DNA of 64,000 bases, from assembly GCF_016065055.1 (NCBI RefSeq), contig NZ_CP065856.1, positions 1 to 64,000 of the forward strand, read 5' to 3'. The stretch comes from Halosimplex litoreum (GTDB lineage Archaea > Halobacteriota > Halobacteria > Halobacteriales > Haloarculaceae). Within the stretch, counting starts at the first letter, position 1; each line of letters begins with the position of its first letter. Below, piece by piece: positions 1 to 64,000 of the stretch. Below the pieces are notes generated by a model that worked only from the letters and a program-made list of their open reading frames with translations, had not been told where the DNA came from and searched no databases. The translations under genes were made by a program, and so were the position numbers.

Positions 1-2093
1 TGACGAAATCGCTCGCGCTCACGGTGCGTGTCGAAGACGCGAGAACGGAGAGCGCGCTCTCGGCTTCGACGGCGGACCGACTCGGTCTCGCGGACGGCGA
101 CGCGGTGACGCTGCGCTACGGAACCGACCGCGAGGCCACGGCGACGGTCGAAGCCGCCGCCGACATCGCCGACGATCAAGTAGTCGTGCCGACGGACTTG
201 GCGACGCGACTCGGTGTCGACGGGGGGGAGACGGTCACCGTCGCGCCAGTCGACCTCTCGGCGGCGGACGGCGTGACCGTCGCACCCGTGCCGCGCCTGT
301 CGGTCCGGGGCGGCCAGACGCTGTTGGTCGAGGCCATCGGGGACGAACCGGTTGCGGAGGGCGACACGGTGACCGTCTCGATGTTCGACGGGTCGCTCGA
401 CGTCCCGTTCCGCGTGCTGTCGACCGAACCCAGTGGCCCGGTCACGGTCGGCGCCACGACCGACATCCGAATCGAGGACGGACCGGCGCCGCTCACCGGT
501 TCGACGCTCGTGACACCGCTCCCAGCGTCGGCGGTCGGGGGGTACGAAGAGACGGCATCGGCCGTTGAGGAGTCACTCGCGACGCTGTTCGAGAGTGGAC
601 GACGCGTCGCCGGAACGGGTCCACGGGCCGGCATGCTACTGACTGGTCCCGAGGGCGTCGGCAAGACACACCTCTTGCAGTATGGCGCGTGGGCGACCGA
701 CGCGACGATCAATCACGTCGCCCCACAGCGACTGCTGTCCGCGAGCGCCTCTTCAGTGACCGACTCTCTCCGGTCGGCCGCGACCTCAGCGCAGGGGAGC
801 GAAAAGGGTATCATCCATCTGGACGCCTTCGACACAGTCGTCAAGGAGGCGGACGCAGCGACGCTGTCGGCGGTCCGACGGTGGCTCGACCGACTGCGGG
901 AGGCGACGGACGTGGTCGTCGTCGCCGAAGCGACAGACTCGTCGGCCGTCCGCTCGGACCTGCGACAGGGCGGACGACTCTCGAAGTCCGTCACCGTGCC
1001 GGAACCGGGACGAGACGACCGCGCGGCCATCCTCTCGACGCTGGCGGCCGGCGCGTCGGTCGAGGTCGCTGGCGACATCTCGTCGGTCGGTCGCCGTGCA
1101 TTCGGATACGTCGCGGGTGACCTCGTCGCGCTGTGGCTGACCGCAGTGGAATCCGCCGTAGAACGGGCGATCGGGGACCGGCAGGTCGTCTCCGAGTCGG
1201 ACGTAGCGCGCAGTCTGGAAGAGACGGAGCCGGTCGGACTCGACGGGTCAACCGTCGACGTGCCGACGACGACGTTCGACGACATCGGTGGGCTGGAGGA
1301 AGCGAAACGGGAACTTACGCGCGCGGTACAGTGGCCGCTGACCGCGCCGGAGCTGTTCGCGGAATTGGATATAGAGCCGCCAGCTGGTGTCCTCCTGTAC
1401 GGACCACCCGGCACCGGAAAGACGTTGCTCGCCCGCGCGGTGGCCTCAATGAGCGACGCGAACTTCGCCGTGGTGAACGGACCGGAGCTGATGAACAGGT
1501 ACGTCGGCGAGAGCGAGCGCGCGGTCAGACGGGTGTTCGAACGGGCGCAGTCGAACTCCCCGAGCGTCCTGTTTTTCGACGAGATCGACGGTATCGGTGC
1601 GACCCGAACGGGGGACGACAACTCGCCCGCGACGGAACGCGTCGTCTCACAGTTGCTGACCGAACTAGACGGCGTCGAGCGGCGGGGCGGCGTCACCGTC
1701 CTCGGAGCAACCAACCGGCCCGGTCGCCTCGACAAGGCGCTGTTGCGTCCCGGACGGTTCGACCGGGTTGTCTCGGTTCCAATGCCCAACCGTCAGGCAC
1801 GGGCCGAAATATTCGGGATCCACCTGGCCGACCAGGCGGCGACGACGTTCGATCTCGACGCGCTCGCCGAGCGGACTACGGGATACACTGGCAGTGACAT
1901 CGCCGCCGTGGTCCGCGAAGCCGGTCTCCTAGCGATCGAATCGCGCGTGGACGACGAGGGAGCGGCGACCAGGGTCGAGGACTCACGCGTCCGCATCGAA
2001 CCCGGCCATCTCAGGCAGGCACTCGATACGGTCGGCCCATCGTTGTCGCCTGAGGCGCGCGAGGGCTACGAGTCGTTCGACTGGTCGGGCTAA
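1..2093 (+). CDS. CDC48-like AAA+ ATPase with two AAA domains (start codon cut by window edge)
   Basis: A cytosolic unfoldase/segregase of the CDC48/VAT type is the likely role. An N-terminal double-psi-barrel-like region (about residues 1-160) precedes two AAA modules. D1 has a Walker A (GPEGVGKT), but its Walker B reads HLDAFD, so the catalytic Glu is replaced by Ala. D2 is complete, with GPPGTGKT, FFDEID and the second region of homology (GRLDKALLRPGRFDR). The frame runs back to base 3, and bases 1-2 are TG, so an ATG whose A lies just outside the window would give an N-terminus MTKSLALTV, as expected for CDC48 N-domains; a GTG at 24 is the alternative. It ends tail-to-tail, overlapping the next gene by 4 bp. 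Family certain, substrate unknown. Confidence 0.9.
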   Translation, partial: TKSLALTVRVEDARTESALSASTADRLGLADGDAVTLRYGTDREATATVEAAADIADDQVVVPTDLATRLGVDGGETVTVAPVDLSAADGVTVAPVPRLSVRGGQTLLVEAIGDEPVAEGDTVTVSMFDGSLDVPFRVLSTEPSGPVTVGATTDIRIEDGPAPLTGSTLVTPLPASAVGGYEETASAVEESLATLFESGRRVAGTGPRAGMLLTGPEGVGKTHLLQYGAWATDATINHVAPQRLLSASASSVTDSLRSAATSAQGSEKGIIHLDAFDTVVKEADAATLSAVRRWLDRLREATDVVVVAEATDSSAVRSDLRQGGRLSKSVTVPEPGRDDRAAILSTLAAGASVEVAGDISSVGRRAFGYVAGDLVALWLTAVESAVERAIGDRQVVSESDVARSLEETEPVGLDGSTVDVPTTTFDDIGGLEEAKRELTRAVQWPLTAPELFAELDIEPPAGVLLYGPPGTGKTLLARAVASMSDANFAVVNGPELMNRYVGESERAVRRVFERAQSNSPSVLFFDEIDGIGATRTGDDNSPATERVVSQLLTELDGVERRGGVTVLGATNRPGRLDKALLRPGRFDRVVSVPMPNRQARAEIFGIHLADQAATTFDLDALAERTTGYTGSDIAAVVREAGLLAIESRVDDEGAATRVEDSRVRIEPGHLRQALDTVGPSLSPEAREGYESFDWSG

Positions 2094-2317
2094 TCCAGCG
2101 TCCTGTCTCGATGAAGCGTCAGGACCGAAACGACGACGCCCACGAGTGCGACGGCTTCGATGGCCAACACCAACCAGAACGCGGGGCGGAACTCGAGTCC
2201 GAACGACTGGAACACCGGGAGCGCGAACAGCCCGAACACTGCCAGCCCCGACGACAGAAACAGGCCCGCCACCGACTGGTAACTCAACGACTTTGGAACG
2301 TCTCCTGAGTCACTCAT
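2090..2317 (-). CDS. Small two-helix membrane protein
   Basis: This 75-residue protein has a short polar N-terminus, then two hydrophobic segments (about residues 16-37 and 44-65) separated by a short loop, and a charged C-terminus (TLHRDRTLD). It is a predicted small inner-membrane protein of unknown function. It is convergent with the CDC48-like gene (4-bp overlap) and lies 54 bp downstream of the rhodopsin gene on the same strand, so it may be the distal gene of a rhodopsin transcript. I recognise no catalytic motif. Confidence 0.6.
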   Translation of the reverse strand: MSDSGDVPKSLSYQSVAGLFLSSGLAVFGLFALPVFQSFGLEFRPAFWLVLAIEAVALVGVVVSVLTLHRDRTLD

Positions 2318-2371
2318 TCGTTACTACCGGAGTGTCGTCCTCAAATAAGCTGCTGGGGATCGGTCGCCCGA

Positions 2372-3145
2372 TCAGTCGGCAGTCGCTTCCTCGGCCGACG
2401 GCGTCGGAGCGGAGTCGCCGCCGACGATCGCGCGGCTGCGCAGGAGAATGAACCCGAACCCGATCTTCGCGAACAGGTCAAGGATCATGAACAGCAGCGT
2501 CTCACCGTACAGACCGACCAGCCCGAGACCTTCTGTCCCGACGAGCCACGCGACGGGGTAGATGGCCCAGGCCACGAGGATGATGTTCCGTAGGACGTTG
2601 AACGTCGACTGGGTGTCCTCGTCGGCGTCCGCGGCCGCTTCGCCGACGGTGACGACCAGGTAGTATAGCACGAACAGCATCGCGATAGTGCTGATCGTCC
2701 AGAAGGCGTATCGCGCGACCGGGATCTTCATCAGCGTCGCCGCGAGACCGGTGACGATCATGAACGCGTCGATAGTGACCAGCGTCGCGAGGTCACGCCG
2801 ACTCGCCCCGGCCAACAGCCCGATGTCGAGCAACAGCAGCGGGGTCGTGAACAGCCAGTCGGCGTACCGCGCCCAGTAGATATCGAGCACGGTGCCGTCC
2901 ACGAGTTCGACTTCTGTCAACCCGAAGCCGAAGAACATCGACAGGTACGACGCGGCCGCGATCCCCGCGATCAGGATCGTGATCACGTAGAACTCTTCCT
3001 CTTCGGGGTCCTGCACGTCCCAACCCTTGGCCATGAAGTACACCATGCCTAGGAGCATCCCGATCGTTCCGAGAGCCAGCCAGATGCCCTCGCCCTCGAC
3101 TCCGAGGGTAGACATCTGCAGCGCCTGTGTCATAGTTTCTGGCAT
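2372..3145 (-). CDS. bop: Bacteriorhodopsin-type light-driven proton pump
   Basis: Seven-helix retinal protein of 257 residues that pumps protons outward across the cell membrane. All pump residues of bacteriorhodopsin are present: helix C reads RYADWLFTTPLLLLD, giving R93, D96 (proton acceptor, BR D85), T100 and D107 (proton donor, BR D96). Helix G carries the retinal-binding lysine K227 in LFAKIGFG, and the release-group pair E205/E215 (BR E194/E204) is kept. The start MPETMTQ at 3145 was chosen because upstream in-frame codons fall in the promoter; MTQALQM at 3133 is an alternative. The sequence is close to cruxrhodopsin/archaerhodopsin types. No brp, blh, bat or crt gene is in the window. 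Proton-pump rather than sensory or chloride function follows from D96 and D107. Confidence 0.95.
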   Translation of the reverse strand: MPETMTQALQMSTLGVEGEGIWLALGTIGMLLGMVYFMAKGWDVQDPEEEEFYVITILIAGIAAASYLSMFFGFGLTEVELVDGTVLDIYWARYADWLFTTPLLLLDIGLLAGASRRDLATLVTIDAFMIVTGLAATLMKIPVARYAFWTISTIAMLFVLYYLVVTVGEAAADADEDTQSTFNVLRNIILVAWAIYPVAWLVGTEGLGLVGLYGETLLFMILDLFAKIGFGFILLRSRAIVGGDSAPTPSAEEATAD

Positions 3146-3165
3146 ATTACGGGTTACAGTTCGGT

Positions 3166-3202
3166 ATTTACGTATAAAAATAGCCAACCAAACTAGTGTG
3201 GT
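3166..3202 (-). promoter_or_regulatory. bop promoter: Bat-type upstream element plus TATA box
   Basis: Read on the minus strand, positions 3202-3188 give ACCACACTAGTTTGG. This fits the Bat upstream activating sequence as I remember it for Halobacterium bop, brp and crtB1 (ACC-NN-ACTAGTT-N-GG). It is followed 8-10 bp downstream by an AT-rich TATA-like box (ATTTTTATA, 3180-3172), about 30 nt before the start codon. The arrangement predicts control by a Bat-like oxygen/light-responsive activator encoded elsewhere in the genome. The consensus is from memory and should be checked. Confidence 0.7.
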
Positions 3203-3284
3203 GCGAGGGTGTGAGCCGTCGTCCTCGTTCCCCGGGACCCACCCCACCAATAGATTCAATTTAATTACCCCCTAATGGGCACTC

Positions 3285-3614
3285 ATGTCGGACGAGGGTC
3301 AGGCCGCGGAATCCACGGTGGACGACACGGACACAGAAAACCGAACGACCGACGAGCAAACAGAGGCGGTGCTCGACGCCGAGGCCGTCGAGGCGGCCGA
3401 GACGACCGACGAGCTTCGGGAGGTCGTCGACGAACAACAGGAACGCATCGAAGAGCTCGAAGACCTCCTGTTGGACCTCTCGACGCGGGTCGCGGACGGT
3501 AACTCCATGGGCGTCTGCCCGGACTGCCACGGCGCGGTGATCAAAGTCGACCCGTGGTTTCGCTCGGCGAAGATCAAGTGCACCGAGTGCGAGCGCGTGT
3601 TCCACGAGTATTGA
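3285..3614 (+). CDS. Coiled-coil protein with C-terminal CxxC zinc finger, divergent from bop
   Basis: 109 residues. The first 45 are acidic and probably disordered. Residues about 46-70 form a heptad-like coiled coil (LREVVDEQQERIEELEDLLL). The last 40 carry CPDC and CTEC knuckles about 20 residues apart, a zinc ribbon typical of small haloarchaeal regulators. It is transcribed away from bop across a shared intergenic region holding the Bat-type site. In Halobacterium a small zinc-finger protein, Brz, lies near bop and activates it; this protein is longer and I cannot show orthology. Function unknown, possibly regulatory. Confidence 0.7.
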   Translation: MSDEGQAAESTVDDTDTENRTTDEQTEAVLDAEAVEAAETTDELREVVDEQQERIEELEDLLLDLSTRVADGNSMGVCPDCHGAVIKVDPWFRSAKIKCTECERVFHEY

Positions 3615-4064
3615 CGGCCGACGGACCCAGTAACGGAACGAGATACACTCGGTCCTCGCCAGGCGTGCGCTCTGCGGTTGGGTCGTTGCCCCGACGACCA
3701 CGTTGGGTGGTGTCGAGACGGCCGGAGACCGTCGACACCGCGCGCACATCTACCGTCCGAGAGCAACTCGCGTCCATCTGGTCGGCGGTACAGTGTACCG
3801 CACACGGAGATCTAGGTGTCTCAGAGTCGCGTCGAAGAGCCGGAACGACGAGCGATCGAGTTTCGAGTGACGGCGCTCGGTGCCGACCGCGTGATGGTCG
3901 ACACCGGGGAGGGCTGCGTCAACCCGTTGGCGAGGCTGTGGCCGAGGCGCCGGCCCGTCCGGTTCACCCCCTTTGCCAGAGGACCGGCACCCCTGCGTGG
4001 AACGGCAACCGAAAGTGCGACGCTGGGGCCCGCATCGAAATGCATGCTCCTGTCGCGGTAACGG
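3615..4064. other. Non-coding stretch with two hairpins
   Basis: No convincing gene here: the small open frames lack haloarchaeal codon bias. A perfect 8-bp inverted repeat (GGTGTCGA at 3709-3716, TCGACACC at 3732-3739) and a tight hairpin at 3786-3800 (CGGTAC-AGT-GTACCG) could end transcription of the zinc-finger gene. The rest shows nothing I can name. Confidence 0.4.
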
Positions 4065-4559
4065 GCCGAAATCGGCGAAGAGCTCGTCAGCGTCCGTCGA
4101 ATCGCGATCGGTGACGACCGCCGCAGTATCACGTACTTTACCGCGGACGACTGCTGGTAGCTGTGTCTGCGGAGCGACCTGACCCGGAACGCGGGGCTGA
4201 ACCCCTTCTTCGGCAACGAGCGACTGAGCGTTTCCTCCCAGCAGACTCACGACGGGACAGAGGTCGGAGAGTTCCGATTTACCGTCGGCGTCTCCGTGTT
4301 GGGGTCCGTCACGCGGACCATCGTCGGCAACCACAGCGTGTTCGTGCCCACCGACCCGCTCGGTCTCGACGTGTTCAGCGAGGTCGAAACGTCGATTCGA
4401 GCGGTGCTGGAGGATTTCGGGGAGTGGGCGAGGTCGAAGGGTGGCGCGGACCTCTTACGCGACGCTGGCGTGAACCACGTGAAGACGGTCGCTCACCGAG
4501 GCCTCGTTGCACTCGGCCTCGCTCGCGCTGCGACTTTCCTGGTTCGAATCCCTCCGTGA
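4065..4559 (+). pseudogene. Remnant of a haloarchaeal conserved protein with an in-frame TAG
   Basis: One frame reads as a conserved protein across a stop. It begins after a TAA at 4059-4061 with no usable start, reads AEIGEELVSV and ITYFTADDCW, hits TAG at 4158-4160, then continues LCLRSDLTRNAG, TEVGEFRFTV and FVPTDPLGLDVFSEVE to a TGA at 4557-4559. It resembles, from memory, a haloarchaeal family with a 'YFTxDDxxQLYLRxDL' signature (DUF7522-like), in which the stop replaces a Gln, so a CAG to TAG change would explain it. The start is missing and the 3' end runs into the tRNA-Trp trailer repeat. Probably a dead gene. Confidence 0.45.
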
Positions 4560-4624
4560 CGTCCGTCGCGCCTCACGGCTGGCGAGCACACGAGGTGCTC
4601 GCCGGGTAGTTCGGCGCGGAAGTA
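4500..4624 (-). repeat. tRNA-trailer repeat unit behind tRNA-Trp
   Basis: Read on the minus strand directly after the tRNA-Trp 3' end. It has a perfect 9-bp hairpin (GGCGAGCAC at 4581-4589, GTGCTCGCC at 4595-4603), then GGGATTCGAACC (4552-4541), AGGAAAGTCGCAG (4540-4528) and a GAGCGAGG-rich tract. The same core follows tRNA-Lys (two copies) and tRNA-Val in this window. GGGATTCGAACC is the reverse complement of a T-arm. The distal end is eroded and no clear copy of the Trp 3' end can be placed. Confidence 0.6.
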
Positions 4625-4801
4625 TGGGGTCGGAGGGATTTGAACCCCCGATCGACTGATATCTCCGGTAGCGCCTCGGAACTCCAGAGGGTCATCACAG
4701 GGTCGGTGATCAGCCGACCCGTTCAGTATATCAGCTGGAGTGTCGTCCCGGGCGCCGTTGCCTCTGGAGTCAGTCGCCATGCCGGACTTGGCCACGACCC
4801 C
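4625..4801 (-). tRNA. tRNA-Trp (CCA) with a 103-nt intron
   Basis: Acceptor strands GGGGTCG (4801-4795) and CGACCCC (4632-4626) pair, with A73 at 4625. The 5' exon (4764-4801) ends in the loop CTCCAG with anticodon CCA. The 3' exon (4625-4660) resumes with A38 and the TCAGT stem, then the T-arm GGGGGTTCAAATCCC. The intron, 4661-4763, sits between positions 37 and 38, the usual archaeal site, and is as long as the Haloferax volcanii tRNA-Trp intron. It holds a box C-like GTGATGA (4698-4692) and three box D-like CTGA motifs (4734-4731, 4726-4723, 4713-4710), consistent with the known box C/D guide function of this intron for 2'-O-methylation of the tRNA itself. The boxes are in permuted order, which suits a circularised intron. 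Confidence 0.92.
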
Positions 4802-4864
4802 GCCTGCATCACCGGATAAGCCCAATCCCACTAAAGGGGTTTCGGTCTCTGTCGATCGGAGCGG

Positions 4865-5095
4865 TCAGTCGTCGTCTTCGATCTCCGCCCAGTCGCACTC
4901 CTGGCACTTGTAGCCGGTGACGAAGGAGGTGACGCCGGGCATGTAGCCGACTTTCAGGACGTTCTCGCCGCAGTCGGGACAGTCCCGGTCGGCGTCTTCG
5001 ATGGGTTCGGCGTCCATGACCGACTCGCCCTCTATCAGCTCGGCCAGGCGTTTGGGCGTGACCATCCGCCCCTGCACGACGCGATTGTCTGCCAT
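4865..5095 (-). CDS. Small zinc-ribbon protein (DUF5795-like)
   Basis: 76 residues. The start MADNRVVQGRMVTPKRL is chosen because upstream in-frame sequence is GC-rich non-coding repeat. Two CxxC knuckles (CPDCGENVL and CQECDWAE) about 25 residues apart form a probable zinc ribbon in the C-terminal half; the N-terminal half (LAELIEGESVMDAEPIEDAD) is conserved in a haloarchaeal family I remember as DUF5795. Function unknown; a nucleic-acid or protein adaptor role is only inference. Confidence 0.8.
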   Translation of the reverse strand: MADNRVVQGRMVTPKRLAELIEGESVMDAEPIEDADRDCPDCGENVLKVGYMPGVTSFVTGYKCQECDWAEIEDDD

Positions 5096-5543
5096 ACCGT
5101 CGTATCGCCGCGCCCGCCCGTAAGCCCTTCCACTCAGGATGAGACGCAGTAGCTGGGACGACTGCTGGAACGGAGAACAGAAGCACCGCAAACAGCGTGA
5201 AAGCCCCGACGCGTTCGACTTCTGCGACTCGCTGCGCTCCTCACCTCCGCCCTCGCTCGCTTCGCTCGCGAGGCCATCCGGTTGCGGTGCTTGCGTCGTC
5301 TCGTACGTCGAACGCGTCGCCCCTTTCATTCCCACCCGCGTAGCTGGACCGGACAGTCTGTGCGGGCGGGAATGAAAGGGGCCGTTCGTTCCGGGAACCC
5401 GGGCAACGTAAGCACTGGAGCGAGCAAAGCGAGCGAAGCGCGCAGCGAGCCCCGGGACCGGAACGAACGGGGGCTTTCACGCTGTTCGCGGTTCCAAGAT
5501 AAGCAGCGGTGCAGTCGCCGTCACGGACAGACCCCTCGACAAC
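5096..5543. repeat. GC-rich intergenic region with nested inverted repeats
   Basis: No gene is supported here. A perfect 17-bp inverted repeat (5191-5207 and 5470-5486, AACAGCGTGAAAGCCCC and its complement) encloses a second perfect 15-bp inverted repeat (5319-5333 and 5368-5382, GCCCCTTTCATTCCC and its complement). Between the arms lie low-complexity GCTCGCTTCGCTCGCG-like tracts. The whole could fold as a cruciform of about 300 bp or be a decayed miniature element. No transposase is present. Confidence 0.65.
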
Positions 5544-6455
5544 TCACAGCCAGGGTGCGCGTTCGTCGTCGCTGGTGACGTAGTCGGAGACGCGGCCGGG
5601 GACGGACTCGTCGTCGTCCTCGTCCGCGTCGTCCTCCACGTCGACCGCGTCATCGGGTTCGCCGCCGTCGGCGACCGCCGGGTCGTCCGCCCGAGTCGCA
5701 CCGGACACATCGACGTACTCCCGGTCGCCGTCGGGGTCGAAGGCGAACAGCGCCGTTACGCCCAGGACGGCCAGCGCGATGGGCGCGTCGCCCGGGACCA
5801 ATCCGAAGATCGAGAGCGGAAGGACCCCCAGAGCGACGGCGCTGCCGAAGCGGAAGCGGTCGATGTCCACTACCGCACGGAGCCACGGGCCCAAAAGCGC
5901 CACGAGCAGGGCGAAGCCGACACCGACGCCGGCCGCGGCGACCGCCCGCGCGATCAGTTCGGGGTCGGTCGTCACGGACAGCGAGACGCCGCTGGGGTCG
6001 AAACTCGCGACGAGGCCGAGGGCGATGACGATCGCCGGCCTGGGGAGGTACTCGCCGATGCGGGCGCTTGCGGTCTTGGCGGCGACGGTCAGGATGACCA
6101 GGCCGGCGAACCGTGAGAACACCGGCATGTTCAGCATGTCGCGGATGGTCGGCGCCAGGGCCGCCTCGACGGCGGCGACCGGTATCAGGACCGCGCCGAC
6201 GGCGAGGATGGCGGTCGCGACCTCCTTCCGGGAGCCGTCCATCTCGGCGAGGACGACGGCGACGGTGGCGCTGCCACCGAAAATGAGCAGGCCGACTTCG
6301 AGGATGCCGACGGGGTCGGAGAGCGCGCCCGCCAGAACGAGCGCGGGGAAGATGCCGTCGACCAGCGGGAGACACATGATGGTCGCGAGGAGCTTCGTCG
6401 CGCCGCCGACGCGCCGCTCGACGGTGAGTGCGACCGGGTGTTGGGAGCTACTCAT
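5544..6455 (-). CDS. Multi-pass membrane protein (DUF5794-like)
   Basis: 303 residues. The start MSSSQHPVALTVERR at 6455 is used because the frame extends far upstream as antisense to guaB. About eight hydrophobic segments fill residues 20-245 (for example LATIMCLPLVDGIFPALVLAG and LLIFGGSATVAVVLA), followed by a strongly acidic cytosolic tail of about 55 residues (DDAVDVEDDADEDDDES). It fits a haloarchaeal membrane family I remember as DUF5794. No transport motif is recognised, so function is unknown. Confidence 0.8.
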   Translation of the reverse strand: MSSSQHPVALTVERRVGGATKLLATIMCLPLVDGIFPALVLAGALSDPVGILEVGLLIFGGSATVAVVLAEMDGSRKEVATAILAVGAVLIPVAAVEAALAPTIRDMLNMPVFSRFAGLVILTVAAKTASARIGEYLPRPAIVIALGLVASFDPSGVSLSVTTDPELIARAVAAAGVGVGFALLVALLGPWLRAVVDIDRFRFGSAVALGVLPLSIFGLVPGDAPIALAVLGVTALFAFDPDGDREYVDVSGATRADDPAVADGGEPDDAVDVEDDADEDDDESVPGRVSDYVTSDDERAPWL

Positions 6456-6941
6456 GCCGCTCAGGCGTGGCCGTCTCCCGTGGCCAGTGGGTGGTCCGAC
6501 CTGCGATACGCCGATCGGCGACCGGCGGCGGACTGCCAATTCGCGGCGGCCCAGGTCGGTTGCTCCGCGAAGTCCCGTTTGAAGAAGCCGGCAGAAGGTG
6601 TAAACGCGACGCTTCCAGCGTCGCGAGCGGTCTTCTGACCGATGCCAGCGATGGCGGGACTGGCGGAGTCCATATCTATCATTATTTTCCAATCGAGTAT
6701 AAGAATTGCGTGAGAGACGGCCACATGCGGCGCGATTCGGCGACTCGGTGGTCCATAGATGCGAATCCTCCGACGGGCAGCCCGAACCGAGAATTGGCCG
6801 AAGTGAACGATCGGTCGACTCGTTGGAACGTGTGTTTTGGCGCCGGTGGCGGCCGATGAGGCGTGGCCGGGCGTCTCGGGAACGGCTGGCACGGAGCGGG
6901 CGTCTCGCAACGTTTTTGAGCCGGCGGGAGCGACGGTTTAC
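6456..6941. other. Divergent intergenic region upstream of guaB
   Basis: No gene seen. An AT-rich stretch at about 6670-6706 may hold the promoter of the membrane protein gene. A perfect hairpin (CGCGACGC 6605-6612, GCGTCGCG 6618-6625) lies in its 5' flank. A TATA-like GTTTTTGAG at 6911-6919 is 26-27 nt before the guaB ATG, predicting a leaderless guaB mRNA. Confidence 0.5.
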
Positions 6942-8432
6942 ATGGCGAACGATCCCGAACCGTTCTCGGAGAAACTCCGCGTGCCGGAGGCGCTGACGTT
7001 CGACGACGTGCTCCTGCGGCCGAAGGAGAGCCGGGTCGAAGCGGACGAGGCCGACACGACGACGCGTGTCTCGAAGAACGTCCAGTTGCAGGTGCCGGTG
7101 CTCTCGGCGGCGATGGACACCGTCACCGAGAGCGACATGGCGATCGCGATGGCCCGCGAGGGCGGCCTCGGCGTCATGCACCGTAACATGGACGTCGACG
7201 AGATGGTCGCGGCGATCGAGCGCGTCAAGCGCGCCGACGAGCTCATCATCCGCGACGTGGTGACGGCCGCACCGGACCAGACGGTACGTGAGGTCGACGA
7301 GCTGATGGCCCGCGCGGGCGTCTCCGGCGCGCCGGTCGTCAGCGACGACGACGAAGTACTGGGCATCATCTCGGGCACGGACATTCGCCCGTACCTCGAG
7401 GTCGGCGAGTCCGACGAGGTGCGCGAAGCGATGACCGACGAGGTCATCACCGCGCCCGAGGACGTGACGCCTCGGGAAGCGCTCGAACTCATGTACGAGC
7501 ACAAGATCGAGCGCGTCCCCATCGTCGACGACGACAACCGCCTCATCGGCCTCATTACGATGCAGGGCATCCTCCAGCGCCGCGAGTACGACGCCGCGGC
7601 GCGCGACGACGAGGGGTCGCTGCGGGCGGGCGTCGCCGTCGGACCCTTCGAGGCAGAGCGCGCACAGGCGGCCGACGAGGCCGGCGCCGACGTGTTGTTC
7701 ATCGACTGCGCGCACGCGCACAACCTCAACGTCGTCGACAGCGCCCGCGAGATCACCGCGGAAGTCGACGCCGACGTGGTCGTCGGTAACGTCGGCACGC
7801 GCGAGGCCGCAGAAGCCGTCGTCGACTTCGCCGACGGCATCAAGGTGGGTATCGGCCCGGGTTCGATCTGTACGACTCGCGTCGTGACCGGCGCCGGGAT
7901 GCCCCAGATCACCGCGGTCGCACAGGTCGCCGACGTGGCCGCGCCGGAGAACGTCCCGGTCATCGCCGACGGGGGCATCCGCTACTCCGGCGACGCCATC
8001 AAGGCCATCGCCGCGGGCGCGGACGCCGTCATGCTGGGCTCGTACTTCGCGGGCACCGACGAAGCGCCGGGCCGCGTCGTCACGATGAACGGCAAGAAGT
8101 ACAAGCAGTACCGCGGCATGGGGAGCGTCGGCGCGATGCAGTCCGGCGGCGGCGACCGCTACCTCAAGGACGTCGAGGAGGACGAAGAGGAGGAGATGGT
8201 CCCCGAGGGCGTCGAGGCCGCCACTCCCTACAAAGGCACGCTGGCGAGCGAACTCCACCAGCTCGTCGGCGGCATGCGCTCGGGCATGGGCTACGTCGGC
8301 GCCGAGACCGTCCCCGAGTTCAAGCGCCGCGCCGAGTTCGTCAAGGTATCCCAGGCCGGCCAGCAGGAGGGCCACCCCCACGACGTGGTCATCACCGACG
8401 AGGCGCCCAACTACAGCCCCGACGGCTCGTAG
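6942..8432 (+). CDS. guaB: Inosine-5'-monophosphate dehydrogenase
   Basis: Oxidises IMP to XMP with NAD+, the first step from IMP to GMP. 496 residues with the full family layout: N-terminal TIM-barrel strand (LTFDDVLLRP), two CBS domains inserted at about residues 95-215 (IIRDVVTAAP and MTDEVITAPED), the catalytic loop GIGPGSICTTRVV with Cys310, the phosphate-binding IADGGIRYSGD and the mobile flap (YRGMGSVGAM). The start MANDPEPF is supported by a TATA-like element 26-27 nt upstream. The CBS pair suggests adenine-nucleotide control. It is monocistronic. Confidence 0.97.
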   Translation: MANDPEPFSEKLRVPEALTFDDVLLRPKESRVEADEADTTTRVSKNVQLQVPVLSAAMDTVTESDMAIAMAREGGLGVMHRNMDVDEMVAAIERVKRADELIIRDVVTAAPDQTVREVDELMARAGVSGAPVVSDDDEVLGIISGTDIRPYLEVGESDEVREAMTDEVITAPEDVTPREALELMYEHKIERVPIVDDDNRLIGLITMQGILQRREYDAAARDDEGSLRAGVAVGPFEAERAQAADEAGADVLFIDCAHAHNLNVVDSAREITAEVDADVVVGNVGTREAAEAVVDFADGIKVGIGPGSICTTRVVTGAGMPQITAVAQVADVAAPENVPVIADGGIRYSGDAIKAIAAGADAVMLGSYFAGTDEAPGRVVTMNGKKYKQYRGMGSVGAMQSGGGDRYLKDVEEDEEEEMVPEGVEAATPYKGTLASELHQLVGGMRSGMGYVGAETVPEFKRRAEFVKVSQAGQQEGHPHDVVITDEAPNYSPDGS

Positions 8433-8527
8433 GCACGACGCACACGTTCCGACGGACGCGTTTCGACACGCTCGTTCCGAGGCGCCGACCGCAATTCTCA
8501 GGGGACTTCGAGCCGGACGGGACAGTC

Positions 8528-8959
8528 ATGAGCGTCGACGTTCGCGTCGCCGACGGCGAGGACGACCGCGAGGCGGCCCTCACCGTACGACGAGCGGTGT
8601 TCATCGAGGAACAGGGCGTTTCCGAAGACGTCGAGATGGACGGCAAGGAAGACGAGGCGGTCCACTTCGTCGCGGTCGACGGCGGCGACCCCATCGGCAC
8701 GGCGCGACTCCGGGAGGTCGAGTCGGGTGTCGGGAAGGTCGAGCGGGTCGCAGTCGTCGCCGACCGCCGGGACGAGGGGGTCGGTCGCGACCTGATGGAA
8801 CGACTGGAGGCCGAAGCCGCGGATCGAGGGCTCGACCGGTTGGTGATGCACGCCCAGACCCGCGTCGAGGAGTTCTACGCGCGACTCGGGTACGAGCGGA
8901 CCAGCGACGTGTTCGAGGAGGCCGGGATCGACCACGTCGAGATGGAGAGATCGCTCTGA
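8528..8959 (+). CDS. GNAT-family N-acetyltransferase (ElaA-like)
   Basis: 143 residues, a single GNAT fold. The acetyl-CoA-binding motif A is visible as VERVAVVADRRDEGVGRDLM (about residues 75-95, with R/Q-x-x-G-x-G/A as RRDEGVG), and the final FYARLGYERTSDVFEEAGIDH is the usual C-terminal strand-helix. The N-terminal VRRAVFIEEQGV is typical of the ElaA/YjdJ branch. Substrate unknown. It stands alone, convergent with the ModE-like gene. Confidence 0.85.
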   Translation: MSVDVRVADGEDDREAALTVRRAVFIEEQGVSEDVEMDGKEDEAVHFVAVDGGDPIGTARLREVESGVGKVERVAVVADRRDEGVGRDLMERLEAEAADRGLDRLVMHAQTRVEEFYARLGYERTSDVFEEAGIDHVEMERSL

Positions 8960-8974
8960 ACCGAGTCCGGGGTA

Positions 8975-9679
8975 TCACTCCACGGACCCGTCCGCACCGG
9001 GCGCGGCCGTCGCCCGCGTCGCGGTGGCTTTGAACGAGGCGACCACGTCCGTGTCGGGCTCCAGCCCCAGTGTTTCGAGGCTCGTCTCGGTGACTCGCAC
9101 CGCCAGCGGGTCGGTCGCACCTACGTCGATGCGGACGAGCGCGGTGCCGTCGCCGCGGTCGACGCCGACGACCTCGCCGCGGAATCGGTTGCGTGCGCTC
9201 GTCTCGCCGCCCCCGGGTGCGCGCTCGGGGTCGTGCAGCGTCACGGCGTCGGAGCGGAAGGCCACCCGCACGTCGTCGGCGTCCGTCAACCCGAGCGCTC
9301 GGACGGTCCCGGCGTCGGTCTCGACAGTCACGAGGTCGCCGTTCCGTTCTGCGACGCGGCCGTCGAGGACGAGGCGCTCGGTCGCGGCCGTCCCTGCCAG
9401 CGCGGCCTGCAGTCGGTCGAACTCCGCGAGGAGCTCGCGGGCGGCGTCTGTCAGACGACTACCGCCACCCTCCGTGCCGCCGCGTCGGCGCTCGACCAGC
9501 GGCCCGGCCTCGTCCTCGAGGTCACCGATCCGAGCGTGCGCTCGGGAGTACGAACGCCCGAGCGTCGACGCCGCCGCGTTGAGCGACCCCTCGGCGGCCA
9601 CGGCGCGCAACAGGGCCGCGTCCCGCTCGTCGACGGTCTCCCCGCCGACCCGCAAGTGAGCCTCGAACCCCGCGTCCAT
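8975..9679 (-). CDS. ModE-type transcriptional regulator with TOBE domain
   Basis: Cytosolic DNA-binding oxyanion sensor, 234 residues from MDAGFEAHL at 9679. The N-terminal winged helix of the ModE/LysR-HTH type reads LLRAVAAEGSLNAAASTLGRSYSRAHARI (first part residues about 25-45). Two TOBE-like (molbindin) segments follow: LVLDGRVAERNGDLVTVET and NRFRGEVVGVDRGDGTALV, with VAFRSDAVTLHDPE, a signature also seen in Mop domains. It is divergent from a molybdate/tungstate binding-protein gene, and the 59-bp gap carries a duplicated palindrome, so it probably represses that transporter when oxyanion is bound. Molybdate versus tungstate cannot be decided. Confidence 0.85.
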   Translation of the reverse strand: MDAGFEAHLRVGGETVDERDAALLRAVAAEGSLNAAASTLGRSYSRAHARIGDLEDEAGPLVERRRGGTEGGGSRLTDAARELLAEFDRLQAALAGTAATERLVLDGRVAERNGDLVTVETDAGTVRALGLTDADDVRVAFRSDAVTLHDPERAPGGGETSARNRFRGEVVGVDRGDGTALVRIDVGATDPLAVRVTETSLETLGLEPDTDVVASFKATATRATAAPGADGSVE

Positions 9680-9710
9680 ACCAGCCGACTCGACCCCGTC
9701 GACCAAAATC

Positions 9711-9758
9711 GTTATGTCTCGACCGACACAACGTCGATATGTCTATGCCGACACAACG
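9711..9758. promoter_or_regulatory. Two tandem operator-like palindromes at the oxyanion transporter promoter
   Basis: Two 23-bp copies, 9711-9733 and 9736-9758, share the pattern ATGTC-N6-GACACAACG, each an imperfect palindrome (ATGTC/GACA halves), spaced 25 bp apart. The second copy overlaps the first candidate start codon (9739) of the binding-protein gene, and a TATA-like CAAAATCG lies just upstream. The placement suits repression by the divergent ModE-like protein. Confidence 0.6.
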
Positions 9759-10725
9759 GTCGGCGAGGTCCCGGGACGGCGGGCGGAGCCGGCGGTCGAT
9801 CCTCGCGGCGCTCGGGTCGGCGGGCGCCGTCGTGTCGGTGAGCGGCTGCCTCGGGAGCGTCGCGAGCAGTGAGGAGAGCGGCAGGGAAGGCGTCGATCGC
9901 GGAGACGGTCCACACGGCGGCGACGGGCGGCCGGTGTCGGTCCTCGCCGCCGGGAGTCTGCAGCTCGCTTTCTCCGAGGGGCTGCGCGCGGCGGTCGACC
10001 GGCCGGTCCGCGTCGAGGCCCACGGGTCGGTGACGGTCGCGCGACTGGTCGCCGAGGGCAAGCGCGACCCCGATATCGTCGCGCTGGCCGACACGGCGCT
10101 GTTCGACCGACTGGTCCCGACCGACTGGCACGCCGCGTTCGCGACGAACGCGCTCGTCGTGGCTTACGACGGCGAGAGCGACGTGGGTCGGCGCGTCGGC
10201 GCGGCCGACCGCTGGTTCGACCCGTTGCTGGCGACCGACGCGACGCTGGGCCGCACCGACCCGGATCTGGACCCACTGGGCTACCGGACGCTGTTCGCGC
10301 TCGACCTCGCGAGCGAGCACTACGACCGGCCGGGCCTTCGCGACGCCCTGACCGACTCGCGAGGTGTCTACCCGGAGACCTCGCTGCTCTCGCGGTTCGA
10401 GACCGGCGACCTCGACACCGCCGTCGTCTATCGGAGCATGGCCGAGGACCGCGGGTACGACTACGTCGACCTCCCGCCGGAGATCGACCTGAGTGACCCC
10501 GCGCGCGCCGAGGAGTACGGGACGGTGAGCTACGACCTCCCGACCGGCGAGACCGTCCGCGGAGCACCCATCGAATACGGCGCCCTCGCCCGGACCGACG
10601 CCGACCGGGTGGTCGAGGCGTTCGAGACGCTCGTCGGCGGCGCGTATCTGGCCGACCACGGATTCGTCGTCCCCGACGAGCATCCCACCTACAGTGGTGA
10701 TGTCCCGCGTGTCCACCGCCCGTGA
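9739..10725 (+). CDS. Tungstate/molybdate-type ABC transporter substrate-binding lipoprotein
   Basis: Extracellular solute-binding protein of the ModA/WtpA class, 328 residues. A twin-arginine-like signal (SRRSILAALG) is followed by a haloarchaeal lipobox (SVSGCLGS), so Tat export and lipid anchoring at the Cys are likely. The mature part has the family core: VLAAGSLQLAFSEGL near the N-terminus, a DIVALADTALF strand, FATNALVVAYD, and the tail FETLVGGAYLADHGF. Start is either 9739 or the in-frame ATG at 9745; an operator copy overlaps both. The permease gene overlaps its 3' end. Confidence 0.88.
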   Translation: MSMPTQRSARSRDGGRSRRSILAALGSAGAVVSVSGCLGSVASSEESGREGVDRGDGPHGGDGRPVSVLAAGSLQLAFSEGLRAAVDRPVRVEAHGSVTVARLVAEGKRDPDIVALADTALFDRLVPTDWHAAFATNALVVAYDGESDVGRRVGAADRWFDPLLATDATLGRTDPDLDPLGYRTLFALDLASEHYDRPGLRDALTDSRGVYPETSLLSRFETGDLDTAVVYRSMAEDRGYDYVDLPPEIDLSDPARAEEYGTVSYDLPTGETVRGAPIEYGALARTDADRVVEAFETLVGGAYLADHGFVVPDEHPTYSGDVPRVHRP

Positions 10726-11506
10726 GCCGGCCGACGGAACGTCGGTGTGGGGAGCGACCGCGCCGCTGCTCGGCGGCCTCCTGCTCGTCCTCTACGCCGC
10801 CCCGGTCGCGTGGCTCGTCCTCGCCCAGCCACCGGCGGCCGTGTTCGCCTCGCTCGACGCGCCGTTCGTGGTCGGCGCCGCCCGGAACACGCTCCTCTCG
10901 GCTGCCGTCAGCACCGCGCTGGCGACGCTGTTGGGCGTCCCGCTGGCGTACTGGCTCGCCCGGGCCGACTTCCGCGGGCGGACGCTCGTCACCGCCGTCG
11001 TCGCCTTCCCGCTCGTCCTCCCGCCTGTCGTCAGCGGGATGGTGCTGTTGAGCGCCGTCGGCCCCGAGGGGCTCGGCGGTCTCCTGGGCGTGCGGGTCAC
11101 CGGCACCATCGCCGGCGTCGTCCTCGCACAGACGTTCGTCGCCTCACCGTTCGTCGTCCTCACCGCTCGGAGCGCCTTCGAACGGGTCGACACCGACGCC
11201 GAGGAAGCCGCCCGGACGCTGGGGGCGACGGAGTGGCGGACCTTCCGCCGCGTGACCCTGCCGCTGGCCTGGCGGGGGGTCCTGGCGGGGAGCACGCTCG
11301 CGTTCGCTCGCGCGGCCGGCGAGTTCGGCGCGACGCTCATGCTCGCCTACTACCCTCGCACCCTCCCGGTCCAGATCTGGGCGACCTTCCAGGGCCGCGG
11401 CCTCGACGCCGCCTTCCCCGTCGCCGTCGTCCTCGTCGCCGTCGCCTCGCTCGCGCTCGTCTGTATCAACCTGCTCGGTGAGTCGTCGCTCGTCGCCCCC
11501 GAGTGA
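10700..11506 (+). CDS. Oxyanion ABC transporter permease (ModB/WtpB-like)
   Basis: 268 residues with about six membrane helices. The EAA loop that docks the ATPase is clear (EEAARTLGATEWRTFRRVTL), followed by the AGEFGATLML stretch typical of molybdate, tungstate and sulfate permeases. The ATG at 10700 is used, although GTG codons at 10694 and 10697 are in frame. It overlaps the binding-protein gene by 26 bp, so the two are co-translated. No ATPase gene follows in the window; the cognate ModC/WtpC must be encoded elsewhere or shared. Confidence 0.9.
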   Translation: MSRVSTAREPADGTSVWGATAPLLGGLLLVLYAAPVAWLVLAQPPAAVFASLDAPFVVGAARNTLLSAAVSTALATLLGVPLAYWLARADFRGRTLVTAVVAFPLVLPPVVSGMVLLSAVGPEGLGGLLGVRVTGTIAGVVLAQTFVASPFVVLTARSAFERVDTDAEEAARTLGATEWRTFRRVTLPLAWRGVLAGSTLAFARAAGEFGATLMLAYYPRTLPVQIWATFQGRGLDAAFPVAVVLVAVASLALVCINLLGESSLVAPE

Positions 11507-11580
11507 GTGGCCATCTGAGAGTGACCGCGAGAGCGGTCGGAGACGCGTCCTTTTTCACCGGGGGAAGCCTCCCGTCGGTC

Positions 11581-12012
11581 ATGAGCGACCGCGAGGCATT
11601 CCTGGCGGGCGACCGGCCCGAAGACGTGTTCATGTACTTCGCAGACGACGCCGTCTCGGGGATCGACGCCCTGGCCGGCCACGGCGAGCGCGTCGACGAC
11701 GGCGTCGTCCTCGTCGTCGAGGGCGACAGCGGCCGCAGCGCCTTCCAGCGCGCGACCGACATGGATCCGATGGCCTTCGCCAAACAGGCGATGGCCAACG
11801 ACGGAACGATCGACGCCGACGCGACCGGCGGCGTCTGCCCCGACAGCGACGAGACCGACGGCCCACACGAGGCGCGGTTCGTCTTCGCCTTCGCCGAGGA
11901 ACAGAACGAAGAGGTCGACGGGATCTACAACGAGGGCGACGTGATCCACGCCTACGTCCAGTGTACCTGCGGCACCGCCTACTCCGAGAAGTGGCTCGCC
12001 GGCGAGAAGTGA
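11581..12012 (+). CDS. Conserved haloarchaeal protein (DUF5807-like)
   Basis: 143 residues, acidic and soluble. The start MSDREAFLAGDRPEDVF at 11581 is preferred to an upstream in-frame ATG (11503) that overlaps the permease gene. Conserved-looking parts are ADDAVSGIDALAGHGERV, VVEGDSGRSAFQRATDMDPM and a C-terminal VIHAYVQCTCGTAYSEKW with a CxC pair. I remember it as DUF5807; no function is known. It lies just downstream of the permease but is not obviously a transporter component. Confidence 0.75.
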   Translation: MSDREAFLAGDRPEDVFMYFADDAVSGIDALAGHGERVDDGVVLVVEGDSGRSAFQRATDMDPMAFAKQAMANDGTIDADATGGVCPDSDETDGPHEARFVFAFAEEQNEEVDGIYNEGDVIHAYVQCTCGTAYSEKWLAGEK

Positions 12013-12028
12013 GGACGACCACCCGGCG

Positions 12029-13078
12029 ATGACCGACCCGAAGTACGGTCCCCGCGACCCGCTTTCCGAGGACCAGGTCGCGGCCGCCGTCGCAGCCCTC
12101 CGCGGCGACTGGATGGTCCTCGACACCGAACCGATGCCGGCAGGCAGCGACATCGTGTACGGGGTCACGGTCCGGGACGAGCGAGACCGGCGGCACGAGG
12201 CCGTTTTGAAGTGTTTCCGGAGCGATAGCCCGGTCGACGGTCGCTCCCCCGAACGCTTCCTCGTCGAAGTCGACTTGCTCGAACTCCTCGGACGTGAGAC
12301 CGATGTCCCAGTCCCGGCGGTCTACGGCGGCTATCGCTCACGGGACGGTCTCCCCTCACCGGCGTTCTTGATGGAACACCTGCCCGGCGAGCCACCGCTC
12401 GGGGTCGCCACCGGCGGTCACGAGGCCGTCGCGGAGCGACTCCTCCGCGAGTCCGGTCGACACCTCGCTCGAGTGCACGACCTGCGGTCGTTCGACGCCT
12501 ACGGCGGCCTGGTCTCCGGCGACGACGGCCCGACCGTCCGCGACGGGCGAACGACGTGGCCCGACAGACTGCGCGAGATCGTCGACGACTCGCTCGACGG
12601 GTTGGCCGGCACGCGCTTCGCGGACCTGTCGGGGTCGCTCAGGGCGTACGCCGACGGCCGGTTCGACGAACTCGATCTGGCGGCCGACGCCGCGCTCCTG
12701 CACGGCGACTACCGACCCGGGAACCTGCTCGCCGACGCCGAGACCGGCGAGGTGACGGCCGTCCTCGACTGGGGCGCTGCACAGGCCGGTGACCCTCGAT
12801 ACGAACTCGCGTGGGCGGTCCGCGAGTTCGCCGAACGGGCGCCCGTCGGTTCGGTCGCCCGAGAGCGCGTTCGCGAGGCGCTGTTCGACGCGTACGAGGA
12901 GCACCGAGGTGAGCGCTTCGCGCGCGACGAGGCCTTCGAGCGCCGGCAGTCGTTCTACCTCGCGGTGACGTGGCTGGCCGAGTGCCGGTGGTTCGACGCC
13001 TGGTGGGGCGGCGCCGAGGAGTCCGCGCGCGAAGCGCGCGCCGAGCGACTCCGCGAGAACGTGACCGAACTGCGCTGA
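12029..13078 (+). CDS. APH-family phosphotransferase (aminoglycoside/choline kinase-like fold)
   Basis: 349 residues with a protein-kinase-like fold. The catalytic loop HGDYRPGNLL (about residue 227) and the metal-binding VLDWGAAQAGDPRYELAW with Asp are intact; the N-lobe has YGVTVRDERDRRHEAVLKCF, with a likely ATP-binding Lys. FLMEHLPGEPPLG marks the hinge. The real substrate of such archaeal proteins is unknown; antibiotic phosphorylation should not be assumed. It starts 16 bp after the previous gene. Confidence 0.85.
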   Translation: MTDPKYGPRDPLSEDQVAAAVAALRGDWMVLDTEPMPAGSDIVYGVTVRDERDRRHEAVLKCFRSDSPVDGRSPERFLVEVDLLELLGRETDVPVPAVYGGYRSRDGLPSPAFLMEHLPGEPPLGVATGGHEAVAERLLRESGRHLARVHDLRSFDAYGGLVSGDDGPTVRDGRTTWPDRLREIVDDSLDGLAGTRFADLSGSLRAYADGRFDELDLAADAALLHGDYRPGNLLADAETGEVTAVLDWGAAQAGDPRYELAWAVREFAERAPVGSVARERVREALFDAYEEHRGERFARDEAFERRQSFYLAVTWLAECRWFDAWWGGAEESAREARAERLRENVTELR

Positions 13079-13080
13079 AC

Positions 13081-14172
13081 TTACCGTTCGGTATCGACGC
13101 CTTCCCCCTCCTCGAGCGGGAGCGCGCGGAAGGCGTCGAGGATGGCCTGTTTCGCGACGGCACCCCGTGTCGTCCAGTGGTGGGCGTAATCGAGCATGTC
13201 GTCGTAGATGTGCGGTTTGCAGCCCGCGGCGCGCGGGTGGCCGCCGCCGTTGACCTGTTCGGCGACCTCGTGGGCGCGCTCGAAGCCCTCGGAGCCGCGG
13301 ATCGAGGCGCTGCCGGCCGGCTTGACGATCACGGAGGCGTCGGCGCCTTGCTGGCGCATCGCCTCGGCGACCTCGTTTTGCGAGCAGCGCCCGTAGGTGA
13401 CGCCGACGGTCCACTCGCCGACCTCGCGGAGTTCGCCGCGCTCGACGGCCTTCTCGATCAGCGCCTCCTTCTCGACGCGCTCGTCTTCGAGGAACTCCTC
13501 GACGGCCTCGGGGAAGTCGACGCCGTAGCGGCGGATCACGCGGACGTACTCCTCCGGCTCGGCCCACATCGCGTAGTCCGCGAGGTCGTCGCTGCGCTCG
13601 TCCTCCTTGATCCACAGGTCGTGGTCGCGGGTGACTCGCGCCAGCGCCTCGAACTTCTCGGGGAACGCCGCGTCGAGTTCGGCCAGCGCCACGTCGGTCG
13701 TACAGACCTCGTCGGAGTCGCCGACGGTCAGGTCGACGCCCGCGGCCTCGACGGCGTCGGCGAGGTCGTCGTCCCACTGGTGGTGGTCGAACCAGCGCAC
13801 CGTCGTCCGCTCGGCCAGTGTCTCGATACCTGCGACGTCGCCCTCGCTGTCCGGGCAGAGGTCGCAGACGAAGACGAGGGCGTCGTCGGGCGCGTACTCG
13901 ACGGCCCACTCGATGCTCTGACGGAGTTCGTGGGGGCCCGAGGGGACCAGGGCGGCGTCGTCGCCGTGGACCTCGCGGATCAGCGCGACACAACCCAGGC
14001 CGTCGGCGTCCGTATCGGCGACGACGACCGTCTCGGCGCCGGATAGCGCCTCGACCGCCTCGCTCTCCTTTTTCGTCTCGCGCAGCGAATCTGGGTAGAA
14101 AAAGCCCTCGCCCGGCAGGACCGACTTCCGCTCGAGCGGGAGTCTGTCGCCGTCGATGATCCAGTCGTCCAT
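13081..14172 (-). CDS. DHH-family phosphoesterase (RecJ-like, DHHA1)
   Basis: 363 residues. DHH domain motifs: VVVADTDADGLGCVAL (motif I), VFVCDLCPD (motif II) and RWFDHHQWDDD (motif III, the true DHH). The C-terminal DHHA1 domain ends in NGGGHPRAAGC. Together these give a two-metal phosphodiesterase acting on single-stranded nucleic acid or small (oligo)nucleotides. In archaea, RecJ-like proteins of this type act as nucleases or associate with the replisome; the exact substrate is not shown. Convergent with the kinase-like gene, with 2 bp between the stops. Confidence 0.88.
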   Translation of the reverse strand: MDDWIIDGDRLPLERKSVLPGEGFFYPDSLRETKKESEAVEALSGAETVVVADTDADGLGCVALIREVHGDDAALVPSGPHELRQSIEWAVEYAPDDALVFVCDLCPDSEGDVAGIETLAERTTVRWFDHHQWDDDLADAVEAAGVDLTVGDSDEVCTTDVALAELDAAFPEKFEALARVTRDHDLWIKEDERSDDLADYAMWAEPEEYVRVIRRYGVDFPEAVEEFLEDERVEKEALIEKAVERGELREVGEWTVGVTYGRCSQNEVAEAMRQQGADASVIVKPAGSASIRGSEGFERAHEVAEQVNGGGHPRAAGCKPHIYDDMLDYAHHWTTRGAVAKQAILDAFRALPLEEGEGVDTER

Positions 14173-14283
14173 ACGTGCGACAGCGGCCGCGGCGGTATGA
14201 AGGCCCCGGTCGGGCGGGTCCTGCGGCCCCGACGAGCCCCTCGAGGCGTGCGCCGCAGGCGCGCGTGTGTCAGCGGCGAACGT

Positions 14284-14733
14284 CTAAACGTCAGCGGCCG
14301 CGATCTCGGCTTCGTCGAGCTGTCGGACGGTGAGGACGGGGCGGTCACAGCGGCGGACGACGGCCTCGGCGACGCTGCCGAGGACGAACCCGTGGTCGCC
14401 GTGACGCCCGCGGGTGCCCAGCGCGACCACGTCGGCGTCGACTTCTCCGACGTAGTTGGTGATCTCGGTGCCCGGGCGGCCGTTGCGGACGGCCGTCTCG
14501 ACGGAGCCGTCGGTGCGCCCGCGCACGTCGTCGAGGGCCTCGTCGGCAGCCGCCTCCAGCGCGTCGACGAGTTCCTTTCTGAGTTCGTCCGGCGACGCCG
14601 CTACGTCTCCCCGGTCGACCACGTACAGCGCGTGAACCTCGGCGTCGAACTTCTCGGCGACGTCCAGCGCCACGTCGACGGCCCGGGAGGCGCTCTCGGA
14701 GCCGTCGGTCGCGATGACCACCGTGTCGAACAT
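14284..14733 (-). CDS. Universal stress protein, UspA family
   Basis: 149 residues, a single Usp domain. It starts MFDTVVIATDGSESA with the usual strand-loop and ends in the complete nucleotide-binding signature GTRGRHGDHGFVLGSVAEAVV (G-2x-G-9x-G-S), so ATP binding is expected. A TATA-like element (GTTTATAC, about 14757-14764 on the minus strand) lies about 27 nt upstream of the start. Divergent from a second usp gene; one of four Usp proteins in the window. Confidence 0.9.
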   Translation of the reverse strand: MFDTVVIATDGSESASRAVDVALDVAEKFDAEVHALYVVDRGDVAASPDELRKELVDALEAAADEALDDVRGRTDGSVETAVRNGRPGTEITNYVGEVDADVVALGTRGRHGDHGFVLGSVAEAVVRRCDRPVLTVRQLDEAEIAAADV

Positions 14734-14866
14734 GGTCGAGTGATCCCCCGCCAGGGGTATAAACCACGCCATCGCCGACGCGGGGATACCCGGCCGTCCA
14801 CGGCGGCACGCGCTCGCCGACCGAACCTCGGTGACTTTTTGCCCTCGCCCGACCGAGCGATAGCCA

Positions 14867-15304
14867 ATGAGTCTGGACATCGAGCAGGTCCTCGTCCCGG
14901 TCGACGCGACCGACCAGGCCGAGGAGGCGGTCCGCTACGGCCTCGCGGTCGCCGACCGGTACGACGCCGCGGTCCACGTCCTGCACGTGATCGACGAGCC
15001 CGTCAAACGCGGAATCGAGACCGGCGACGTCGACGCCGAGGCCGTCGCCGACGAGCAGATGTCGTTCGCCGACGACGCCGAGGAGTTCGCCGACGACGTC
15101 TCCGTCACTCACTCGACGGTCGTCGGCTTCTCCCGGTCGCGGCTGCGCCAGCACCCCGGCAGCGCTATCCTCGACGTGGCCGAGGAGCTCCCCGCCGACT
15201 TCGTCGTCGTCCCGCGCGAACACGGGACCGACCCGGACGAGACGCTCGGCAAATCGGCCCAGTACGTCGTCGAATACGCCAGCCAGCCCGTCCTCTCCGT
15301 CTGA
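14867..15304 (+). CDS. Universal stress protein, UspA family
   Basis: 145 residues. The N-terminus IEQVLVPVDATDQAEEAV is typical. The C-terminal signature is degenerate (VPREHGTDPDETLGKSAQYVV, lacking the first glycines), so nucleotide binding is less certain than in the divergent neighbour. A CTTTTTGCC element about 27 nt upstream supports the ATG at 14867 and a leaderless transcript. Precise role unknown; stress-related by family. Confidence 0.88.
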   Translation: MSLDIEQVLVPVDATDQAEEAVRYGLAVADRYDAAVHVLHVIDEPVKRGIETGDVDAEAVADEQMSFADDAEEFADDVSVTHSTVVGFSRSRLRQHPGSAILDVAEELPADFVVVPREHGTDPDETLGKSAQYVVEYASQPVLSV

Positions 15305-15328
15305 ACCGACCGCCACCGGAAGGGGGAC

Positions 15329-15856
15329 TCAGGACAGCCGGATCGCCATCTCCAGCTCGAAGCTCTCGGCATTGCTCGTCTCGAAGCCGAGTTTCTTGTA
15401 CAGCGCGATCGCCGGCTCGTTCCAGCGCTCGACGGTGAGCCACACCTTCTCGACGCCCGCGGCCTGGCCGCTCCCCAGTAGTACCTCGAGTAGTTCGGTG
15501 CCGATGCCTGCGCTCTGGTAGTCGTGGAGGACGAACACGGCGAGTTCGTAGGCCGCCTCCCGGTCCGGGACGAGGATAGCGTGGCCCACTGGCGACCCCT
15601 CGTGGACGGCGACGACGTTGACCGACTCCTCGGACAGCAGCGTGTCCAGCCACTCGCGGACCGCGTCTTCCTTGACCGGCGGGATACCCTGCGCGCGGTC
15701 GGCCGGGTCGAACGCGTCGTACATCTCTGCCAGCCGGTCGAAGTCGTCGACACCGCTCTCCTCGATGCGGATCTGTCGGTCCTCGGTGTCGGTGAACGCG
15801 ACCGGCGGCTCCGGGAACGAGCCCGCCGGATCGTCGGGGTACGTACGTCCGCTCAT
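15329..15856 (-). CDS. GNAT-family N-acetyltransferase
   Basis: 175 residues with a GNAT fold: VVAVHEGSPVGHAILVPD, then AVFVLHDYQSAGIGTELLE with the acetyl-CoA loop (Q-S-A-G-I-G), and WNEPAIALYKKLGFETS at the end. The start MSGRTYPDDP overlaps the stop of the upstream usp gene (bases 15853-15856, an ATGA-type overlap), so the two are translationally coupled. Substrate unknown; coupling to a Usp suggests a stress-linked modification, which is inference only. Confidence 0.87.
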   Translation of the reverse strand: MSGRTYPDDPAGSFPEPPVAFTDTEDRQIRIEESGVDDFDRLAEMYDAFDPADRAQGIPPVKEDAVREWLDTLLSEESVNVVAVHEGSPVGHAILVPDREAAYELAVFVLHDYQSAGIGTELLEVLLGSGQAAGVEKVWLTVERWNEPAIALYKKLGFETSNAESFELEMAIRLS

Positions 15857-16218
15857 CGAACGAGAGTCACCGTCGTGTCGGCGTTGAGCAGCACGAACTC
15901 GGCGACCTCGCCGAGCTCGATCTTTCCCATCGGGCTGCGCTGGCCGCCCCCGATGACGATGCGGTCGAACTCCTCGCGCTCGGCGAACTGCGAGAGCTGA
16001 CTGCCGGGGTGGCCCGGCAGCTGCGTCACCGAAGCCTCGACGCCCGCCTCGTCGACGCGGTCGCGGATCTCGGACTCGACGTCGTCGGGGTCGTGGTCGT
16101 CCGAGGTGTCGAGAACCGCCACCGTCAGCTCGTCGCCCGCGTCGCGAGCGCGAGTCAGCGTCTCCTCCAGCGCGTCGAATCCGTCCGGACTCCCGCCCAT
16201 GCCCAGGAGGACGTTCAT
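15853..16218 (-). CDS. Universal stress protein, UspA-like, coupled to a GNAT gene
   Basis: 121 residues from MNVLLGMGGSPDGFDALEE at 16218. Strand 1 is MNVLLGMGGS rather than the usual VxxDGS, and the C-terminal signature is altered (IGGGQRSPMGKIELGEVAEFVL), so it belongs to a divergent, possibly non-ATP-binding Usp branch. Its stop overlaps the start of the downstream acetyltransferase gene. Confidence 0.85.
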   Translation of the reverse strand: MNVLLGMGGSPDGFDALEETLTRARDAGDELTVAVLDTSDDHDPDDVESEIRDRVDEAGVEASVTQLPGHPGSQLSQFAEREEFDRIVIGGGQRSPMGKIELGEVAEFVLLNADTTVTLVR

Positions 16219-16311
16219 ACCCGAGGTTGCCACGCCCGGACGCAAAAAGCTTCCCGCCTGCACCCGTCCCAGAGCGCCGGAACCACCTTACCGTGGCCCG
16301 CGGTCGACCGG

Positions 16312-18258
16312 TCAGTCGTCGTCGCTGGCTTCGACTTCCGCGTCTGCGTCGACCTGCGACCGCCGTCGCGCGGCCCGCTCGACGAACTCCTCGGGGAGTT
16401 CGTCGATCTCGCCGGCCTGAACCGCCCACAGCTTCGCGTAGAGGCCGTCCTCCGCCAGCAGCTCCTCGTGACTGCCCCGCTCGACGATCGCCCCGTCCTC
16501 CAGGACGACGATCTTGTCCGCGTCCTTGATCGTCGAGAGGCGGTGGGCGATGGCGAACGTCGTCCGGTCGGCGGTCAGCTTGTCCAGCGACCGCTGGATG
16601 AGCATCTCCGTCTCCGTGTCGACGTCGCTGGTCGCTTCGTCCAGCACGAGGATGTCCGGGTCCTTGAGGATCGCCCGCGCCAGGGCGATGCGCTGGCGCT
16701 GCCCGCCCGAGAGTTTCACGCCGCGCTCGCCGACCTTCGTGTCGTAGCCCTCGGGGAGGTTCTGGATGAACTGGTGGGCCTCGGCCATCTCCGCCGCCTC
16801 GACGATGTCCGCGCGGTCGGCGTCGAAGGTGCCGTACTCGATGTTCTCCTCGACGGTCCCGTAGAACAGGAACGTCTCCTGGCTGACGTAGCCCAGCGCC
16901 CGGCGCAGACTCGGGATCGTCACCTCGCGCAGGTCCGACCCGTCGATGGTGATGGCCCCCTCGTCCACGTCGTACATCCGGAGCAGGAGCTTCATCACGG
17001 TCGACTTCCCCGCGCCCGTGGGACCGACCAGCGCGACCGTCTCGCCGCCCTCGACGTCGAAACTGATGTCCTCGACGATCGTCTCGGCGTCGGCGTCGTC
17101 GCCGTAGCCGAAGCTCACGTCCTCGAACGCGACGCGCCCGTCCTCGACGGCGAGCGGCTCGGCGTCGGGATCCTCGACGATCCGGCTCGGCGTGTCCATC
17201 AGCCCGAAGATGCGCTCGCTGGAGGCGTGGGCGCGCTGGTACATGTTGATGATCTGCCCGAACTGCGCCATCGGCCAGATGAACCGCTGGGTGTAGAGGA
17301 TGAAGGCGACGAACGCCCCCGAACTCAGTTCACCCGACAGCGGTCCGAGCGGCTCGCCGATCACCCAGAAGGCGCCGACGACGAACGTCAGCACGAATCC
17401 CAGCCCCGAGATGAGCCGCAGCCCCGGGAAGAACTTTATCCGCGTGCCGATGGCGTCCCAGTTGGCGTCGAAGTAGTCCTCGGAGACGTCGTCGACGCGG
17501 TCTGACTCGAAGGTCTCGGTGTTGGCCGTCTTGATGACCTGGATGCCGCCGAGGTTGTTCTCCAGCCGGGAGTTGAGCTGGCCGACCGACGACCGTACGT
17601 CGGCGTATTTCGGCTGGATAACGTCGATGAACTTCTTCGTGAAGAAGGCGATCACCGGCACCGGCACGAGCGCGATCAGCGCCAGCTGCCAGTTCATCGA
17701 GAACAGGATGACCGAGATCCCGAGCACCATGATCGACAGCCGGAAGAAGGAGTTCATCCCGTCGTTGAGAAAGCGCTCCAGGCGGTTGACGTCGTTCGAG
17801 AGGATAGACATCAGCTCGCCAGTCTGCTTGTCGGCGAAGAAATCCATGTTCAACCGCTGCATCTTGTCGTAGGTGTCCGTGCGCACGTCGTGCTGGATGT
17901 TCTGGGCGAAGGAGTTCCAGCCCCAGTTGCGCGTCCAGTGGAAGGCCGACCCGATAAGGAACGCGGCCGCGATGATGCCGACGGTCAGCCAGATCTGCCC
18001 GATCTGCGACTCGGGAAGCATCGACTGCGGGACCAACCAGAGGCTGTACCGTTGCTCGCCGAAGATAGAGTCGATAGCGACCGCCAACAACAGTGGCGGG
18101 AGGAGATCCAGGATACGCGCCGCGACGCTGCTGACGAATCCAACTACGAACTGGAAGGCGTTCTCCCGTCCGTACTTGACGAACAGCCGTCGCATCGGGT
18201 AGTCGACCCGATCGCGCACGTCCTCGAAGACCTCCTCCTCGTCGAGGTCTACACTCAT
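16312..18258 (-). CDS. ABC exporter, fused permease and ATPase (type IV fold, MsbA-like)
   Basis: 648 residues in the cell membrane. The N-terminal transmembrane domain (about residues 30-335, six helices) is followed by a nucleotide-binding domain: Walker A GPTGAGKST, Q-loop YVSQETFLF, signature LSGGQRQR, Walker B ILVLDEATS and switch His in AIAHRLSTIKDAD. The acidic tail (VDADAEVEASDDD) is a haloarchaeal trait. Homo- or heterodimeric export of lipid or drug-like substrates is the family role; the substrate is unknown. It is monocistronic. Confidence 0.92.
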   Translation of the reverse strand: MSVDLDEEEVFEDVRDRVDYPMRRLFVKYGRENAFQFVVGFVSSVAARILDLLPPLLLAVAIDSIFGEQRYSLWLVPQSMLPESQIGQIWLTVGIIAAAFLIGSAFHWTRNWGWNSFAQNIQHDVRTDTYDKMQRLNMDFFADKQTGELMSILSNDVNRLERFLNDGMNSFFRLSIMVLGISVILFSMNWQLALIALVPVPVIAFFTKKFIDVIQPKYADVRSSVGQLNSRLENNLGGIQVIKTANTETFESDRVDDVSEDYFDANWDAIGTRIKFFPGLRLISGLGFVLTFVVGAFWVIGEPLGPLSGELSSGAFVAFILYTQRFIWPMAQFGQIINMYQRAHASSERIFGLMDTPSRIVEDPDAEPLAVEDGRVAFEDVSFGYGDDADAETIVEDISFDVEGGETVALVGPTGAGKSTVMKLLLRMYDVDEGAITIDGSDLREVTIPSLRRALGYVSQETFLFYGTVEENIEYGTFDADRADIVEAAEMAEAHQFIQNLPEGYDTKVGERGVKLSGGQRQRIALARAILKDPDILVLDEATSDVDTETEMLIQRSLDKLTADRTTFAIAHRLSTIKDADKIVVLEDGAIVERGSHEELLAEDGLYAKLWAVQAGEIDELPEEFVERAARRRSQVDADAEVEASDDD

Positions 18259-18359
18259 CGCGTACGCTCAGGAGACGAGGTTCCTAAAGCGCGTCGAAGC
18301 CGTGAGAGAGCTTCCCGTATCGGAACCGTTGCACTCGCGGGGGTATCGTCCCACCGCGC

Positions 18360-18875
18360 TCACCCGCCCGCGTCGTGGGCGCTCTCGGGGATCGCGATCC
18401 GGTCGCCAACCTCGACGCCCGTGCGGTTCGCCCACCCGCGAGGGACCTCCAAGACCCACTTCCCGCGACCGCGATAGGTCTGCTCCGGACTCCCATCCGG
18501 GACGCCCGCGTGGCGGATCGTCGTGACGCGCTCGTCGGCCCCGACGAAGACGATATCCAGCGGGAACGCCATCTCGCGCATCACGTAGCCGTAGCTGTCC
18601 TCCTCGCCGTGGACGAACAGCATTCCCTCGCCCATCGCGAGATCTGAGGTGTTGCTCAGCCCGAGATAGCGCTTTGCCTGCGTGTCGGCGACACGCGCCT
18701 CGACGGTCGCGAGTTCCGTCCCGTCGTCGTCGTAGGCCGTGACCGTCACCCGGTCGTATCCCTCGGGGTCGGGCGGATTTATCTGGTAGACCAATCCGGA
18801 TTGGACCGCGTAGACGCCCCCGAGAAGTACCAGGAGACAGACCCCGAACCCCCAGACGATCCGGCTGTCGACCAT
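18360..18875 (-). CDS. DUF192-family membrane-anchored protein
   Basis: 171 residues. A single N-terminal hydrophobic helix (VWGFGVCLLVLLGGVYAV) anchors the protein, with the rest outside. The DUF192 core is clear: ARVADTQAKRYLGLSNTSDL, MLFVHGEEDSYGYVMREMAFPLDIVFV and GKWVLEVPRGWANRTGVEVGDRI. The family is widespread with no assigned activity. It ends convergent to nothing, about 100 bp before the ABC gene start on the same strand. Confidence 0.88.
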   Translation of the reverse strand: MVDSRIVWGFGVCLLVLLGGVYAVQSGLVYQINPPDPEGYDRVTVTAYDDDGTELATVEARVADTQAKRYLGLSNTSDLAMGEGMLFVHGEEDSYGYVMREMAFPLDIVFVGADERVTTIRHAGVPDGSPEQTYRGRGKWVLEVPRGWANRTGVEVGDRIAIPESAHDAGG

Positions 18876-18964
18876 GGTCGGCCGGAGGCACCCCGTCGGC
18901 GTAAGCCTGCGGGTTCGACCGAGAGAGAAAGGGTTATTCCCACCCGGACGGAAAATTCGGGTGA

Positions 18965-19038
18965 GGGTTCGTGGTCTAGTTGGTTATGACGCGGCCTTTA
19001 CAAGGCCGAGACCGGTGGTTCAAATCCGCCCGAACCCA
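18965..19038 (+). tRNA. tRNA-Val (UAC)
   Basis: 74 nt: acceptor GGGTTCG pairs with CGAACCC, discriminator A at 19038; D-arm GTCTAGTTGGTTATGAC; anticodon stem CGGCC/GGCCG with loop TTTACAA, giving anticodon UAC (Val); T-arm GGTGGTTCAAATCCGCC. No intron. The last 16 nt recur at 19152-19167. Confidence 0.95.
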
Positions 19039-19167
19039 CTGTCCTGTCGCGAACGACTCCGTGAGCGACAGGACCGTTCGTGAGGGCGATTTGAACCAGG
19101 GCAGTCGCAGCGGCCGAGCGAAGCGAGTCCGACCGCCAGCCCGAGGTTCATAATCCGCCCGAACCCA
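19039..19167 (+). repeat. tRNA-trailer repeat unit behind tRNA-Val, ending in a copy of the tRNA 3' end
   Basis: It opens with a perfect 10-bp hairpin (GTCCTGTCGC 19041-19050, GCGACAGGAC 19065-19074) that could terminate or process the tRNA transcript. Then come GATTTGAACCAGG and CAGTCGCAG (19088-19110), a CGAGCGAAGCGAG tract, and at 19143-19167 a degenerate copy of the tRNA-Val 3' end, whose last 16 bp (19152-19167) are identical to 19023-19038. The unit looks like a small insert flanked by attachment-site-like direct repeats. Confidence 0.75.
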
Positions 19168-19206
19168 TCCGATATATAAGGAAAGCGGCCGTCTCTGCCG
19201 CTTTTT
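19168..19206 (+). promoter_or_regulatory. TATA-like element and terminator-like hairpin after the trailer repeat
   Basis: GATATATAAGG at 19171-19181 is a strong TATA-like sequence. Immediately after it lies a perfect 8-bp hairpin (AAAGCGGC 19182-19189, GCCGCTTT 19197-19204) followed by further Ts, resembling a terminator. Which function applies is unclear. Confidence 0.45.
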
Positions 19207-19245
19207 CGACCGTCTCACGCTTGCTGTTTCTCGGAGGTGGTCGGC

Positions 19246-19353
19246 ATGAAGAAGCCCCTCCGAGAGACGGCGATCTGTCGGTACTGTGGAACGCTCATCA
19301 CCGACCAGGGTAGCCCCTGCCCGGCCCGCGACGTGGGAGTGTGTCGCCCATGA
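19246..19353 (+). CDS. 35-residue CxxC zinc-finger microprotein
   Basis: It starts MKKPLRETAICRYCGTLIT and has a second Cys pair as SPCPARDVGVCRP, so Cys ligands for one zinc are present in a very small protein. A purine-rich GGAGGTGG lies 6-13 nt upstream as a ribosome-binding site. Its stop overlaps the ATG of the next (broken) frame by 4 bp. Tiny zinc-finger genes beside tRNA-borne elements are common in haloarchaeal integrated elements; I infer this is a leftover of one. Confidence 0.5.
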   Translation: MKKPLRETAICRYCGTLITDQGSPCPARDVGVCRP

Positions 19354-19690
19354 GTCTCGGCAGCCGCAGCTGGCAGCCGAGTGAAGACCTCCCAAACCGT
19401 CTCGGCGGCCCGGAAACGCTGTCGATGCCCGACGACTGGACGCTCTCGACCCCTGACAGCGCGCACAGACCGAGACGGACGAGGACGGCCCCATCAACGA
19501 CGCCGAGCGGATGGTCCAACTCAGCGACGGCGAGAGCGGACGAGTTGACGGTTCGCACGCTCCGCGACAGCGTCGCCTACGGATGTTCCACGCCTACGAC
19601 GGATACACCCTCTCCAACGTCAGGAATCGACTGCGCCACTCACGGCTGTCTACGACGGAGCAAAAATACGACCACTTCGATAGTGTGTGA
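19350..19690 (+). pseudogene. Frameshifted remnant of an integrated-element gene
   Basis: The first frame (from ATG at 19350) reads MSLGSRSWQPSEDLPNRLGG and PETLSMPDDWTLSTPDS. At about 19460-19466 the coding signal moves to another frame, where it reads QTETDEDGPINDAERMVQ, RMFHAYDGYTLSNVRNRL and TTEQKYDHFDSV to a TGA at 19688-19690. The two halves join with a one-base deletion (or +2) and look like one former protein of about 110 residues overlapping the zinc-finger gene. Family not recognised. It is probably a relic of an element inserted at tRNA-Val. Confidence 0.5.
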
Positions 19691-19749
19691 ACGGATCGAC
19701 TGGCTGTGACGGCGTAAGAGATACAAGAGCTTGTACACACCGTATACGT

Positions 19750-19974
19750 ATGAGCACTATCAGAGTCAGCGACGACGTGAAAGAGCGTCTCCGAGACCTG
19801 AAACGGGACGACGAGAGTTTCAATGACCTGCTTGACCGACTCAGTCGGAGCGAGAAGGATGTCGAGGAGATCGCGCAATCGTTGGGTGCGATCAACGACG
19901 GTACTCTGGGAGAGCGGATGGAGGAAGCCAACGACGAACTGAACGAGTCACTCGAACGGCGCACCGAGAAATGA
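19750..19974 (+). CDS. VapB-type antitoxin
   Basis: 74 residues. MSTIRVSDDVKERLRDLKRD is a ribbon-helix-helix-like N-terminus that binds DNA as a dimer, followed by ESFNDLLDRLSRSE and a long charged helix for toxin binding, as in archaeal VapB/DUF antitoxins. It overlaps the PIN toxin gene by 4 bp (ATGA). A short palindrome CGTATACG (19741-19748) just before the ATG is a candidate autoregulatory site. Confidence 0.8.
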   Translation: MSTIRVSDDVKERLRDLKRDDESFNDLLDRLSRSEKDVEEIAQSLGAINDGTLGERMEEANDELNESLERRTEK

Positions 19975-20372
19975 TCGTCCTCGACAGAGATGTTCTAGTC
20001 AAACTCACCGAATCGGAGGCTGAGGTAGTCCAGCACCTACAGCAGTACAACACTGAGGAGTGGACGATCCCCTCGCTCGTCGCGTGGGAGTCGTACAAGG
20101 CTCAGTCGTCGCGGTCGGAGATGCTCCGGATACAGAGCACGCTTCGAGAGAACTTCGATCGAGTCCTCCAGTTCACCGACGAGACGGCACTGGAGGCTGC
20201 ATATCTGGACGAGAAGCTACAATCGCAGGGCGTGTCTCTCGACTCCGTCGACCTACTGAACGTGGCGACGGCTCACGCTCGAGGTGGCACGTTCATCACC
20301 CACAACAAGCGATATTTTGATACGCCAGCGTTGCACGACCTCGTCGACGTAGACGTAGTCCGTACCGAGTGA
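19971..20372 (+). CDS. VapC-type PIN-domain toxin (ribonuclease)
   Basis: 133 residues, a PIN domain. Acidic residues of the Mg-dependent RNase site are visible: MIVLDRDVLV (Asp near the N-terminus), VAWESYKAQ (Glu), SLDSVDLLNVATAH (Asp) and TFITHNKRYFD (Asp). It is translated from the overlapping antitoxin gene, a classic type II toxin-antitoxin order. Likely target tRNA or rRNA by family; not shown here. Confidence 0.85.
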   Translation: MIVLDRDVLVKLTESEAEVVQHLQQYNTEEWTIPSLVAWESYKAQSSRSEMLRIQSTLRENFDRVLQFTDETALEAAYLDEKLQSQGVSLDSVDLLNVATAHARGGTFITHNKRYFDTPALHDLVDVDVVRTE

Positions 20373-20430
20373 GTTCATCCACGCAGCCGTTCGCTACCGT
20401 TTTCAGCGAGGGAACCGACGTCCGGAACGT

Positions 20431-20619
20431 ATGCCAGAGGGAGAGTACCACGGCTATACGGCCGGCCAACTACGGATAATCGCGGGGACGACGATAGCGC
20501 TCACGCTCGCGCCGCTCGTCTTCTCGCCGGTGGACGGGTGGAATCTCCACCGGTTCGCGTTCGCGCTGGGCTGTGGCACGCTCGCGGCGCTCACGGGACT
20601 CGCCTTTCACCGACTCTGA
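20431..20619 (+). CDS. Small two-helix membrane protein
   Basis: 62 residues with hydrophobic helices at about 15-33 (IIAGTTIALTLAPLVF) and 42-60 (FAFALGCGTLAALTGLAF), and a short polar N-terminus (MPEGEYHGYTAGQLR). A CGTTTTCAGC element about 27 nt upstream supports the start and a leaderless mRNA. No function can be assigned. Confidence 0.6.
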   Translation: MPEGEYHGYTAGQLRIIAGTTIALTLAPLVFSPVDGWNLHRFAFALGCGTLAALTGLAFHRL

Positions 20620-20689
20620 CCGCGCACGAACCTCCGGTATCAGTACTTACAATCCGCCGCCCTCCCAACGCGGAGTCGGTGACACTTCT

Positions 20690-21532
20690 ATGAGCGACGT
20701 TCCGACGCAGACGCTGGCGAACGGCGACGAACTCCCGCAGGTCGGGTACGGCACGTGGAACATCGACGGCGAAACCGTGAAAGAGGGCGTCCACGCGGCC
20801 CTCGAGGCCGGTTACGCCCACGTCGACACGGCGGAGGGGTACGAGAACGAAGCCGAGATCGGCGAGGCGCTGACCGATTACGACCGCGAGGACGTGTTTC
20901 TCACGTCGAAGGTACTCGCGAAGAACCTCAACTACGACTCGGTGATCGAGTCCTGTCGGGACTCGCTCGACCGGCTGGGCACCGACTACCTCGACCTGTA
21001 CCTGATCCACTGGCCCAATCCCGCGATCTCGCTGCGAGAGACGCTGGACGCGATGGCGACGCTGCACGACGAGGGGCTCGTCCGGAACGTCGGCGTGTCG
21101 AACTTCAGCGCCTACCAGCTCAGCTGTGCCCACCACATCTCGGACGTGCCGATCGCCGTCAACCAGATCGAGTTCCACCCGTGGCTCCAGCGGCCCGACC
21201 TCGTGGAGTACTGTCGCGAGACCGACACGGTGATCGAGGCCGCGGCGCCGCTGGCCCGCACCGAGGTCTTCGAGGACGAGGCCGTCCAGACGCTGGCCGA
21301 CGAGTACGACCGCCACCCCGCCCAGATCGTGCTGAAGTGGGCGACCGAGCGCGACGTCGTCGTCCTGCCCAAGTCTTCCGCACCCGAACACGTCGCGTCG
21401 AACGTCGACCTGTTCGGTTGGTCGATGGCCGACGAGGACCTCGAGACGCTCGACGGGCGCGACCGCGACGAGCCGGTGTACGACCACCCGGCGCGCGATT
21501 GGTCGAGCGACGTCTACGGCATCCACCAGTAA
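20690..21532 (+). CDS. Aldo/keto reductase
   Basis: 280 residues, NADPH-dependent TIM-barrel oxidoreductase. The catalytic tetrad is present: Asp and Tyr in HVDTAEGYENEAEIG, Lys in FLTSKVL and His in LYLIHWPNP. NVGVSNFSAYQL, the NQIEFHPWLQ strand and the cofactor-binding VVLPKSSAPEHVASN are all conserved. Start MSDVPTQTLANGDELPQVGYG at 20690. Likely reduces small aldehydes, ketones or sugars; the substrate is not determinable. Confidence 0.93.
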   Translation: MSDVPTQTLANGDELPQVGYGTWNIDGETVKEGVHAALEAGYAHVDTAEGYENEAEIGEALTDYDREDVFLTSKVLAKNLNYDSVIESCRDSLDRLGTDYLDLYLIHWPNPAISLRETLDAMATLHDEGLVRNVGVSNFSAYQLSCAHHISDVPIAVNQIEFHPWLQRPDLVEYCRETDTVIEAAAPLARTEVFEDEAVQTLADEYDRHPAQIVLKWATERDVVVLPKSSAPEHVASNVDLFGWSMADEDLETLDGRDRDEPVYDHPARDWSSDVYGIHQ

Positions 21533-21779
21533 TCGGCTCCGACTAGTCGTCTAACGCCGCTTCTCGCTCCGGTCCCGCGTGGCGCTCGGCCGCGAGTCGC
21601 ACCTTCTCGTCCCGACCGCGAACCCTCCTGCCCCATCCGCGACCACTGCGATCGCTCGCGTCCACCTCTGGAAGAGATATCGAGACGCGAGTTTAACGAT
21701 GCCGACTACATCTTTGGATCTGTGCCACTATCCCACCCAAACCAAAACATTCATGATACTATCTGGTGAATATCTGGGT

Positions 21780-21953
21780 ATGAGCACCGATGTGCGGTCG
21801 TTCGAGGAACGATCGGTGGACGAGCGGGAGATCGTCGCGGCGGTCGACGAGGCCGACGGGACGGCCCGGTTCGTCGTCGCCGATATCGCCCGCGAGGAGG
21901 CGTGGCTTTCGGCCCCGGAGAGCGACGCCTGTTCGCTCGACGAGTGGCGGTAA
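21780..21953 (+). CDS. Small acidic haloarchaeal protein (DUF7556-like)
   Basis: 57 residues starting MSTDVRSFEERSVDEREIV, with a compact two-strand core (TARFVVADIAREEAWLS) and an acidic tail (SACSLDEWR-like). The AT-rich ATTCATGATACTATC about 25 nt upstream fits a TATA element. From memory it matches a short haloarchaeal family (DUF7556). No known role. Confidence 0.65.
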   Translation: MSTDVRSFEERSVDEREIVAAVDEADGTARFVVADIAREEAWLSAPESDACSLDEWR

Positions 21954-22046
21954 GTCGGTCGACGCGCGCGTCGGAGATGCTTTCGGTTTCACGAGGCAGG
22001 GCGGGCGAGAGAGACCCGACACTCGTGGGTCACGGACGCAGAGAGA

Positions 22047-22173
22047 ACGGGCCGGATGGGATTTGAACTACGCCCAGACGTGCTCGCTTCGCTGCGCGCG
22101 ACTGGTCGACTTCGAATCCCTTTCGTGACGCACGGCAGGTGCTCGCGAATTGCGAGCGTCAGAGTGAACCGAC
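22047..22173 (-). repeat. tRNA-trailer repeat unit 2 behind tRNA-Lys, ending in a tRNA-Lys 3' copy
   Basis: Second tandem unit downstream of tRNA-Lys, read on the minus strand. A hairpin (GCTCGC 22142-22147, GCGAGC 22153-22158) precedes the core GGGATTCGAAG (22120 downward), ACCAGTCGCG and a CAGCGAAGCGAG tract. At 22047-22068 lies a copy of the tRNA-Lys 3' end that matches 22294-22315 at 21 of 22 positions. Confidence 0.75.
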
Positions 22174-22294
22174 CGGAAAGGATTTGAACCACCGAAAGAC
22201 GCTCGCCTCGCTACGCCCGGCGACTGCGACTTTCCTGATTCAAATCCCGCCGTCCGATTCGCTCGACGGTTCGCGTTGCTCACCGTCTTACTGT
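22174..22294 (-). repeat. tRNA-trailer repeat unit 1 behind tRNA-Lys, ending in a tRNA-Lys 3' copy
   Basis: First unit after the tRNA-Lys 3' end. The core reads GGGATTTGAATC (22248 downward), AGGAAAGTCGCAG and a GTAGCGAGGCGAGC tract, nearly identical to the units behind tRNA-Trp and tRNA-Val. It ends with CCGGAAAGGATTTGAAC (22174-22190 on the + strand), matching the tRNA-Lys 3' end (22299-22315) at 16 of 17 positions. Confidence 0.75.
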
Positions 22295-22369
22295 ACGGGC
22301 CGGAAGGGATTTGAACCCCTGACCGTCTGATTAAGAGTCAGACGCTCTGCCGGACTGAGCTACCGGCCC
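22295..22369 (-). tRNA. tRNA-Lys (CUU)
   Basis: Minus strand: acceptor GGGCCGG (22369-22363) pairs with CCGGCCC, discriminator G at 22295. D-arm TAGCTCAGTCCGGCAGAGC, anticodon stem TCTGA/TCAGA with loop CTCTTAA (anticodon CUU), T-arm CAGGGGTTCAAATCCCTTC. No intron. Two tandem trailer units follow it. Confidence 0.95.
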
Positions 22370-22472
22370 ACGAATTCGACTTACGCAGGTTGATTGAAAT
22401 ACGTTACTGTTCGGGTATCGGGGGAACCGAACAAGGGGGAATTATATGCGTCGTCGCCTTTGAGGTGACACT

Positions 22473-23927
22473 ATGAGTGCCGGCATCACGATGGCGTCGA
22501 TGTCCCGCTACGCCATCCTCGGGTGTGGCAGCGTGGGCCACGCCGTCGCCGAGGAACTCGTGGGCGAGGGCAAGAGCGTCGAGATCATCGACCGCGACGA
22601 GGGACGGGTCGAAGCGCTGCGCGACCAGGACCTCGACGCCAACGTCGCCGACATCCGCGACGAGTCGGTCGTCGACGCGGTCGCCGACTGCGACGTCGTC
22701 CTCATCATGTCCTCCGACGTCGAGGCCAACTCCGCCGCTGTCGAGAACCTCCGCACCCGCGGTGACGACCACTTCATCGTCGCCCGCGCCTCCGACCCCG
22801 TCTCCGCCGACGAGCTCACCGAACTCGGTGCCGACGTGGTCATCAATCCCTCCGCCGTCATCGCCGACTCCGCACTGCGCGCCCTGGAGACCGGCGAACT
22901 GGAGTACAAGGCCCGCAACCTCGCCGAAGTCATCGACGACACGGATGGCCGGATGGCGATCCTCGTCCACCGCAGCCCCGACCCCGACTCCATCGCCAGC
23001 GCCGCGGCCCTGCGCGACATCGCGGCCAGTCGCGACGTCGAGGCCGACATCGTCTACGAGGGCGAGATCGGTCACCAGGAAAATCGCGCGTTCGTCAACC
23101 TGCTCGGGATCGACCTGGTCTCCCGGGACGAGGTCGAGATGGACGACTACGGAACCGTCGCGCTCGTCGACTACGCCAAAGGTGGCGCGCCGACGGCGGC
23201 CGAGGCGATCGACATCCTCGTCGACCACTACGAGAAGGAAAACGACGAGGTCGACGCCAGCTTCGAGGACGTCCGTTCGAACGTCTCGGCCACCTCCACG
23301 ATCCTCACCAAGTACATCCAGGAACTCGACCTGAATCTCAGCCAGGAGGTCGCCACCGCTCTCCTGTACGGCATCCGCGCCGAGACGCTCGACTTCAAAC
23401 GCGACACGACGCCCGCCGACCTGACCGCAGCGGCCTACCTCTACCCGTTCGCCGACCACGACACGCTCGAACAGGTCGAGTCGCCGTCGATGTCGCCGGA
23501 GACGCTGGACGTGCTCGCCGAGGCCATCCGCAACCGCGAGGTCAGCGGCTCCCATCTGGTCTCCAACGCCGGGTTCATCCGCGACCGCGACGCGCTCGCC
23601 CAGGCCGCCCAGCACCTCCTCAACTTGGAGGGGATCACCACGACCGCCGTCTTCGCCATCGCCGACGACACCATCTACCTGGCCGCCCGCTCGAAGGACA
23701 TCCGGATGAACATCGGGAAGGTGTTGGACGACGCCTTCGGACAGATGGGCGAGGCGAAGGGCCACTCCACCGACGCCGCCGTCGAGATCCCGCTGGGCAT
23801 CTTCACCGGTATCGAGACCAGCGAGGACAACCGCGAGACGTTGCTGCAACTCACCGAAGAGGCCGTCCGGAAGAAGCTCTTCGACGCGATGGGCGTCGAG
23901 TCGAGCGGCGAGGGCAACGGGAGCTGA
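22473..23927 (+). CDS. RCK-N (TrkA-N) domain fused to DHH-DHHA1 phosphoesterase
   Basis: 484 residues in three parts. A Rossmann RCK/TrkA-N domain (about residues 10-130, YAILGCGSVGHAVAEEL and VVLIMSSDVEANSAA) binds a nucleotide. A DHH domain follows (about 155-320) with motif I VHRSPDPDSIAS, motif II VALVDYAKGG and motif III LVDHYEKEND, where the usual DHH reads DHY. A DHHA1 domain (about 370-475) has GEAKGHSTDAAVEIPLG. A TATA-like AATTATATGC 26 nt upstream supports the ATG at 22473. The architecture recalls c-di-AMP phosphodiesterases paired with K+-channel RCK domains; that role is inference. Monocistronic. Confidence 0.85.
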   Translation: MSAGITMASMSRYAILGCGSVGHAVAEELVGEGKSVEIIDRDEGRVEALRDQDLDANVADIRDESVVDAVADCDVVLIMSSDVEANSAAVENLRTRGDDHFIVARASDPVSADELTELGADVVINPSAVIADSALRALETGELEYKARNLAEVIDDTDGRMAILVHRSPDPDSIASAAALRDIAASRDVEADIVYEGEIGHQENRAFVNLLGIDLVSRDEVEMDDYGTVALVDYAKGGAPTAAEAIDILVDHYEKENDEVDASFEDVRSNVSATSTILTKYIQELDLNLSQEVATALLYGIRAETLDFKRDTTPADLTAAAYLYPFADHDTLEQVESPSMSPETLDVLAEAIRNREVSGSHLVSNAGFIRDRDALAQAAQHLLNLEGITTTAVFAIADDTIYLAARSKDIRMNIGKVLDDAFGQMGEAKGHSTDAAVEIPLGIFTGIETSEDNRETLLQLTEEAVRKKLFDAMGVESSGEGNGS

Positions 23928-24014
23928 CGCCGCGACGGGCTCGGTCGCCCGGTCGACGGTTCCGTGTCCGGATCGAGCGGGAGATACATACCGGAGAGCG
24001 TGTTATTCGGAGGC

Positions 24015-24464
24015 ATGAGCGACTCAGCGTGGAGCGACCGGATCGTCGGCGAGCGGATGCAGACCGACCAGGAGTTCGCCGAGAAGGTCGCCGCCTCGAA
24101 CTTCTCGCGCCAGCAGTGGGGCCTCGTCATGACCGCCGTCGAGTTCGAGATCGAGAACCCCGACGACCTCGACTCGGCTCGGCTGGTGGCGGACACGAGC
24201 AAGGTCGAGAGCATCGTCCCGGAACTGGAGAAGGTCGACCAGGCGAGGGGGATGGCCGCGGGTGGCGGCCGGCAATCCGACGACTCCGGCGGCCTCTTCG
24301 ACGGCGTGAAGGACGCGCTCGGGCTCGGCGGCGGGGACGACGACATCGACCGCGAGCAACTCGCCGCGGCCGAGGAGATGGCACAGATGTACGCCGGCGA
24401 CCTCCAGGAGAAGCTCGAATCGAAGGGCAAGTGGGAGGACGTCTGCGTGCTCGCCCGGGAGTGA
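24015..24464 (+). CDS. Conserved haloarchaeal protein (DUF5799-like)
   Basis: 149 residues, soluble. The start MSDSAWSDRIVGERMQTDQE at 24015 has a GGAGG ribosome-binding site 3 nt upstream of the ATG spacer and a TATA-like ATACATA at about 27 nt. The N-terminal half (FAEKVAASNFSRQQWGLVM, TAVEFEIENPDDLDSARL) is conserved; the second half is Gly/Asp-rich with a final helix (EMAQMYAGDLQEKLESKGK). I remember this as DUF5799. Function unknown. Confidence 0.75.
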   Translation: MSDSAWSDRIVGERMQTDQEFAEKVAASNFSRQQWGLVMTAVEFEIENPDDLDSARLVADTSKVESIVPELEKVDQARGMAAGGGRQSDDSGGLFDGVKDALGLGGGDDDIDREQLAAAEEMAQMYAGDLQEKLESKGKWEDVCVLARE

Positions 24465-24489
24465 ACGGCCCCGTCTCGTGGGACAGGCC

Positions 24490-25470
<981 letters not shown>

Positions 25471-25535
25471 GGGGCTAACTCCTCCGGGTGCCGAAAAGAG
25501 GGTGTCGATGTCTCCCGGCTCGGACCCTCGTCGCG

Positions 25536-26207
25536 TCAGCGCGACTCGCTGTCGACCGTGCGCGCGACCGCCCGGACCGGCGAGGCGTCGGCATCGCCGA
25601 ACCGGAGCGGATAGGCCTGGAAATCGAACCGCTCTGGGAGCCGGTCGAGTCCACGGAGGTTCTCGACGATCAACCGGTCGGCGTCGAACAGCCGTCCGTG
25701 GACGGGGAACCCGTCGGGCTCGTCGTCGCCCGCCCGCTCGGTCGGCGTCGGGTCCGGGTTCCCCGTGTCGACGCCCAGGTCGCAGTCGTGGTCGGCCAGC
25801 CACGCGGCGGCCTCGGCGGCGAGATACGGGTGGTCGAGGTACCTGTCGTCGCCCCAGTGGCGGTCCCACCCCGTGACGACCGCGACGAGGTCGACCGACT
25901 CGGGGTCGGCGGCCAGCGCGGCCCGGAGCGCGTCGAGGCCGACCCGCTCGCGGTCGTCGAGCGGCCGGAGATCCGCCGCGGCGGCGTCGAAGGTGAACCG
26001 CTCGACGGGGAACTCGTCGAGCGACGGGCCGTCGGTGAGGTGCGCGGGCGCGTCGACGTGGGTCCCCGCGTGGGAGTCGAGATCCAGCCGCGTCGTCCGG
26101 TAGCCGTCCGACGACCGGGTCGCGCTCGGCTCCACGGACACGGGCTCTGTTCCCGGGTACACCGGCATGTCGGTCGCCAGCGAGTGCGAGAGGTCGAACG
26201 ATGTCAC
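25536..26207 (-). CDS. Cyclase-family hydrolase (kynurenine formamidase-like)
   Basis: 223 residues starting with GTG at 26207 ([19 protein letters not shown]); upstream in-frame codons run into the divergent transducer gene. The metal-binding signature [12 protein letters not shown] (HxGTHxDxPxH) of the cyclase/kynurenine-formamidase family is complete, with [15 protein letters not shown] and [12 protein letters not shown] further on. Zn- or Mn-dependent amide or lactone hydrolysis is the general role; the substrate is unknown. It probably shares its transcript with leuB. Confidence 0.88.
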
Positions 26208-26352
26208 TGCCGAGTGTACGCTCGCCGGAGTGAAATGCGCGCCGACCGCGCCGCTGGCGGGCAGCCGGCGGGGAGATGGAAGCCATCGATCGATATCACG
26301 GCTGATAACTGATGAATCAGACATAAGCGATCCGGCGATAGCTGGAGTGGTA

Positions 26353-29300
26353 ATGAGACTGAGTGCGAAACTCATCCTCGTCTTTCTGGTGGTTTCGCTG
26401 ATACCGACGGCGGTGGTCGGGGTGACGGCGAACCAGTCGATGACGGACCTGAGCGAGCAGTCCCAGCGCGCGAGCGCGGCGTCGCTGGAGGCGCAGGTGA
26501 CCGGCGAGCTGAACAACAGCGTCGAAGCCCGCGCCGAGGAGATCGGGAACCTCCTCAACGAGCGGCGGGCCGACGTGAAGTCGCTGGCCGGGACCGCCGC
26601 GGTCGCGGACTACTACGCCGCCAAGAGCGGCGAGTCGAGCGAGGCTCGCGAGCGCAGCGCGCGCCAGCTCGGCTACGTCGCGCTCCAGGTCCGCGACGCC
26701 GTCGAGAGCACGACCGAGACCCTCCTCGCCGAGCGCTACGACGGCCGGGCCTGGTCGGACCTGAGTGCCGACGAGCAGCGGGCCGTCGAGGCGGCCGTCG
26801 AACGTCGGATCGCCGGCACCGCCGGCAACGGGACGACCGACGAAGGCGCCCTCGCCGACACCTTCCGTCCCGGCTACGTCGGCGAGACCGGCTACGCGAC
26901 GATCACCGACCGCAACGGGAGCGTCGTCGTCCACCACGAGGTCGGCGACGGGGAGCGTCTCGGCAACGGCGTCGGCGGGCTGTCGCTGGTCTACGACGGT
27001 ATCGACCGGACGGTCCGCTCCGAGGAGCGGATCCGCGAGGGTGACGACTGGGCGACCGAGACGTACACGACCACGGACACGACGGAGGCGGGCGGCCCCG
27101 AGGAGACGCGGGTCCTCTCCTACACGTACTACGACCGGTTCGACTGGGTGATCGCGCCGAGCGTCTTCGCCCACGAGTTCCGCCAGGGCGGCGTCGCCGA
27201 CGCCCGGTCGAACATCGCGGCCTCATTCGAGAGCGCGCTCTGGACCCAGACGATGACGGTCGACGGGCAGGACGTCCAGGCCTACCGGAGCCTGCGCCTC
27301 ACCGACGCCGACGGTCGGGAGATCGTCGGCGTCACCCGCACCGACACGGGCTCCGTCGACGTCTCTGAGAACGGGACCTCCTACGCGGACGCGAGCTGGT
27401 TCTCCAGAGCGAAAGGCGCCCGGCCCGGTCGGGTCGTCGTCGGCGAGATCACGATGCGGAACGGGGACCAGCGCAACATGCTCGCGACGCCGGTGTACCA
27501 CGACGGCCGCCTGTCTGGGGTCCTCGCCGCGGAGTTCAACTACCACCACGTCACCAACATCACCAACAGCGTCACGGTCGCCGAGTCGGGGTACCTCTAC
27601 ATCGTCAACGACCGAGGGGAACTCGTCAGCTATCCCCGCGAGTCGCTGCTGCGCGAGAAGGCCAACCTCGCGCAGGGCGCGCTCGGCGACTCGCTGGCGA
27701 CGATCGTCAACGAGCGGATGCTTCAGGGCGAGGCCGGGATGGCGACCTACGGTCTCGGGAACGACACCGACGCCGCTCAGCGCTACATCGGCTTCCGCCC
27801 GCTCGACGTGGGCGAACGAACCTACACGATGGTCGCGACCGTCCCCGAATCCGACGTGACCGACCCCGCGGCCGCGCTCGGCGCGCAGCTCCGCGCGGAG
27901 GCCGACGCGACCCGCCAGACGATCCTGCTCATCCTCGGGGCCGTCCTCGTCGGCGTCGTCGTCACGGGCTACGGACTGGCGCGCTATTTCGCCAGACCGA
28001 TCGAACAGGTCCGCGACCACGCCCAGCGGCTCGCCCGCGGGCAGTTCGACGAGGAACTCGACGTCGACGCCGGCAACGACGAGATCGGCGAGATGGTCAC
28101 CGCGTTCGAGGAGATGCACGACAACCTCTCGGTGGCCGCCGCCCAGGCCGACGCGCTGGCCGACCAGGAGTTCGACGCGCCCGTCCTCGACGAAGAGGTG
28201 CCCGGTCGGCTGGGTACCGCGCTGACGACCATGCACGAGAACACCGAGGCGTTCGTCGCCGATCTCGACGAGGCCCGCAGCGAGGCCGAGGCCGCCCGCG
28301 AGGAGGCCGAACAACTCGCCACCGATCTGCAACGACAGGCCGGGGAGGCCGCGGAGGTGCTCGAACGCGCCGCCGACGGTGACCTGACCGCGCGGATGGA
28401 CGCCGACCGTGATAGCGAGGCCATGCGAACCATCGCCACCGAGTTCAACGAGATGCTCGCCGAGCTGGAAGACACCGTCGTCGACATCAAACGATTCAGC
28501 GACGAGGTCGCCGGCGTCAGCGAGCAGGTCTCGCGCGGATCGAACGAAGTGTCCTCGGCCAGCCAGGAGGTCGCCGAGTCCATCGAAGGGATCGCCGCCC
28601 GGGCCGCCGAGCAGACCGGGAGCCTCGAAGAGGTCTCAGGGGAGATGAACGATCTGTCGGCGACCGTCGAGGAGATCGCCTCCTCCTCCGACGAGGTGGC
28701 CGAACTCTCCGCCGAGGCCGCCGTCGACGCCCGCGAGGGGACCGACCTCGCCGAGGACTCCATCGACATGATGGAGACCATCGAGACCCAGGCCGACGCG
28801 ACCGTCGACGAGATGGAACGCCTGGAGAACGAGGTCAACCAGATCGACGAGATCGTCGCGCTCATCGACGACATCGCCGAGCAGACCAACGTCCTCGCCT
28901 TGAACGCCTCCATCGAGGCCGCCCGTGCCGGCGAAGCGGGCGACGGGTTCGCCGTCGTCGCCGAGGAGGTCAAACAGCTCGCCGAGGAGACGAGCGAGGC
29001 GACCGACGAGATCGCCGGCCTCATCGACGGCGTCGAGTCCTCCACCGCCGAGACCGTCGACGACATGCGCGAGATGCACGAAGCGGTCGCGGACGGACGC
29101 GAGACCATCGACGAGAGCCTGCACACTCTAGAGGAGATCGCCGACCGCGTCGAGGACGCCAACACCGGCGTTCAGTCCATCAACGACGCCACCGACGAGC
29201 AGGCCGCCTCCGCCCAGGAGGTCGTCGCGATGGCCGACGACGTGGCCGACGCGAGTCGCGATACCCGCTCGGAGGCTCAGGAAGTCGCCTCCGCCGCCGA

Positions 29301-29517
29301 ACAGCAGACCATGACCGCCACGCAGATGGCCGGTACCGCCGACGAACTCGACGATCTCGCCGACCAGCTGCGCGAGCAGCTCGACGAGTTCACCGTCGAC
29401 GACGGGAGCGGCGTCGGAGCGGACGACGACCCGGCGTTGGGCGACGGTGACGGGAGCGAGCCGGCACTGGATAGCGGCGACGGCGACGACCTGAACGCCG
29501 CGGCCGACGACGACTGA
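26353..29517 (+). CDS. Transmembrane methyl-accepting chemotaxis transducer (Htr)
   Basis: 1054 residues. Layout: TM1 (about 6-28, ILVFLVVSLIPTAVVGV), a large extracellular Cache-like sensor (about 35-515), TM2 (about 522-544, TILLILGAVLVGVVVTGYG), HAMP 1 (about 545-600), a second HAMP-like segment (about 655-710), then a methyl-accepting coiled coil to about 985 with the CheA/CheW hairpin tip near AEQTNVLALNASIEAARAGE (about 845), and an acidic tail. The start MRLSAKLILVF at 26353 is chosen so that TM1 follows directly. The ligand is not identifiable. It sits between leuD and the leuB-side genes. Confidence 0.93.
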   Translation: MRLSAKLILVFLVVSLIPTAVVGVTANQSMTDLSEQSQRASAASLEAQVTGELNNSVEARAEEIGNLLNERRADVKSLAGTAAVADYYAAKSGESSEARERSARQLGYVALQVRDAVESTTETLLAERYDGRAWSDLSADEQRAVEAAVERRIAGTAGNGTTDEGALADTFRPGYVGETGYATITDRNGSVVVHHEVGDGERLGNGVGGLSLVYDGIDRTVRSEERIREGDDWATETYTTTDTTEAGGPEETRVLSYTYYDRFDWVIAPSVFAHEFRQGGVADARSNIAASFESALWTQTMTVDGQDVQAYRSLRLTDADGREIVGVTRTDTGSVDVSENGTSYADASWFSRAKGARPGRVVVGEITMRNGDQRNMLATPVYHDGRLSGVLAAEFNYHHVTNITNSVTVAESGYLYIVNDRGELVSYPRESLLREKANLAQGALGDSLATIVNERMLQGEAGMATYGLGNDTDAAQRYIGFRPLDVGERTYTMVATVPESDVTDPAAALGAQLRAEADATRQTILLILGAVLVGVVVTGYGLARYFARPIEQVRDHAQRLARGQFDEELDVDAGNDEIGEMVTAFEEMHDNLSVAAAQADALADQEFDAPVLDEEVPGRLGTALTTMHENTEAFVADLDEARSEAEAAREEAEQLATDLQRQAGEAAEVLERAADGDLTARMDADRDSEAMRTIATEFNEMLAELEDTVVDIKRFSDEVAGVSEQVSRGSNEVSSASQEVAESIEGIAARAAEQTGSLEEVSGEMNDLSATVEEIASSSDEVAELSAEAAVDAREGTDLAEDSIDMMETIETQADATVDEMERLENEVNQIDEIVALIDDIAEQTNVLALNASIEAARAGEAGDGFAVVAEEVKQLAEETSEATDEIAGLIDGVESSTAETVDDMREMHEAVADGRETIDESLHTLEEIADRVEDANTGVQSINDATDEQAASAQEVVAMADDVADASRDTRSEAQEVASAAEQQTMTATQMAGTADELDDLADQLREQLDEFTVDDGSGVGADDDPALGDGDGSEPALDSGDGDDLNAAADDD

Positions 29518-29670
29518 CGACCGTTCGCGCGCGGACTTCCGGCTCAATTTCCCCGCGGAGTCGCGACTGGGCAGTAGCGAGGCTCAGCGGTCGCGAGAAC
29601 GTGGTCGAGCAGACGGTTCGAAGCGATACGGTCGACAAAACGCTGACGGGATCGCCCCGTATCGCGTCGG

Positions 29671-30291
29671 TCAGTCCGCCGATTCGAGGTACGGCAGCGA
29701 GCCGGCGGTCGCCTCGATGGCGTTCCGGTTGGCCTTCATCAGCGCGGTGGTGTCCCAGTTGCCCTCGACCAGCGCCTCGCGCTGGGCGCGGTCGACGCTG
29801 ACGCTGATCTCGTTGTTACCGTACGTGACCGTCTCGGCGCGCACGTCGACCTCGATCTCGCCGTCGGGGTTGTCGTCGACCCACTGCTGCAGGGCGTTGA
29901 TCGTCTCGTGGTCGGCGGTCACGGTCGGAATGCCGAGCGCGAGACAGTTGCCCGCGAAGATCTCCGCGAATCCCTCGCCGATGATGGCGTCGATGCCCCA
30001 GCGCATCAGCGCCTGCGGGGCGTGCTCGCGGGAGGAGCCGCAACCGAAGTTGTTGTTGACGACCATGACGTTGGCGTCCCCGAAGCGCTCCTCGTTGAAC
30101 GGGTGGTCTTTCTCGTTGTCCTCGTCGTCGAAGCGCAGGTCGAAGAAAGCGAACTCGCCCAGGCCGTCGAAGGTGACGACCTTCATGAATCGCGCCGGGA
30201 TGATCTGGTCGGTGTCGATGTCGTTGCCGCGGATCGGGATACCCGACCCCTCCACGTAGTCGACCGACGGGATGTCCTCGGTGCCGCTCAT
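29671..30291 (-). CDS. leuD: 3-isopropylmalate dehydratase small subunit
   Basis: 206 residues, swivel subunit of isopropylmalate isomerase (LeuCD), leucine pathway. Family motifs are [18 protein letters not shown] near the start and [17 protein letters not shown] (substrate-binding loop), then [19 protein letters not shown]. Its start overlaps the stop of leuC by 4 bp, so the two subunits are translated together. Last gene of the ilv-leu operon here; the next gene downstream is the convergent transducer. Confidence 0.95.
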
Positions 30292-31709
30292 TGGACGGCC
30301 ACCTCCTCCAGGTCGCGCACGTCAGAGACTTCGCCGGTGATCGCCGCCGCGGCGACCATCCGCGGGTTCATCAGAACGGTCCGACCGTCCTTGGAGCCCT
30401 GGCGGCCGACGAAGTTCCGATTGGAGGAAGAGGCACACGCCTCGTCGCCCTCCAGCTGGTCCTCGTTCATGCCGAGACACATCGAACAGCCGGCGTTGCG
30501 CCAGTCGAAGCCGGCCGCCTCGAAGACGTCCTTCAGGCCCTCTTCCTCGGCCTGCCGCTGGACGCGCTGGCTGCCGGGGACGACGAACGCGCGCACGTCG
30601 TCGTCGACCTCGCGACCCTCGACGATGCGGGCCGCGCGGCGCAGGTCCGGCAGGCGGGCGTTCGTGCAGGAGCCGAGGAAGGCCACGTCGATGTCGTAGC
30701 CGTCCATCGTCTCGCCGGGCTCGACGCGCATGTGGTCCTGGGCGCGCCGAGCCGTGTCGACCTTGTCGTCGGCCAGGTCCTCCGGCGCCGGGATCGGGTC
30801 GTGGATGCCGATGCCCTGGCCGGGCGTGGTACCCCAGGTGACGACCGGGTCCAGCTCGCTCGCGTCGATGCGGACCACGTCGTCGTACTCGGCGTCGTCG
30901 TCGCTGCTGATGGACTCCCAGTACGGCTTGAGTTCGTCGAACTTCTCGGGGTTCTCCTGGAAGTAGTCCGTCTCCTCCAGCCACTCGAAGGTGGTCTCGT
31001 CGGGGTTGACGTAGCCCGCGCGGGCGCCGCCCTCGATGGACATGTTACAGATCGACATCCGGCCCTCCATGTCGAGGTCCTCGATGGCCTCGCCGGCGTA
31101 CTCGTAGACGTAGCCGACGCCGCCTTCCGTGCCCAGGCGGCGGATGATCTCCAGGATGATGTCCTTGGCCTCGACGCCCTCGCCGAGCTCGCCGTCGACC
31201 TGGATCTTCCGGACCTTCTGTTTCTCCATCGCGATGGTCTGGGTGGCCAGCACGTCGCGGATCTGGGAGGTCCCGATCCCGAACGCGAGCGCGCCGAACG
31301 CGCCGTGGGTGGAGGTGTGGGAGTCGCCACAGACGATCGTCTTTCCGGGCTGAGTGAGCCCCTGCTCCGGGCCGACGACGTGGACGATGCCCTGCTCGCC
31401 GCTGGTCGGGTCGAGGAAGTCGATGCCCGCGTCGCGGACGTTCTCCTCGAGTTCGGACATCATGTTCTCCGCGGCGTCGTCGCCGTACGGTCGCGACTGG
31501 TCGGCCGTCGGGACGATGTGGTCGACCGTCGCGAGCGTCAGATCCGGGCGCGCGACCTCGATGTCCCGTTCGCGGAGCATCCCGAACGCCTGCGGGCTGG
31601 TGACCTCGTGGATGAGGTGCAGCCCGACGAACAACTGGTCCTGTCCGTTGGGCAGCGTCGTTACTTTGTGCCGATCCCAGACCTTGTCGTACAGTGTTCC
31701 CTGACTCAT
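30288..31709 (-). CDS. leuC: 3-isopropylmalate dehydratase large subunit
   Basis: 473 residues, [4Fe-4S] aconitase-type hydro-lyase that isomerises 2- to 3-isopropylmalate with LeuD. Cluster ligands and active site are visible in [29 protein letters not shown] and [13 protein letters not shown]. The start [16 protein letters not shown] overlaps the end of the preceding small gene by 4 bp, and its stop overlaps leuD by 4 bp. Confidence 0.96.
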
Positions 31710-32017
31710 ACTGTGTCCGTTGGCTCCTCGTTGCCCCGCTGGAAGACGCGATTGGCGTCTTCCGCGTCGTCGTCGGGGTGCTCGTGGTCGACGTCTCGCA
31801 TCCTCTGCGTCGACTCCTCGTCCGTCTCCTCGACCGCGTTTCGCTCGCCCCCGTCGGCGGCCACCGCCGGCCCCCGCTGGAAGGCGAAATCGTCGCCGAA
31901 GGCCTTCCCGGTGTGGGGATTGGTGTGGCTGAACTCGCCCATCGTCGCCTTCGGGGCGGCGTCGCCGACGGTGTCGGTCGTCGTCTCGGTCGTGTGTGTC
32001 GTGTCCTCGTCTGTCAT
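31706..32017 (-). CDS. Small acidic protein encoded between ilvC and leuC
   Basis: 103 residues, very rich in Asp, Glu and Thr ([19 protein letters not shown]). A short conserved-looking centre reads [20 protein letters not shown], and the end has [11 protein letters not shown]. No domain, signal or membrane helix. It starts 16 bp after ilvC and overlaps leuC by 4 bp, so it is co-translated with a pathway enzyme. The GxAFGxxFxFQRG-like box suggests a small accessory factor of this operon; function unknown. Confidence 0.75.
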
Positions 32018-32033
32018 CTGTCTCGTGTGTCCG

Positions 32034-33024
<991 letters not shown>

Positions 33025-33032
<8 letters not shown>

Positions 33033-33681
33033 CTGTAGCTGTCTGAGGGGTCTCGCCCGCCTCTGATATCGTCTCCGCTTTCCGTCGCGTGTCTTCGAGT
33101 ACGTCCGCGCCGCGCTCGACCGCCGCCGCGCCCGTGCGGACGACCTCCTGCACGTCGAACTGGTCGAACGCCTCGACCGCCGCCTCGATCTTCTGGTGGC
33201 TACCGGTGATCTCGATCGTGATGGTCTCCGGCGAGGCGTCGACGACGTTGCCGTCGTACATGTCCGCGACGGCGTTCACGTCGTCGGGGTTCTCCCCGTC
33301 GACCTTCACGAGGATCAGCTCGCGCTGGACCGCCTCCGGTTCGAGTTCCTCCACCGAGATGACCGGCACGAGCTTCTCCAGCTGTTTTTTCGCCTGGTCG
33401 ATCCCCGGCTCGGGCTCCTCGATGACGATCGTCATCCGCGCGACTTCGGGGTCGTCCGTCGCGCCGACGGTGAGGCTCTCGATGTTGAACTGCCGACGGC
33501 TGAAGAGGCCGGAGACCTCCGCGAGGACGCCCGGCTCGTGGTTCACTAACGTCGACAGCACCGCCTTGCGCGGCTGGTGCGTGGCTTCCGCCTCGGGGTC
33601 GATGCGAATGCCTTGCGAGTTCCGTCGGCCAGTCGGTCGCATCCGTTCCTCGGGATGCGGCCCGTCCATGCCTTGTGTCAT
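33025..33681 (-). CDS. ilvN: Acetolactate synthase regulatory (small) subunit
   Basis: 218 residues from [14 protein letters not shown] at 33681, two nt after the ilvB stop; an ATG at 33693 overlapping ilvB is possible. The ACT domain is clear ([33 protein letters not shown]), followed by the ALS small-subunit C-terminal domain ([22 protein letters not shown]). It binds valine or a related amino acid and tunes the catalytic subunit. The N-terminal 30 residues ([18 protein letters not shown]) are an extension beyond the ACT fold. Confidence 0.94.
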
Positions 33682-33682
33682 C

Positions 33683-35512
33683 TCAGAGATCACCCAGTTG
33701 GTCGCCGTTCAGTGCGAACAGTCCGTTGTCCCCGCCGCTGGGGACCATCGGGTAGACGTTCTCCGCGGGGTCGATGATCGCGTCGATCACCGCCGGGCCG
33801 TCGTAGTTGCGCGCCTTCTCGATGACCTCGTCGACCTCCTCGGGGTCCTCCAGGCGGAACCCCCGGGCGCCGAAGGCCTCGGCGAGCATGTCGAACTGCG
33901 GGATCCACGGGTACTCCGAGGCCATCCGCCGGCCCTCGTAGAAGCCGTCCTGCCACTGGCGGACCATCCCGACCGCCTCGTTGTTCAGGACGACGTACGT
34001 GATATCGAGGTCCTCCCGGACGGCCACGGAGAGTTCCTGGACCGTCATCAGGAAGGATCCGTCGCCGTCGAAGCAGACGACCTCCTGGTCCGGTGCGGCG
34101 ATCTTCGCGCCGATGGCCGAGGGGACGCCGTACCCCATCGTGCCCAGCCCGTGCGAGGAGACCCACGTCCGGGGCTCGGTGAACGTCCAGAACTGACTGG
34201 CCCACATCTGGTGTTGGCCGACACCGGTCGTGACGATGGCGTCGTCCTCGGCCAGCTCGGAGAACCGCTCGACGACGTACTGCGGTTTGAGCGGCTCGTC
34301 GTCGGGCGTGTCGTAGGTCATCGCGTACTCGTCCTTCCAGGTCTGGCACTGCTCGCGCCATTCGACGTACGCCTCTGGCGAGCTATCGGTCGCCTCGTAG
34401 GCGACGGGCATCGCGTCGTCGAGCTGGCGCAGGACCTGCTTGGCGTCGCCGATCAGCGGGTAGTCCGCCTCGACGTTCTTGCTGATCTCGGCCGGGTCGA
34501 TGTCGACGTGGACGATGTCGGCGTCCGGCGCGAAGGTCTCGACACCGCCGGTCAGGCGGTCGTCGAACCGGGTCCCGACCGCGAGCATGCAGTCGGTGTT
34601 CGTGATCGCCATGTTGGCGTAGCCGGTGCCGTGCATGCCGGCCCACTCCAGCGAGAGCTCGTGGTCCTCCGGGAACGACCCGATACCGGGCATCGTCGTG
34701 ACGACCGGGATCTCGTAGTCGGTGGCGAACTGCCGGAGTTCGTCGCTGGCGTCGGCCTTGATGACGCCACCGCCCGCGAGGATGACGGGGCGCTCGGCGT
34801 CGGCGAGCGCCCCGGCGGCCGCGTCGACCGCCTCGGCGTCGGCCTCGGTCGGCGGGTTGTACGTGTCAGGCGTCTCCGGTTCGCCGGGGAACGCGTCGGT
34901 CTCGCCCTGAGTCACGTCCTTGGGCAGGTCGACCAGCGTCGGCCCCTGGCGGCCCTCGTCGGCCAGCGCGAACGCCTCGCCGACCTCGGTGCCGACCGTG
35001 TCGGCGTCGGCGGCGAAGTAGCTGTGCTTGGTGACCGGCTGGGTGACGCCGACGGTGTCGGTCTCCTGAAACGCGTCGTTGCCGACGAAGTTCGTCGGGA
35101 CCTGCCCCGTCAGCGCGATCACGGGGTCGGAGTCCATCGACGCGTCCGCGAGGCCGGTCACGAGGTTCGTCGCGCCCGGGCCGGAAGTCGCCAGGCAGAC
35201 GCCCGGCTTGCCCGACACGATGCCGTAGGCGTCCGCCGCGTGGGAGGCCCCCTGCTCGTGGGCCATCGTGACGTGGGTCAGTTCCTCTGAGTCGTACAGC
35301 GCGTCGTAGACGGGCATGATCGCCCCGCCCTGGACGCCAAAGAGCGTCTCCGCGCCGGCCTGTTCGAGCGCCGCGACGACCGACTCCGCGCCCGTCGACA
35401 CGGTGTCTTTGGTCGTCGTCCCGTCTCCGGGCAGGTCTGTTGTCTCCGCCGTCTGTTCCTCGGTGTCCGTCCGTTCGCCCTCCGGTGGCGACACTGGTGT
35501 TTGCTCGCTCAT
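33683..35512 (-). CDS. ilvB: Acetolactate synthase catalytic (large) subunit
   Basis: 609 residues, ThDP-, FAD- and Mg-dependent; joins pyruvate with pyruvate or 2-ketobutyrate, the first common step of Val/Leu/Ile synthesis. Pyr domain with catalytic Glu in HEQGASHAADAYG, central domain with IPVVTTMPGIGSFPEDHELS, and PP domain with the ThDP motif CFDGDGSFLM ending in NNEAVGMVRQWQ. The first 45 residues are an acidic Thr/Glu-rich extension. First gene of the ilvBNC-leuCD operon, preceded by a leader ORF. Confidence 0.96.
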   Translation of the reverse strand: MSEQTPVSPPEGERTDTEEQTAETTDLPGDGTTTKDTVSTGAESVVAALEQAGAETLFGVQGGAIMPVYDALYDSEELTHVTMAHEQGASHAADAYGIVSGKPGVCLATSGPGATNLVTGLADASMDSDPVIALTGQVPTNFVGNDAFQETDTVGVTQPVTKHSYFAADADTVGTEVGEAFALADEGRQGPTLVDLPKDVTQGETDAFPGEPETPDTYNPPTEADAEAVDAAAGALADAERPVILAGGGVIKADASDELRQFATDYEIPVVTTMPGIGSFPEDHELSLEWAGMHGTGYANMAITNTDCMLAVGTRFDDRLTGGVETFAPDADIVHVDIDPAEISKNVEADYPLIGDAKQVLRQLDDAMPVAYEATDSSPEAYVEWREQCQTWKDEYAMTYDTPDDEPLKPQYVVERFSELAEDDAIVTTGVGQHQMWASQFWTFTEPRTWVSSHGLGTMGYGVPSAIGAKIAAPDQEVVCFDGDGSFLMTVQELSVAVREDLDITYVVLNNEAVGMVRQWQDGFYEGRRMASEYPWIPQFDMLAEAFGARGFRLEDPEEVDEVIEKARNYDGPAVIDAIIDPAENVYPMVPSGGDNGLFALNGDQLGDL

Positions 35513-35584
35513 ATGTTGTGTGATCGTCGTATCCGCTGTGCGTCGAACCGATGCGTCCGCCGAGAATGAAACGCTGTAGGTGTG

Positions 35585-35600
35585 GGGGCTAGGAAGCCCC
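35585..35600 (-). promoter_or_regulatory. Stem-loop at the end of the ilvB leader ORF
   Basis: Minus strand GGGGCT-TCCT-AGCCCC: a perfect 6-bp GC-rich stem with a 4-nt loop. The leader's TAG stop (35591-35589) spans the loop end and the 3' arm, so a ribosome finishing the leader would melt it. There is no U-run after it, so it is not a simple terminator. It lies 72-87 nt before the ilvB start. Confidence 0.6.
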
Positions 35601-35669
35601 TACGATACGAACGCGAAGCGCGCCGCTGAGCGCGAGTTCGGTCGTCTCGGCGCCAGCGGTCGGTGTCAT
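35589..35669 (-). CDS. Leader peptide ORF of the ilvB operon (26 aa)
   Basis: It starts ATG at 35669 (MTPTAGAETTELALS) and ends in ALRVRIVGAS-TAG at 35589. The second half is rich in Leu, Val and Ile codons (LALSGALRVRIV). A TATA-like AAATTTATTG is 27-39 nt upstream of its ATG, so the mRNA should start at or next to this ORF. The stop lies inside a stem-loop. Attenuation-like control of ilvB by branched-chain amino-acid supply is the inference; the ORF is short and translation is unproven. Confidence 0.55.
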   Translation of the reverse strand: MTPTAGAETTELALSGALRVRIVGAS

Positions 35670-35695
35670 CACTACGGAGTCGTGTACACCGGCGG

Positions 35696-35708
35696 CAATA
35701 AATTTTCC
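35696..35708 (-). promoter_or_regulatory. TATA-like element of the ilvB operon
   Basis: Minus strand GGAAAATTTATTG is the only AT-rich block in the 306-bp gap upstream of ilvB. It lies 27-39 nt before the leader ATG but about 185-195 nt before ilvB, so the predicted transcript begins at the leader ORF. Confidence 0.6.
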
Positions 35709-35818
35709 GTGTCCGGCGCGCGGCTGCGCCGGCCGGCCGCCGCGGCGTCGCCCGCGCGGCTCGCGGTGACGGTAGCTCACGCTGTGTGCGCTCGGCGGCC
35801 GTGGAGGCGGGCATGGTC

Positions 35819-37046
35819 CTACGCCCGGACCTCCTCTTCCTCGACCTCGCGGTCGACGCCGACGTCCTGGGCGAACTCCTCCAGGACCTCCATGGTGACG
35901 CGGTTGTCGTCCGCGCCGAACTCCTTGACGCGCCGGGTGATCTCGCGTACCTCCTCGTCGGTGGGTTCGTACTCCGCGTCGATCAGCCGCTCCCTGACGG
36001 AGTGCTGACCGGTGTGCTTGCCCAGGACGAGTTCGCGCGAGGCCCCGACCATCTCCGGGGTCATGACCCCCGGCTCGAACGTGTCGGAGTTCTCGATGAC
36101 GCCGGCCGCGTGGATCCCGCTCTCGTGGGAGAAGGCGTTGCGGCCGACGACCGGCTTGTTCGCCGGCACCGGGATGTCGCTCTTGCCCTCGATGATCCGG
36201 GAGATCTCCGTGATCCGCGTCGTGTCGATCCCCGTGTCCACGTCGTACAGCGACTCCAGGGCCATCACGACCTCCTCGTAGGCCGCGTTGCCCGCGCGCT
36301 CGCCGATGCCGTTGACCGAGACCTGCGCCTGCGATGCACCGGCCTCGAAGCCCGACAGCGCGTTGGCCGCCGCCAGCCCGAAGTCGTCGTGGGTGTGGAC
36401 GTCGATGTCCGCGTCGGTGCGGTCGACGACCTTCGCGATCATGTCGCGGAACCGGCCGGGCGTCGCCACCCCGCAGGTGTCCGGGATGTTGATCCAGTCG
36501 GTGCCCGCCTCGGAGACCGCGTCGACGACCTCCATCAGGAACGCCTCGTCCGTTCGGGTGGCGTCCATCGGCGAGAACATGCACTGCACGCCCGCCTCTT
36601 TGACGCGCTCGACCGACTGGACGGCGCGCTCGACGGCCTGCTCGCGGGTCGCGTGCATGGAGTCTTCGAGCTGTACGTCGCTCGTCGAGACGAACACGTG
36701 AACCAGCTCCACGCCGGAGTCCAGTGCCGCTTCGACGTCTTTCTCGACGACCCGGGCCAGCCCGCAGGTCGTCGTCGAGGTCGATTCCGCGATGTCGCGA
36801 ACGGCCTCGAATTCCGCGTCGGAGTTGACCGGGAAGCCCGCCTCGATGACGTGGGTTCCCATGTCGTCCAGCACCGCCGCTATCTCCCGTTTGTCTTCGT
36901 AGGAGAACGACGTGCGTGGTGACTGCTCCCCGTCGCGGAGCGTGGTGTCGAAAATACGTGCCTCGTGAACTTCCGAGGTACTATTTAAAGTACCCTGGAA
37001 GAACTCGATCCGCCGGCGAAGCCGACGTGCCCTCTGTATTGGACAT
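35819..37046 (-). CDS. leuA: 2-isopropylmalate synthase / (R)-citramalate synthase family; start unresolved
   Basis: Condenses acetyl-CoA with 2-ketoisovalerate, the first committed leucine step. The TIM barrel is complete: RIFDTTLRDGEQSPRTSFSY (catalytic Arg and metal Asp), HVIEAGFPVNSDAEFE, VHVFVSTSDVQ, the DVHTHDDFGLAAANAL metal His pair, and GIGERAGNAAYEEVV. It is a short, single-domain type of about 390 residues without the LeuA dimer regulatory domain, so substrate preference could also be citramalate-like. No ATG, GTG or TTG lies in this frame between the TATA element and RIFDTTL. The range given begins at a leader ATG in another frame (37046); a +1 shift at AAA-TAG (about 36984) would join it to the frame starting at 36982. 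A TTG at 37075 is an alternative but sits within the TATA element. Confidence 0.85.
36977..36994 (-). promoter_or_regulatory. Stem-loop at the end of the leuA leader ORF
   Basis: Minus strand GGTACTTTAAATAGTACC: perfect 6-bp stem GGTACT/AGTACC with loop TTAAAT. The leader stop TAG (36983-36981) spans loop and 3' arm, the same placement as in the ilvB leader. Confidence 0.6.
36981..37046 (-). CDS. Leader ORF overlapping the leuA frame (21 aa)
   Basis: It reads MSNTEGTSASPAD...LPGYFK-TAG, starting at 37046 with GGAG four nt upstream as a possible ribosome-binding site. A TATA-like CTTTATTG lies about 27-34 nt upstream, so this is probably the first ATG of the leuA mRNA. It overlaps the leuA frame in the +1 register. 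It may be a regulatory leader or the true N-terminus of LeuA joined by frameshift. Confidence 0.5.
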   Translation of the reverse strand: MSNTEGTSASPADRVLPGYFK

Positions 37047-37070
37047 TGTACTCCTACCTGTTCTCTCGGA

Positions 37071-37085
37071 GGCAATAAAGGCTCC
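37071..37085 (-). promoter_or_regulatory. TATA-like element of leuA
   Basis: Minus strand GGAGCCTTTATTGCC is the AT-rich block nearest to leuA, 25-39 nt before the leader ATG at 37046. Its position predicts a transcription start at about 37046-37053, which would exclude the TTG at 37075 as the leuA start. Confidence 0.55.
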
Positions 37086-37605
37086 GCTCGGGGCGTTCGT
37101 GCGGTAGCCTGTGGCAGGGCGTAGTGAGTCCCGGTTGCTGAGCGACGCTGAAGGAGTGAAAACGGCTCGCCCCGAGATGGGGCGAGACGGGTGGGTGTGG
37201 GGATCCCCCCGATCCCCCGAACGAAGTGGATGGCTTCGTGCCCGTGTGTGCGGGCAACTCGCTCGTTCGATGCGGAGTGGTATAGCCGTTCGCCCAATTT
37301 GTTTAGGGGATACTCCCGGCGAACCGCCGAAGTGAGAAAACCGGGCACGGGGGGAGCGCCCGGAAGATGGTTGGGGTGTCTGCACTGTGGGGGGAAGGGG
37401 TAGGATGCAGACGAAGTCAGCTTCGAATCGAGCGAAGATAAATACGGACCAGCGGTTTCAGCCCGCGAAAGAGTGATAGTGGGGACCGATCGTGGCGGAA
37501 GCCGATCCGGGGTGGAACCGACCACTCCCTCCCCACTCGCGGGGAGCGACCGCCTCGTCGCGCGAGGGAATACACTCGAGTGACTGGCGACAAGATCCTC
37601 CGGAT
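37086..37605. other. Long non-coding region between leuA and an SDR gene, with strong hairpins
   Basis: No gene is supported. Stable inverted repeats occur: CTCGCCCC (37166-37173) with GGGGCGAG (37179-37186), and GCCCG (37240-37244) with CGGGC (37251-37255) inside a GAACGA/TCGTTC pair. AT-richer islands at 37290-37310 and 37435-37445 (GATAAATACGG) may be promoters for the SDR operon. The composition resembles a structured RNA, but I cannot match it to RNase P, SRP or a riboswitch. Confidence 0.4.
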
Positions 37606-38436
37606 ATGAACGGTTTAGCCGGGCAGACGGCACTCGTCACCGGAGTGGGATCGGGCATCGGACGGGCCTCGGCGCTCCGGTTCGCCGAGGAGGGCGCGAA
37701 CGTCGTCGTCGCCGATATCGACGTCGAGGGCGGTCGCGAGACGGTCGACCTGATCGAGAACGCCGGCGGCGACGCGACGTTCGTGGAGGTCGACGTGTCC
37801 GACACCGCGTCGGTCGAGCGGATGGTCGACGCCACCGTCGAGACCTACGGGAGCCTCGACTTCGCGCACAACAACGCCGGGATCCTCACCGACTTCGTGG
37901 AGACGACCGGCATTTCCGAGGCCAACTGGGACCGGATCGTCGAAGTCAACCTCAAGGGCATCTGGGCGTGCATGAAGGCCGAACTCCCGGCGATGGAACG
38001 CACGGGCGGCGGCGCGGTCGTCAACACCGCCTCGGAGGCCGGCCTCGTCGGGATGGGCGGACTCTCCAGTTACTCGGCCAGCAAACACGGCGTCGTCGGG
38101 CTGACCAAATCGGTCGCGCTGGAGTACGCCGAGCGCGACATCAGGATCAACGCGATCGCCCCCGGGCCGACGAAGACGAACATCCAGTCGGGAATCGTGG
38201 GCGATTCGGGCGGCACGTCGATACTCGGCCGGATCCGGTCGGTCGTGGGGACCGTCCGGATGGCCCTCCGGACGCTCCGCGCCGACTTCGACACCTCGGC
38301 GATGCGGGACGTGCCGATGGGGCGGATCGCCGACCCCGAGGAGATGGCCGGCGCCGTCGCATTCCTCTGTTCGACCGACGCCTCCTTCGTCACCGGGACG
38401 ACGATCCCCGTCGACGGCGGGCAAGCGGCCGACTGA
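37606..38436 (+). CDS. Short-chain dehydrogenase/reductase (SDR)
   Basis: 276 residues, NAD(P)-dependent oxidoreductase. Classical SDR features: TGVGSGIGRASAL (cofactor glycine motif), ADIDVEGG (acidic residue after strand 2, favouring NAD(H)), HNNAGI (NNAG), catalytic Ser in NTASEAG, YSASKHG (YxxxK), and PGPTKTNI. The end is FLCSTDASFVTGTTIPVDGG. An insert of about 30 residues (SILGRIRSVVGTVRMALRT) sits before the C-terminal part. One base separates its stop from the next start, so it is in an operon with the esterase and dioxygenase-like genes. Confidence 0.92.
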   Translation: MNGLAGQTALVTGVGSGIGRASALRFAEEGANVVVADIDVEGGRETVDLIENAGGDATFVEVDVSDTASVERMVDATVETYGSLDFAHNNAGILTDFVETTGISEANWDRIVEVNLKGIWACMKAELPAMERTGGGAVVNTASEAGLVGMGGLSSYSASKHGVVGLTKSVALEYAERDIRINAIAPGPTKTNIQSGIVGDSGGTSILGRIRSVVGTVRMALRTLRADFDTSAMRDVPMGRIADPEEMAGAVAFLCSTDASFVTGTTIPVDGGQAAD

Positions 38437-38437
38437 G

Positions 38438-39097
38438 ATGAGGGGACCTCACCGAAACCAGCGACGCGTCACCGCCGGCGCGCCGCTCTCCGTGGCCGAT
38501 GCCGCGGCCGTCCTCGTCCACGGCCGCGGCGGGAGCGCCGACGGGATGGTCGCGCTGGCCGACGAGTTCTACCGCCACGGCCTCGCGCTGGTCGCGCCGA
38601 GCGCACGGCGCAACCGGTGGTACCCGAGCCCGTTTCTCGCACCTCGGGAGGCCAACGAACCCGAACTCTCCTCGGCTCTGACGGCGGTCGCAGACGCGGT
38701 CGAGACGGTGGTCGAGGCCGAGATACCACGGGAGCGCGTGATCGTCCTCGGGATCTCCCAGGGCGCCTGTCTGGTCGCCGAGTTCGCCGCGCGGGCTCCT
38801 CGCCGGTACGGCGGCGTCGTCCTCTCCAGCGGCGGTTTGATGGGCCCCGAGATCGGCGACTACGACGGGGACCTCGCCGGAACCCCCGTTCTCGTCGGCG
38901 GACACGAGGGAGACCCGAACGTACCGATAGACCGCGTCCGCGAGACGGCGAGCGTCTTCGAGTCGCTCGGCGGGGACGTGCGGACGCGGATCGAACCGGG
39001 CGAGGACCACGGGATCACGGACGCCGAGCTCGCGGCTGTAGGTGCCCTGGTCGGCGAGCTCCTGAGCGACGCGGAGCGGGCGGGCACGGGTCGCTGA
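38438..39097 (+). CDS. Phospholipase/carboxylesterase-family alpha/beta hydrolase (MhqD-like)
   Basis: 219 residues. The oxyanion-side VLVHGRGGSADGMVALADEF is followed by the nucleophile elbow LGISQGACLVAEFA (catalytic Ser), GGHEGDPNVPIDRV with Asp, and GEDHGITDAEL with the catalytic His. It is similar in type to MhqD, which in Bacillus is encoded with the ring-cleaving dioxygenase MhqO for quinone detoxification; here too it is followed by such genes. The ester substrate is not known. Confidence 0.85.
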   Translation: MRGPHRNQRRVTAGAPLSVADAAAVLVHGRGGSADGMVALADEFYRHGLALVAPSARRNRWYPSPFLAPREANEPELSSALTAVADAVETVVEAEIPRERVIVLGISQGACLVAEFAARAPRRYGGVVLSSGGLMGPEIGDYDGDLAGTPVLVGGHEGDPNVPIDRVRETASVFESLGGDVRTRIEPGEDHGITDAELAAVGALVGELLSDAERAGTGR

Positions 39098-39187
39098 ACC
39101 GGATGCGATCTCCGAGCTCGCGGTCCGGCGTGGCGGGTTGAGTGTGCCGGCAGAGGGGGTATCCTGGTCGACCTCGAATCGGCCCCA

Positions 39188-40129
39188 ATGCCTGCAGATA
39201 TCCCCGGTATCCACCACGTGACGGCCGTCGCGAGCGACCCCGGCCGCACCCACCGGTTTTGCTCGGAGACACTCGGGCTACGACTGGTGAAACGCAGCGT
39301 CAACCAGGACGACGAATCGGTGTATCACCTCTTCTACGGCGACCGGAGCGGGACGCCAGGAACGAACATGACGTACTTCCCCTATCCGGACGCCCAGCTC
39401 GGGCGCGTCGGTACCGGGCAAGTGACGACGGTTCAGCTCCAGATACCGGCCGGATCGGTCGAGTACTGGACCGACCGGTTCGAATCGGAGGGCGTCGACC
39501 ACGAGCCGCCACGCGAGCGCTTCGGCGACCGGGTGATCCCGTTCGCGGATCCCGACGGCCTCCCGCTGGAACTCGTCGCAGACGGGGACGCGGCCGAGAG
39601 CGACCCGCCCGACGGACCCGTCCCGGACCGGCACGCCATCCGCGGCTTCTTCGGCGTCACCCTCTCGCTGGCGACTGCCAGAGGCACGGGCAGCCTGCTC
39701 GAGACGATGGGGTTTCAGCCGACCAGGAGCGAGAACCACCGCCAGCGGTTCCGAACCAGTGGGGATCTGGGCACCGTCGTCGACGTGCTCGAAGACCCCG
39801 AAGCCCCGCGGGGCGAGTCGGGCATCGGAACGGTCCACCACGTCGCGTTCCAGGTCTCCGACGCCGAACAGGCCCAGTGGCACGACGCCCTCGTCGAGCG
39901 TGGGCTCCGCCCCACGCAGATCATCGACCGCAAGTGGTTCGAGTCGATCTACGCCCGGACCGCCGGCGGCGTCCTCTTCGAGTTCGCCACCGTCTCACCC
40001 GGTTACACCGTGGACGAGCCCGTCGACGAACTCGGCGAACGCCTCGTCCTCCCCGAGTGGCTCGAAGACCGACGCGAAGCGATCGAAGCCCGCCTGCCGG
40101 ATCTGTCGGTCACCCCACGTAGAGCCTGA
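39188..40129 (+). CDS. VOC-family ring-cleaving dioxygenase-like protein (MhqO/MhqA type)
   Basis: 313 residues with paired VOC/glyoxalase modules. The N-terminal module begins IPGIHHVTAVASDPGRTHRF (metal His) with YHLFYGD, and has PFADPDGLPLELV; the second begins HAIRGFFGVTL and has GTVHHVAFQVSDAEQ and GGVLFEFATVSPGY with the metal Glu. Fe2+-dependent extradiol-type cleavage of hydroquinone or catechol rings is the inferred role. Convergent with a paralogue (40175-41140), with 45 bp between them. Confidence 0.88.
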   Translation: MPADIPGIHHVTAVASDPGRTHRFCSETLGLRLVKRSVNQDDESVYHLFYGDRSGTPGTNMTYFPYPDAQLGRVGTGQVTTVQLQIPAGSVEYWTDRFESEGVDHEPPRERFGDRVIPFADPDGLPLELVADGDAAESDPPDGPVPDRHAIRGFFGVTLSLATARGTGSLLETMGFQPTRSENHRQRFRTSGDLGTVVDVLEDPEAPRGESGIGTVHHVAFQVSDAEQAQWHDALVERGLRPTQIIDRKWFESIYARTAGGVLFEFATVSPGYTVDEPVDELGERLVLPEWLEDRREAIEARLPDLSVTPRRA

Positions 40130-40174
40130 ACGGGACCGCATCGGCCCGACGACGTCGCCGACGGCGGTGGCGAC

Positions 40175-41140
40175 TCAGTCGTCGAACGGCGGCAGTTGCC
40201 CCTCGATCATCCCGCGGTCCTCCGCCAGCCACGGCGGGAGCACGAGGTCGCGGCCGGGGTCGGGTTCGCGCTCGTCGACGCCGAGTCCAGGTCGCTCGGT
40301 CGCCAGTTCGAACAGGACGCCGCCGCCGTCGCGGACGTACAGCGACTCGAAGAAGTGGCGGTCTTTCACCCGCGACACGTCGAGGCCCCGCTCGTCGAGT
40401 AGCTCGCGCCACTCTCGGAGCTGCTCGCCGCTCTCGACGCTCAGCGCGACGTGGTGGATCGACCCGCGCCCCTCCTTGCCGTACTCGGCGTCGTCGGTCA
40501 GCAGGTCGACGGTCGATTCGCGGCCGTCTGGAAGCCGATACCGGACGGTTTCCGCCCGCTCGGCGACGATCTCGAACCCGAACGTGTCGAGCAGGCTCGC
40601 CGTGACGTAGGGATCCGCCGAGCGGATCGAGACGCCGTGGACGCCCCGGACCGCGTGTTCCCCGGGGACCGACCCCTCCGGCGACTCGTCGGTCCAGGGA
40701 TGGTCGGCTCCCGCGTCGAGGTCGGTCGGTCCGGTCTCGTCGGCCGCCACGCCGACGAGTTCGAGCGACGTGCCGTCGGGGTCTTCGAACGCCAGGATCG
40801 GCTCGCCGAACCGTTCGATACGGTCGACGGTCACGCCGCGCTCGGCGAGTCGATCCTGCCAGAACTCCACCGAGTCCGCGGGTATCCGAAGCGTCGCGGT
40901 GGTGATGTCGGGTTTGCCGACCCGGCCGGGCTCTTCCCGCGGGTACGTGAAGAAGGTGAGCACCGAGCCCGGCGTCCCGCGCTCGTCGCCGTAGTAGAGG
41001 TGGTAGACGAACGGCTCCTCGAAGTTGACCGTCCGCAGGAGAAAGCGCAGCCCCAGCGTCTCCGCGTAGAACCGTCGGTTCTCGGTGGGGTCGCCCGCGA
41101 CCACGGACACGTGATGCACGCCGAGCGTGTCAGAAAGCAC
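40175..41140 (-). CDS. VOC-family ring-cleaving dioxygenase-like protein, paralogue
   Basis: 321 residues, same two-module layout as its convergent neighbour: LGVHHVSVVAGDPTENRRFY with YHLYYGDERGTPGS, AFEDPDGTSLELVG, then HAVRGVHGVSIR, SIHHVALSVESGEQ and GGVLFELATERPGLG. Metal ligands (His, His, Glu) are kept, so it should be active. The convergent pair looks like an inverted duplication followed by divergence. A role in aromatic or quinone detoxification is inferred. Confidence 0.88.
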   Translation of the reverse strand: MLSDTLGVHHVSVVAGDPTENRRFYAETLGLRFLLRTVNFEEPFVYHLYYGDERGTPGSVLTFFTYPREEPGRVGKPDITTATLRIPADSVEFWQDRLAERGVTVDRIERFGEPILAFEDPDGTSLELVGVAADETGPTDLDAGADHPWTDESPEGSVPGEHAVRGVHGVSIRSADPYVTASLLDTFGFEIVAERAETVRYRLPDGRESTVDLLTDDAEYGKEGRGSIHHVALSVESGEQLREWRELLDERGLDVSRVKDRHFFESLYVRDGGGVLFELATERPGLGVDEREPDPGRDLVLPPWLAEDRGMIEGQLPPFDD

Positions 41141-41209
41141 TGACTGGAGTACGGCCCGCTCCGGGATAAGCCTATCAGCACCGACCGTTCGGACGGCGAC
41201 GACGCGACC

Positions 41210-41752
41210 CTACTCGTGGCGTTCGCCGGCCTCGATCGTCGTCTCGAGCCAGTTCTCCTCGGGCGGGTACGGGCAGGAGAAGGTCTCGCTGAAGGCGCAG
41301 AACGGCGAGTACGCGAGGTTGAAGTCGATCGTCACCTCGTCGCCGTCTTCGAGGTCGCGGTCGGGTTCGAGTTCCATGTAGCGGCCGCCGTCGTAGGTCT
41401 GCTGGCCGGTCGTCTTGTCCCGGAACGGGACGAAGATGGCCTGGTCTTCGGGGCCCTGTTTGTAGCCGTCGAGTTCGTACGACTCGCCGTCCAGGTCGAA
41501 CCCGAAGGTGACCACGCGCTCGTAGCGAACCGTCCGGCCGTCGGAGGTCTCCATCTCGACGGGATCGGGCTGGTCGTGGACGGTGACCGTCGCGTCGACG
41601 CGGTAGTCGGCGTCGGGGTCGAAATAGTCCAGGCCGTCGAAGTCGTCGCGGTCTTCGGGCGGGATCGGCGATTGGGGGTGTTCGTCGAGGAACTCGTCTT
41701 TCTCGGCCCGGTTCGCTCGCAGCCGTTCGGCCCAGTCGTCGGTGTCGCTCAT
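41210..41752 (-). CDS. DUF1684-family protein
   Basis: 180 residues, acidic and soluble. The order is LRANRAEKDEFLDEHPQSP (N-terminal helix), IPPEDRDDFDGLDYFDPD, then FGFDLDGESYELDGYKQG, FVPFRDKTTGQQTYDGGRYM and the typical DUF1684 end DFNLAYSPFCAFSETFSCPY followed by PPEENWL. The family is widespread and its activity has not been established. It stands alone. Confidence 0.9.
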   Translation of the reverse strand: MSDTDDWAERLRANRAEKDEFLDEHPQSPIPPEDRDDFDGLDYFDPDADYRVDATVTVHDQPDPVEMETSDGRTVRYERVVTFGFDLDGESYELDGYKQGPEDQAIFVPFRDKTTGQQTYDGGRYMELEPDRDLEDGDEVTIDFNLAYSPFCAFSETFSCPYPPEENWLETTIEAGERHE

Positions 41753-41887
41753 ACCCGCGATTGCCGCCGCCGCGGTTTGAGTCCGGCGGTCGGCGGAGAC
41801 TCCTGGCCCGCGTGGCGGAGCGGTCTACCGCTCGGGGCCCGCCTCGTCCGGCCGCGACCTTATCAACTCGGAGACGAAAGCCGATCC

Positions 41888-42145
41888 ATGGACGGAGACA
41901 GTGGGGGCGGAACGGGACACACTTCGACCGGAGGCACGACGGACGGTGAAGTGAGGAGTAGCATGACCGCCGAGGGGGCGGATTCGAACGATATCGGGGC
42001 CAAAGACCTCAAAGCGTTGGGGTACGACGTCGAGGTCGACGAACCACGACAGGAGTCCCCGGACTCTGGAACGTCGGCTCGAAAGCACCTCCTGTACCTC
42101 GTGATCGTTCTGGTCGCACTGGCGGTCCTGCTGTCCGCCCTGTGA
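41888..42145 (+). CDS. Small tail-anchored membrane protein
   Basis: 85 residues. A Gly/Thr/Ser/Asp-rich N-terminus (MDGDSGGGTGHTSTGG) leads to a polar middle (IGAKDLKALGYDVEVDEP) and one C-terminal hydrophobic helix (LLYLVIVLVALAVLLSAL) at the very end, so it is probably anchored with the bulk in the cytoplasm. A CCTTATCAAC element about 25 nt upstream supports the start. Function unknown. Confidence 0.55.
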   Translation: MDGDSGGGTGHTSTGGTTDGEVRSSMTAEGADSNDIGAKDLKALGYDVEVDEPRQESPDSGTSARKHLLYLVIVLVALAVLLSAL

Positions 42146-42260
42146 TGGCACCGACGAGGATCCGCCCGGAGAGCGAGAGCCTCGGTGAGCCACTCGGACG
42201 CGATCCGGATCTCTCTCGAGGGCGCACACCTTTTTCTCGGTCGACCGTGAGGTGACGGAT

Positions 42261-42563
42261 ATGAGCGAGATCGACCTCGACCTCCAGACGGTCGAGGAGG
42301 AACTGACCGACGAATCGGGGGACGGAGACGGCGGCGGTCGAGTCGTCCTGGGCGTGCTCGACGGGACGACGCCCGACGAGGAGTGGATCGAAGTCGTCGA
42401 GGACGGTGGGACGCTGGTCCTGTCGATCGAGGGGGACGTGAACGAACTGGCCGCCGGGTTCGCGACCGACGTGCGTGAGATCGACGGCGACCTGATGCAG
42501 TTCCGCGGCTTTCTCGTCGTGACGCCGCCCGGCGTCGGCATCGATACCAGTCGACTGGACTGA
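42261..42563 (+). CDS. Conserved haloarchaeal protein (DUF5779-like)
   Basis: 100 residues from MSEIDLDLQTVEEEL at 42261; a CTTTTTCTC element about 27 nt upstream fits a leaderless start. Conserved blocks: RVVLGVLDGTTPDEEWIEVV, VLSIEGDVNELAAGFATDV and FRGFLVVTPPGVGIDT. It resembles small SepF-like or CdpB-like haloarchaeal proteins in length and acidic N-terminus, but I am not sure; from memory the label is DUF5779. Function unknown. Confidence 0.75.
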   Translation: MSEIDLDLQTVEEELTDESGDGDGGGRVVLGVLDGTTPDEEWIEVVEDGGTLVLSIEGDVNELAAGFATDVREIDGDLMQFRGFLVVTPPGVGIDTSRLD

Positions 42564-42642
42564 CGACGGGTCGGTGAACCGCCTCGCGCCGCCCAACTCG
42601 TGAGCGTCGTCGCTTATGTGTCCGGCGCGCCAACACTGGCGT

Positions 42643-43320
42643 ATGCCGATGAAAGGATCCGGGCGGTCGACGTCGTGGCGGGAGATCAACCGGTGGGACG
42701 GCGGCACCAGCTGGCTCGCGTACCCCGACGAGGAGATGGAGCGGGCGAGCCACGCGCTGGTCTCCGACGGCGACGTGTGGCTCGTCGACCCCGTCGACGT
42801 CGAGGGCCTGGACGAGACCCTCGCCGAACACGGCACCGTCCGCGGGGTCGTACTCCTGCTCGACCGGCACAAGCGCGACGCCGAGACGCTCGCACGCCGT
42901 CACGAGGTGCCCGTCTACGTTCCGGAGTGGATGGACGACGTGCGCTCGGATCTGTCGGCGCCAGTCGAGCCGATCCGACGGAGCCTGGGCGACAGCGGCT
43001 ACGACCTGCACAAACTGATCGACAACCCGGTCTGGAAGGAGGGCTTTCTCTACGACGAGGACTCGAAGACGCTGGTCGTCGCCGAGGCGGTCGGCACGTC
43101 GTCGTACATGCGCACGAGCGACGAACGGCTCGGCGTCCACCCCGCGCTCCGACTGAAACCGCCGAAAGCGCTCGGACGCTACTCGCCCGAGCGGATCCTC
43201 GTGGGGCACGGCGAGGGTGTGATGACGGGTGCGGCCGACGCACTGGCCGACGCCCTCGCCGGGTCGCGCAAGCGGACGCCGCGGCTGTACGCCCAGACCG
43301 CTCGGGAGTTCCTGTTTTGA
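42643..43320 (+). CDS. Metallo-beta-lactamase-like fold protein lacking the metal motif
   Basis: 225 residues from MPMKGSGRSTSWREINRWDG (MKGSGRS at 42649 possible). The chain follows an MBL-like order: GTSWLAYPDEEMERASHALV, VSDGDVWLVDPVDVEGLDETL, GVVLLLDRHKRDAETLARR where the HxHxDH signature would be (here DRHKRDAE), and a late RILVGHGEGVMTG. Because the signature is broken, hydrolase activity is doubtful. A haloarchaeal conserved protein of unknown function. Confidence 0.7.
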   Translation: MPMKGSGRSTSWREINRWDGGTSWLAYPDEEMERASHALVSDGDVWLVDPVDVEGLDETLAEHGTVRGVVLLLDRHKRDAETLARRHEVPVYVPEWMDDVRSDLSAPVEPIRRSLGDSGYDLHKLIDNPVWKEGFLYDEDSKTLVVAEAVGTSSYMRTSDERLGVHPALRLKPPKALGRYSPERILVGHGEGVMTGAADALADALAGSRKRTPRLYAQTAREFLF

Positions 43321-43419
43321 GCCGGCGCCGTCTCGGCCCCAGTCACGACGTCGAGGGCCGCCGACGCGACGAGGCACGCGAACGACGGAGTTTTGCCGGG
43401 TGCGGTGAATAATCCACTC

Positions 43420-43830
43420 GTGGTCTACGCGACGCGCGGACTGGTCGAATCCTGTCTCGGGTTCGCACGGGAGTCCGACCCCGACCCGGTGACCATCTCG
43501 CTGTCGGTGACGCCCGCCGAGGAGTTACCCGGCGCGGATCTACCGCCGGACACTCCCGTGTTCACGCACTTCTACTACCCCGATTCTGCGGGGTCGGTGA
43601 ACTTCGTCTTCGGCGTCGACATGGGGACGCCGGTCGGCCAGACCCAGGCGCGGTTCGTCTCTCACCCCAACGGCGAGCTGCGCGTCCGCCAGCGCGACGA
43701 CTTCCACGAGCGCATCTTCGTCGCCGTCCCGCCGTGGGACGAGGACTCCGTCGCGGTCTTCGACCGCGGGGGCGAGGAGCAGCCGCTGGAACTGCTCGAC
43801 GTGGAACCGCCCGAGGAGTTCCCGGAGTAG
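43420..43830 (+). CDS. Conserved haloarchaeal hypothetical protein
   Basis: 136 residues with GTG start at 43420 (VVYATRGLVESCLGF), supported by a TATA-like GTTTTG about 27 nt upstream; GTG at 43405 is possible. Conserved-looking: LSVTPAEELPGADLPPDTPV, FTHFYYPDSAGSVNFVFGVD, GQTQARFVSHPNGELRV and FVAVPPWDEDSVAVFDRGG. The layout is reminiscent of JAB/MPN-like folds, but no JAMM metal motif is present. Function unknown. Confidence 0.65.
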   Translation: MVYATRGLVESCLGFARESDPDPVTISLSVTPAEELPGADLPPDTPVFTHFYYPDSAGSVNFVFGVDMGTPVGQTQARFVSHPNGELRVRQRDDFHERIFVAVPPWDEDSVAVFDRGGEEQPLELLDVEPPEEFPE

Positions 43831-43860
43831 CGACCCGCCGGGGCCGCCCGACGCTCGCCG

Positions 43861-44070
43861 TCAGTCCAGATAGCCCAGGTCTTCGAGCTGGTCGGCGATC
43901 TCCGAGAACTCCGCCTCGGTCAGCTCGCCTTGCTGCTGGTTCTGGATGACGATGCTCCGCAGGAGAAAGCGGACGAGGTCGCTCGTCGAGGAGAAGCTCG
44001 TCCCCTCGATGGTCTCGTCGACGCGGTCGGCCAGGTCTTTCGGGATGGAGACGGTGGTGTAGTCGGTCAT
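43861..44070 (-). CDS. Ribbon-helix-helix (CopG-like) DNA-binding protein
   Basis: 69 residues: MTDYTTVSIPKDLADRVDET is a beta-strand plus helix 1 of an RHH fold, SSTSDLVRFLLRSIVIQNQ is helix 2, and an acidic tail follows (LTEAEFSEIADQLEDLGYLD). Probably a dimeric repressor of itself or a neighbour. There is no toxin gene beside it. The start at 44070 is chosen because upstream codons are non-coding. Confidence 0.75.
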   Translation of the reverse strand: MTDYTTVSIPKDLADRVDETIEGTSFSSTSDLVRFLLRSIVIQNQQQGELTEAEFSEIADQLEDLGYLD

Positions 44071-44188
44071 GTCCGCGGGATGGGCGGGACTGGGGTTAGT
44101 CGTTGTGGCTGGGCCCGGGCGCAGACGGTCGGGGTTACCACCCGTCACGCCACAAGAACTACCCACCGGGCGGGCGAACGTCGAGGGG

Positions 44189-44614
44189 ATGCCCTCCAAC
44201 GACGAATCGCAGACGCTCCGCGCGGACATCGTTCGACGCTGGAAGGAAGAACTGTTCTCGGCCGACACCGTGGTCGCGGCGGTCGCCGTCGCGGTGGCGA
44301 TCCCAGCCGGCCTCGCGGCCGCGGTCGTCGTCGGCGGGGCGGCGATCTACCCGGTCTGGTTCGCGACCGCCGCCGGCCCGAGCCTCGGCTACTGGCGCGG
44401 GATGCGGATCGAGGTCCCGATGGGCACCGCCGCGAAAGTCGGCGGTGCGATGGCGCTCGCGACCGCGGTCGTGGCGAGCGGGGTCGTCTCACTGGCGCTC
44501 GCCCTCGATGGCGGCCAGGGGGCGGCGGTCGTCGCGGGCGCCGTCCTCGGCATCCTGTTCAGCGGACTCGCCAGCCGGTTCGCGTTCCACCGGCTCGCGG
44601 GCGAGACGGTCTGA
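44189..44614 (+). CDS. Small multi-pass membrane protein
   Basis: 141 residues from MPSNDESQTLRADIVRRWKE. After a charged amphipathic N-terminus come three or four hydrophobic helices (TVVAAVAVAVAIPAGLAAA, AAIYPVWFATAAGPSLGY, MALATAVVASGVVSLAL, AVVAGAVLGILFSGLAS). No transport or enzyme motif. Divergent from the RHH gene. Function unknown. Confidence 0.6.
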   Translation: MPSNDESQTLRADIVRRWKEELFSADTVVAAVAVAVAIPAGLAAAVVVGGAAIYPVWFATAAGPSLGYWRGMRIEVPMGTAAKVGGAMALATAVVASGVVSLALALDGGQGAAVVAGAVLGILFSGLASRFAFHRLAGETV

Positions 44615-44631
44615 TCGGCCGCTCGGACGGT

Positions 44632-45804
44632 TCAGACCGTCAGCTCGACGCGGTAGTCGGTCAGGTTCTCGTAGCCGTCCTCGGTGACGACGACCAGATC
44701 CTCGATGCGGACGCCGCCGACCGCCGGATCGTACAGCCCCGGCTCGATCGTGACGACGTGGCCCGGCTGTAGCTCCTCGCCGCTGGGCGCCAGGCTCGGC
44801 CCCTCGTGGACGTCGAGACCGACGCCGTGGCCCGTGGAGTGGATGAACCCAGTCTCGGTGCCCTCGTCGCTGCGCAGGGTCGGCTCGCCGGCGTCCTCGT
44901 ACACGTCACAGGCGGCGTCGTGTACGTCCGCGCCGGTCGCGCCCGGTTCGACGGCGTCGAGGGCGGCGCGATAGGCTTCCTCGGTTAAGTCGTACCACTC
45001 CCGGACGCGCTCGTCGGGCTCGCCCTTACAGAAGGTCCGGGTCATGTCGGCGTGGTACTTCGTCGCCTTGTCCTGCGGGAAGATGTCGATAATGATAGGT
45101 TCACCGGCTTCGAGCGGGCCGCTGCCGCGGTCGTGAGGGTCGGCGGCGTCGGCGCCGCAGGCGACGATCGTCTCGTCGAGCGCGCAGCCGTGTCGGAGCA
45201 GCGTCACCTCGATCTCCGTCTTGACCGCCTCGCTCGTCAGCGGCTCGCCGTCGTGATGGAGGATCCCGTCCTCGACGACCGCATCGGCGATCAGGTCCTC
45301 GGCGGCGTGCATCGCCGCCTCGTTCGCCAACTGGGCCTCGCGGACGTTGTCGACCTCCTCGTCGGTCTTGACCGCGCGGATGTCCGAGACGGTGTCTTCG
45401 GGGTCGACGGTGACCGAGACGTCGAGGTCGCGCAGGCCGTCGGCGGCGTGAAGCGGGAATCGCGGGGGCGCGGCCACGCTGTCGACCCCGTGGGCGTCGA
45501 GGAAGTCGGCGAGCGAGCGGTAGGTGGCCTCACGGGGGCCGTACTCCTCGCTGTAAGCGGCGTAGCCGTAGTCGATACCGCGTTCGACGCTTTCGGCGCG
45601 GGCCTCGCGCTTGGCGCGACCGAACTCCAGGCTACGGAGGAAGAACAGTCGCACGTCGCCGTCGTAGAGGGTGACGAACGGGTCCGGCGCGTCGAAGCCC
45701 GAGAGGTAGTACTGTGTCGAGTCCGTCGAGTCGGCGTGGACGAGGTAACCGTCGACGCCCTGCTCGTCGAGAAAGGCGTCGAGCGCGGTGAGATCCGGGT
45801 CCAT
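44632..45804 (-). CDS. M24-family Xaa-Pro aminopeptidase/prolidase
   Basis: 390 residues, cytosolic metallopeptidase. A creatinase-like N-domain (DLTALDAFLDEQGVDGYLVH) is followed by the pita-bread catalytic domain with metal ligands in IIIDIFPQDKATKYHADMTRTF (two Asp), ETGFIHSTGHGVGLDVHEGP (His), VVTIEPGLYDP (Glu) and GGVRIEDLVVV (Glu). All five ligands are present. Start MDPDLTALDAF at 45804. Divergent from aroA. Confidence 0.9.
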   Translation of the reverse strand: MDPDLTALDAFLDEQGVDGYLVHADSTDSTQYYLSGFDAPDPFVTLYDGDVRLFFLRSLEFGRAKREARAESVERGIDYGYAAYSEEYGPREATYRSLADFLDAHGVDSVAAPPRFPLHAADGLRDLDVSVTVDPEDTVSDIRAVKTDEEVDNVREAQLANEAAMHAAEDLIADAVVEDGILHHDGEPLTSEAVKTEIEVTLLRHGCALDETIVACGADAADPHDRGSGPLEAGEPIIIDIFPQDKATKYHADMTRTFCKGEPDERVREWYDLTEEAYRAALDAVEPGATGADVHDAACDVYEDAGEPTLRSDEGTETGFIHSTGHGVGLDVHEGPSLAPSGEELQPGHVVTIEPGLYDPAVGGVRIEDLVVVTEDGYENLTDYRVELTV

Positions 45805-45978
45805 ACCCCCAGGAAGCACCGCCCGCGGTAAATAGCGTACGCCGCGTGCAAACGAGCCGACAGCTGCGCAGAGACCAGTCGCGAGCGGTCTCGACCGTGC
45901 GCAGCGGCGGCCGGGAACGGCGCCGCTAGCCTCGCCGCCTCCGGTAGTCTGATGCACCGGGGGACCGACCCGGAGCAC

Positions 45979-47268
45979 ATGGACGCCACTATCGAGCGGT
46001 CGACGGTCGAGGGACGGGCGCGCGCCCCGCCGTCGAAGAGCTACACGCACCGGGCGATCCTCGCCGCAGGGTACGGAGACGAGGCGACGGTCCACGACCC
46101 GCTGGTCAGCGCCGACACCCAGGCCACACGCCGCGCAGTCGAGGCCTACGGCGGCGAGACCGACCTCTCGGCGGACCGGTCGACTCTGCGGGTCTCGGGA
46201 TTCGACGGCCGACCGGACGTGCCCGCCGACGTGATCGACTGCGCCAACAGCGGGACGACCATGCGCCTCACCACCGCGACGGCCGCCCTCGCCGACGGTC
46301 TGACCGTTCTCACTGGCGACGGGTCGCTCCGCTCGCGCCCGCAGGCCCCCCTGCTCGAGGCCATCGAACAACTCGACGGTCGCGCCGAGAGCACCCGCGG
46401 CAACGGCCAGGCACCGCTCGTGATCGGTGGCCCCGTCGACGGCGGCACGGCGTCGATCCCCGGCGACGTGTCCTCGCAGTTCGTCACCGCGCTGCTGATG
46501 GCCGGCGCCGTCTCCGAAGAGGGGATCTCCGTCGATCTGGAGACCGAACTCAAGTCCGCGCCGTACGTCGACATCACGATCGAAGTGCTGGAGGCGTTCG
46601 GCGTCGACGCCGCCGAGACCGACGACGGCTACCGCGTCGAAGGCGGCCAGTCTTACACGCCCGACGGCGGCGAGTATCACGTCCCCGGCGACTTCTCCTC
46701 GATGTCCTACCTCCTCGCCGCCGGCGCGCTGGCCGCACCGGACGGCCTCGTCGTCGAGGGCGCCTACCCCAGCGCCCAAGGCGATTCGGCCATCGTCGAC
46801 GTGCTCGAACGGATGGGCGCCGACATCGACTGGGACCGCGACGCAGGCGAGATCGCCGTCAGCCAGTCGGCGCTGTCCGGGGTCGAGGTCAGCGTCGCAG
46901 ACACGCCCGACCTCCTCCCGACCATCGCGGTCCTCGGCGCCGCCGCCGACGGCACGACCTCGATCGTCGACTGCGAGCACGTCCGCTACAAGGAGACCGA
47001 CCGCGTCAGCGTCATGGCCGACTCGCTCACCGAGATGGGCGCCGCCGTCGTCGAGGAGCGCGACCGCCTGTCCATCCGCGGCGCCGAGACCGATCTGCGC
47101 GGCGCCACGCTCCCGGGTCGCGACGACCACCGCATCATCATGTCGCTGGCCGTCGCCGGCCTCGTCGCCGACGGCGAGACCACCATCACGGCGGCCGAGG
47201 ACGTGGACGTGTCCTTCCCCGGCTTCTTCGACACGCTCGCCGAACTGGGCGCGACCGTCTCGACGTAA
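45979..47268 (+). CDS. aroA: 3-phosphoshikimate 1-carboxyvinyltransferase (EPSP synthase)
   Basis: 429 residues; transfers enolpyruvate from PEP to shikimate-3-phosphate (chorismate pathway). Start [20 protein letters not shown] at 45979. Motifs: [17 protein letters not shown] (PEP/S3P Lys), [14 protein letters not shown] (NSGT), [12 protein letters not shown] (RP motif), [16 protein letters not shown] and a late [14 protein letters not shown] and [13 protein letters not shown]. Chorismate synthase (aroC) is 6 kb downstream on the same strand. Confidence 0.95.
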
Positions 47269-47289
47269 AAGGGCGCGCTGCCGGGGGAG

Positions 47290-47847
47290 TCAGACGTTCT
47301 TCGCGGTCCGGTCGGCGAACTCCTCGCGGACCTTCTTGACCTTCGGCTCGGCGTGGAACTGGCAGTAGCGGTCGTTCGGGTTCTTGTCGTAGTAGTTCTG
47401 GTGTTTCTCCTCGGCCCGCCAGAAGGTATCCAGCGGCGCGATCTCGGTGACGATCTCGTCGGTCTCGTAGCTGTCGAACTCGCCGCCCTGCTGGAGGTTG
47501 TGGACGAAGCGCTCGACGACCGCCTTCTGTTCGTCGTCGTGGTAGTAGACCGCGGAGCGGTACTGCGAGCCCACGTCCGGCCCCTGTCGGTCCTTCGTCG
47601 TCGGGTCGTGGATACGGAAGAAGACTTCCAGCAGGTCCTCGTATGCGATCGTCTCCGGGTCGTACTCGACCTGGACGACCTCGGCGTGGCCGGTCGAGCC
47701 CGAACAGACCTGTCTGTAGGTCGGATCGTCGACGTCGCCGCCGGCGTACCCCGAGGTGACGTCCTCGACGCCGGATAGTTCCTCGAACGCCGCCTCGATA
47801 CACCAGAAGCAGCCGCCCGCGAGCGTCGCCGTTGCTGTCTCTGTCAT
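47290..47847 (-). CDS. msrA: Peptide-methionine (S)-S-oxide reductase
   Basis: 185 residues; reduces Met-S-sulfoxide in proteins with thioredoxin-type reductant. Catalytic GGCFWCIEAAFEEL with the reactive first Cys near residue 12, VTSGYAGGDVDDPTYRQVCS, AEVVQVEYDPETI, and DPTTKDRQGPDVGSQYRS. Resolving Cys may be in CSGSTGH. Convergent with aroA, with 21 bp between the stops. Confidence 0.95.
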   Translation of the reverse strand: MTETATATLAGGCFWCIEAAFEELSGVEDVTSGYAGGDVDDPTYRQVCSGSTGHAEVVQVEYDPETIAYEDLLEVFFRIHDPTTKDRQGPDVGSQYRSAVYYHDDEQKAVVERFVHNLQQGGEFDSYETDEIVTEIAPLDTFWRAEEKHQNYYDKNPNDRYCQFHAEPKVKKVREEFADRTAKNV

Positions 47848-47912
47848 TACCCGAGATTAGGTGTGGAGCCGTTTGAACCCAGCGACGGCCACACGGTCAC
47901 CGACGGACCCAC

Positions 47913-48308
47913 CTACGGAGCCGACACGTCGAGCCCGTCGATTTCCTCGAAGTCGGCGTCCGTCGTCACGACGGGTTCGTCGAGCTCCATGGCGGTCGCC
48001 GCGACGATGGCATCGCCGTGTCCGAGCCGAACCTTCGAGTCGGACCCCTGGTGGACGCCTTCGAGTTCGCCCGCGCGCCGACCGATGCTGTCCGTGAGTT
48101 CGACCGTCGGTTTCCCCGAGACCAGCCGCCGGAACGCGCGCCGGTTCGCCTCGGCCGCCGACCCTTTCCCGACGGAAATGAACCACTCGAACGTGACGAT
48201 GGTCGGGATGCGGAGCGGGACGCCGCCGTCTTCCAGTTCGCGAGCGTGCGCCAGCGCTCGGTCGGACCCCGCGTCCAGTTCGATGAGAAAGTCGGTATCG
48301 AGGATCAT
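47913..48308 (-). CDS. VapC-type PIN-domain toxin
   Basis: 131 residues. MILDTDFLIELDAG (Asp4/Asp6 region), IPTIVTFEWFIS (Glu), LGHGDAIVAATAMEL (Asp) and PVVTTDADFEEIDGL (Asp) form the PIN acidic site. It overlaps the antitoxin gene by 4 bp (ATGA), with the antitoxin upstream. Type II toxin with likely RNase activity; target unknown. Confidence 0.87.
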   Translation of the reverse strand: MILDTDFLIELDAGSDRALAHARELEDGGVPLRIPTIVTFEWFISVGKGSAAEANRRAFRRLVSGKPTVELTDSIGRRAGELEGVHQGSDSKVRLGHGDAIVAATAMELDEPVVTTDADFEEIDGLDVSAP

Positions 48309-48532
48309 TCCCGCAAGCGCTCCATCTCCTCGCGCTGGGCGTCCTCCGCCGCGTCGATGGCCGCTCTCCGCTCCTCGGCGGACGGTCCGCCTTCGAGGTC
48401 GGCGGCGAAATCGAGCAGCGTGTATCCGTCGGTCAACCGGTCGATAGCCTCGCTGAACGTCTCCCCGTCGAACTTCTGGCGCTTGATACGTTCGTACACC
48501 GATTCGTCGAGCCGGACCTGCTTCGTCCCCAT
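48305..48532 (-). CDS. VapB-type antitoxin
   Basis: 75 residues from MGTKQVRLDESVYERIKRQK at 48532. The DUF217/VapB pattern is visible: an N-terminal strand and helix, then FDGETFSEAIDRLTDGYTLL, then a charged C-terminal helix (EERRAAIDAAEDAQREEME) that would wrap the toxin. Upstream in-frame codons to 48574 are not needed. Confidence 0.82.
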   Translation of the reverse strand: MGTKQVRLDESVYERIKRQKFDGETFSEAIDRLTDGYTLLDFAADLEGGPSAEERRAAIDAAEDAQREEMERLRE

Positions 48533-48644
48533 GTGTAAACGTCGTTGACAGCGGCGCATAGAAGTTACGGCCACTGTGGCGGGCCGGACGGCAACGAAGG
48601 CGCGCTGTCAGCGACCCCTCGACGAACGGGGCCTGCGGAGGGGA

Positions 48645-49649
48645 TCAGTCGTCGCCTAGGGCGCCGTCACCCGGGGAGATACCGTCGATGTCGCCGCCCG
48701 CGCGGTCGCTGCGGACGAATCCGCCGCCCGCGCCGGTCCGACGGCTGACGGCCGAGACCCGCAGGACGTAGCTTCCGACGAGGATGAACGGGGCGAGCGC
48801 GATCGCCTCGACGGTCACCACGAGGAAGTGCGTGGTCGGAACGACTTCGAGGAAGTGCATGAACGAGGCGGTCGTCGCGACGGCGACAACCGAAGTGAAG
48901 ACGAGGTTCCGCGAGAGGTCGGCGAACTCCCGTCTGACGTACAGCGAGCGGAAGTACGCCCGGGCCGTCGCGAAGTACTGGAGCAGTCGCAGCAGGTCGC
49001 CGATCGACTCGTCGGTCTCGGCCGGGAGCGCGTCGGCGTGAGTCGACCGAAGCCCCCGGAGGTCGTTGATCTGGCTGTCGTGGTTGTAGTCCATCATCGC
49101 GACGACCAGGTCGACGTTCGAGGTGGCGCCGTCGAGCCGTTCGTTCATCTCGCCGGTCTCCTCGGCCAGCGAGGAGAGATAGGCGTCGAGGTCCGCACGC
49201 AGGTCCAGGTCCGCGGCGTGGAGGTCGTCGTCGATCGACTGCGCCAGTCCGAGGATCTCCGCCGAGAGGAGTCGAACCAGCCGCGCCGGGTCCGCGGGGA
49301 CGTGGTCGGCGTCGATCACCGATTCGAGCTGTCGGCGGAACTCGACGACGCTACGGACCCGCCCCAGCTCGCGGTCCAGCGGCGTGTCGCTCCCGGTGAC
49401 GAACAGCGAGTTGACCGAGACGACGATCGAGAATAGCAGGAAGTTCCCGCTCAGCAGGGCGCCGACCAGCGAGACCGTCGTCGCGTCGTGGGCCGGCTCC
49501 CCGGCGAGCGTCCGTTCGAGCGCGTAGCCGACGACGCCCACGAGGAGAAAGCCCGTCACCAAGGTCACCGCCGCGACCCGGACGCGGTCGCCGGTCAACA
49601 GGACCCACCGGCGGAGCCGCGTTGTCGACGCTGGGGTCCCGTCGCTCAT
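48645..49649 (-). CDS. Membrane protein with two N- and two C-terminal helices
   Basis: 334 residues from MSDGTPASTTRLRRWVL at 49649. Helix pair at about 22-45 (VAAVTLVTGFLLVGVVGYAL) and 55-85 (LVGALLSGNFLLFSIVVSV), then a cytosolic alpha-helical domain of about 150 residues (EFRRQLESVIDADHV, YNHDSQINDLRGLR), then a second helix pair (VFTSVVAVATTASFMHFL, FLVVTVEAIALAPFILVGSY) and a Gly/Asp tail. It resembles haloarchaeal proteins with a bestrophin-like layout, but I see no firm motif. Function unknown. Confidence 0.7.
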   Translation of the reverse strand: MSDGTPASTTRLRRWVLLTGDRVRVAAVTLVTGFLLVGVVGYALERTLAGEPAHDATTVSLVGALLSGNFLLFSIVVSVNSLFVTGSDTPLDRELGRVRSVVEFRRQLESVIDADHVPADPARLVRLLSAEILGLAQSIDDDLHAADLDLRADLDAYLSSLAEETGEMNERLDGATSNVDLVVAMMDYNHDSQINDLRGLRSTHADALPAETDESIGDLLRLLQYFATARAYFRSLYVRREFADLSRNLVFTSVVAVATTASFMHFLEVVPTTHFLVVTVEAIALAPFILVGSYVLRVSAVSRRTGAGGGFVRSDRAGGDIDGISPGDGALGDD

Positions 49650-49841
49650 CCGGTCGACCTGACGGCCGCTCGTGCTTAGTGGTTCCGCTGAACGCACGCC
49701 CTCCGCCCACCTAATTCAGCGAGGGAGTCCCGCCGTTCACGGCGGACGGGAATCGCGCAAGCTCCGAGAACCGAACAATATTCAACGACCCAGCCTACTC
49801 CCAAAAATTTATATATAAATTAAGTTATATGTTGTGTGTAG

Positions 49842-51059
49842 ATGGAGATTCAGCGTACCGCTGTCGTCAAGCTCTCCGTCCCCGACGAGCGGCGCGACGA
49901 CCTGAAACGAACGATGAATACGTTTCGGGACGCCGCACAGCGGTTTGCCGACCGGGGGTGGGGCGGCGACGACGACGGGTACGTGATAACGTCGCGCTCT
50001 CGACTTCAGCCGCTTGGCTACGACGAGATACGGGAAGACACAGGGCTACACTCGGATTTGACGGTGGCCGCTGTCAACCATGCCGCCGACGCACTCAACG
50101 GTTGTGTGGATAAAACGAAAGAGGGAGAACAAACCTCGAAGCCCGTGTTCACCTCGAACACGACTGTCTACAACACCAACGCGATAAGCTACTTCGACGG
50201 TTACTGTTCGTTGGCCGCATACGGCAGTGGGCGTGTTCATGCCAAGTACGTCTACCCGGGCGACTCGCTCCAAGCCGAATACATGGAGAGTGACGAGTGG
50301 CAGAAACAGGGCGCGAAACTCCGCTACGACCGCCAGACCGATACCTACTACCTACACGTTTCCGTCAAACAGGAACGCGACGAGTCGTCGGAAGAAGCCG
50401 AGAGCCGAACAGTTCTCGGCGTAGACCGGAACGTGGACGGGTATCTGGCTGTCACCAGCACAGGTGCGTTCATCGGCAACGCTGACCTGCTGAATCACAA
50501 ACGCCGCGAGTACGAACGCCGCCGTGGCAAACTCCAACAGCAGGGCACGCGAAGCGCCCACCTAACAATTCAGTCTATCGGTGACACCTTTGCTAACTGG
50601 TCAGAAAACTTCCTGCACCAAGCGTCGAAACGGCTGGTCGAAGAAGCCGTGTCACAGGGCTGTTCTGTTATCGTCTTCGAGGACTTGGAACAGATACGCG
50701 AACGTATCTCGAACGCCTCGAAATTCCAGCAGTGGGCGTTCCGCGAGTTGAAACGACAGACGACGTACAAGGCCCGTGGCGAAGGAATCGCCGTCGAGTC
50801 AGTCCATCCGGCGTACACCAGTCAACGCTGTAGTCACGCCGACTGTGGCTTCACGCACGAAGACAACCGCGACGGCGACGACTTTGCCTGTCAGGAGTGC
50901 GGCAGAGAGCTACATAGCGACTACAACGCGGCACGGAATATCGCACACAGGTACGTCCAGAATCGGCTCAAGTCTGGTTCTGGACGGGCGACCAATCACC
51001 TCGCCCTCAAGTCGGGGACGTTGAACGGGAACGGCGACTACTCGCCTTCCACGGTATAG
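49842..51059 (+). CDS. tnpB: TnpB RNA-guided nuclease of an IS200/IS605-type element
   Basis: 405 residues. RuvC-like active site residues are all present: Asp in VLGVDRNVDGYLAV, Glu in IVFEDLEQIRE and Asp in HSDYNAARNIAHR. A zinc finger lies between them (CSHADCGF ... CQECGREL). The N-terminal part (MEIQRTAVVKLSVPDERRDD) is the WED/REC-like RNA-binding region. By family it cuts DNA guided by an RNA made from the element's 3' end. No cognate tnpA is adjacent, so mobility would need one in trans. Confidence 0.92.
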   Translation: MEIQRTAVVKLSVPDERRDDLKRTMNTFRDAAQRFADRGWGGDDDGYVITSRSRLQPLGYDEIREDTGLHSDLTVAAVNHAADALNGCVDKTKEGEQTSKPVFTSNTTVYNTNAISYFDGYCSLAAYGSGRVHAKYVYPGDSLQAEYMESDEWQKQGAKLRYDRQTDTYYLHVSVKQERDESSEEAESRTVLGVDRNVDGYLAVTSTGAFIGNADLLNHKRREYERRRGKLQQQGTRSAHLTIQSIGDTFANWSENFLHQASKRLVEEAVSQGCSVIVFEDLEQIRERISNASKFQQWAFRELKRQTTYKARGEGIAVESVHPAYTSQRCSHADCGFTHEDNRDGDDFACQECGRELHSDYNAARNIAHRYVQNRLKSGSGRATNHLALKSGTLNGNGDYSPSTV

Positions 51060-51157
51060 TGGATAGACCGGGAGTCCACCGACAAACCTCGGCGTTCACG
51101 CCGAGGTAGGTGATACAGACCGATAGCGCATACCTCCGTCTTCAGGCGGAGGTCAAG
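50990..51157 (+). ncRNA. Probable omega (guide) RNA of the tnpB-only element
   Basis: In this family the guide RNA spans the tnpB 3' end and the right end of the element. Here the region contains two stable hairpins (51086-51107 and 51132-51153) and ends in TCAAG. Placement rests on family knowledge only. Confidence 0.35.
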
Positions 51158-51258
51158 CGATAGGCATAGTGCGTCAATCCACAAGCCCCGCCATCACTGG
51201 ATTTCCCACGCTCCAACGGAGGTATTAAGACTTCGATGGATCATAGTGTGCAATACGG

Positions 51259-51648
51259 ATGAAGACCACACGGCACGCGACCTACAACCTCAACTACCAC
51301 ATAGTGTGGTTGCCGAAGTACCGCCAGTCGGTACTCATCAACGAGGTCGCCGACCGTGTGCGAACCATCCTCCACGAGATCGCCGACGACAAAGGCTTAG
51401 AGATTATCGACCTGACCGTTCAGCCCGACCACATCCACCTGTTCGTCAGTAGTCCACCGAAGCACGCGCCCTCACTACTTGCCAACTGGTTCAAGGGTAT
51501 CTCCTCGCGGAAATACAACCACCGCTACGCCGACAACGACGGCGAGAAGATTCGATGGGCACGGGGCTACTACGCAGGAACGGCGGGGCACGTCTCCACC
51601 GAAACGGTGCAAGACTACATCCAGCGTCACGAGGAGGGCGACCAATGA
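51259..51648 (+). CDS. tnpA: TnpA, Y1 (HUH) transposase of IS200/IS605 family
   Basis: 129 residues, close to the usual length. The HUH metal motif is DLTVQPDHIHLFVS, and the catalytic Tyr is in TVQDYIQRHEE near the C-terminus. N-terminal TTRHATYNLNYHIVWLPKYR is typical. It excises and inserts single-stranded element DNA. Complete and probably functional; overlaps tnpB. Confidence 0.95.
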   Translation: MKTTRHATYNLNYHIVWLPKYRQSVLINEVADRVRTILHEIADDKGLEIIDLTVQPDHIHLFVSSPPKHAPSLLANWFKGISSRKYNHRYADNDGEKIRWARGYYAGTAGHVSTETVQDYIQRHEEGDQ

Positions 51649-52886
51649 CCGAACTCACCAAGACGTTGGAACTGAAACTGGTAGACCCGAACGCACACAA
51701 ACGGCGGAAACTCCGCGAGACGCGAGATGCCTACCAGCATGCCCTTCAAGATGCGTTCGACGCTGGTTGTACCACTCAGACCGAAGCGAACGACGTGGTG
51801 GTCAACTACGACCTGTCGGGGTACGCGAAGAATGCCCTCAAAAAATACGTCCCGCAGTTGACGACGACGACGTACAACGCAGGCGACCTTCACGACGACC
51901 ACCCTGTTCGGTTCACCAACGAGGGGCTACGCCTCGACCACCATCCCGAGAACGCTATCGAGTGGTACGTCAAAATTCCGCACCACGAGGACTACCACCT
52001 CTGGATGCCAGCACAGCCGAATCCTGACCAACGGAACTGGCTGGAAGCGTTGCACGCTGGTGACGCCGAAATGGGCGAAAGTCGGCTGTTCCAGCGGGAC
52101 GGGACGTGGTATCTGCACGTCACCGCCACCCGCGACGTGGAGGATCGTTCCGAGGTATCCACCGATGAACGAACGCTTATCGGAGTGGACATCGGGGAAG
52201 CGTCACTCGTCACGGTGTGTCACCGCGACGACCACGGTTCCCCGACTCACCCCGAACTGTGGGCCGACGAGGGCAAAACCGTTCGTCGGCTGCGCAAGAC
52301 CTACTTCACCGCTACGCGACGGCTTCAACAACGTGGAAGCGACCGTCTCGCCGAGTCGTTCGGTGACGACCTGTGGAACCAGATAGACGACGTGTTCCAT
52401 CGTGTCACCCGCGAAGTCGTGGAGTACGCCGAATCCGTCGAGAATCCCGTACTGGTTCTGGAAGACCTGACGTACATCCGAGAGTCGATGGACTACGGCG
52501 AGTATATGAACCGCCGTCTCCACGGCTGGGGGTTCGCCAAACTCCACGCGCAGATACGGTACAAAGCCGTCGAGAGGGGGATCCCCGTCGAGACGGTGAA
52601 CCCGCGTAACACGTCGAAAGAGTGCTATGCGTGCGATGAAGTCGGGTATCGCCCGAAGCAGGCGACGTTCACATGCACGAACGACGACTGCTGGGTGGGC
52701 GAGTACCAAGCGGATGTGAACGGGGCGATAAATATCGCAGACCGCTACCTCAGCGGAGAGAGTCGTTCCAGAGAACACCCGAACGACGATGACTCGGCTG
52801 AGGATGGGGCGCATTTGACCGCGCCACAAGACAGCCAAGCCGATGCTGAAACCCAGCAGTTGACGCGTGGAACGTATGCGTCTTGA
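51645..52886 (+). CDS. tnpB: TnpB RNA-guided nuclease, partner of TnpA
   Basis: 413 residues from MTELTKTLELKLVDPNAHKR at 51645. RuvC residues: Asp in LIGVDIGEASLVTV, Glu in LVLEDLTYIRE and Asp in YQADVNGAINIADR. Zinc finger CYACDEVG ... CTNDDC. Sequence differs strongly from the first tnpB, so the two elements are not recent copies of each other. All catalytic residues are intact. Confidence 0.93.
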   Translation: MTELTKTLELKLVDPNAHKRRKLRETRDAYQHALQDAFDAGCTTQTEANDVVVNYDLSGYAKNALKKYVPQLTTTTYNAGDLHDDHPVRFTNEGLRLDHHPENAIEWYVKIPHHEDYHLWMPAQPNPDQRNWLEALHAGDAEMGESRLFQRDGTWYLHVTATRDVEDRSEVSTDERTLIGVDIGEASLVTVCHRDDHGSPTHPELWADEGKTVRRLRKTYFTATRRLQQRGSDRLAESFGDDLWNQIDDVFHRVTREVVEYAESVENPVLVLEDLTYIRESMDYGEYMNRRLHGWGFAKLHAQIRYKAVERGIPVETVNPRNTSKECYACDEVGYRPKQATFTCTNDDCWVGEYQADVNGAINIADRYLSGESRSREHPNDDDSAEDGAHLTAPQDSQADAETQQLTRGTYAS

Positions 52887-52962
52887 AACCACATGGCCGT
52901 TACGCTCGGCCTGAAATCCCATGGCGGGATTCCCGCGTCTTCAGGCGCGGGAGGAGGTCAAG
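52830..52962 (+). ncRNA. Probable omega (guide) RNA of the tnpA-tnpB element
   Basis: It covers the tnpB 3' end and the right-end hairpin, finishing at TCAAG. The guide would be the first bases beyond the element (from 52963, TTCGTAACCCGTTCC), i.e. the interrupted ORF. Inferred from family knowledge. Confidence 0.35.
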
Positions 52963-53375
52963 TTCGTAACCCGTTCCTCGAGAGCGAGCGTGAAGCGAGC
53001 CGACCCATTCTCGACCGGCCCGGCTGTGCCGGTCACGACCGGTGAGTCGATCCGCTCGTCGCCGTTGACGAGTACCGAGATATCTCCGAGTGTCCACGGT
53101 CGGACGTCGCTGAACCGCAGTTCTACCGTCCGGTTGTCCGTCGCCGAGCGGTCTCTGACTGGATCACCGCGGTTGACTATCGCGTCCGCCGCGGGGGCGG
53201 TGAGTCCGCCGACGGCGCTCTCGCCCCTTTCGGTCCGCTGGTCTGCCGATATGTGCCAATCGAACGACTGGAAACGACGAAAAGCTATGGGTGCCAACCA
53301 CCGGTGGCCGGACGCAGCCGTCGGTGCCAAGGGAGTCGCAGTCTCACCGCGCGGCGCGGTCAGGTTCGCCCACAT
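52963..53375 (-). pseudogene. 5' part of an ORF cut off by the IS element
   Basis: The minus-strand frame begins at an ATG at 53375 (MWANLTAPRGETATPLAP) and reads with good codon bias in its later part (VELRFSDVRPWTLGDISVLV, RIDSPVVTGTAGPVENGSA, RFTLALEERVTN) until the IS right end at 52962, after which only element sequence follows. The lost 3' part is not recognised on the other side. The beta-rich pattern suggests a secreted or surface protein domain, but no signal peptide is evident. Low certainty that the first 60 residues are coding. Confidence 0.4.
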
Positions 53376-53413
53376 CTTCAGAACTATATGCCAGGGTCAC
53401 ACATCTGCAAGTA

Positions 53414-54640
53414 ATGAACGGCAACGAGTTCGGCCGTCTCTTCCGGTTCACGACGTTCGGCGAGAGCCACGGGGAGGCGATGGGCTGTACCGTGTCGGGC
53501 TGTCCAGCTGGGGTCGAGATCTCCGAGGACGTCGTCCAGAAGGAACTCGACCGGCGCAAACCCGGCCAGTCGATGATCACCACCTCCCGGGGTGAGCCCG
53601 ACGAGGTCTCGATCAAGTCGGGGACGCTGGAGGGCTACACCACCGGGACGCCGATCGGGATGGTCATCCAGAACAAGGACGCCCGGTCGGGCAAGTACGA
53701 ACCCTTCATCACGGCGCCGCGCCCCTCTCACGGCGATTACACCTACTCCGCGAAGTTCGGGACGCGAAACTGGGGCGGCGGCGGCCGCTCGTCGGCGCGG
53801 GAGACCGTCAACTGGGTCGCCGCGGGCGCCGTGGCGAAGCAGGTCCTCGACCAGTCCGAGTACGACGTGCAGGTCAAGGCCCACGTCAACCAGATCGGCG
53901 ACATCACTGCCGAGGACGTGTCCTGGGAGGACATGCTCGAACACACCGAGGACAACGAGGTGCGGTGTGCCGACCCGGAGAAAGCCGAGGAGATGCGTGA
54001 CGCGATCGACCGTTACCAGGAGGAGGGCGACTCCATCGGCGGCTCGATCTACTTCGAGTGTCGCGGCGTCCCGCCTGGGCTGGGCGCCCCGCGCTTCGAT
54101 TCGTTCGCTGCCCGGATGGGCAAGGCGATGTTCTCGATCCCGGCGACGACGGCCGTCGAGTACGGCCAGGGTCGCGAGGCCCGCGACATGCGCGGCGTCG
54201 ACCGCAACGAAGACTGGGAGTTCGACGACGGCACGCGCGACGACGTGGTCAGCGAGGAGGGCGACCCCGTCCCCGTCGGCAACGACCACGGCGGCCTGCA
54301 GGGCGGCATCACCACCGGCGAGCCCATCTACGGCGAGGCGACCTGGCACGCGCCCGTCTCCATCCCGAAGAAACAGGAGACCGTCGACTGGGAGACCGGC
54401 GAGAAGAAGGAGGCACAGGTCGTCGGCCGCCACGACCCGAGCTTGCCGCCCCGAGCCGTCCCCGTCGTCGAGGCGATGCTCCGCGTGACGATCCTGGACT
54501 TCATGTTGCTCGGCGGCCGTATCAACCCCGACCGCCTCGACGGCCGGCCGGGCGAGTACGATACCGCCTACCACCCAGAGAGCCCGCAGAACGACCCCGA
54601 CGACGCCGACACGATGACCGAGTCGGTCGACGAGGACTGA
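53414..54640 (+). CDS. aroC: Chorismate synthase
   Basis: 408 residues; converts EPSP to chorismate with reduced FMN, last step of the common aromatic pathway. Start MNGNEFGRLFRFTTFGESHG at 53414, with TATA-like AACTATATGCC 26 nt upstream. Motifs: GESHGEAMGC (signature 1), RPSHGDYTYSAKFG and GGGRSSARETVNWVAAGAVA (signature 2 with FMN contacts), and NDHGGLQGGITTGEPI, then RHDPSLPPRAVPVVEAM (signature 3). Acidic C-terminal tail. Confidence 0.97.
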   Translation: MNGNEFGRLFRFTTFGESHGEAMGCTVSGCPAGVEISEDVVQKELDRRKPGQSMITTSRGEPDEVSIKSGTLEGYTTGTPIGMVIQNKDARSGKYEPFITAPRPSHGDYTYSAKFGTRNWGGGGRSSARETVNWVAAGAVAKQVLDQSEYDVQVKAHVNQIGDITAEDVSWEDMLEHTEDNEVRCADPEKAEEMRDAIDRYQEEGDSIGGSIYFECRGVPPGLGAPRFDSFAARMGKAMFSIPATTAVEYGQGREARDMRGVDRNEDWEFDDGTRDDVVSEEGDPVPVGNDHGGLQGGITTGEPIYGEATWHAPVSIPKKQETVDWETGEKKEAQVVGRHDPSLPPRAVPVVEAMLRVTILDFMLLGGRINPDRLDGRPGEYDTAYHPESPQNDPDDADTMTESVDED

Positions 54641-54677
54641 TGAGCGGCGAGCCCCTACACCGCACGGGACCCCCATA

Positions 54678-55337
54678 ATGGACGCACGCCAGGACGAACT
54701 GTCCAACCCGTTCGGGATGGACACCGAGTGCACGAACTGCCCCGAGTTGGTCGAGACGCGCGAGCGGATCGTCCACGGCTACGGCGACGTGGGCGCCGAT
54801 TTCGTCGTCGTCGGCGACCAGCCCAGCGTAGCCGCCGACGAGACCGGCGTCCCCTTCGCCGGCGACCAATCGCTCGTGTGGGACATCCTCGACCGCGTCG
54901 GCCTCGTCGAGGGCGACCCCGGCGCGGCCGAACCGGAACCGGACGAGGTCTTCCTGACCTACGTCACCCGCTGTCGCCACCCCGACCGCGTCGCCACCGA
55001 CGAAGAGGTCACCGCCTGCGAAGCGTATCGCTCCAGCGAGCTGCGGATGATAAACCCCGAGATCATCGTCCCCGTCGGCCAGCGAGCCATCGAGGCGCTG
55101 GCCTTCCAGTACACCACGAAGAGCGAGGACGAACTGGACGTGCGAGAACTGCACGCGACGACGATGCGCGGTCGTGGCTTCGAACTCGTCCCGATGCTCG
55201 ACCCGGCCGACCAGACGCCCGAACAGACCGAGGCGTTCGTCGAGCACTTCGCCGAGTTGCTGGGGACCGACTACCGCCAGACGAAGGGACGTCAGGGCAG
55301 CCTGGAGACCGGGCGCGGTCCCGACAGCGACGAGTAG
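54678..55337 (+). CDS. Uracil-DNA glycosylase superfamily protein (family 4/5-like)
   Basis: 219 residues. CTNCPELVETRERIVHGYGD provides the N-terminal Cys pair of Fe-S UDGs; VVVGDQPSVAADETGVPFAG is the active-site strand (family 4 has GEAPG...D/E); YVTRCRHP and VTACEAYRS hold the remaining Cys. PVGQRAIEALAF and a late MLDPADQTP (in place of the HPS motif) complete the fold. The changed active-site strand and missing HP-S/A motif make true uracil excision uncertain. 37 bp after aroC. Confidence 0.85.
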   Translation: MDARQDELSNPFGMDTECTNCPELVETRERIVHGYGDVGADFVVVGDQPSVAADETGVPFAGDQSLVWDILDRVGLVEGDPGAAEPEPDEVFLTYVTRCRHPDRVATDEEVTACEAYRSSELRMINPEIIVPVGQRAIEALAFQYTTKSEDELDVRELHATTMRGRGFELVPMLDPADQTPEQTEAFVEHFAELLGTDYRQTKGRQGSLETGRGPDSDE

Positions 55338-55372
55338 CCGACGGCGGACGCGACAGCGCGTCAGCCGCCGGG

Positions 55373-55795
55373 TTACCAGTCCCGCTCGGCGATGTCCGAG
55401 GCGGCCGCGGCGGCCTCCTTCCTGAGATCCGCGACGTGATACACCACGTCGGTGAGCGTGACGATGCCGACCACCGACAGCTCCTCCGTGACGATCACCT
55501 TCTTGACGCCCGCCTCGGCCATGGTCCGGGCGACGCGCTGGACGGTCCGGTCGGGGTCGGTCGTCACGAGCGGCGGTCGGGCGAGATCGCGGACGGCGAT
55601 CGACCCCAGCGGTCGACCGCGCTCGTGGGCCGCCTCCAGCGCGTCCGTCTCGGTGACGATCCCGGTCGGCGTCTCGCCGTCGACCACGACGACGCTGCCG
55701 ACGCCCTCCGCGAGGAGTCGCCCGACGGCGTCGTCGAGCGTCGCGTCGACGCCGACGGTCACCACCTCGGTCGTCATCAGCTCGCGGACGAGCAT
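55373..55795 (-). CDS. CBS-domain pair protein
   Basis: 140 residues made almost entirely of two CBS motifs: LVRELMTTEVVTVGVDATL with VGSVVVVDGETPTGIVTETD, and IAVRDLARPPLVTTDPDRTV with GVKKVIVTEELSVVGIVTLTD. Such proteins bind adenine nucleotides and report energy state. Start at 55795; it follows a usp gene on the same strand with 3 bp between, so Usp and CBS form a two-gene operon. Confidence 0.92.
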   Translation of the reverse strand: MLVRELMTTEVVTVGVDATLDDAVGRLLAEGVGSVVVVDGETPTGIVTETDALEAAHERGRPLGSIAVRDLARPPLVTTDPDRTVQRVARTMAEAGVKKVIVTEELSVVGIVTLTDVVYHVADLRKEAAAAASDIAERDW

Positions 55796-55798
55796 CGG

Positions 55799-56233
55799 TC
55801 AGTCGCCGATATCGACGACCAGAACGGGCGTGTGTACGTCTTCGAGGACGCGGTCGGTGACGCTCCCGAGGTTCTGGACGCGGTCCCGGCCGGTCCGGCC
55901 GTGCGTGCCCATCACGACGAGGTCGATGCCCGCTTCGTCGACGTACTCGACGATCTCGCGGTGGGGGATACCGTCGCGGAGCTCCGTCTCGACGACGAGT
56001 CCCTCGTCTTCGAGGTCGACCTGCAGGTCTTCGACGGAGCGCTCGCCCTCGACCTCCAGCGACTTGACGATCTCCGCCTTCGTCTCGGCCTCCGCCGCGC
56101 GGTACCGGCGGCTGTCGACGACGTAGAGCACGTGAACCGTCGCGTCGTTGTCCCGCGCGATACCGATGGCGTGTTCCACCGTCTCGGTCGTCCCCTTGCT
56201 TCCGTCCGTCGGCAACAGGATATCGTCGTACAT
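55799..56233 (-). CDS. Universal stress protein, UspA family
   Basis: 144 residues. MYDDILLPTDGSKGTTETVE is the canonical N-terminus and VVMGTHGRTGRDRVQNLGSV the full ATP-binding signature (G-2x-G-9x-G-S). Upstream gene of the usp-CBS operon. Both products are predicted nucleotide sensors. Confidence 0.93.
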   Translation of the reverse strand: MYDDILLPTDGSKGTTETVEHAIGIARDNDATVHVLYVVDSRRYRAAEAETKAEIVKSLEVEGERSVEDLQVDLEDEGLVVETELRDGIPHREIVEYVDEAGIDLVVMGTHGRTGRDRVQNLGSVTDRVLEDVHTPVLVVDIGD

Positions 56234-56364
56234 GCCCGTGGATTGGTGGTCGGGGTAAATAGTGGTAGGTGACCGTTCCCGACGACAGGTAGCTGCCGCG
56301 GACGTCGCCGAGAAACCGGGCCGACAAGGTTTTGAGAGTTGCTAGCAAACACCGTACGATAGTC

Positions 56365-57126
56365 ATGCAGGGGGGAACAGGTGCGAACGAGACGCTGATA
56401 GAGGTGTACGTGCGGTCGTTGCGGCCGAGACCGGGACGGTCCCAGCGGCGCGCGCTCGACAGGCTGGACGCGCTGGCGGCGGCCGGCGAGATCGGGGGAT
56501 ACGAGGTCGTGGTCTGGGGGGACCGCGCGCCGCCGTCGCCCGATGCGGTTCGGACGCGTGCGGGGCGGTTCGTGCTCGACCGGGTCACCGTCTTCCAGCG
56601 GTGGGCCGAGCGAAACGGTGCGTCGATCGAGGGCGCGTTCGCCGTCCGGACGGTCGACTCGTCGGTCACGGGTGAGCGCCACGACGAACTCGTGCTCCCC
56701 CGACTCGTCGCGGCCGCGGTTCGGAACGGTCGTCTCCTCGCGGTCGCGCCCGCGACGGTCGACGGTGGCCATCGCTCGATCGAGGCGTTCCTCGACGGAC
56801 TCGAGGACGGAGCGCTGCCCGGCGAACGGTCGGTCGAGATCCGTCCGCTCGGGGCGGCCCGAACCGCGGAATCGACACCGACGGACGACCGCGACCGTCG
56901 AGAACCCCCGTCGGCTACCGGTGAGACGACCGCGAGACCAGAGGCGGCCGACCGCAGTTCGACGACCCGTCCGTCCCCCGCGGAGTCGGCGGCGGGACCG
57001 GCCGAAGAGGGGTCGGTGAAGCGGTCGGGCGGTCGCGGCGACCGTCCTGTGACTCACGGAGGCGGAGAGGGCGAGGCTGGCGAGGGTCGCGGCGGTTCGG
57101 GGCGGACGTCCTACCCGCCGTACTGA
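56365..57126 (+). CDS. Haloarchaeal HTH-type conserved protein with a low-complexity tail
   Basis: 253 residues from MQGGTGANETLIEVYVRSLR at 56365. The first 150 residues are structured: LIEVYVRSLRPRPGRSQRRA, LDRLDALAAAGEIGGYEVVV, and FVLDRVTVFQRWAERNGASI, resembling a haloarchaeal family annotated as HTH domain protein. The last 100 residues are Pro/Gly/Arg/Ser-rich and probably disordered (GGGEGEAGEGRGGSGRTSY). A GGTTTTGAGAG element is about 33 nt upstream. Convergent with thrS. Regulatory role is a guess. Confidence 0.65.
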   Translation: MQGGTGANETLIEVYVRSLRPRPGRSQRRALDRLDALAAAGEIGGYEVVVWGDRAPPSPDAVRTRAGRFVLDRVTVFQRWAERNGASIEGAFAVRTVDSSVTGERHDELVLPRLVAAAVRNGRLLAVAPATVDGGHRSIEAFLDGLEDGALPGERSVEIRPLGAARTAESTPTDDRDRREPPSATGETTARPEAADRSSTTRPSPAESAAGPAEEGSVKRSGGRGDRPVTHGGGEGEAGEGRGGSGRTSYPPY

Positions 57127-57127
57127 C

Positions 57128-58999
57128 TCACCGCCCGGTAAAGTTCGGGTGATCACCGACGTGTTGCGGGAGGTAGCGCCGCTTACGCGGCAGTCCCGCG
57201 GTCTCCTCGCGGACGCGTTCGCCCAGCGTATCGAGCGTCAGCTCGATTTCGGTGTCGTCTGCGCGGACGTTCACGTCGAGTCGCCCGCTGTCGAGTTCGC
57301 GGTCGCCGACGACCGCGTAGTAAGGCACCCAGTCGGTCTCGGCGCGGGCGATACGCTTGCCGACCGTCTCAGAGCGGTCGTCGACGTCGGCGCGGATGTC
57401 CGCCGAAGCGAGGTCGTCGACCAGTTCGTCACAGTACTCGACGTGTTCGTCGCCGACCGGGACGAACCGCACCTGCGTCGGCGAGAGCCAGGTGGGTAGC
57501 CGCGGCGTGTCCATCGTCGCCGCCTTCTCCAGCAGCGCGGCGATCACCCGTTCGATCCCGCCCGACGGGGAGTAGTGGAGGATCGGCGGGTGGTGGCTCC
57601 CCTCCGCGTCGGTGTAGGTGATATCGAACCGCTCGGCGCTCTCGACGTCGATCTGGACCGTCGGGTTCTCGATCGGCCGGCCCAGGCCGTCGATCGCGGC
57701 GAAATCGATCTTCGCCGACCAGTAGTGGCGGCGTTCGGGGACGACCTCCAGGAGGACGGGTTTACCGAGTTCGTCGACTACCTCCGCGACCCACGCCTCG
57801 TTGTCCTCGTAGAACTCGCGGGTCACCCGCAAGGCGGGCTGGTAGTCCAGCCCGAGGTCGTCGCTCGTCCGCAGCGAGAGCGTCGCCTGGCGCAGTAGCT
57901 CCCGGCGAGCGCCCGCCATATCGGCGGTCGCGGTGTGCATGTCCGGCATCGTGAACGACCGCAGCCGTTTGAGTCCCGTCACCTCGCCCTTCTGCTCGCG
58001 CCGGAACGAGTACGTCGACAGTTCGTAGATCCGCAACGGGAGGTCGCTGTCGGCGACGTGCATGTCCCGCATGATGGAGAACTGGCCGAAGCAGGCGGCG
58101 AATCGGAGCATCATCCGGCGGTCGCCAGACTCGAAGCGGTACTGGCGCTCCCCGAACTTCCCGGCGTGCTCGTCGATTGCGCGAGCGCCCAGGTCGTACA
58201 TGACCGGCGTCTCGACGGGCATCCCGCCGTAGTCGACGACGAGGTCGTTCACGTACTCTATCAGGGAGTCCCGGACGAGCTTTCCGCGGGGGTACCATCG
58301 GAGGTTCCCCACGTCCGACAGCTCGTCGTAGCCGGCGAGGGACTTCTCCTGCATGAGTTCGACGTGGGGCGGCTCCTCGCCGGGCGAAGCCGTCACGCCC
58401 TCGACCTCGCTCTCGACGAACGCCCGCATCCCCTCGCTCACTTCGGATTTGGCCGCGACGGCCTCGTCGGTCGAGCCGTCGGGCCACAGCAGGAGCCACT
58501 CGCTGGGCTCGCGCTCGGTCTCCCCCTCCCCGCCCTCGCCTTCGTCCCCTCCGGCCCCCGCTCCGTCGCGGTGAGCGGCGACGTGTCGCGACAGCTCCGA
58601 GAGCGGGTGGCCCTTGCAGGCGACCTCGAAGGACTTGTACCAGCCGAAGGGCGCCCGCAACACCTCGTATCCCTCACCTTCGAGTTCGGTCTCCAGGTCC
58701 CGCATGACGGACTTGGCGGCGTCGGGGCTCGCCAGGTCATCGCTGAGATGGGCGTACGGGTAGAGCACCACTCGATCCGTGTTGAGCTGGCCCGTCACGT
58801 CCCGGAGTTCGTCGGTCGCGTTCGCGACGACGCCCGACAGGTCGGCCTCGTCGTCGGATTCGACGCTGACGAAGGCCGTCACGCACTCCTCCATGCGCCC
58901 CTCCATCGGGACGCCCTCCGTCTCGGCGAGGTCGTCGGGGCCGGCCTCCTGGCGGGCCTCGAACTCCAAGTGGTCGGAGTGGACGAACAGGAGTCGCAT
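57128..58999 (-). CDS. thrS: Threonyl-tRNA synthetase, archaeal type
   Basis: 623 residues; charges tRNA-Thr. The N-terminal domain (MRLLFVHSDHLEFEAR to about 150) is the archaeal DTD-like editing domain that removes mischarged Ser. Class II core motifs include RFAACFGQFSIMRDMHV, the motif-2 loop STYSFRREQKGEVTGLKRLR and HHPPILHYSPSGGIERVIAA (motif 3). The C-terminal anticodon-binding domain starts near VRFVPVGDEHVEYCDEL. An acidic linker (GAGGDEGEGGEGETE, about residue 148) separates editing and catalytic parts. Confidence 0.96.
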   Translation of the reverse strand: MRLLFVHSDHLEFEARQEAGPDDLAETEGVPMEGRMEECVTAFVSVESDDEADLSGVVANATDELRDVTGQLNTDRVVLYPYAHLSDDLASPDAAKSVMRDLETELEGEGYEVLRAPFGWYKSFEVACKGHPLSELSRHVAAHRDGAGAGGDEGEGGEGETEREPSEWLLLWPDGSTDEAVAAKSEVSEGMRAFVESEVEGVTASPGEEPPHVELMQEKSLAGYDELSDVGNLRWYPRGKLVRDSLIEYVNDLVVDYGGMPVETPVMYDLGARAIDEHAGKFGERQYRFESGDRRMMLRFAACFGQFSIMRDMHVADSDLPLRIYELSTYSFRREQKGEVTGLKRLRSFTMPDMHTATADMAGARRELLRQATLSLRTSDDLGLDYQPALRVTREFYEDNEAWVAEVVDELGKPVLLEVVPERRHYWSAKIDFAAIDGLGRPIENPTVQIDVESAERFDITYTDAEGSHHPPILHYSPSGGIERVIAALLEKAATMDTPRLPTWLSPTQVRFVPVGDEHVEYCDELVDDLASADIRADVDDRSETVGKRIARAETDWVPYYAVVGDRELDSGRLDVNVRADDTEIELTLDTLGERVREETAGLPRKRRYLPQHVGDHPNFTGR

Positions 59000-59076
59000 A
59001 CCGAACGGTCACGCGGCGGCGCAAAAAGTGTGCTGGCGAGGCCGGAGACCCCTTCAGTACGGGCGACTCGGCGTCG

Positions 59077-59994
59077 CTACTGCTCGTCTTCTTTCAGCTC
59101 TTCCAGTTCCGCTTCGACCTCGGAGTCGTCGACGGACGCGTCCTCGCCGGCGTCTACGTCCGCCGCGTCCACGTCGGTGTCGACGTCCATGTCGACGTCG
59201 GCGTCCTCGGTCGCGGAGTCGGCGGTCCCGCTATCGTCGTCCGAACCGCCGCCCGTCCCGCTCGCGCTCTCGGCCTCCTCGCTGGTCTCTGTCGTCCCCT
59301 TGCCCATCTCGCCTTTGAGCGTGTCGAGCTCGGCGTCGACGGAGCTGTCGGTGCTGAGCTGCTCGAGCTCGCGGTCGATCTGGTCCTTGTCCGAGAGCAC
59401 GTCGTCGAACGCCCCGCTCTCCTGGAGTTCGTCCATCGCCTGCGAGCGTGCCTCCATGTCCTCGGTGCGTTCCTCGGCGCGCTCGATGGCCCGGCCCACG
59501 TCCTCGAACTCGTCGCCGGCGCCGGTCATCGCCTCGGAGACCTTGGTGCTGGCCTCGGCCGCTTCGTAGCGGGCCTTCATCGTCTCCTTTTTCGTGCGGA
59601 ACTCCTCGATACGGCTCTGGAGGGTGTTCTTCTGCTCGACGAGCCGGTCCTGCTGGTTCTGGAGTTCGGCGATCTGGCTCTCCAGACCCTCGATCTGGCT
59701 CATCTTCTGCTTTTTCTTCTCTAGCGCTTTGCGCGCCAGGTCGTCGCGGTCCTGCTGGACCGCCTCGCGAGCCTGCTCGTTGTGTTTCTCGACGTTCTCT
59801 TCGAGGCGGCGCTTCTGGATCTCCAGGCGCTTTTTCTGGGTGGTCAGGTCGGCGATGCCCTGTTTGACGTCCTGCAGCTGGTCGCGCAGTTGCTCGTAGG
59901 AGTAATCGAGCGTTTCGGAGGGGTCTTCCGCCCGGTTGAGCACCGCGTTGATCTTCGACCGGACGACGTACGAGGCGCGCGAGATGATTCCCAT
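59077..59994 (-). CDS. pspA: PspA/IM30-family protein
   Basis: 305 residues. The PspA core (residues 1-215) is a long coiled coil starting MGIISRASYVVRSKINAVLN and YSYEQLRDQLQDVKQGIADL, as in ESCRT-III-like PspA/Vipp1, which assembles on stressed membranes. The last 90 residues are an acidic Asp/Ser-rich tail (DADVDMDVDTDVDAADVDAG) ending in a short helix (VEAELEELKEDEQ). A TATA-like AATTAAAGG is about 25 nt upstream. Divergent from the histidine kinase gene. Confidence 0.93.
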   Translation of the reverse strand: MGIISRASYVVRSKINAVLNRAEDPSETLDYSYEQLRDQLQDVKQGIADLTTQKKRLEIQKRRLEENVEKHNEQAREAVQQDRDDLARKALEKKKQKMSQIEGLESQIAELQNQQDRLVEQKNTLQSRIEEFRTKKETMKARYEAAEASTKVSEAMTGAGDEFEDVGRAIERAEERTEDMEARSQAMDELQESGAFDDVLSDKDQIDRELEQLSTDSSVDAELDTLKGEMGKGTTETSEEAESASGTGGGSDDDSGTADSATEDADVDMDVDTDVDAADVDAGEDASVDDSEVEAELEELKEDEQ

Positions 59995-60223
59995 ACCCCT
60001 CGCTTTGTGCCCGAGCCTTTAATTGTTTTTCAGCCACAGAGTGCCTCGCGTCGGGCTTGTGCGCCCGGGTCGGGTTCGCGGCGGCCCCCGGAGTCCACGA
60101 GTGAGGCCACCGGGCTACGGCGGACTATCCGGAGCATGGTAATTCGCTCCGATCCGAAAGAAGACTCTCAGGCACGATACTCGCGGCCCAATCGTTTTTA
60201 TCGGGTGCCTCCTGATGGGGATC

Positions 60224-62317
60224 ATGACTGAGGCGTCGCAGGGCGAAATCCGGGTCCTTCACGTGGACGACGACCCGGACGTGTCCGATCTGACCGCTAC
60301 GTTCCTGGAACGGGCCGACGGGCGGATCACCGTCGAGACGGCCGCCGACGCCGCGGAAGGGCTCGATCGTCTCGAGGACTACGCGTTCGACTGCGTCGTC
60401 TCCGACTACGAGATGCCGGGGATCGACGGGATCGAGTTCCTCGAGCGGGTGCGGGAGGAGTGTCCGGAACTCCCCTTCGTTCTCTTCACCGGGAAGGGGT
60501 CGGAGGCGGTGGCGAGCGAGGCGATCTCGGCCGGCGTGACCGACTACCTCCAGAAGGAGACCGGCACCGACCAGTACACCGTCCTGGCGAACCGAATCGC
60601 GAACGCGGTCGAACACGCCCGCTCTCGCCGACGGGTCGAACACAGCGAACGCCGACTCCGCAAGATCGTCGACTCGCTGCCCCACCTGGTCTACGTCGTC
60701 GACGAGACGGGCACCTATCAACTGGTCAACGAGGCGCTCGCGGCGTTCCACGGCACCACCGTCGAGGCGATCGAGGGGTCGACCGTCGACGAAGTGCTGA
60801 GCGACCGGGCGGCAGCGCAGTTCCGCCAGGACCTCCAGTCCGTCGTCGCGACGGGGGAACCGAAACGGCTCTCGGGCATCGAAGTGGCCGACGCCGAGGG
60901 GGACACCCACGTCTTCGAACCGCAGATCTACCCCTACGACATCGGCGAGACCGACGACCGAGCGGTACTGGGCGTGACGAGAGACGTGACCGAACGAGCG
61001 GACCGCGAGCGGAAACTCGAACGGCTCCAACACAGGACGCGGGCACTGATGCACACCGAGACGCGCGAGGAGACCGCGCGAGCGGCGACCGAGGCCGCCG
61101 ACGCCGTCCTCGAAGCCCCGCTGAGCGGCGTCTTCCTGCGGGACGAGGACAGCGAGCGACTCGAACCGACTGCGGTCGTCGACGCCGTCCGGGAGGTGTT
61201 CGACGAAGTGCCGGTCTACCCACGCGAGGCCCCAGCGGGGTCGCGGGCCGCAGTGCTCTGGGGCGTCTTCGAGTCGGGGGAGCCGGTCCGCGTCGACGAG
61301 GTGTCGGAGTGGGACCGCCTCGACGAGGAGAGCCCCGCCCAGAGCTTCGTCGTCCACCCGATGGGTGACCACGGCGTGTTCGTCGTCTCCGCCGAGCGAG
61401 CGCACGCCTTCTCCGGAACCGACGAGGTGCTCGCCGAGATCCTGGCGACGACGCTCGAAGCGGCGCTCGACCGAACCGAGCGCCGGGCGGAACTACGACG
61501 CCAGCGCGACGAACTCGAACGGAAGAACGAGCGCCTCGAGGCGTTCACGAGCGTCGTCAGCCACGACCTCCGGAACCCGTTGACGGTGCTCAACGGCGCG
61601 ATCGAGGCCGCCGAGGCGACCGGTGACTCAGAACAGTTCGAACGCTCTCGGGATGCCATCGACCGGATGGACACGATGATCGAGAACCTCCTCGCACTGT
61701 CCCGAGAGGGCGAATCGATCGCCGAGCCGGAACCGGTCGACCTCGCGCGGGCGGCCAACCGCGCCTGGGGCGCAGTCGAGACCGACGCCGAACGGGTCGC
61801 GGTCGAGACAGACCTGACGGTCCGGGCCAACCCCGAGCGGCTCGCGCGGCTGCTGGAGAACCTCTTTCGCAACGCCGTCGAGCACGGCTCGACGAGCCCT
61901 CGGTCGCAAGTTCCCGAGGACGCCGTGGAACACGATTCCACGGACAGTCGGCCAGGGGCCGACGACGCCGACGGAGCGAGCACCGTCGAGCCGTCGGGCG
62001 TTGACACGTCCGACGACGCCGTCGAGCACGGCGACGCGGACCGCGTGGTGGACGACGCGTCCGCCGAGCGCGACCTCGTCGTCCGTGTCGGTGACTGCGA
62101 CGGCGGCTTCTACGTCGCCGACGACGGGCGGGGGATCCGTGAGGACGTGCGCGGCGACGTGTTCGACTCCGGATTCTCGACGCGGTCGGACAACACCGGC
62201 TTCGGCCTGGCCATCGTCGAGCGGATCGCCGAGGCCCACGGCTGGCGCGTCGACGTGACCGACGACGAGGCGGGCGGTGCGCGCTTCGAGGTGACCGGCG
62301 TCGAGTCCGTCGAGTGA
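60224..62317 (+). CDS. Multidomain histidine kinase (REC-PAS-GAF-HisKA-HATPase)
   Basis: 697 residues from MTEASQGEIRVLHVDDDPDV; this ATG (60224) lies 27 nt after TATA-like TTTTTAT (60195-60201), so it is preferred to 60215. Receiver domain (phospho-Asp61 in VVSDYEMPG), PAS (about 140-255), GAF (about 270-425), HisKA with phospho-His in FTSVVSHDLRNPLTVL, then HATPase: N-box LLENLFRNAVEHG, G1 ADDGRGI, G2 TGFGLAIVERIAE. Between N-box and G1 lies an insertion of about 55 residues repeating DAVEHGS-like units. No membrane helix; cytosolic sensor of unknown signal. Confidence 0.92.
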   Translation: MTEASQGEIRVLHVDDDPDVSDLTATFLERADGRITVETAADAAEGLDRLEDYAFDCVVSDYEMPGIDGIEFLERVREECPELPFVLFTGKGSEAVASEAISAGVTDYLQKETGTDQYTVLANRIANAVEHARSRRRVEHSERRLRKIVDSLPHLVYVVDETGTYQLVNEALAAFHGTTVEAIEGSTVDEVLSDRAAAQFRQDLQSVVATGEPKRLSGIEVADAEGDTHVFEPQIYPYDIGETDDRAVLGVTRDVTERADRERKLERLQHRTRALMHTETREETARAATEAADAVLEAPLSGVFLRDEDSERLEPTAVVDAVREVFDEVPVYPREAPAGSRAAVLWGVFESGEPVRVDEVSEWDRLDEESPAQSFVVHPMGDHGVFVVSAERAHAFSGTDEVLAEILATTLEAALDRTERRAELRRQRDELERKNERLEAFTSVVSHDLRNPLTVLNGAIEAAEATGDSEQFERSRDAIDRMDTMIENLLALSREGESIAEPEPVDLARAANRAWGAVETDAERVAVETDLTVRANPERLARLLENLFRNAVEHGSTSPRSQVPEDAVEHDSTDSRPGADDADGASTVEPSGVDTSDDAVEHGDADRVVDDASAERDLVVRVGDCDGGFYVADDGRGIREDVRGDVFDSGFSTRSDNTGFGLAIVERIAEAHGWRVDVTDDEAGGARFEVTGVESVE

Positions 62318-62404
62318 GGGCCCCCCGGTCGAGAGCGACCCCGACCTCTCGTCGAGTGAGGGCCCCCCGGTCGAGAGCGACCCCGACCTCTCGTCGAGCG
62401 AGGG
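62309..62404 (+). repeat. 42-bp direct tandem repeat at the kinase stop codon
   Basis: Two identical or nearly identical 42-bp units (62309-62350 and 62351-62392, starting GTCGAGTGAGGGCCCC) and the start of a third (62393-). The first unit contains the last two sense codons and the TGA of the kinase gene, so the duplication carried the gene's end into the intergenic region. Confidence 0.85.
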
Positions 62405-62451
62405 CGTCGACGGGGAGTGCCCGCCGAAAGCTTCGAGGTGCCGACCGACGA

Positions 62452-63099
62452 ATGTCGGTCGTGAGCGAGCCAGTGGCGGTCCCCGGCGGTCGCGACGTGC
62501 GCGGGTCGCTGGACGAACCGGACGACCGCGCCGAGCCGACGGCCTGCGTCGTCGCCTGTCCGCCCCATCCGCAGCTGGGCGGGTCGCGCTCGGACCGCCG
62601 GCTGACCGCGGTCGCCGACGCGCTGACCGACCGCGACACCGCCTGCCTGCGCTTCGATTACGGCGAGTGGGGCGAGGGTCGGGGTGAACTCCGGGACACC
62701 CGGGCGGCCGTCGCGTGGGCCGCGGAACGCTACGGCACGGTCGGCCTGTTCGGCTACAGCTTCGGCGGCTGTCTCGCACTCGTCGCGGCGGCCGAGCGTG
62801 AAGACCGAGAGACCGAAGGTTCGACCGAGTCTCTCGCGGCCGTCTCGGCGCTGGCACCCGCGTCGCGGGTCGGCGACGGCACGGAGGCGGTCGACGCCGT
62901 CGTGGCCGTCGAGCGGATCGACTGCCCCGGCCAGGTCGTCTACGGGAGCCGGGACGACACCGTCGACTGGGCGCCGGTCGTCGAGCGGGCGCGCGAGCGG
63001 GGGCTCGAAGTGGCGGAACTGACCGCAGACCACCACTTCGTCGGGCAGGCGGGGAAGGCGGCACGGGTCGTCGCGGACTTCCTCGACGGCCGGGTCTGA
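62452..63099 (+). CDS. Alpha/beta hydrolase (dienelactone hydrolase-like)
   Basis: 215 residues from MSVVSEPVAVPGGRDVRGSL at 62452. ACVVACPPHPQLGGSRSDRR is the oxyanion region, DTACLRFDYGEWGEGRGE a conserved strand-loop, LFGYSFGGCLALVAAA the nucleophile elbow (Ser in GYSFGG), QVVYGSRDDTVDW holds the Asp and ADHHFVGQAG the His of the triad. It fits small archaeal hydrolases of the KANL/DLH type. Substrate unknown. Confidence 0.87.
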   Translation: MSVVSEPVAVPGGRDVRGSLDEPDDRAEPTACVVACPPHPQLGGSRSDRRLTAVADALTDRDTACLRFDYGEWGEGRGELRDTRAAVAWAAERYGTVGLFGYSFGGCLALVAAAEREDRETEGSTESLAAVSALAPASRVGDGTEAVDAVVAVERIDCPGQVVYGSRDDTVDWAPVVERARERGLEVAELTADHHFVGQAGKAARVVADFLDGRV

Positions 63100-63222
63100 C
63101 CGGGTCGTCGACGGATCAACGAACCGACCGGATCGGCGGTCCGCGGCCGTCACACGTTGACAAACGACCGGATCTGAAACGGCTCCCGAAACGGTTTTCA
63201 GGTCCCACCGCGCACGGTCGGT

Positions 63223-64000
63223 ATGCCGACGGAACCGGAGACAGGGTACGACGAAACTCTGGGGAACAAGTTCGTTTTCGTCACCGGGGGCGTCATGTCC
63301 GGGCTGGGCAAGGGTATCACGGCCGCCAGCACCGGGCGACTCCTCTCGAACGCCGGCTTCGACGTGACCGCGGTCAAGGTCGACCCGTATCTCAACGTCG
63401 ACGCCGGGACGATGAACCCCTTCCAGCACGGGGAGGTGTACGTCCTCAAGGACGGCGGCGAGGTCGACCTCGATCTCGGGAACTACGAACGATTCCTCGA
63501 CATCGACATGACCTCGAAGCACAACGTGACCACGGGCAAGGTCTATCAGTCCGTCATCGAGAAGGAACGCTCGGGCGACTACCTGGGCAAGACCGTCCAG
63601 GTCATCCCACACGTCACCGACGACATCAAGCGGCGCATCCGCGAGGTCGCCGAGGGCAGCGACGTGTGCATCATCGAGGTCGGCGGCACTGTCGGGGACA
63701 TCGAGGGGATGCCCTACCTCGAAGCGCTCCGGCAGTTCGCCCACGAGGAAGACGAGGAGGACATCCAGTTCGTCCACGTTACCCTCGTGCCCTACTCGAA
63801 GAACGGCGAGCAGAAGACCAAGCCGACCCAGCACAGCGTCAAGGAGCTGCGCTCGATCGGCCTCCAGCCCGACATCCTTGTCGGCCGCGCCGACGACCGG
63901 CTCGACCCCGAGACCAAGGAGAAGATCGCCCTCTTTTGCGACGTGCCGACCGAGGCCGTCTTCTCGAACCCCGACGTGCCCGACATCTACCAGGTGCCGC
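63223..64000 (+). CDS. pyrG: CTP synthase, N-terminal part (runs off the window)
   Basis: The first 259 codons are present. [20 protein letters not shown] starts at 63223, with a CGGTTTTCAG element about 27 nt upstream. The synthetase (amidoligase) domain is clear: [20 protein letters not shown] (P-loop), [45 protein letters not shown]-type strand ([20 protein letters not shown]) and [20 protein letters not shown]. It aminates UTP to CTP with glutamine; the glutaminase domain lies beyond 64000. Confidence 0.97.

Follow-up and report, generated by a model that had tools for sequence, protein, structure and literature searches.

Integrons and CALIN are the closest described systems to the arrays reported here: palindromic sites stand head to tail, a site is kept in pairing more than in sequence and carries strand-specific motifs, exchange at a fixed point shuffles the cassettes, and arrays without a nearby integrase exist. 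A folded single strand is also used by the CTX phage, whose attP(+) serves as a folded single-strand integration site for XerC/D. REP/BIME and PATE/MITE elements are short palindromic repeats without coding capacity, whose movement probably depends on functions supplied in trans. An archaeal integron survey names Asgardarchaeota, Thermoproteota, Nanoarchaeota and Hadarchaeota, and the word Halobacteria is absent from its text (PMC9668308). Finally, tRNA-targeted integrative elements and proviruses with archaeal tyrosine integrases (SNJ2 type, T-loop type) leave the tRNA intact and produce a direct repeat of its 3' end of 22 or 13-14 nt, as in a Haloquadratum provirus with a 22-nt tRNA duplication (PMC3119063) and an SNJ2-type element of Halovivax with a 13-bp att (PMC8371274).

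The window analysed here, the first 64 kb of a 4.16-Mb contig of Halosimplex litoreum carrying 45 tRNAs, holds arrays with the grammar tRNA - (S hairpin - inverted T-arm I - C hairpin - direct tail D)n. They share with integrons and CALIN the head-to-tail palindromic sites, the shuffling of S and C into mosaics, the conservation of pairing over sequence and the strand-specific motifs; they differ in that the R-box RYYYAAC / GTTRRRY with cleavage G|TT is not found (the arms read GTTCRAA, with C and not R at position 4), in that the cassettes, at 75-130 bp, are gene-free with no room for genes while integron cassettes carry a promoterless gene, and in that we saw neither attI nor, beside the arrays, intI. 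Moreover, their arms follow the tRNA T-arm and not R/L boxes, the docking site is a tRNA gene, and they occur haloarchaea-wide. Unlike tRNA-targeted integrative elements, the units are short, lack an integrase of their own, carry an inverted T-arm copy and form tandem arrays. Unlike REP/BIME they are not dispersed genome-wide, and unlike MITEs or IS200-IS605 PATEs they have no fixed terminal sequences, since I and D change from one host tRNA to the next. With CTX attP(+) they would share a folded single strand that rebuilds a double-stranded recombinase site, although that is a single viral site at dif and there are many sites at tRNAs here. Altogether, the arrays look like a previously undescribed equivalent of integron cassette arrays that is free of genes and docks at tRNA ends; we found no description of such tRNA-trailing hairpin arrays in the open-licence literature, and their novelty is provisional.

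Anatomy of the units in the window

The host genes tRNA-Val and tRNA-Lys were called by ARAGORN and tRNA-Trp by Rfam (Table 1). A sequence-only reading of this DNA had reported two consecutive units behind tRNA-Lys and one behind tRNA-Val, each ending in a copy of the local tRNA 3' end, and all three are present (22295-22173 and 22172-22048 for Lys, 19039-19167 for Val). The unit claimed behind tRNA-Trp stands in part: its inverted arm and core are there (4556-4476), while its tail has decayed and offers no good terminal copy. That reading had overlooked that the GGGATTYGAA motif of the unit body is the reverse complement of the tRNA T-arm, which makes each unit a palindrome, or hairpin.

Within a unit, the GC-rich S hairpin comes first, adjoining the tRNA; I is an inverted T-arm of about 10-14 nt; and D, 22 nt long, repeats the tRNA in direct orientation, starting near position 52 and reaching the discriminator. 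I, C and D combine into a single large palindrome whose arms track the host tRNA. A second, shorter unit (type B) measures about 75 bp; its tail is confined to the final 13-14 nt of the tRNA, and it has a spacer, a weaker inverted copy of the acceptor strand and a different hairpin.

Table 1. Coordinates of host tRNAs and unit modules in the window
Feature	Position	Strand	Remarks
tRNA-Lys(CTT), host	22295..22370	-	last 22 nt (22296-22317) = parental tail D1
S hairpin, Lys unit 1	22249..22295	-	GACGGTGAGC..GCGAACCGTC
I (inverted T-arm copy), Lys unit 1	22239..22248	-	GGGATTTGAA
C core hairpin, Lys unit 1	22191..22238	-	AGTCGCAG..GCGTAGCGAGGCGAG..GTCTTTC
D (direct copy of tRNA-Lys 3' end), Lys unit 1	22173..22190	-	17/18, GGTTCAAATCCTTTCCGG
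S hairpin, Lys unit 2	22123..22172	-	GACGCTCGCAATTCGCGAGCACC; similar S at same-genus locus L344
I (inverted T-arm copy), Lys unit 2	22111..22122	-	AAGGGATTCGAA
C core hairpin, Lys unit 2, type A1	22069..22110	-	AGTCGCGCGCAGCGAAGCGAGCACGTCT
D (direct copy of tRNA-Lys 3' end), Lys unit 2	22048..22068	-	20/21, GTTCAAATCCCATCCGGCCCG
tRNA-Val(TAC), host	18965..19039	+	ARAGORN
S hairpin, Val unit	19039..19084	+	TGTCGCGAACGACTCCGTGAGCGACA, tandem G.A mismatches
I (inverted T-arm), Val unit	19085..19097	+	GGCGATTTGAACC
C core hairpin, Val unit	19098..19144	+	
D (tRNA-Val 3' end copy)	19145..19167	+	16 terminal bases identical; one base inserted in T-arm
tRNA-Trp, intron-bearing, host	4625..4801	-	Rfam
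I (inverted T-arm), Trp unit	4541..4556	-	CGGAGGGATTCGAACC
C core + decayed D, Trp unit	4462..4540	-	decayed D = GGTTCACGCC

One nested hairpin, GGCGAGCACCTCGTGTGCTCGCC, lies within the S module behind three different tRNAs (the 4556-4624 region of the window, L026 and L021), a picture that resembles the insertion of one hairpin into the tip of another.

Occurrence along the genome and across haloarchaea

In order to survey the whole Halosimplex litoreum contig, the last 30 nt of each tRNA were searched for within 500 bp of that tRNA (score of at least 12). An own-tail copy was found downstream at 20 of the 45 tRNAs and upstream at 2 of the 45, and at loci with a copy the own tail was normally the best of all 45 tails; these upstream and swapped-tail controls rule out a random repeat or chance tail matches. 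A covariance model built from the four units gave 24 matches over the 4.16 Mb, of which almost every one lies behind a tRNA, on its strand and no more than 400 bp away. Two weak matches have no tRNA. Another match, at 917344, was displaced by an integrative element: it sits about 9 kb from its tRNA (908081-908154), and the intervening DNA has a tyrosine-integrase gene (PF00589) and a tRNA-tail copy at its end (locus L055). This region of about 9 kb (908081-917400; L011, L055) is integrated in the tRNA gene (GGGCCAATAGCT...), and its terminal gene encodes a 336-aa tyrosine integrase; the integration pushed the hairpin unit of the tRNA away, and CTCAGTTTC stands behind both the tRNA and the distal D.

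The genome surveys drew on tRNA neighbourhoods. The commonest core, A1, was defined by the pattern AGTCGCGCGCAGCGA N0-18 GAGCACGTCT, which undercounts other core types. Of the 392 genomes sampled from the order, 153 carry A1, and it is present in 53 of 95 genera; read backwards, the pattern occurs in none of the genomes listed. At least 120 stretches of the GTDB collection match A1 and, among the matches listed, all are haloarchaeal except for one contig binned as Bacteroidetes. On that contig (PXTT01000074.1), assigned to a Bacteroidetes MAG, the A1 unit lies behind a tRNA-Val; presumably the contig is haloarchaeal and misbinned.

Upstream sequence was long enough to place 105 A1 cores; 94 of them follow a same-strand tRNA at a distance of no more than 400 bp, and these tRNAs represent 29 anticodon types. 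Most of the 11 others are directly preceded by a tRNA-tail copy followed by S, and such outlying arrays were probably moved away from their tRNA by an integrated element; an integrase gene (PF00589) was confirmed beside the array of one of them (L073), and another (L141) is 506 bp from the tRNA as part of a longer array. A core-independent survey of three further haloarchaea recovered a tail copy downstream at 24 of 59 tRNAs and upstream at none, while outgroup tRNAs from other classes of the phylum displayed tail copies at 0 of 57.

Each unit could in principle be a passive remnant, left by an integrative element whose genes were deleted, as the tail copies are classical attR footprints and several of these tRNAs do carry integrated elements. 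This we find scarcely credible: separate deletion events would not have produced one S-I-C-D grammar with conserved cores across 53 genera, and I-C is absent from the integrative-element ends in the sampled loci, so that the own att sites of the elements are built differently.

Viral carriage was also considered, and rejected: the A1 pattern has no match in 2.9 million viral contigs, and phage records gave only tail-like matches of 20 nt. Two plasmid records were retrieved, with an array behind tRNA-Val and a core inside tRNA-Cys, the latter on a Haloarcula plasmid and located exactly between GTCGG and TTCGAATCCGAC (GG|TTCGAAT). On the Haloarcula halophila plasmid NZ_CP119561.1 (L238, 847-3982), about 22 tRNA genes lie directly upstream of a gene encoding a TROVE-domain (Ro60-like) protein, with a further tRNA-Gly beyond it; ARAGORN makes no call for the tRNA-Cys, which is split in its T-arm by an A1-like core module.

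Tracking of the local tRNA and pairing as DNA

After merging, the set comprised 208 distinct type-A units from 286 tRNAs. The claim that one element type sits behind different tRNAs in the same strand extends to 33 anticodon types, and the distal end follows the neighbouring tRNA as had been proposed, with a full 22/22 score in 108 of the 208 units. In the survey of A1 cores, the mean match over the distal 22 nt is 20/22, and the last 10 nt of D match the local tRNA at 8.66/10 versus 3.47/10 for other isotypes. Neither a random placement with respect to tRNA genes nor a fixed distal end, the two outcomes named beforehand as refuting, appeared in the data; the earlier observation is confirmed as real and is much larger than first described. 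At the tRNA-Lys(ctt) locus of related species, D copies the tail variant of the species itself (CTTTCG, CTCCCG or CTCTCA). I keeps pace as well: it mirrors the T-loop of its tRNA in 111 of 120 cases overall, and in 19 of the 22 with a rare variant (TTCAACT, TTCAATT, TTCGATT and others). The inner-stem pairs of A1 cores are Watson-Crick at 84%, with several pair types, versus 45% after reassignment of the partners.

The outer (acceptor) half of I is often non-complementary to D, which counts against a folded-site model. A dumbbell, or a full foldback of the whole 22-nt tail, was discarded, because as a rule only the T-arm half of I is complementary. Heterologous tails seem rare in arrays although cores are common to different tRNAs, a combination that a simple circle-insertion model does not predict. 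Copying from the mature tRNA via RNA was also rejected: the units end without the added CCA, which makes copying at the DNA level more likely.

Stem mismatches distinguish the two nucleic acids. G.T and A.C mismatches number 14 and 15 in S, 16 and 15 in I+C+D, and 9 and 7 in type B, while the acceptor stems of the tRNAs at the same loci, used as control, have 80 G.T versus 5 A.C; this near equality in the units indicates that pairing is kept as DNA and not as RNA. The result bears directly on the proposal that transcription behind the tRNA turns the units into functional RNA hairpins, with roles in processing, termination or as decoys for RNase Z or other tRNA enzymes. The same-strand orientation in nearly all cases, the stable predicted folds (z of -3.6 and -4.2) and the tandem G.A hairpins on the sense strand would fit structured trailer RNAs. 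Still, we regard them as improbable, given that the stems display no preference for G.U over A.C, that the hairpin motifs of type B sit on the other strand, that the presence of units varies between close relatives and can be zero, and that no Rfam family matches the units. RNA trailer structure as the main constraint is ruled out by the wobble test with its tRNA positive control.

The tandem G.A hairpin is found in the S modules of 118 of the 208 units, as compared with 3.2 in shuffled sequences and 7 on the opposite strand. In C, GCGNAGC, an unusually stable DNA mini-hairpin, occurs 224 times versus 2 in the reverse sense, the A1 copies among these not being independent. Strand-specific motifs without a wobble preference point to folded single-stranded DNA.

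Turnover, module exchange and a possible mechanism

The tRNA-Lys(ttt) locus was compared across 30 Halorubrum species. Its arrays contain 0-6 units and keep the order (S-I-C-D)n, with about six S types and about five C types combined almost freely. Species whose upstream flanks are about 91-93% identical carry entirely different arrays, which are S x C mosaics. An identical S1 and I precedes three unrelated cores, the switch falling exactly at TTCGAA, after GATTCGAA, in the T-loop; on the D side, junctions fall before GGTTCGAATC. At the tRNA-Lys locus of the window, two relatives of the same genus (93-94% identical in tRNA and upstream sequence) have no complete unit, while a third (89% identical) carries two. 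Comparison of these sequences establishes a fast gain and loss of units, a free combination of S and C, and junctions within the T-loop. Some unit losses end inside S and not at D, as expected of ordinary deletion.

The idea of a single miniature element of about 125 bp with a fixed body does not survive these observations: the body is made of modules, S and C combine independently of each other, I tracks the local tRNA too, junctions lie inside the T-loop, and a second unit type of about 75 bp exists. The earlier interpretation is thus partly supported. Miniature transposons of an ordinary kind (MITE or IS200/IS605-like PATE) that strongly favour tRNA 3' ends and duplicate 22 bp of their target would account for units that are short, gene-free, hairpin-bearing, repeated in the genome and flanked by a direct repeat of the target, and PATEs do occur in haloarchaea (PMC3119063). 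Such an origin is nevertheless very improbable in our view, because the inverted arms track each tRNA instead of being fixed terminal repeats, S and C segregate independently, and almost no copies exist off tRNA ends save displaced ones. In addition, IS200/IS605 relatives are not known to duplicate their target.

The strongest rival is template switching with gene conversion, in which the palindromes would be born from replication without a dedicated recombinase. The polymerase would copy the tRNA end back and forth by template switching or slippage at hairpins, intrastrand correction would keep the arms complementary, gene conversion in the polyploid cell would spread the tails, and recombination between incoming and resident arrays would shuffle the modules. 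Equal numbers of G.T and A.C mismatches with near-perfect compensation fit template-switch correction, the tandem identical units of 111 bp and 109 bp that occur resemble the outcome of slippage or unequal exchange, and losses ending inside S agree with it as well. On this account, however, the conservation of cores order-wide behind at least 29 anticodon types, the T-loop breakpoints, the two tail lengths matching integrase footprints and the absence from other archaeal classes are left unexplained; repeated copying of the tRNA end, as the sequence-only reading had alternatively suggested, likewise leaves the order-wide conserved cores without explanation. We consider replication unlikely as the source of the arrays, though a serious contender, and these processes may act too, above all for tandem identical units.

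Most economically, the arrays would be gene-free hairpin cassettes docked at tRNA 3' ends and rearranged by site-specific recombination at the T-loop, a reading to which we give roughly an even chance. Cassettes would be inserted, lost and swapped through this recombination, and we infer that catalysis would be provided in trans by tyrosine recombinases, for example by the integrases of elements using the same tRNA ends. The lengths of the unit tails (22 and 13-14 nt) equal the published footprints of haloarchaeal integrases. Against this reading count the absence of any integrase or other recombinase gene from the arrays and the lack of I-C at the ends of the integrative elements in the sampled loci. 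More tentatively, falling somewhat short of an even chance, the arrays would constitute an order-wide integron-like system working on folded single strands, in which the inverted T-arm copy and the direct copy rebuild the T-arm att site of the tRNA and gene-free cassettes are docked, stacked and swapped. A single strand would fold so that I pairs with D into a double-stranded T-arm site matching the tRNA, like a folded attC. On insertion, the previous tail would move downstream and become D, and the new tRNA 3' end would come from the cassette, with the consequence that only matching cassettes would survive. Type B may reflect the same process for integrases cutting nearer to the 3' end, with a footprint of 13-14 nt. 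Within this cassette model, the recombinase, the single-stranded step and any benefit of the array to the host are the least secure elements.

If the cassette model holds, tRNA genes across an archaeal order would be docking stations for modular, rapidly rearranging, gene-free DNA, with the requirement that the docked element match the host tRNA. This would be a second natural design, beside integrons, of recombination via hairpin sites conserved in structure, and would open a direct route to understanding how tRNA-end integrases pick their targets and tolerate change in tRNA sequence. The arrays may be integrase parasites or landing pads made by the host to shield tRNA genes; they would serve as a fast strain marker and could explain odd partial tRNAs in annotation. 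Even with an origin in replication errors, palindromes tracking 33 tRNA types would fit no described repeat class that we found in the open-licence literature.

Two further loci display unusual arrangements. In L311, from a Halorubrum genome (G281), two identical tRNA-Asp genes lie about 100 bp apart and only the second is followed by an array. In L096, where we found no intact tRNA, several identical 111-bp units stand in a row behind a tRNA-His tail copy, with tail copies at 5015, 5126, 5237 and 5348.
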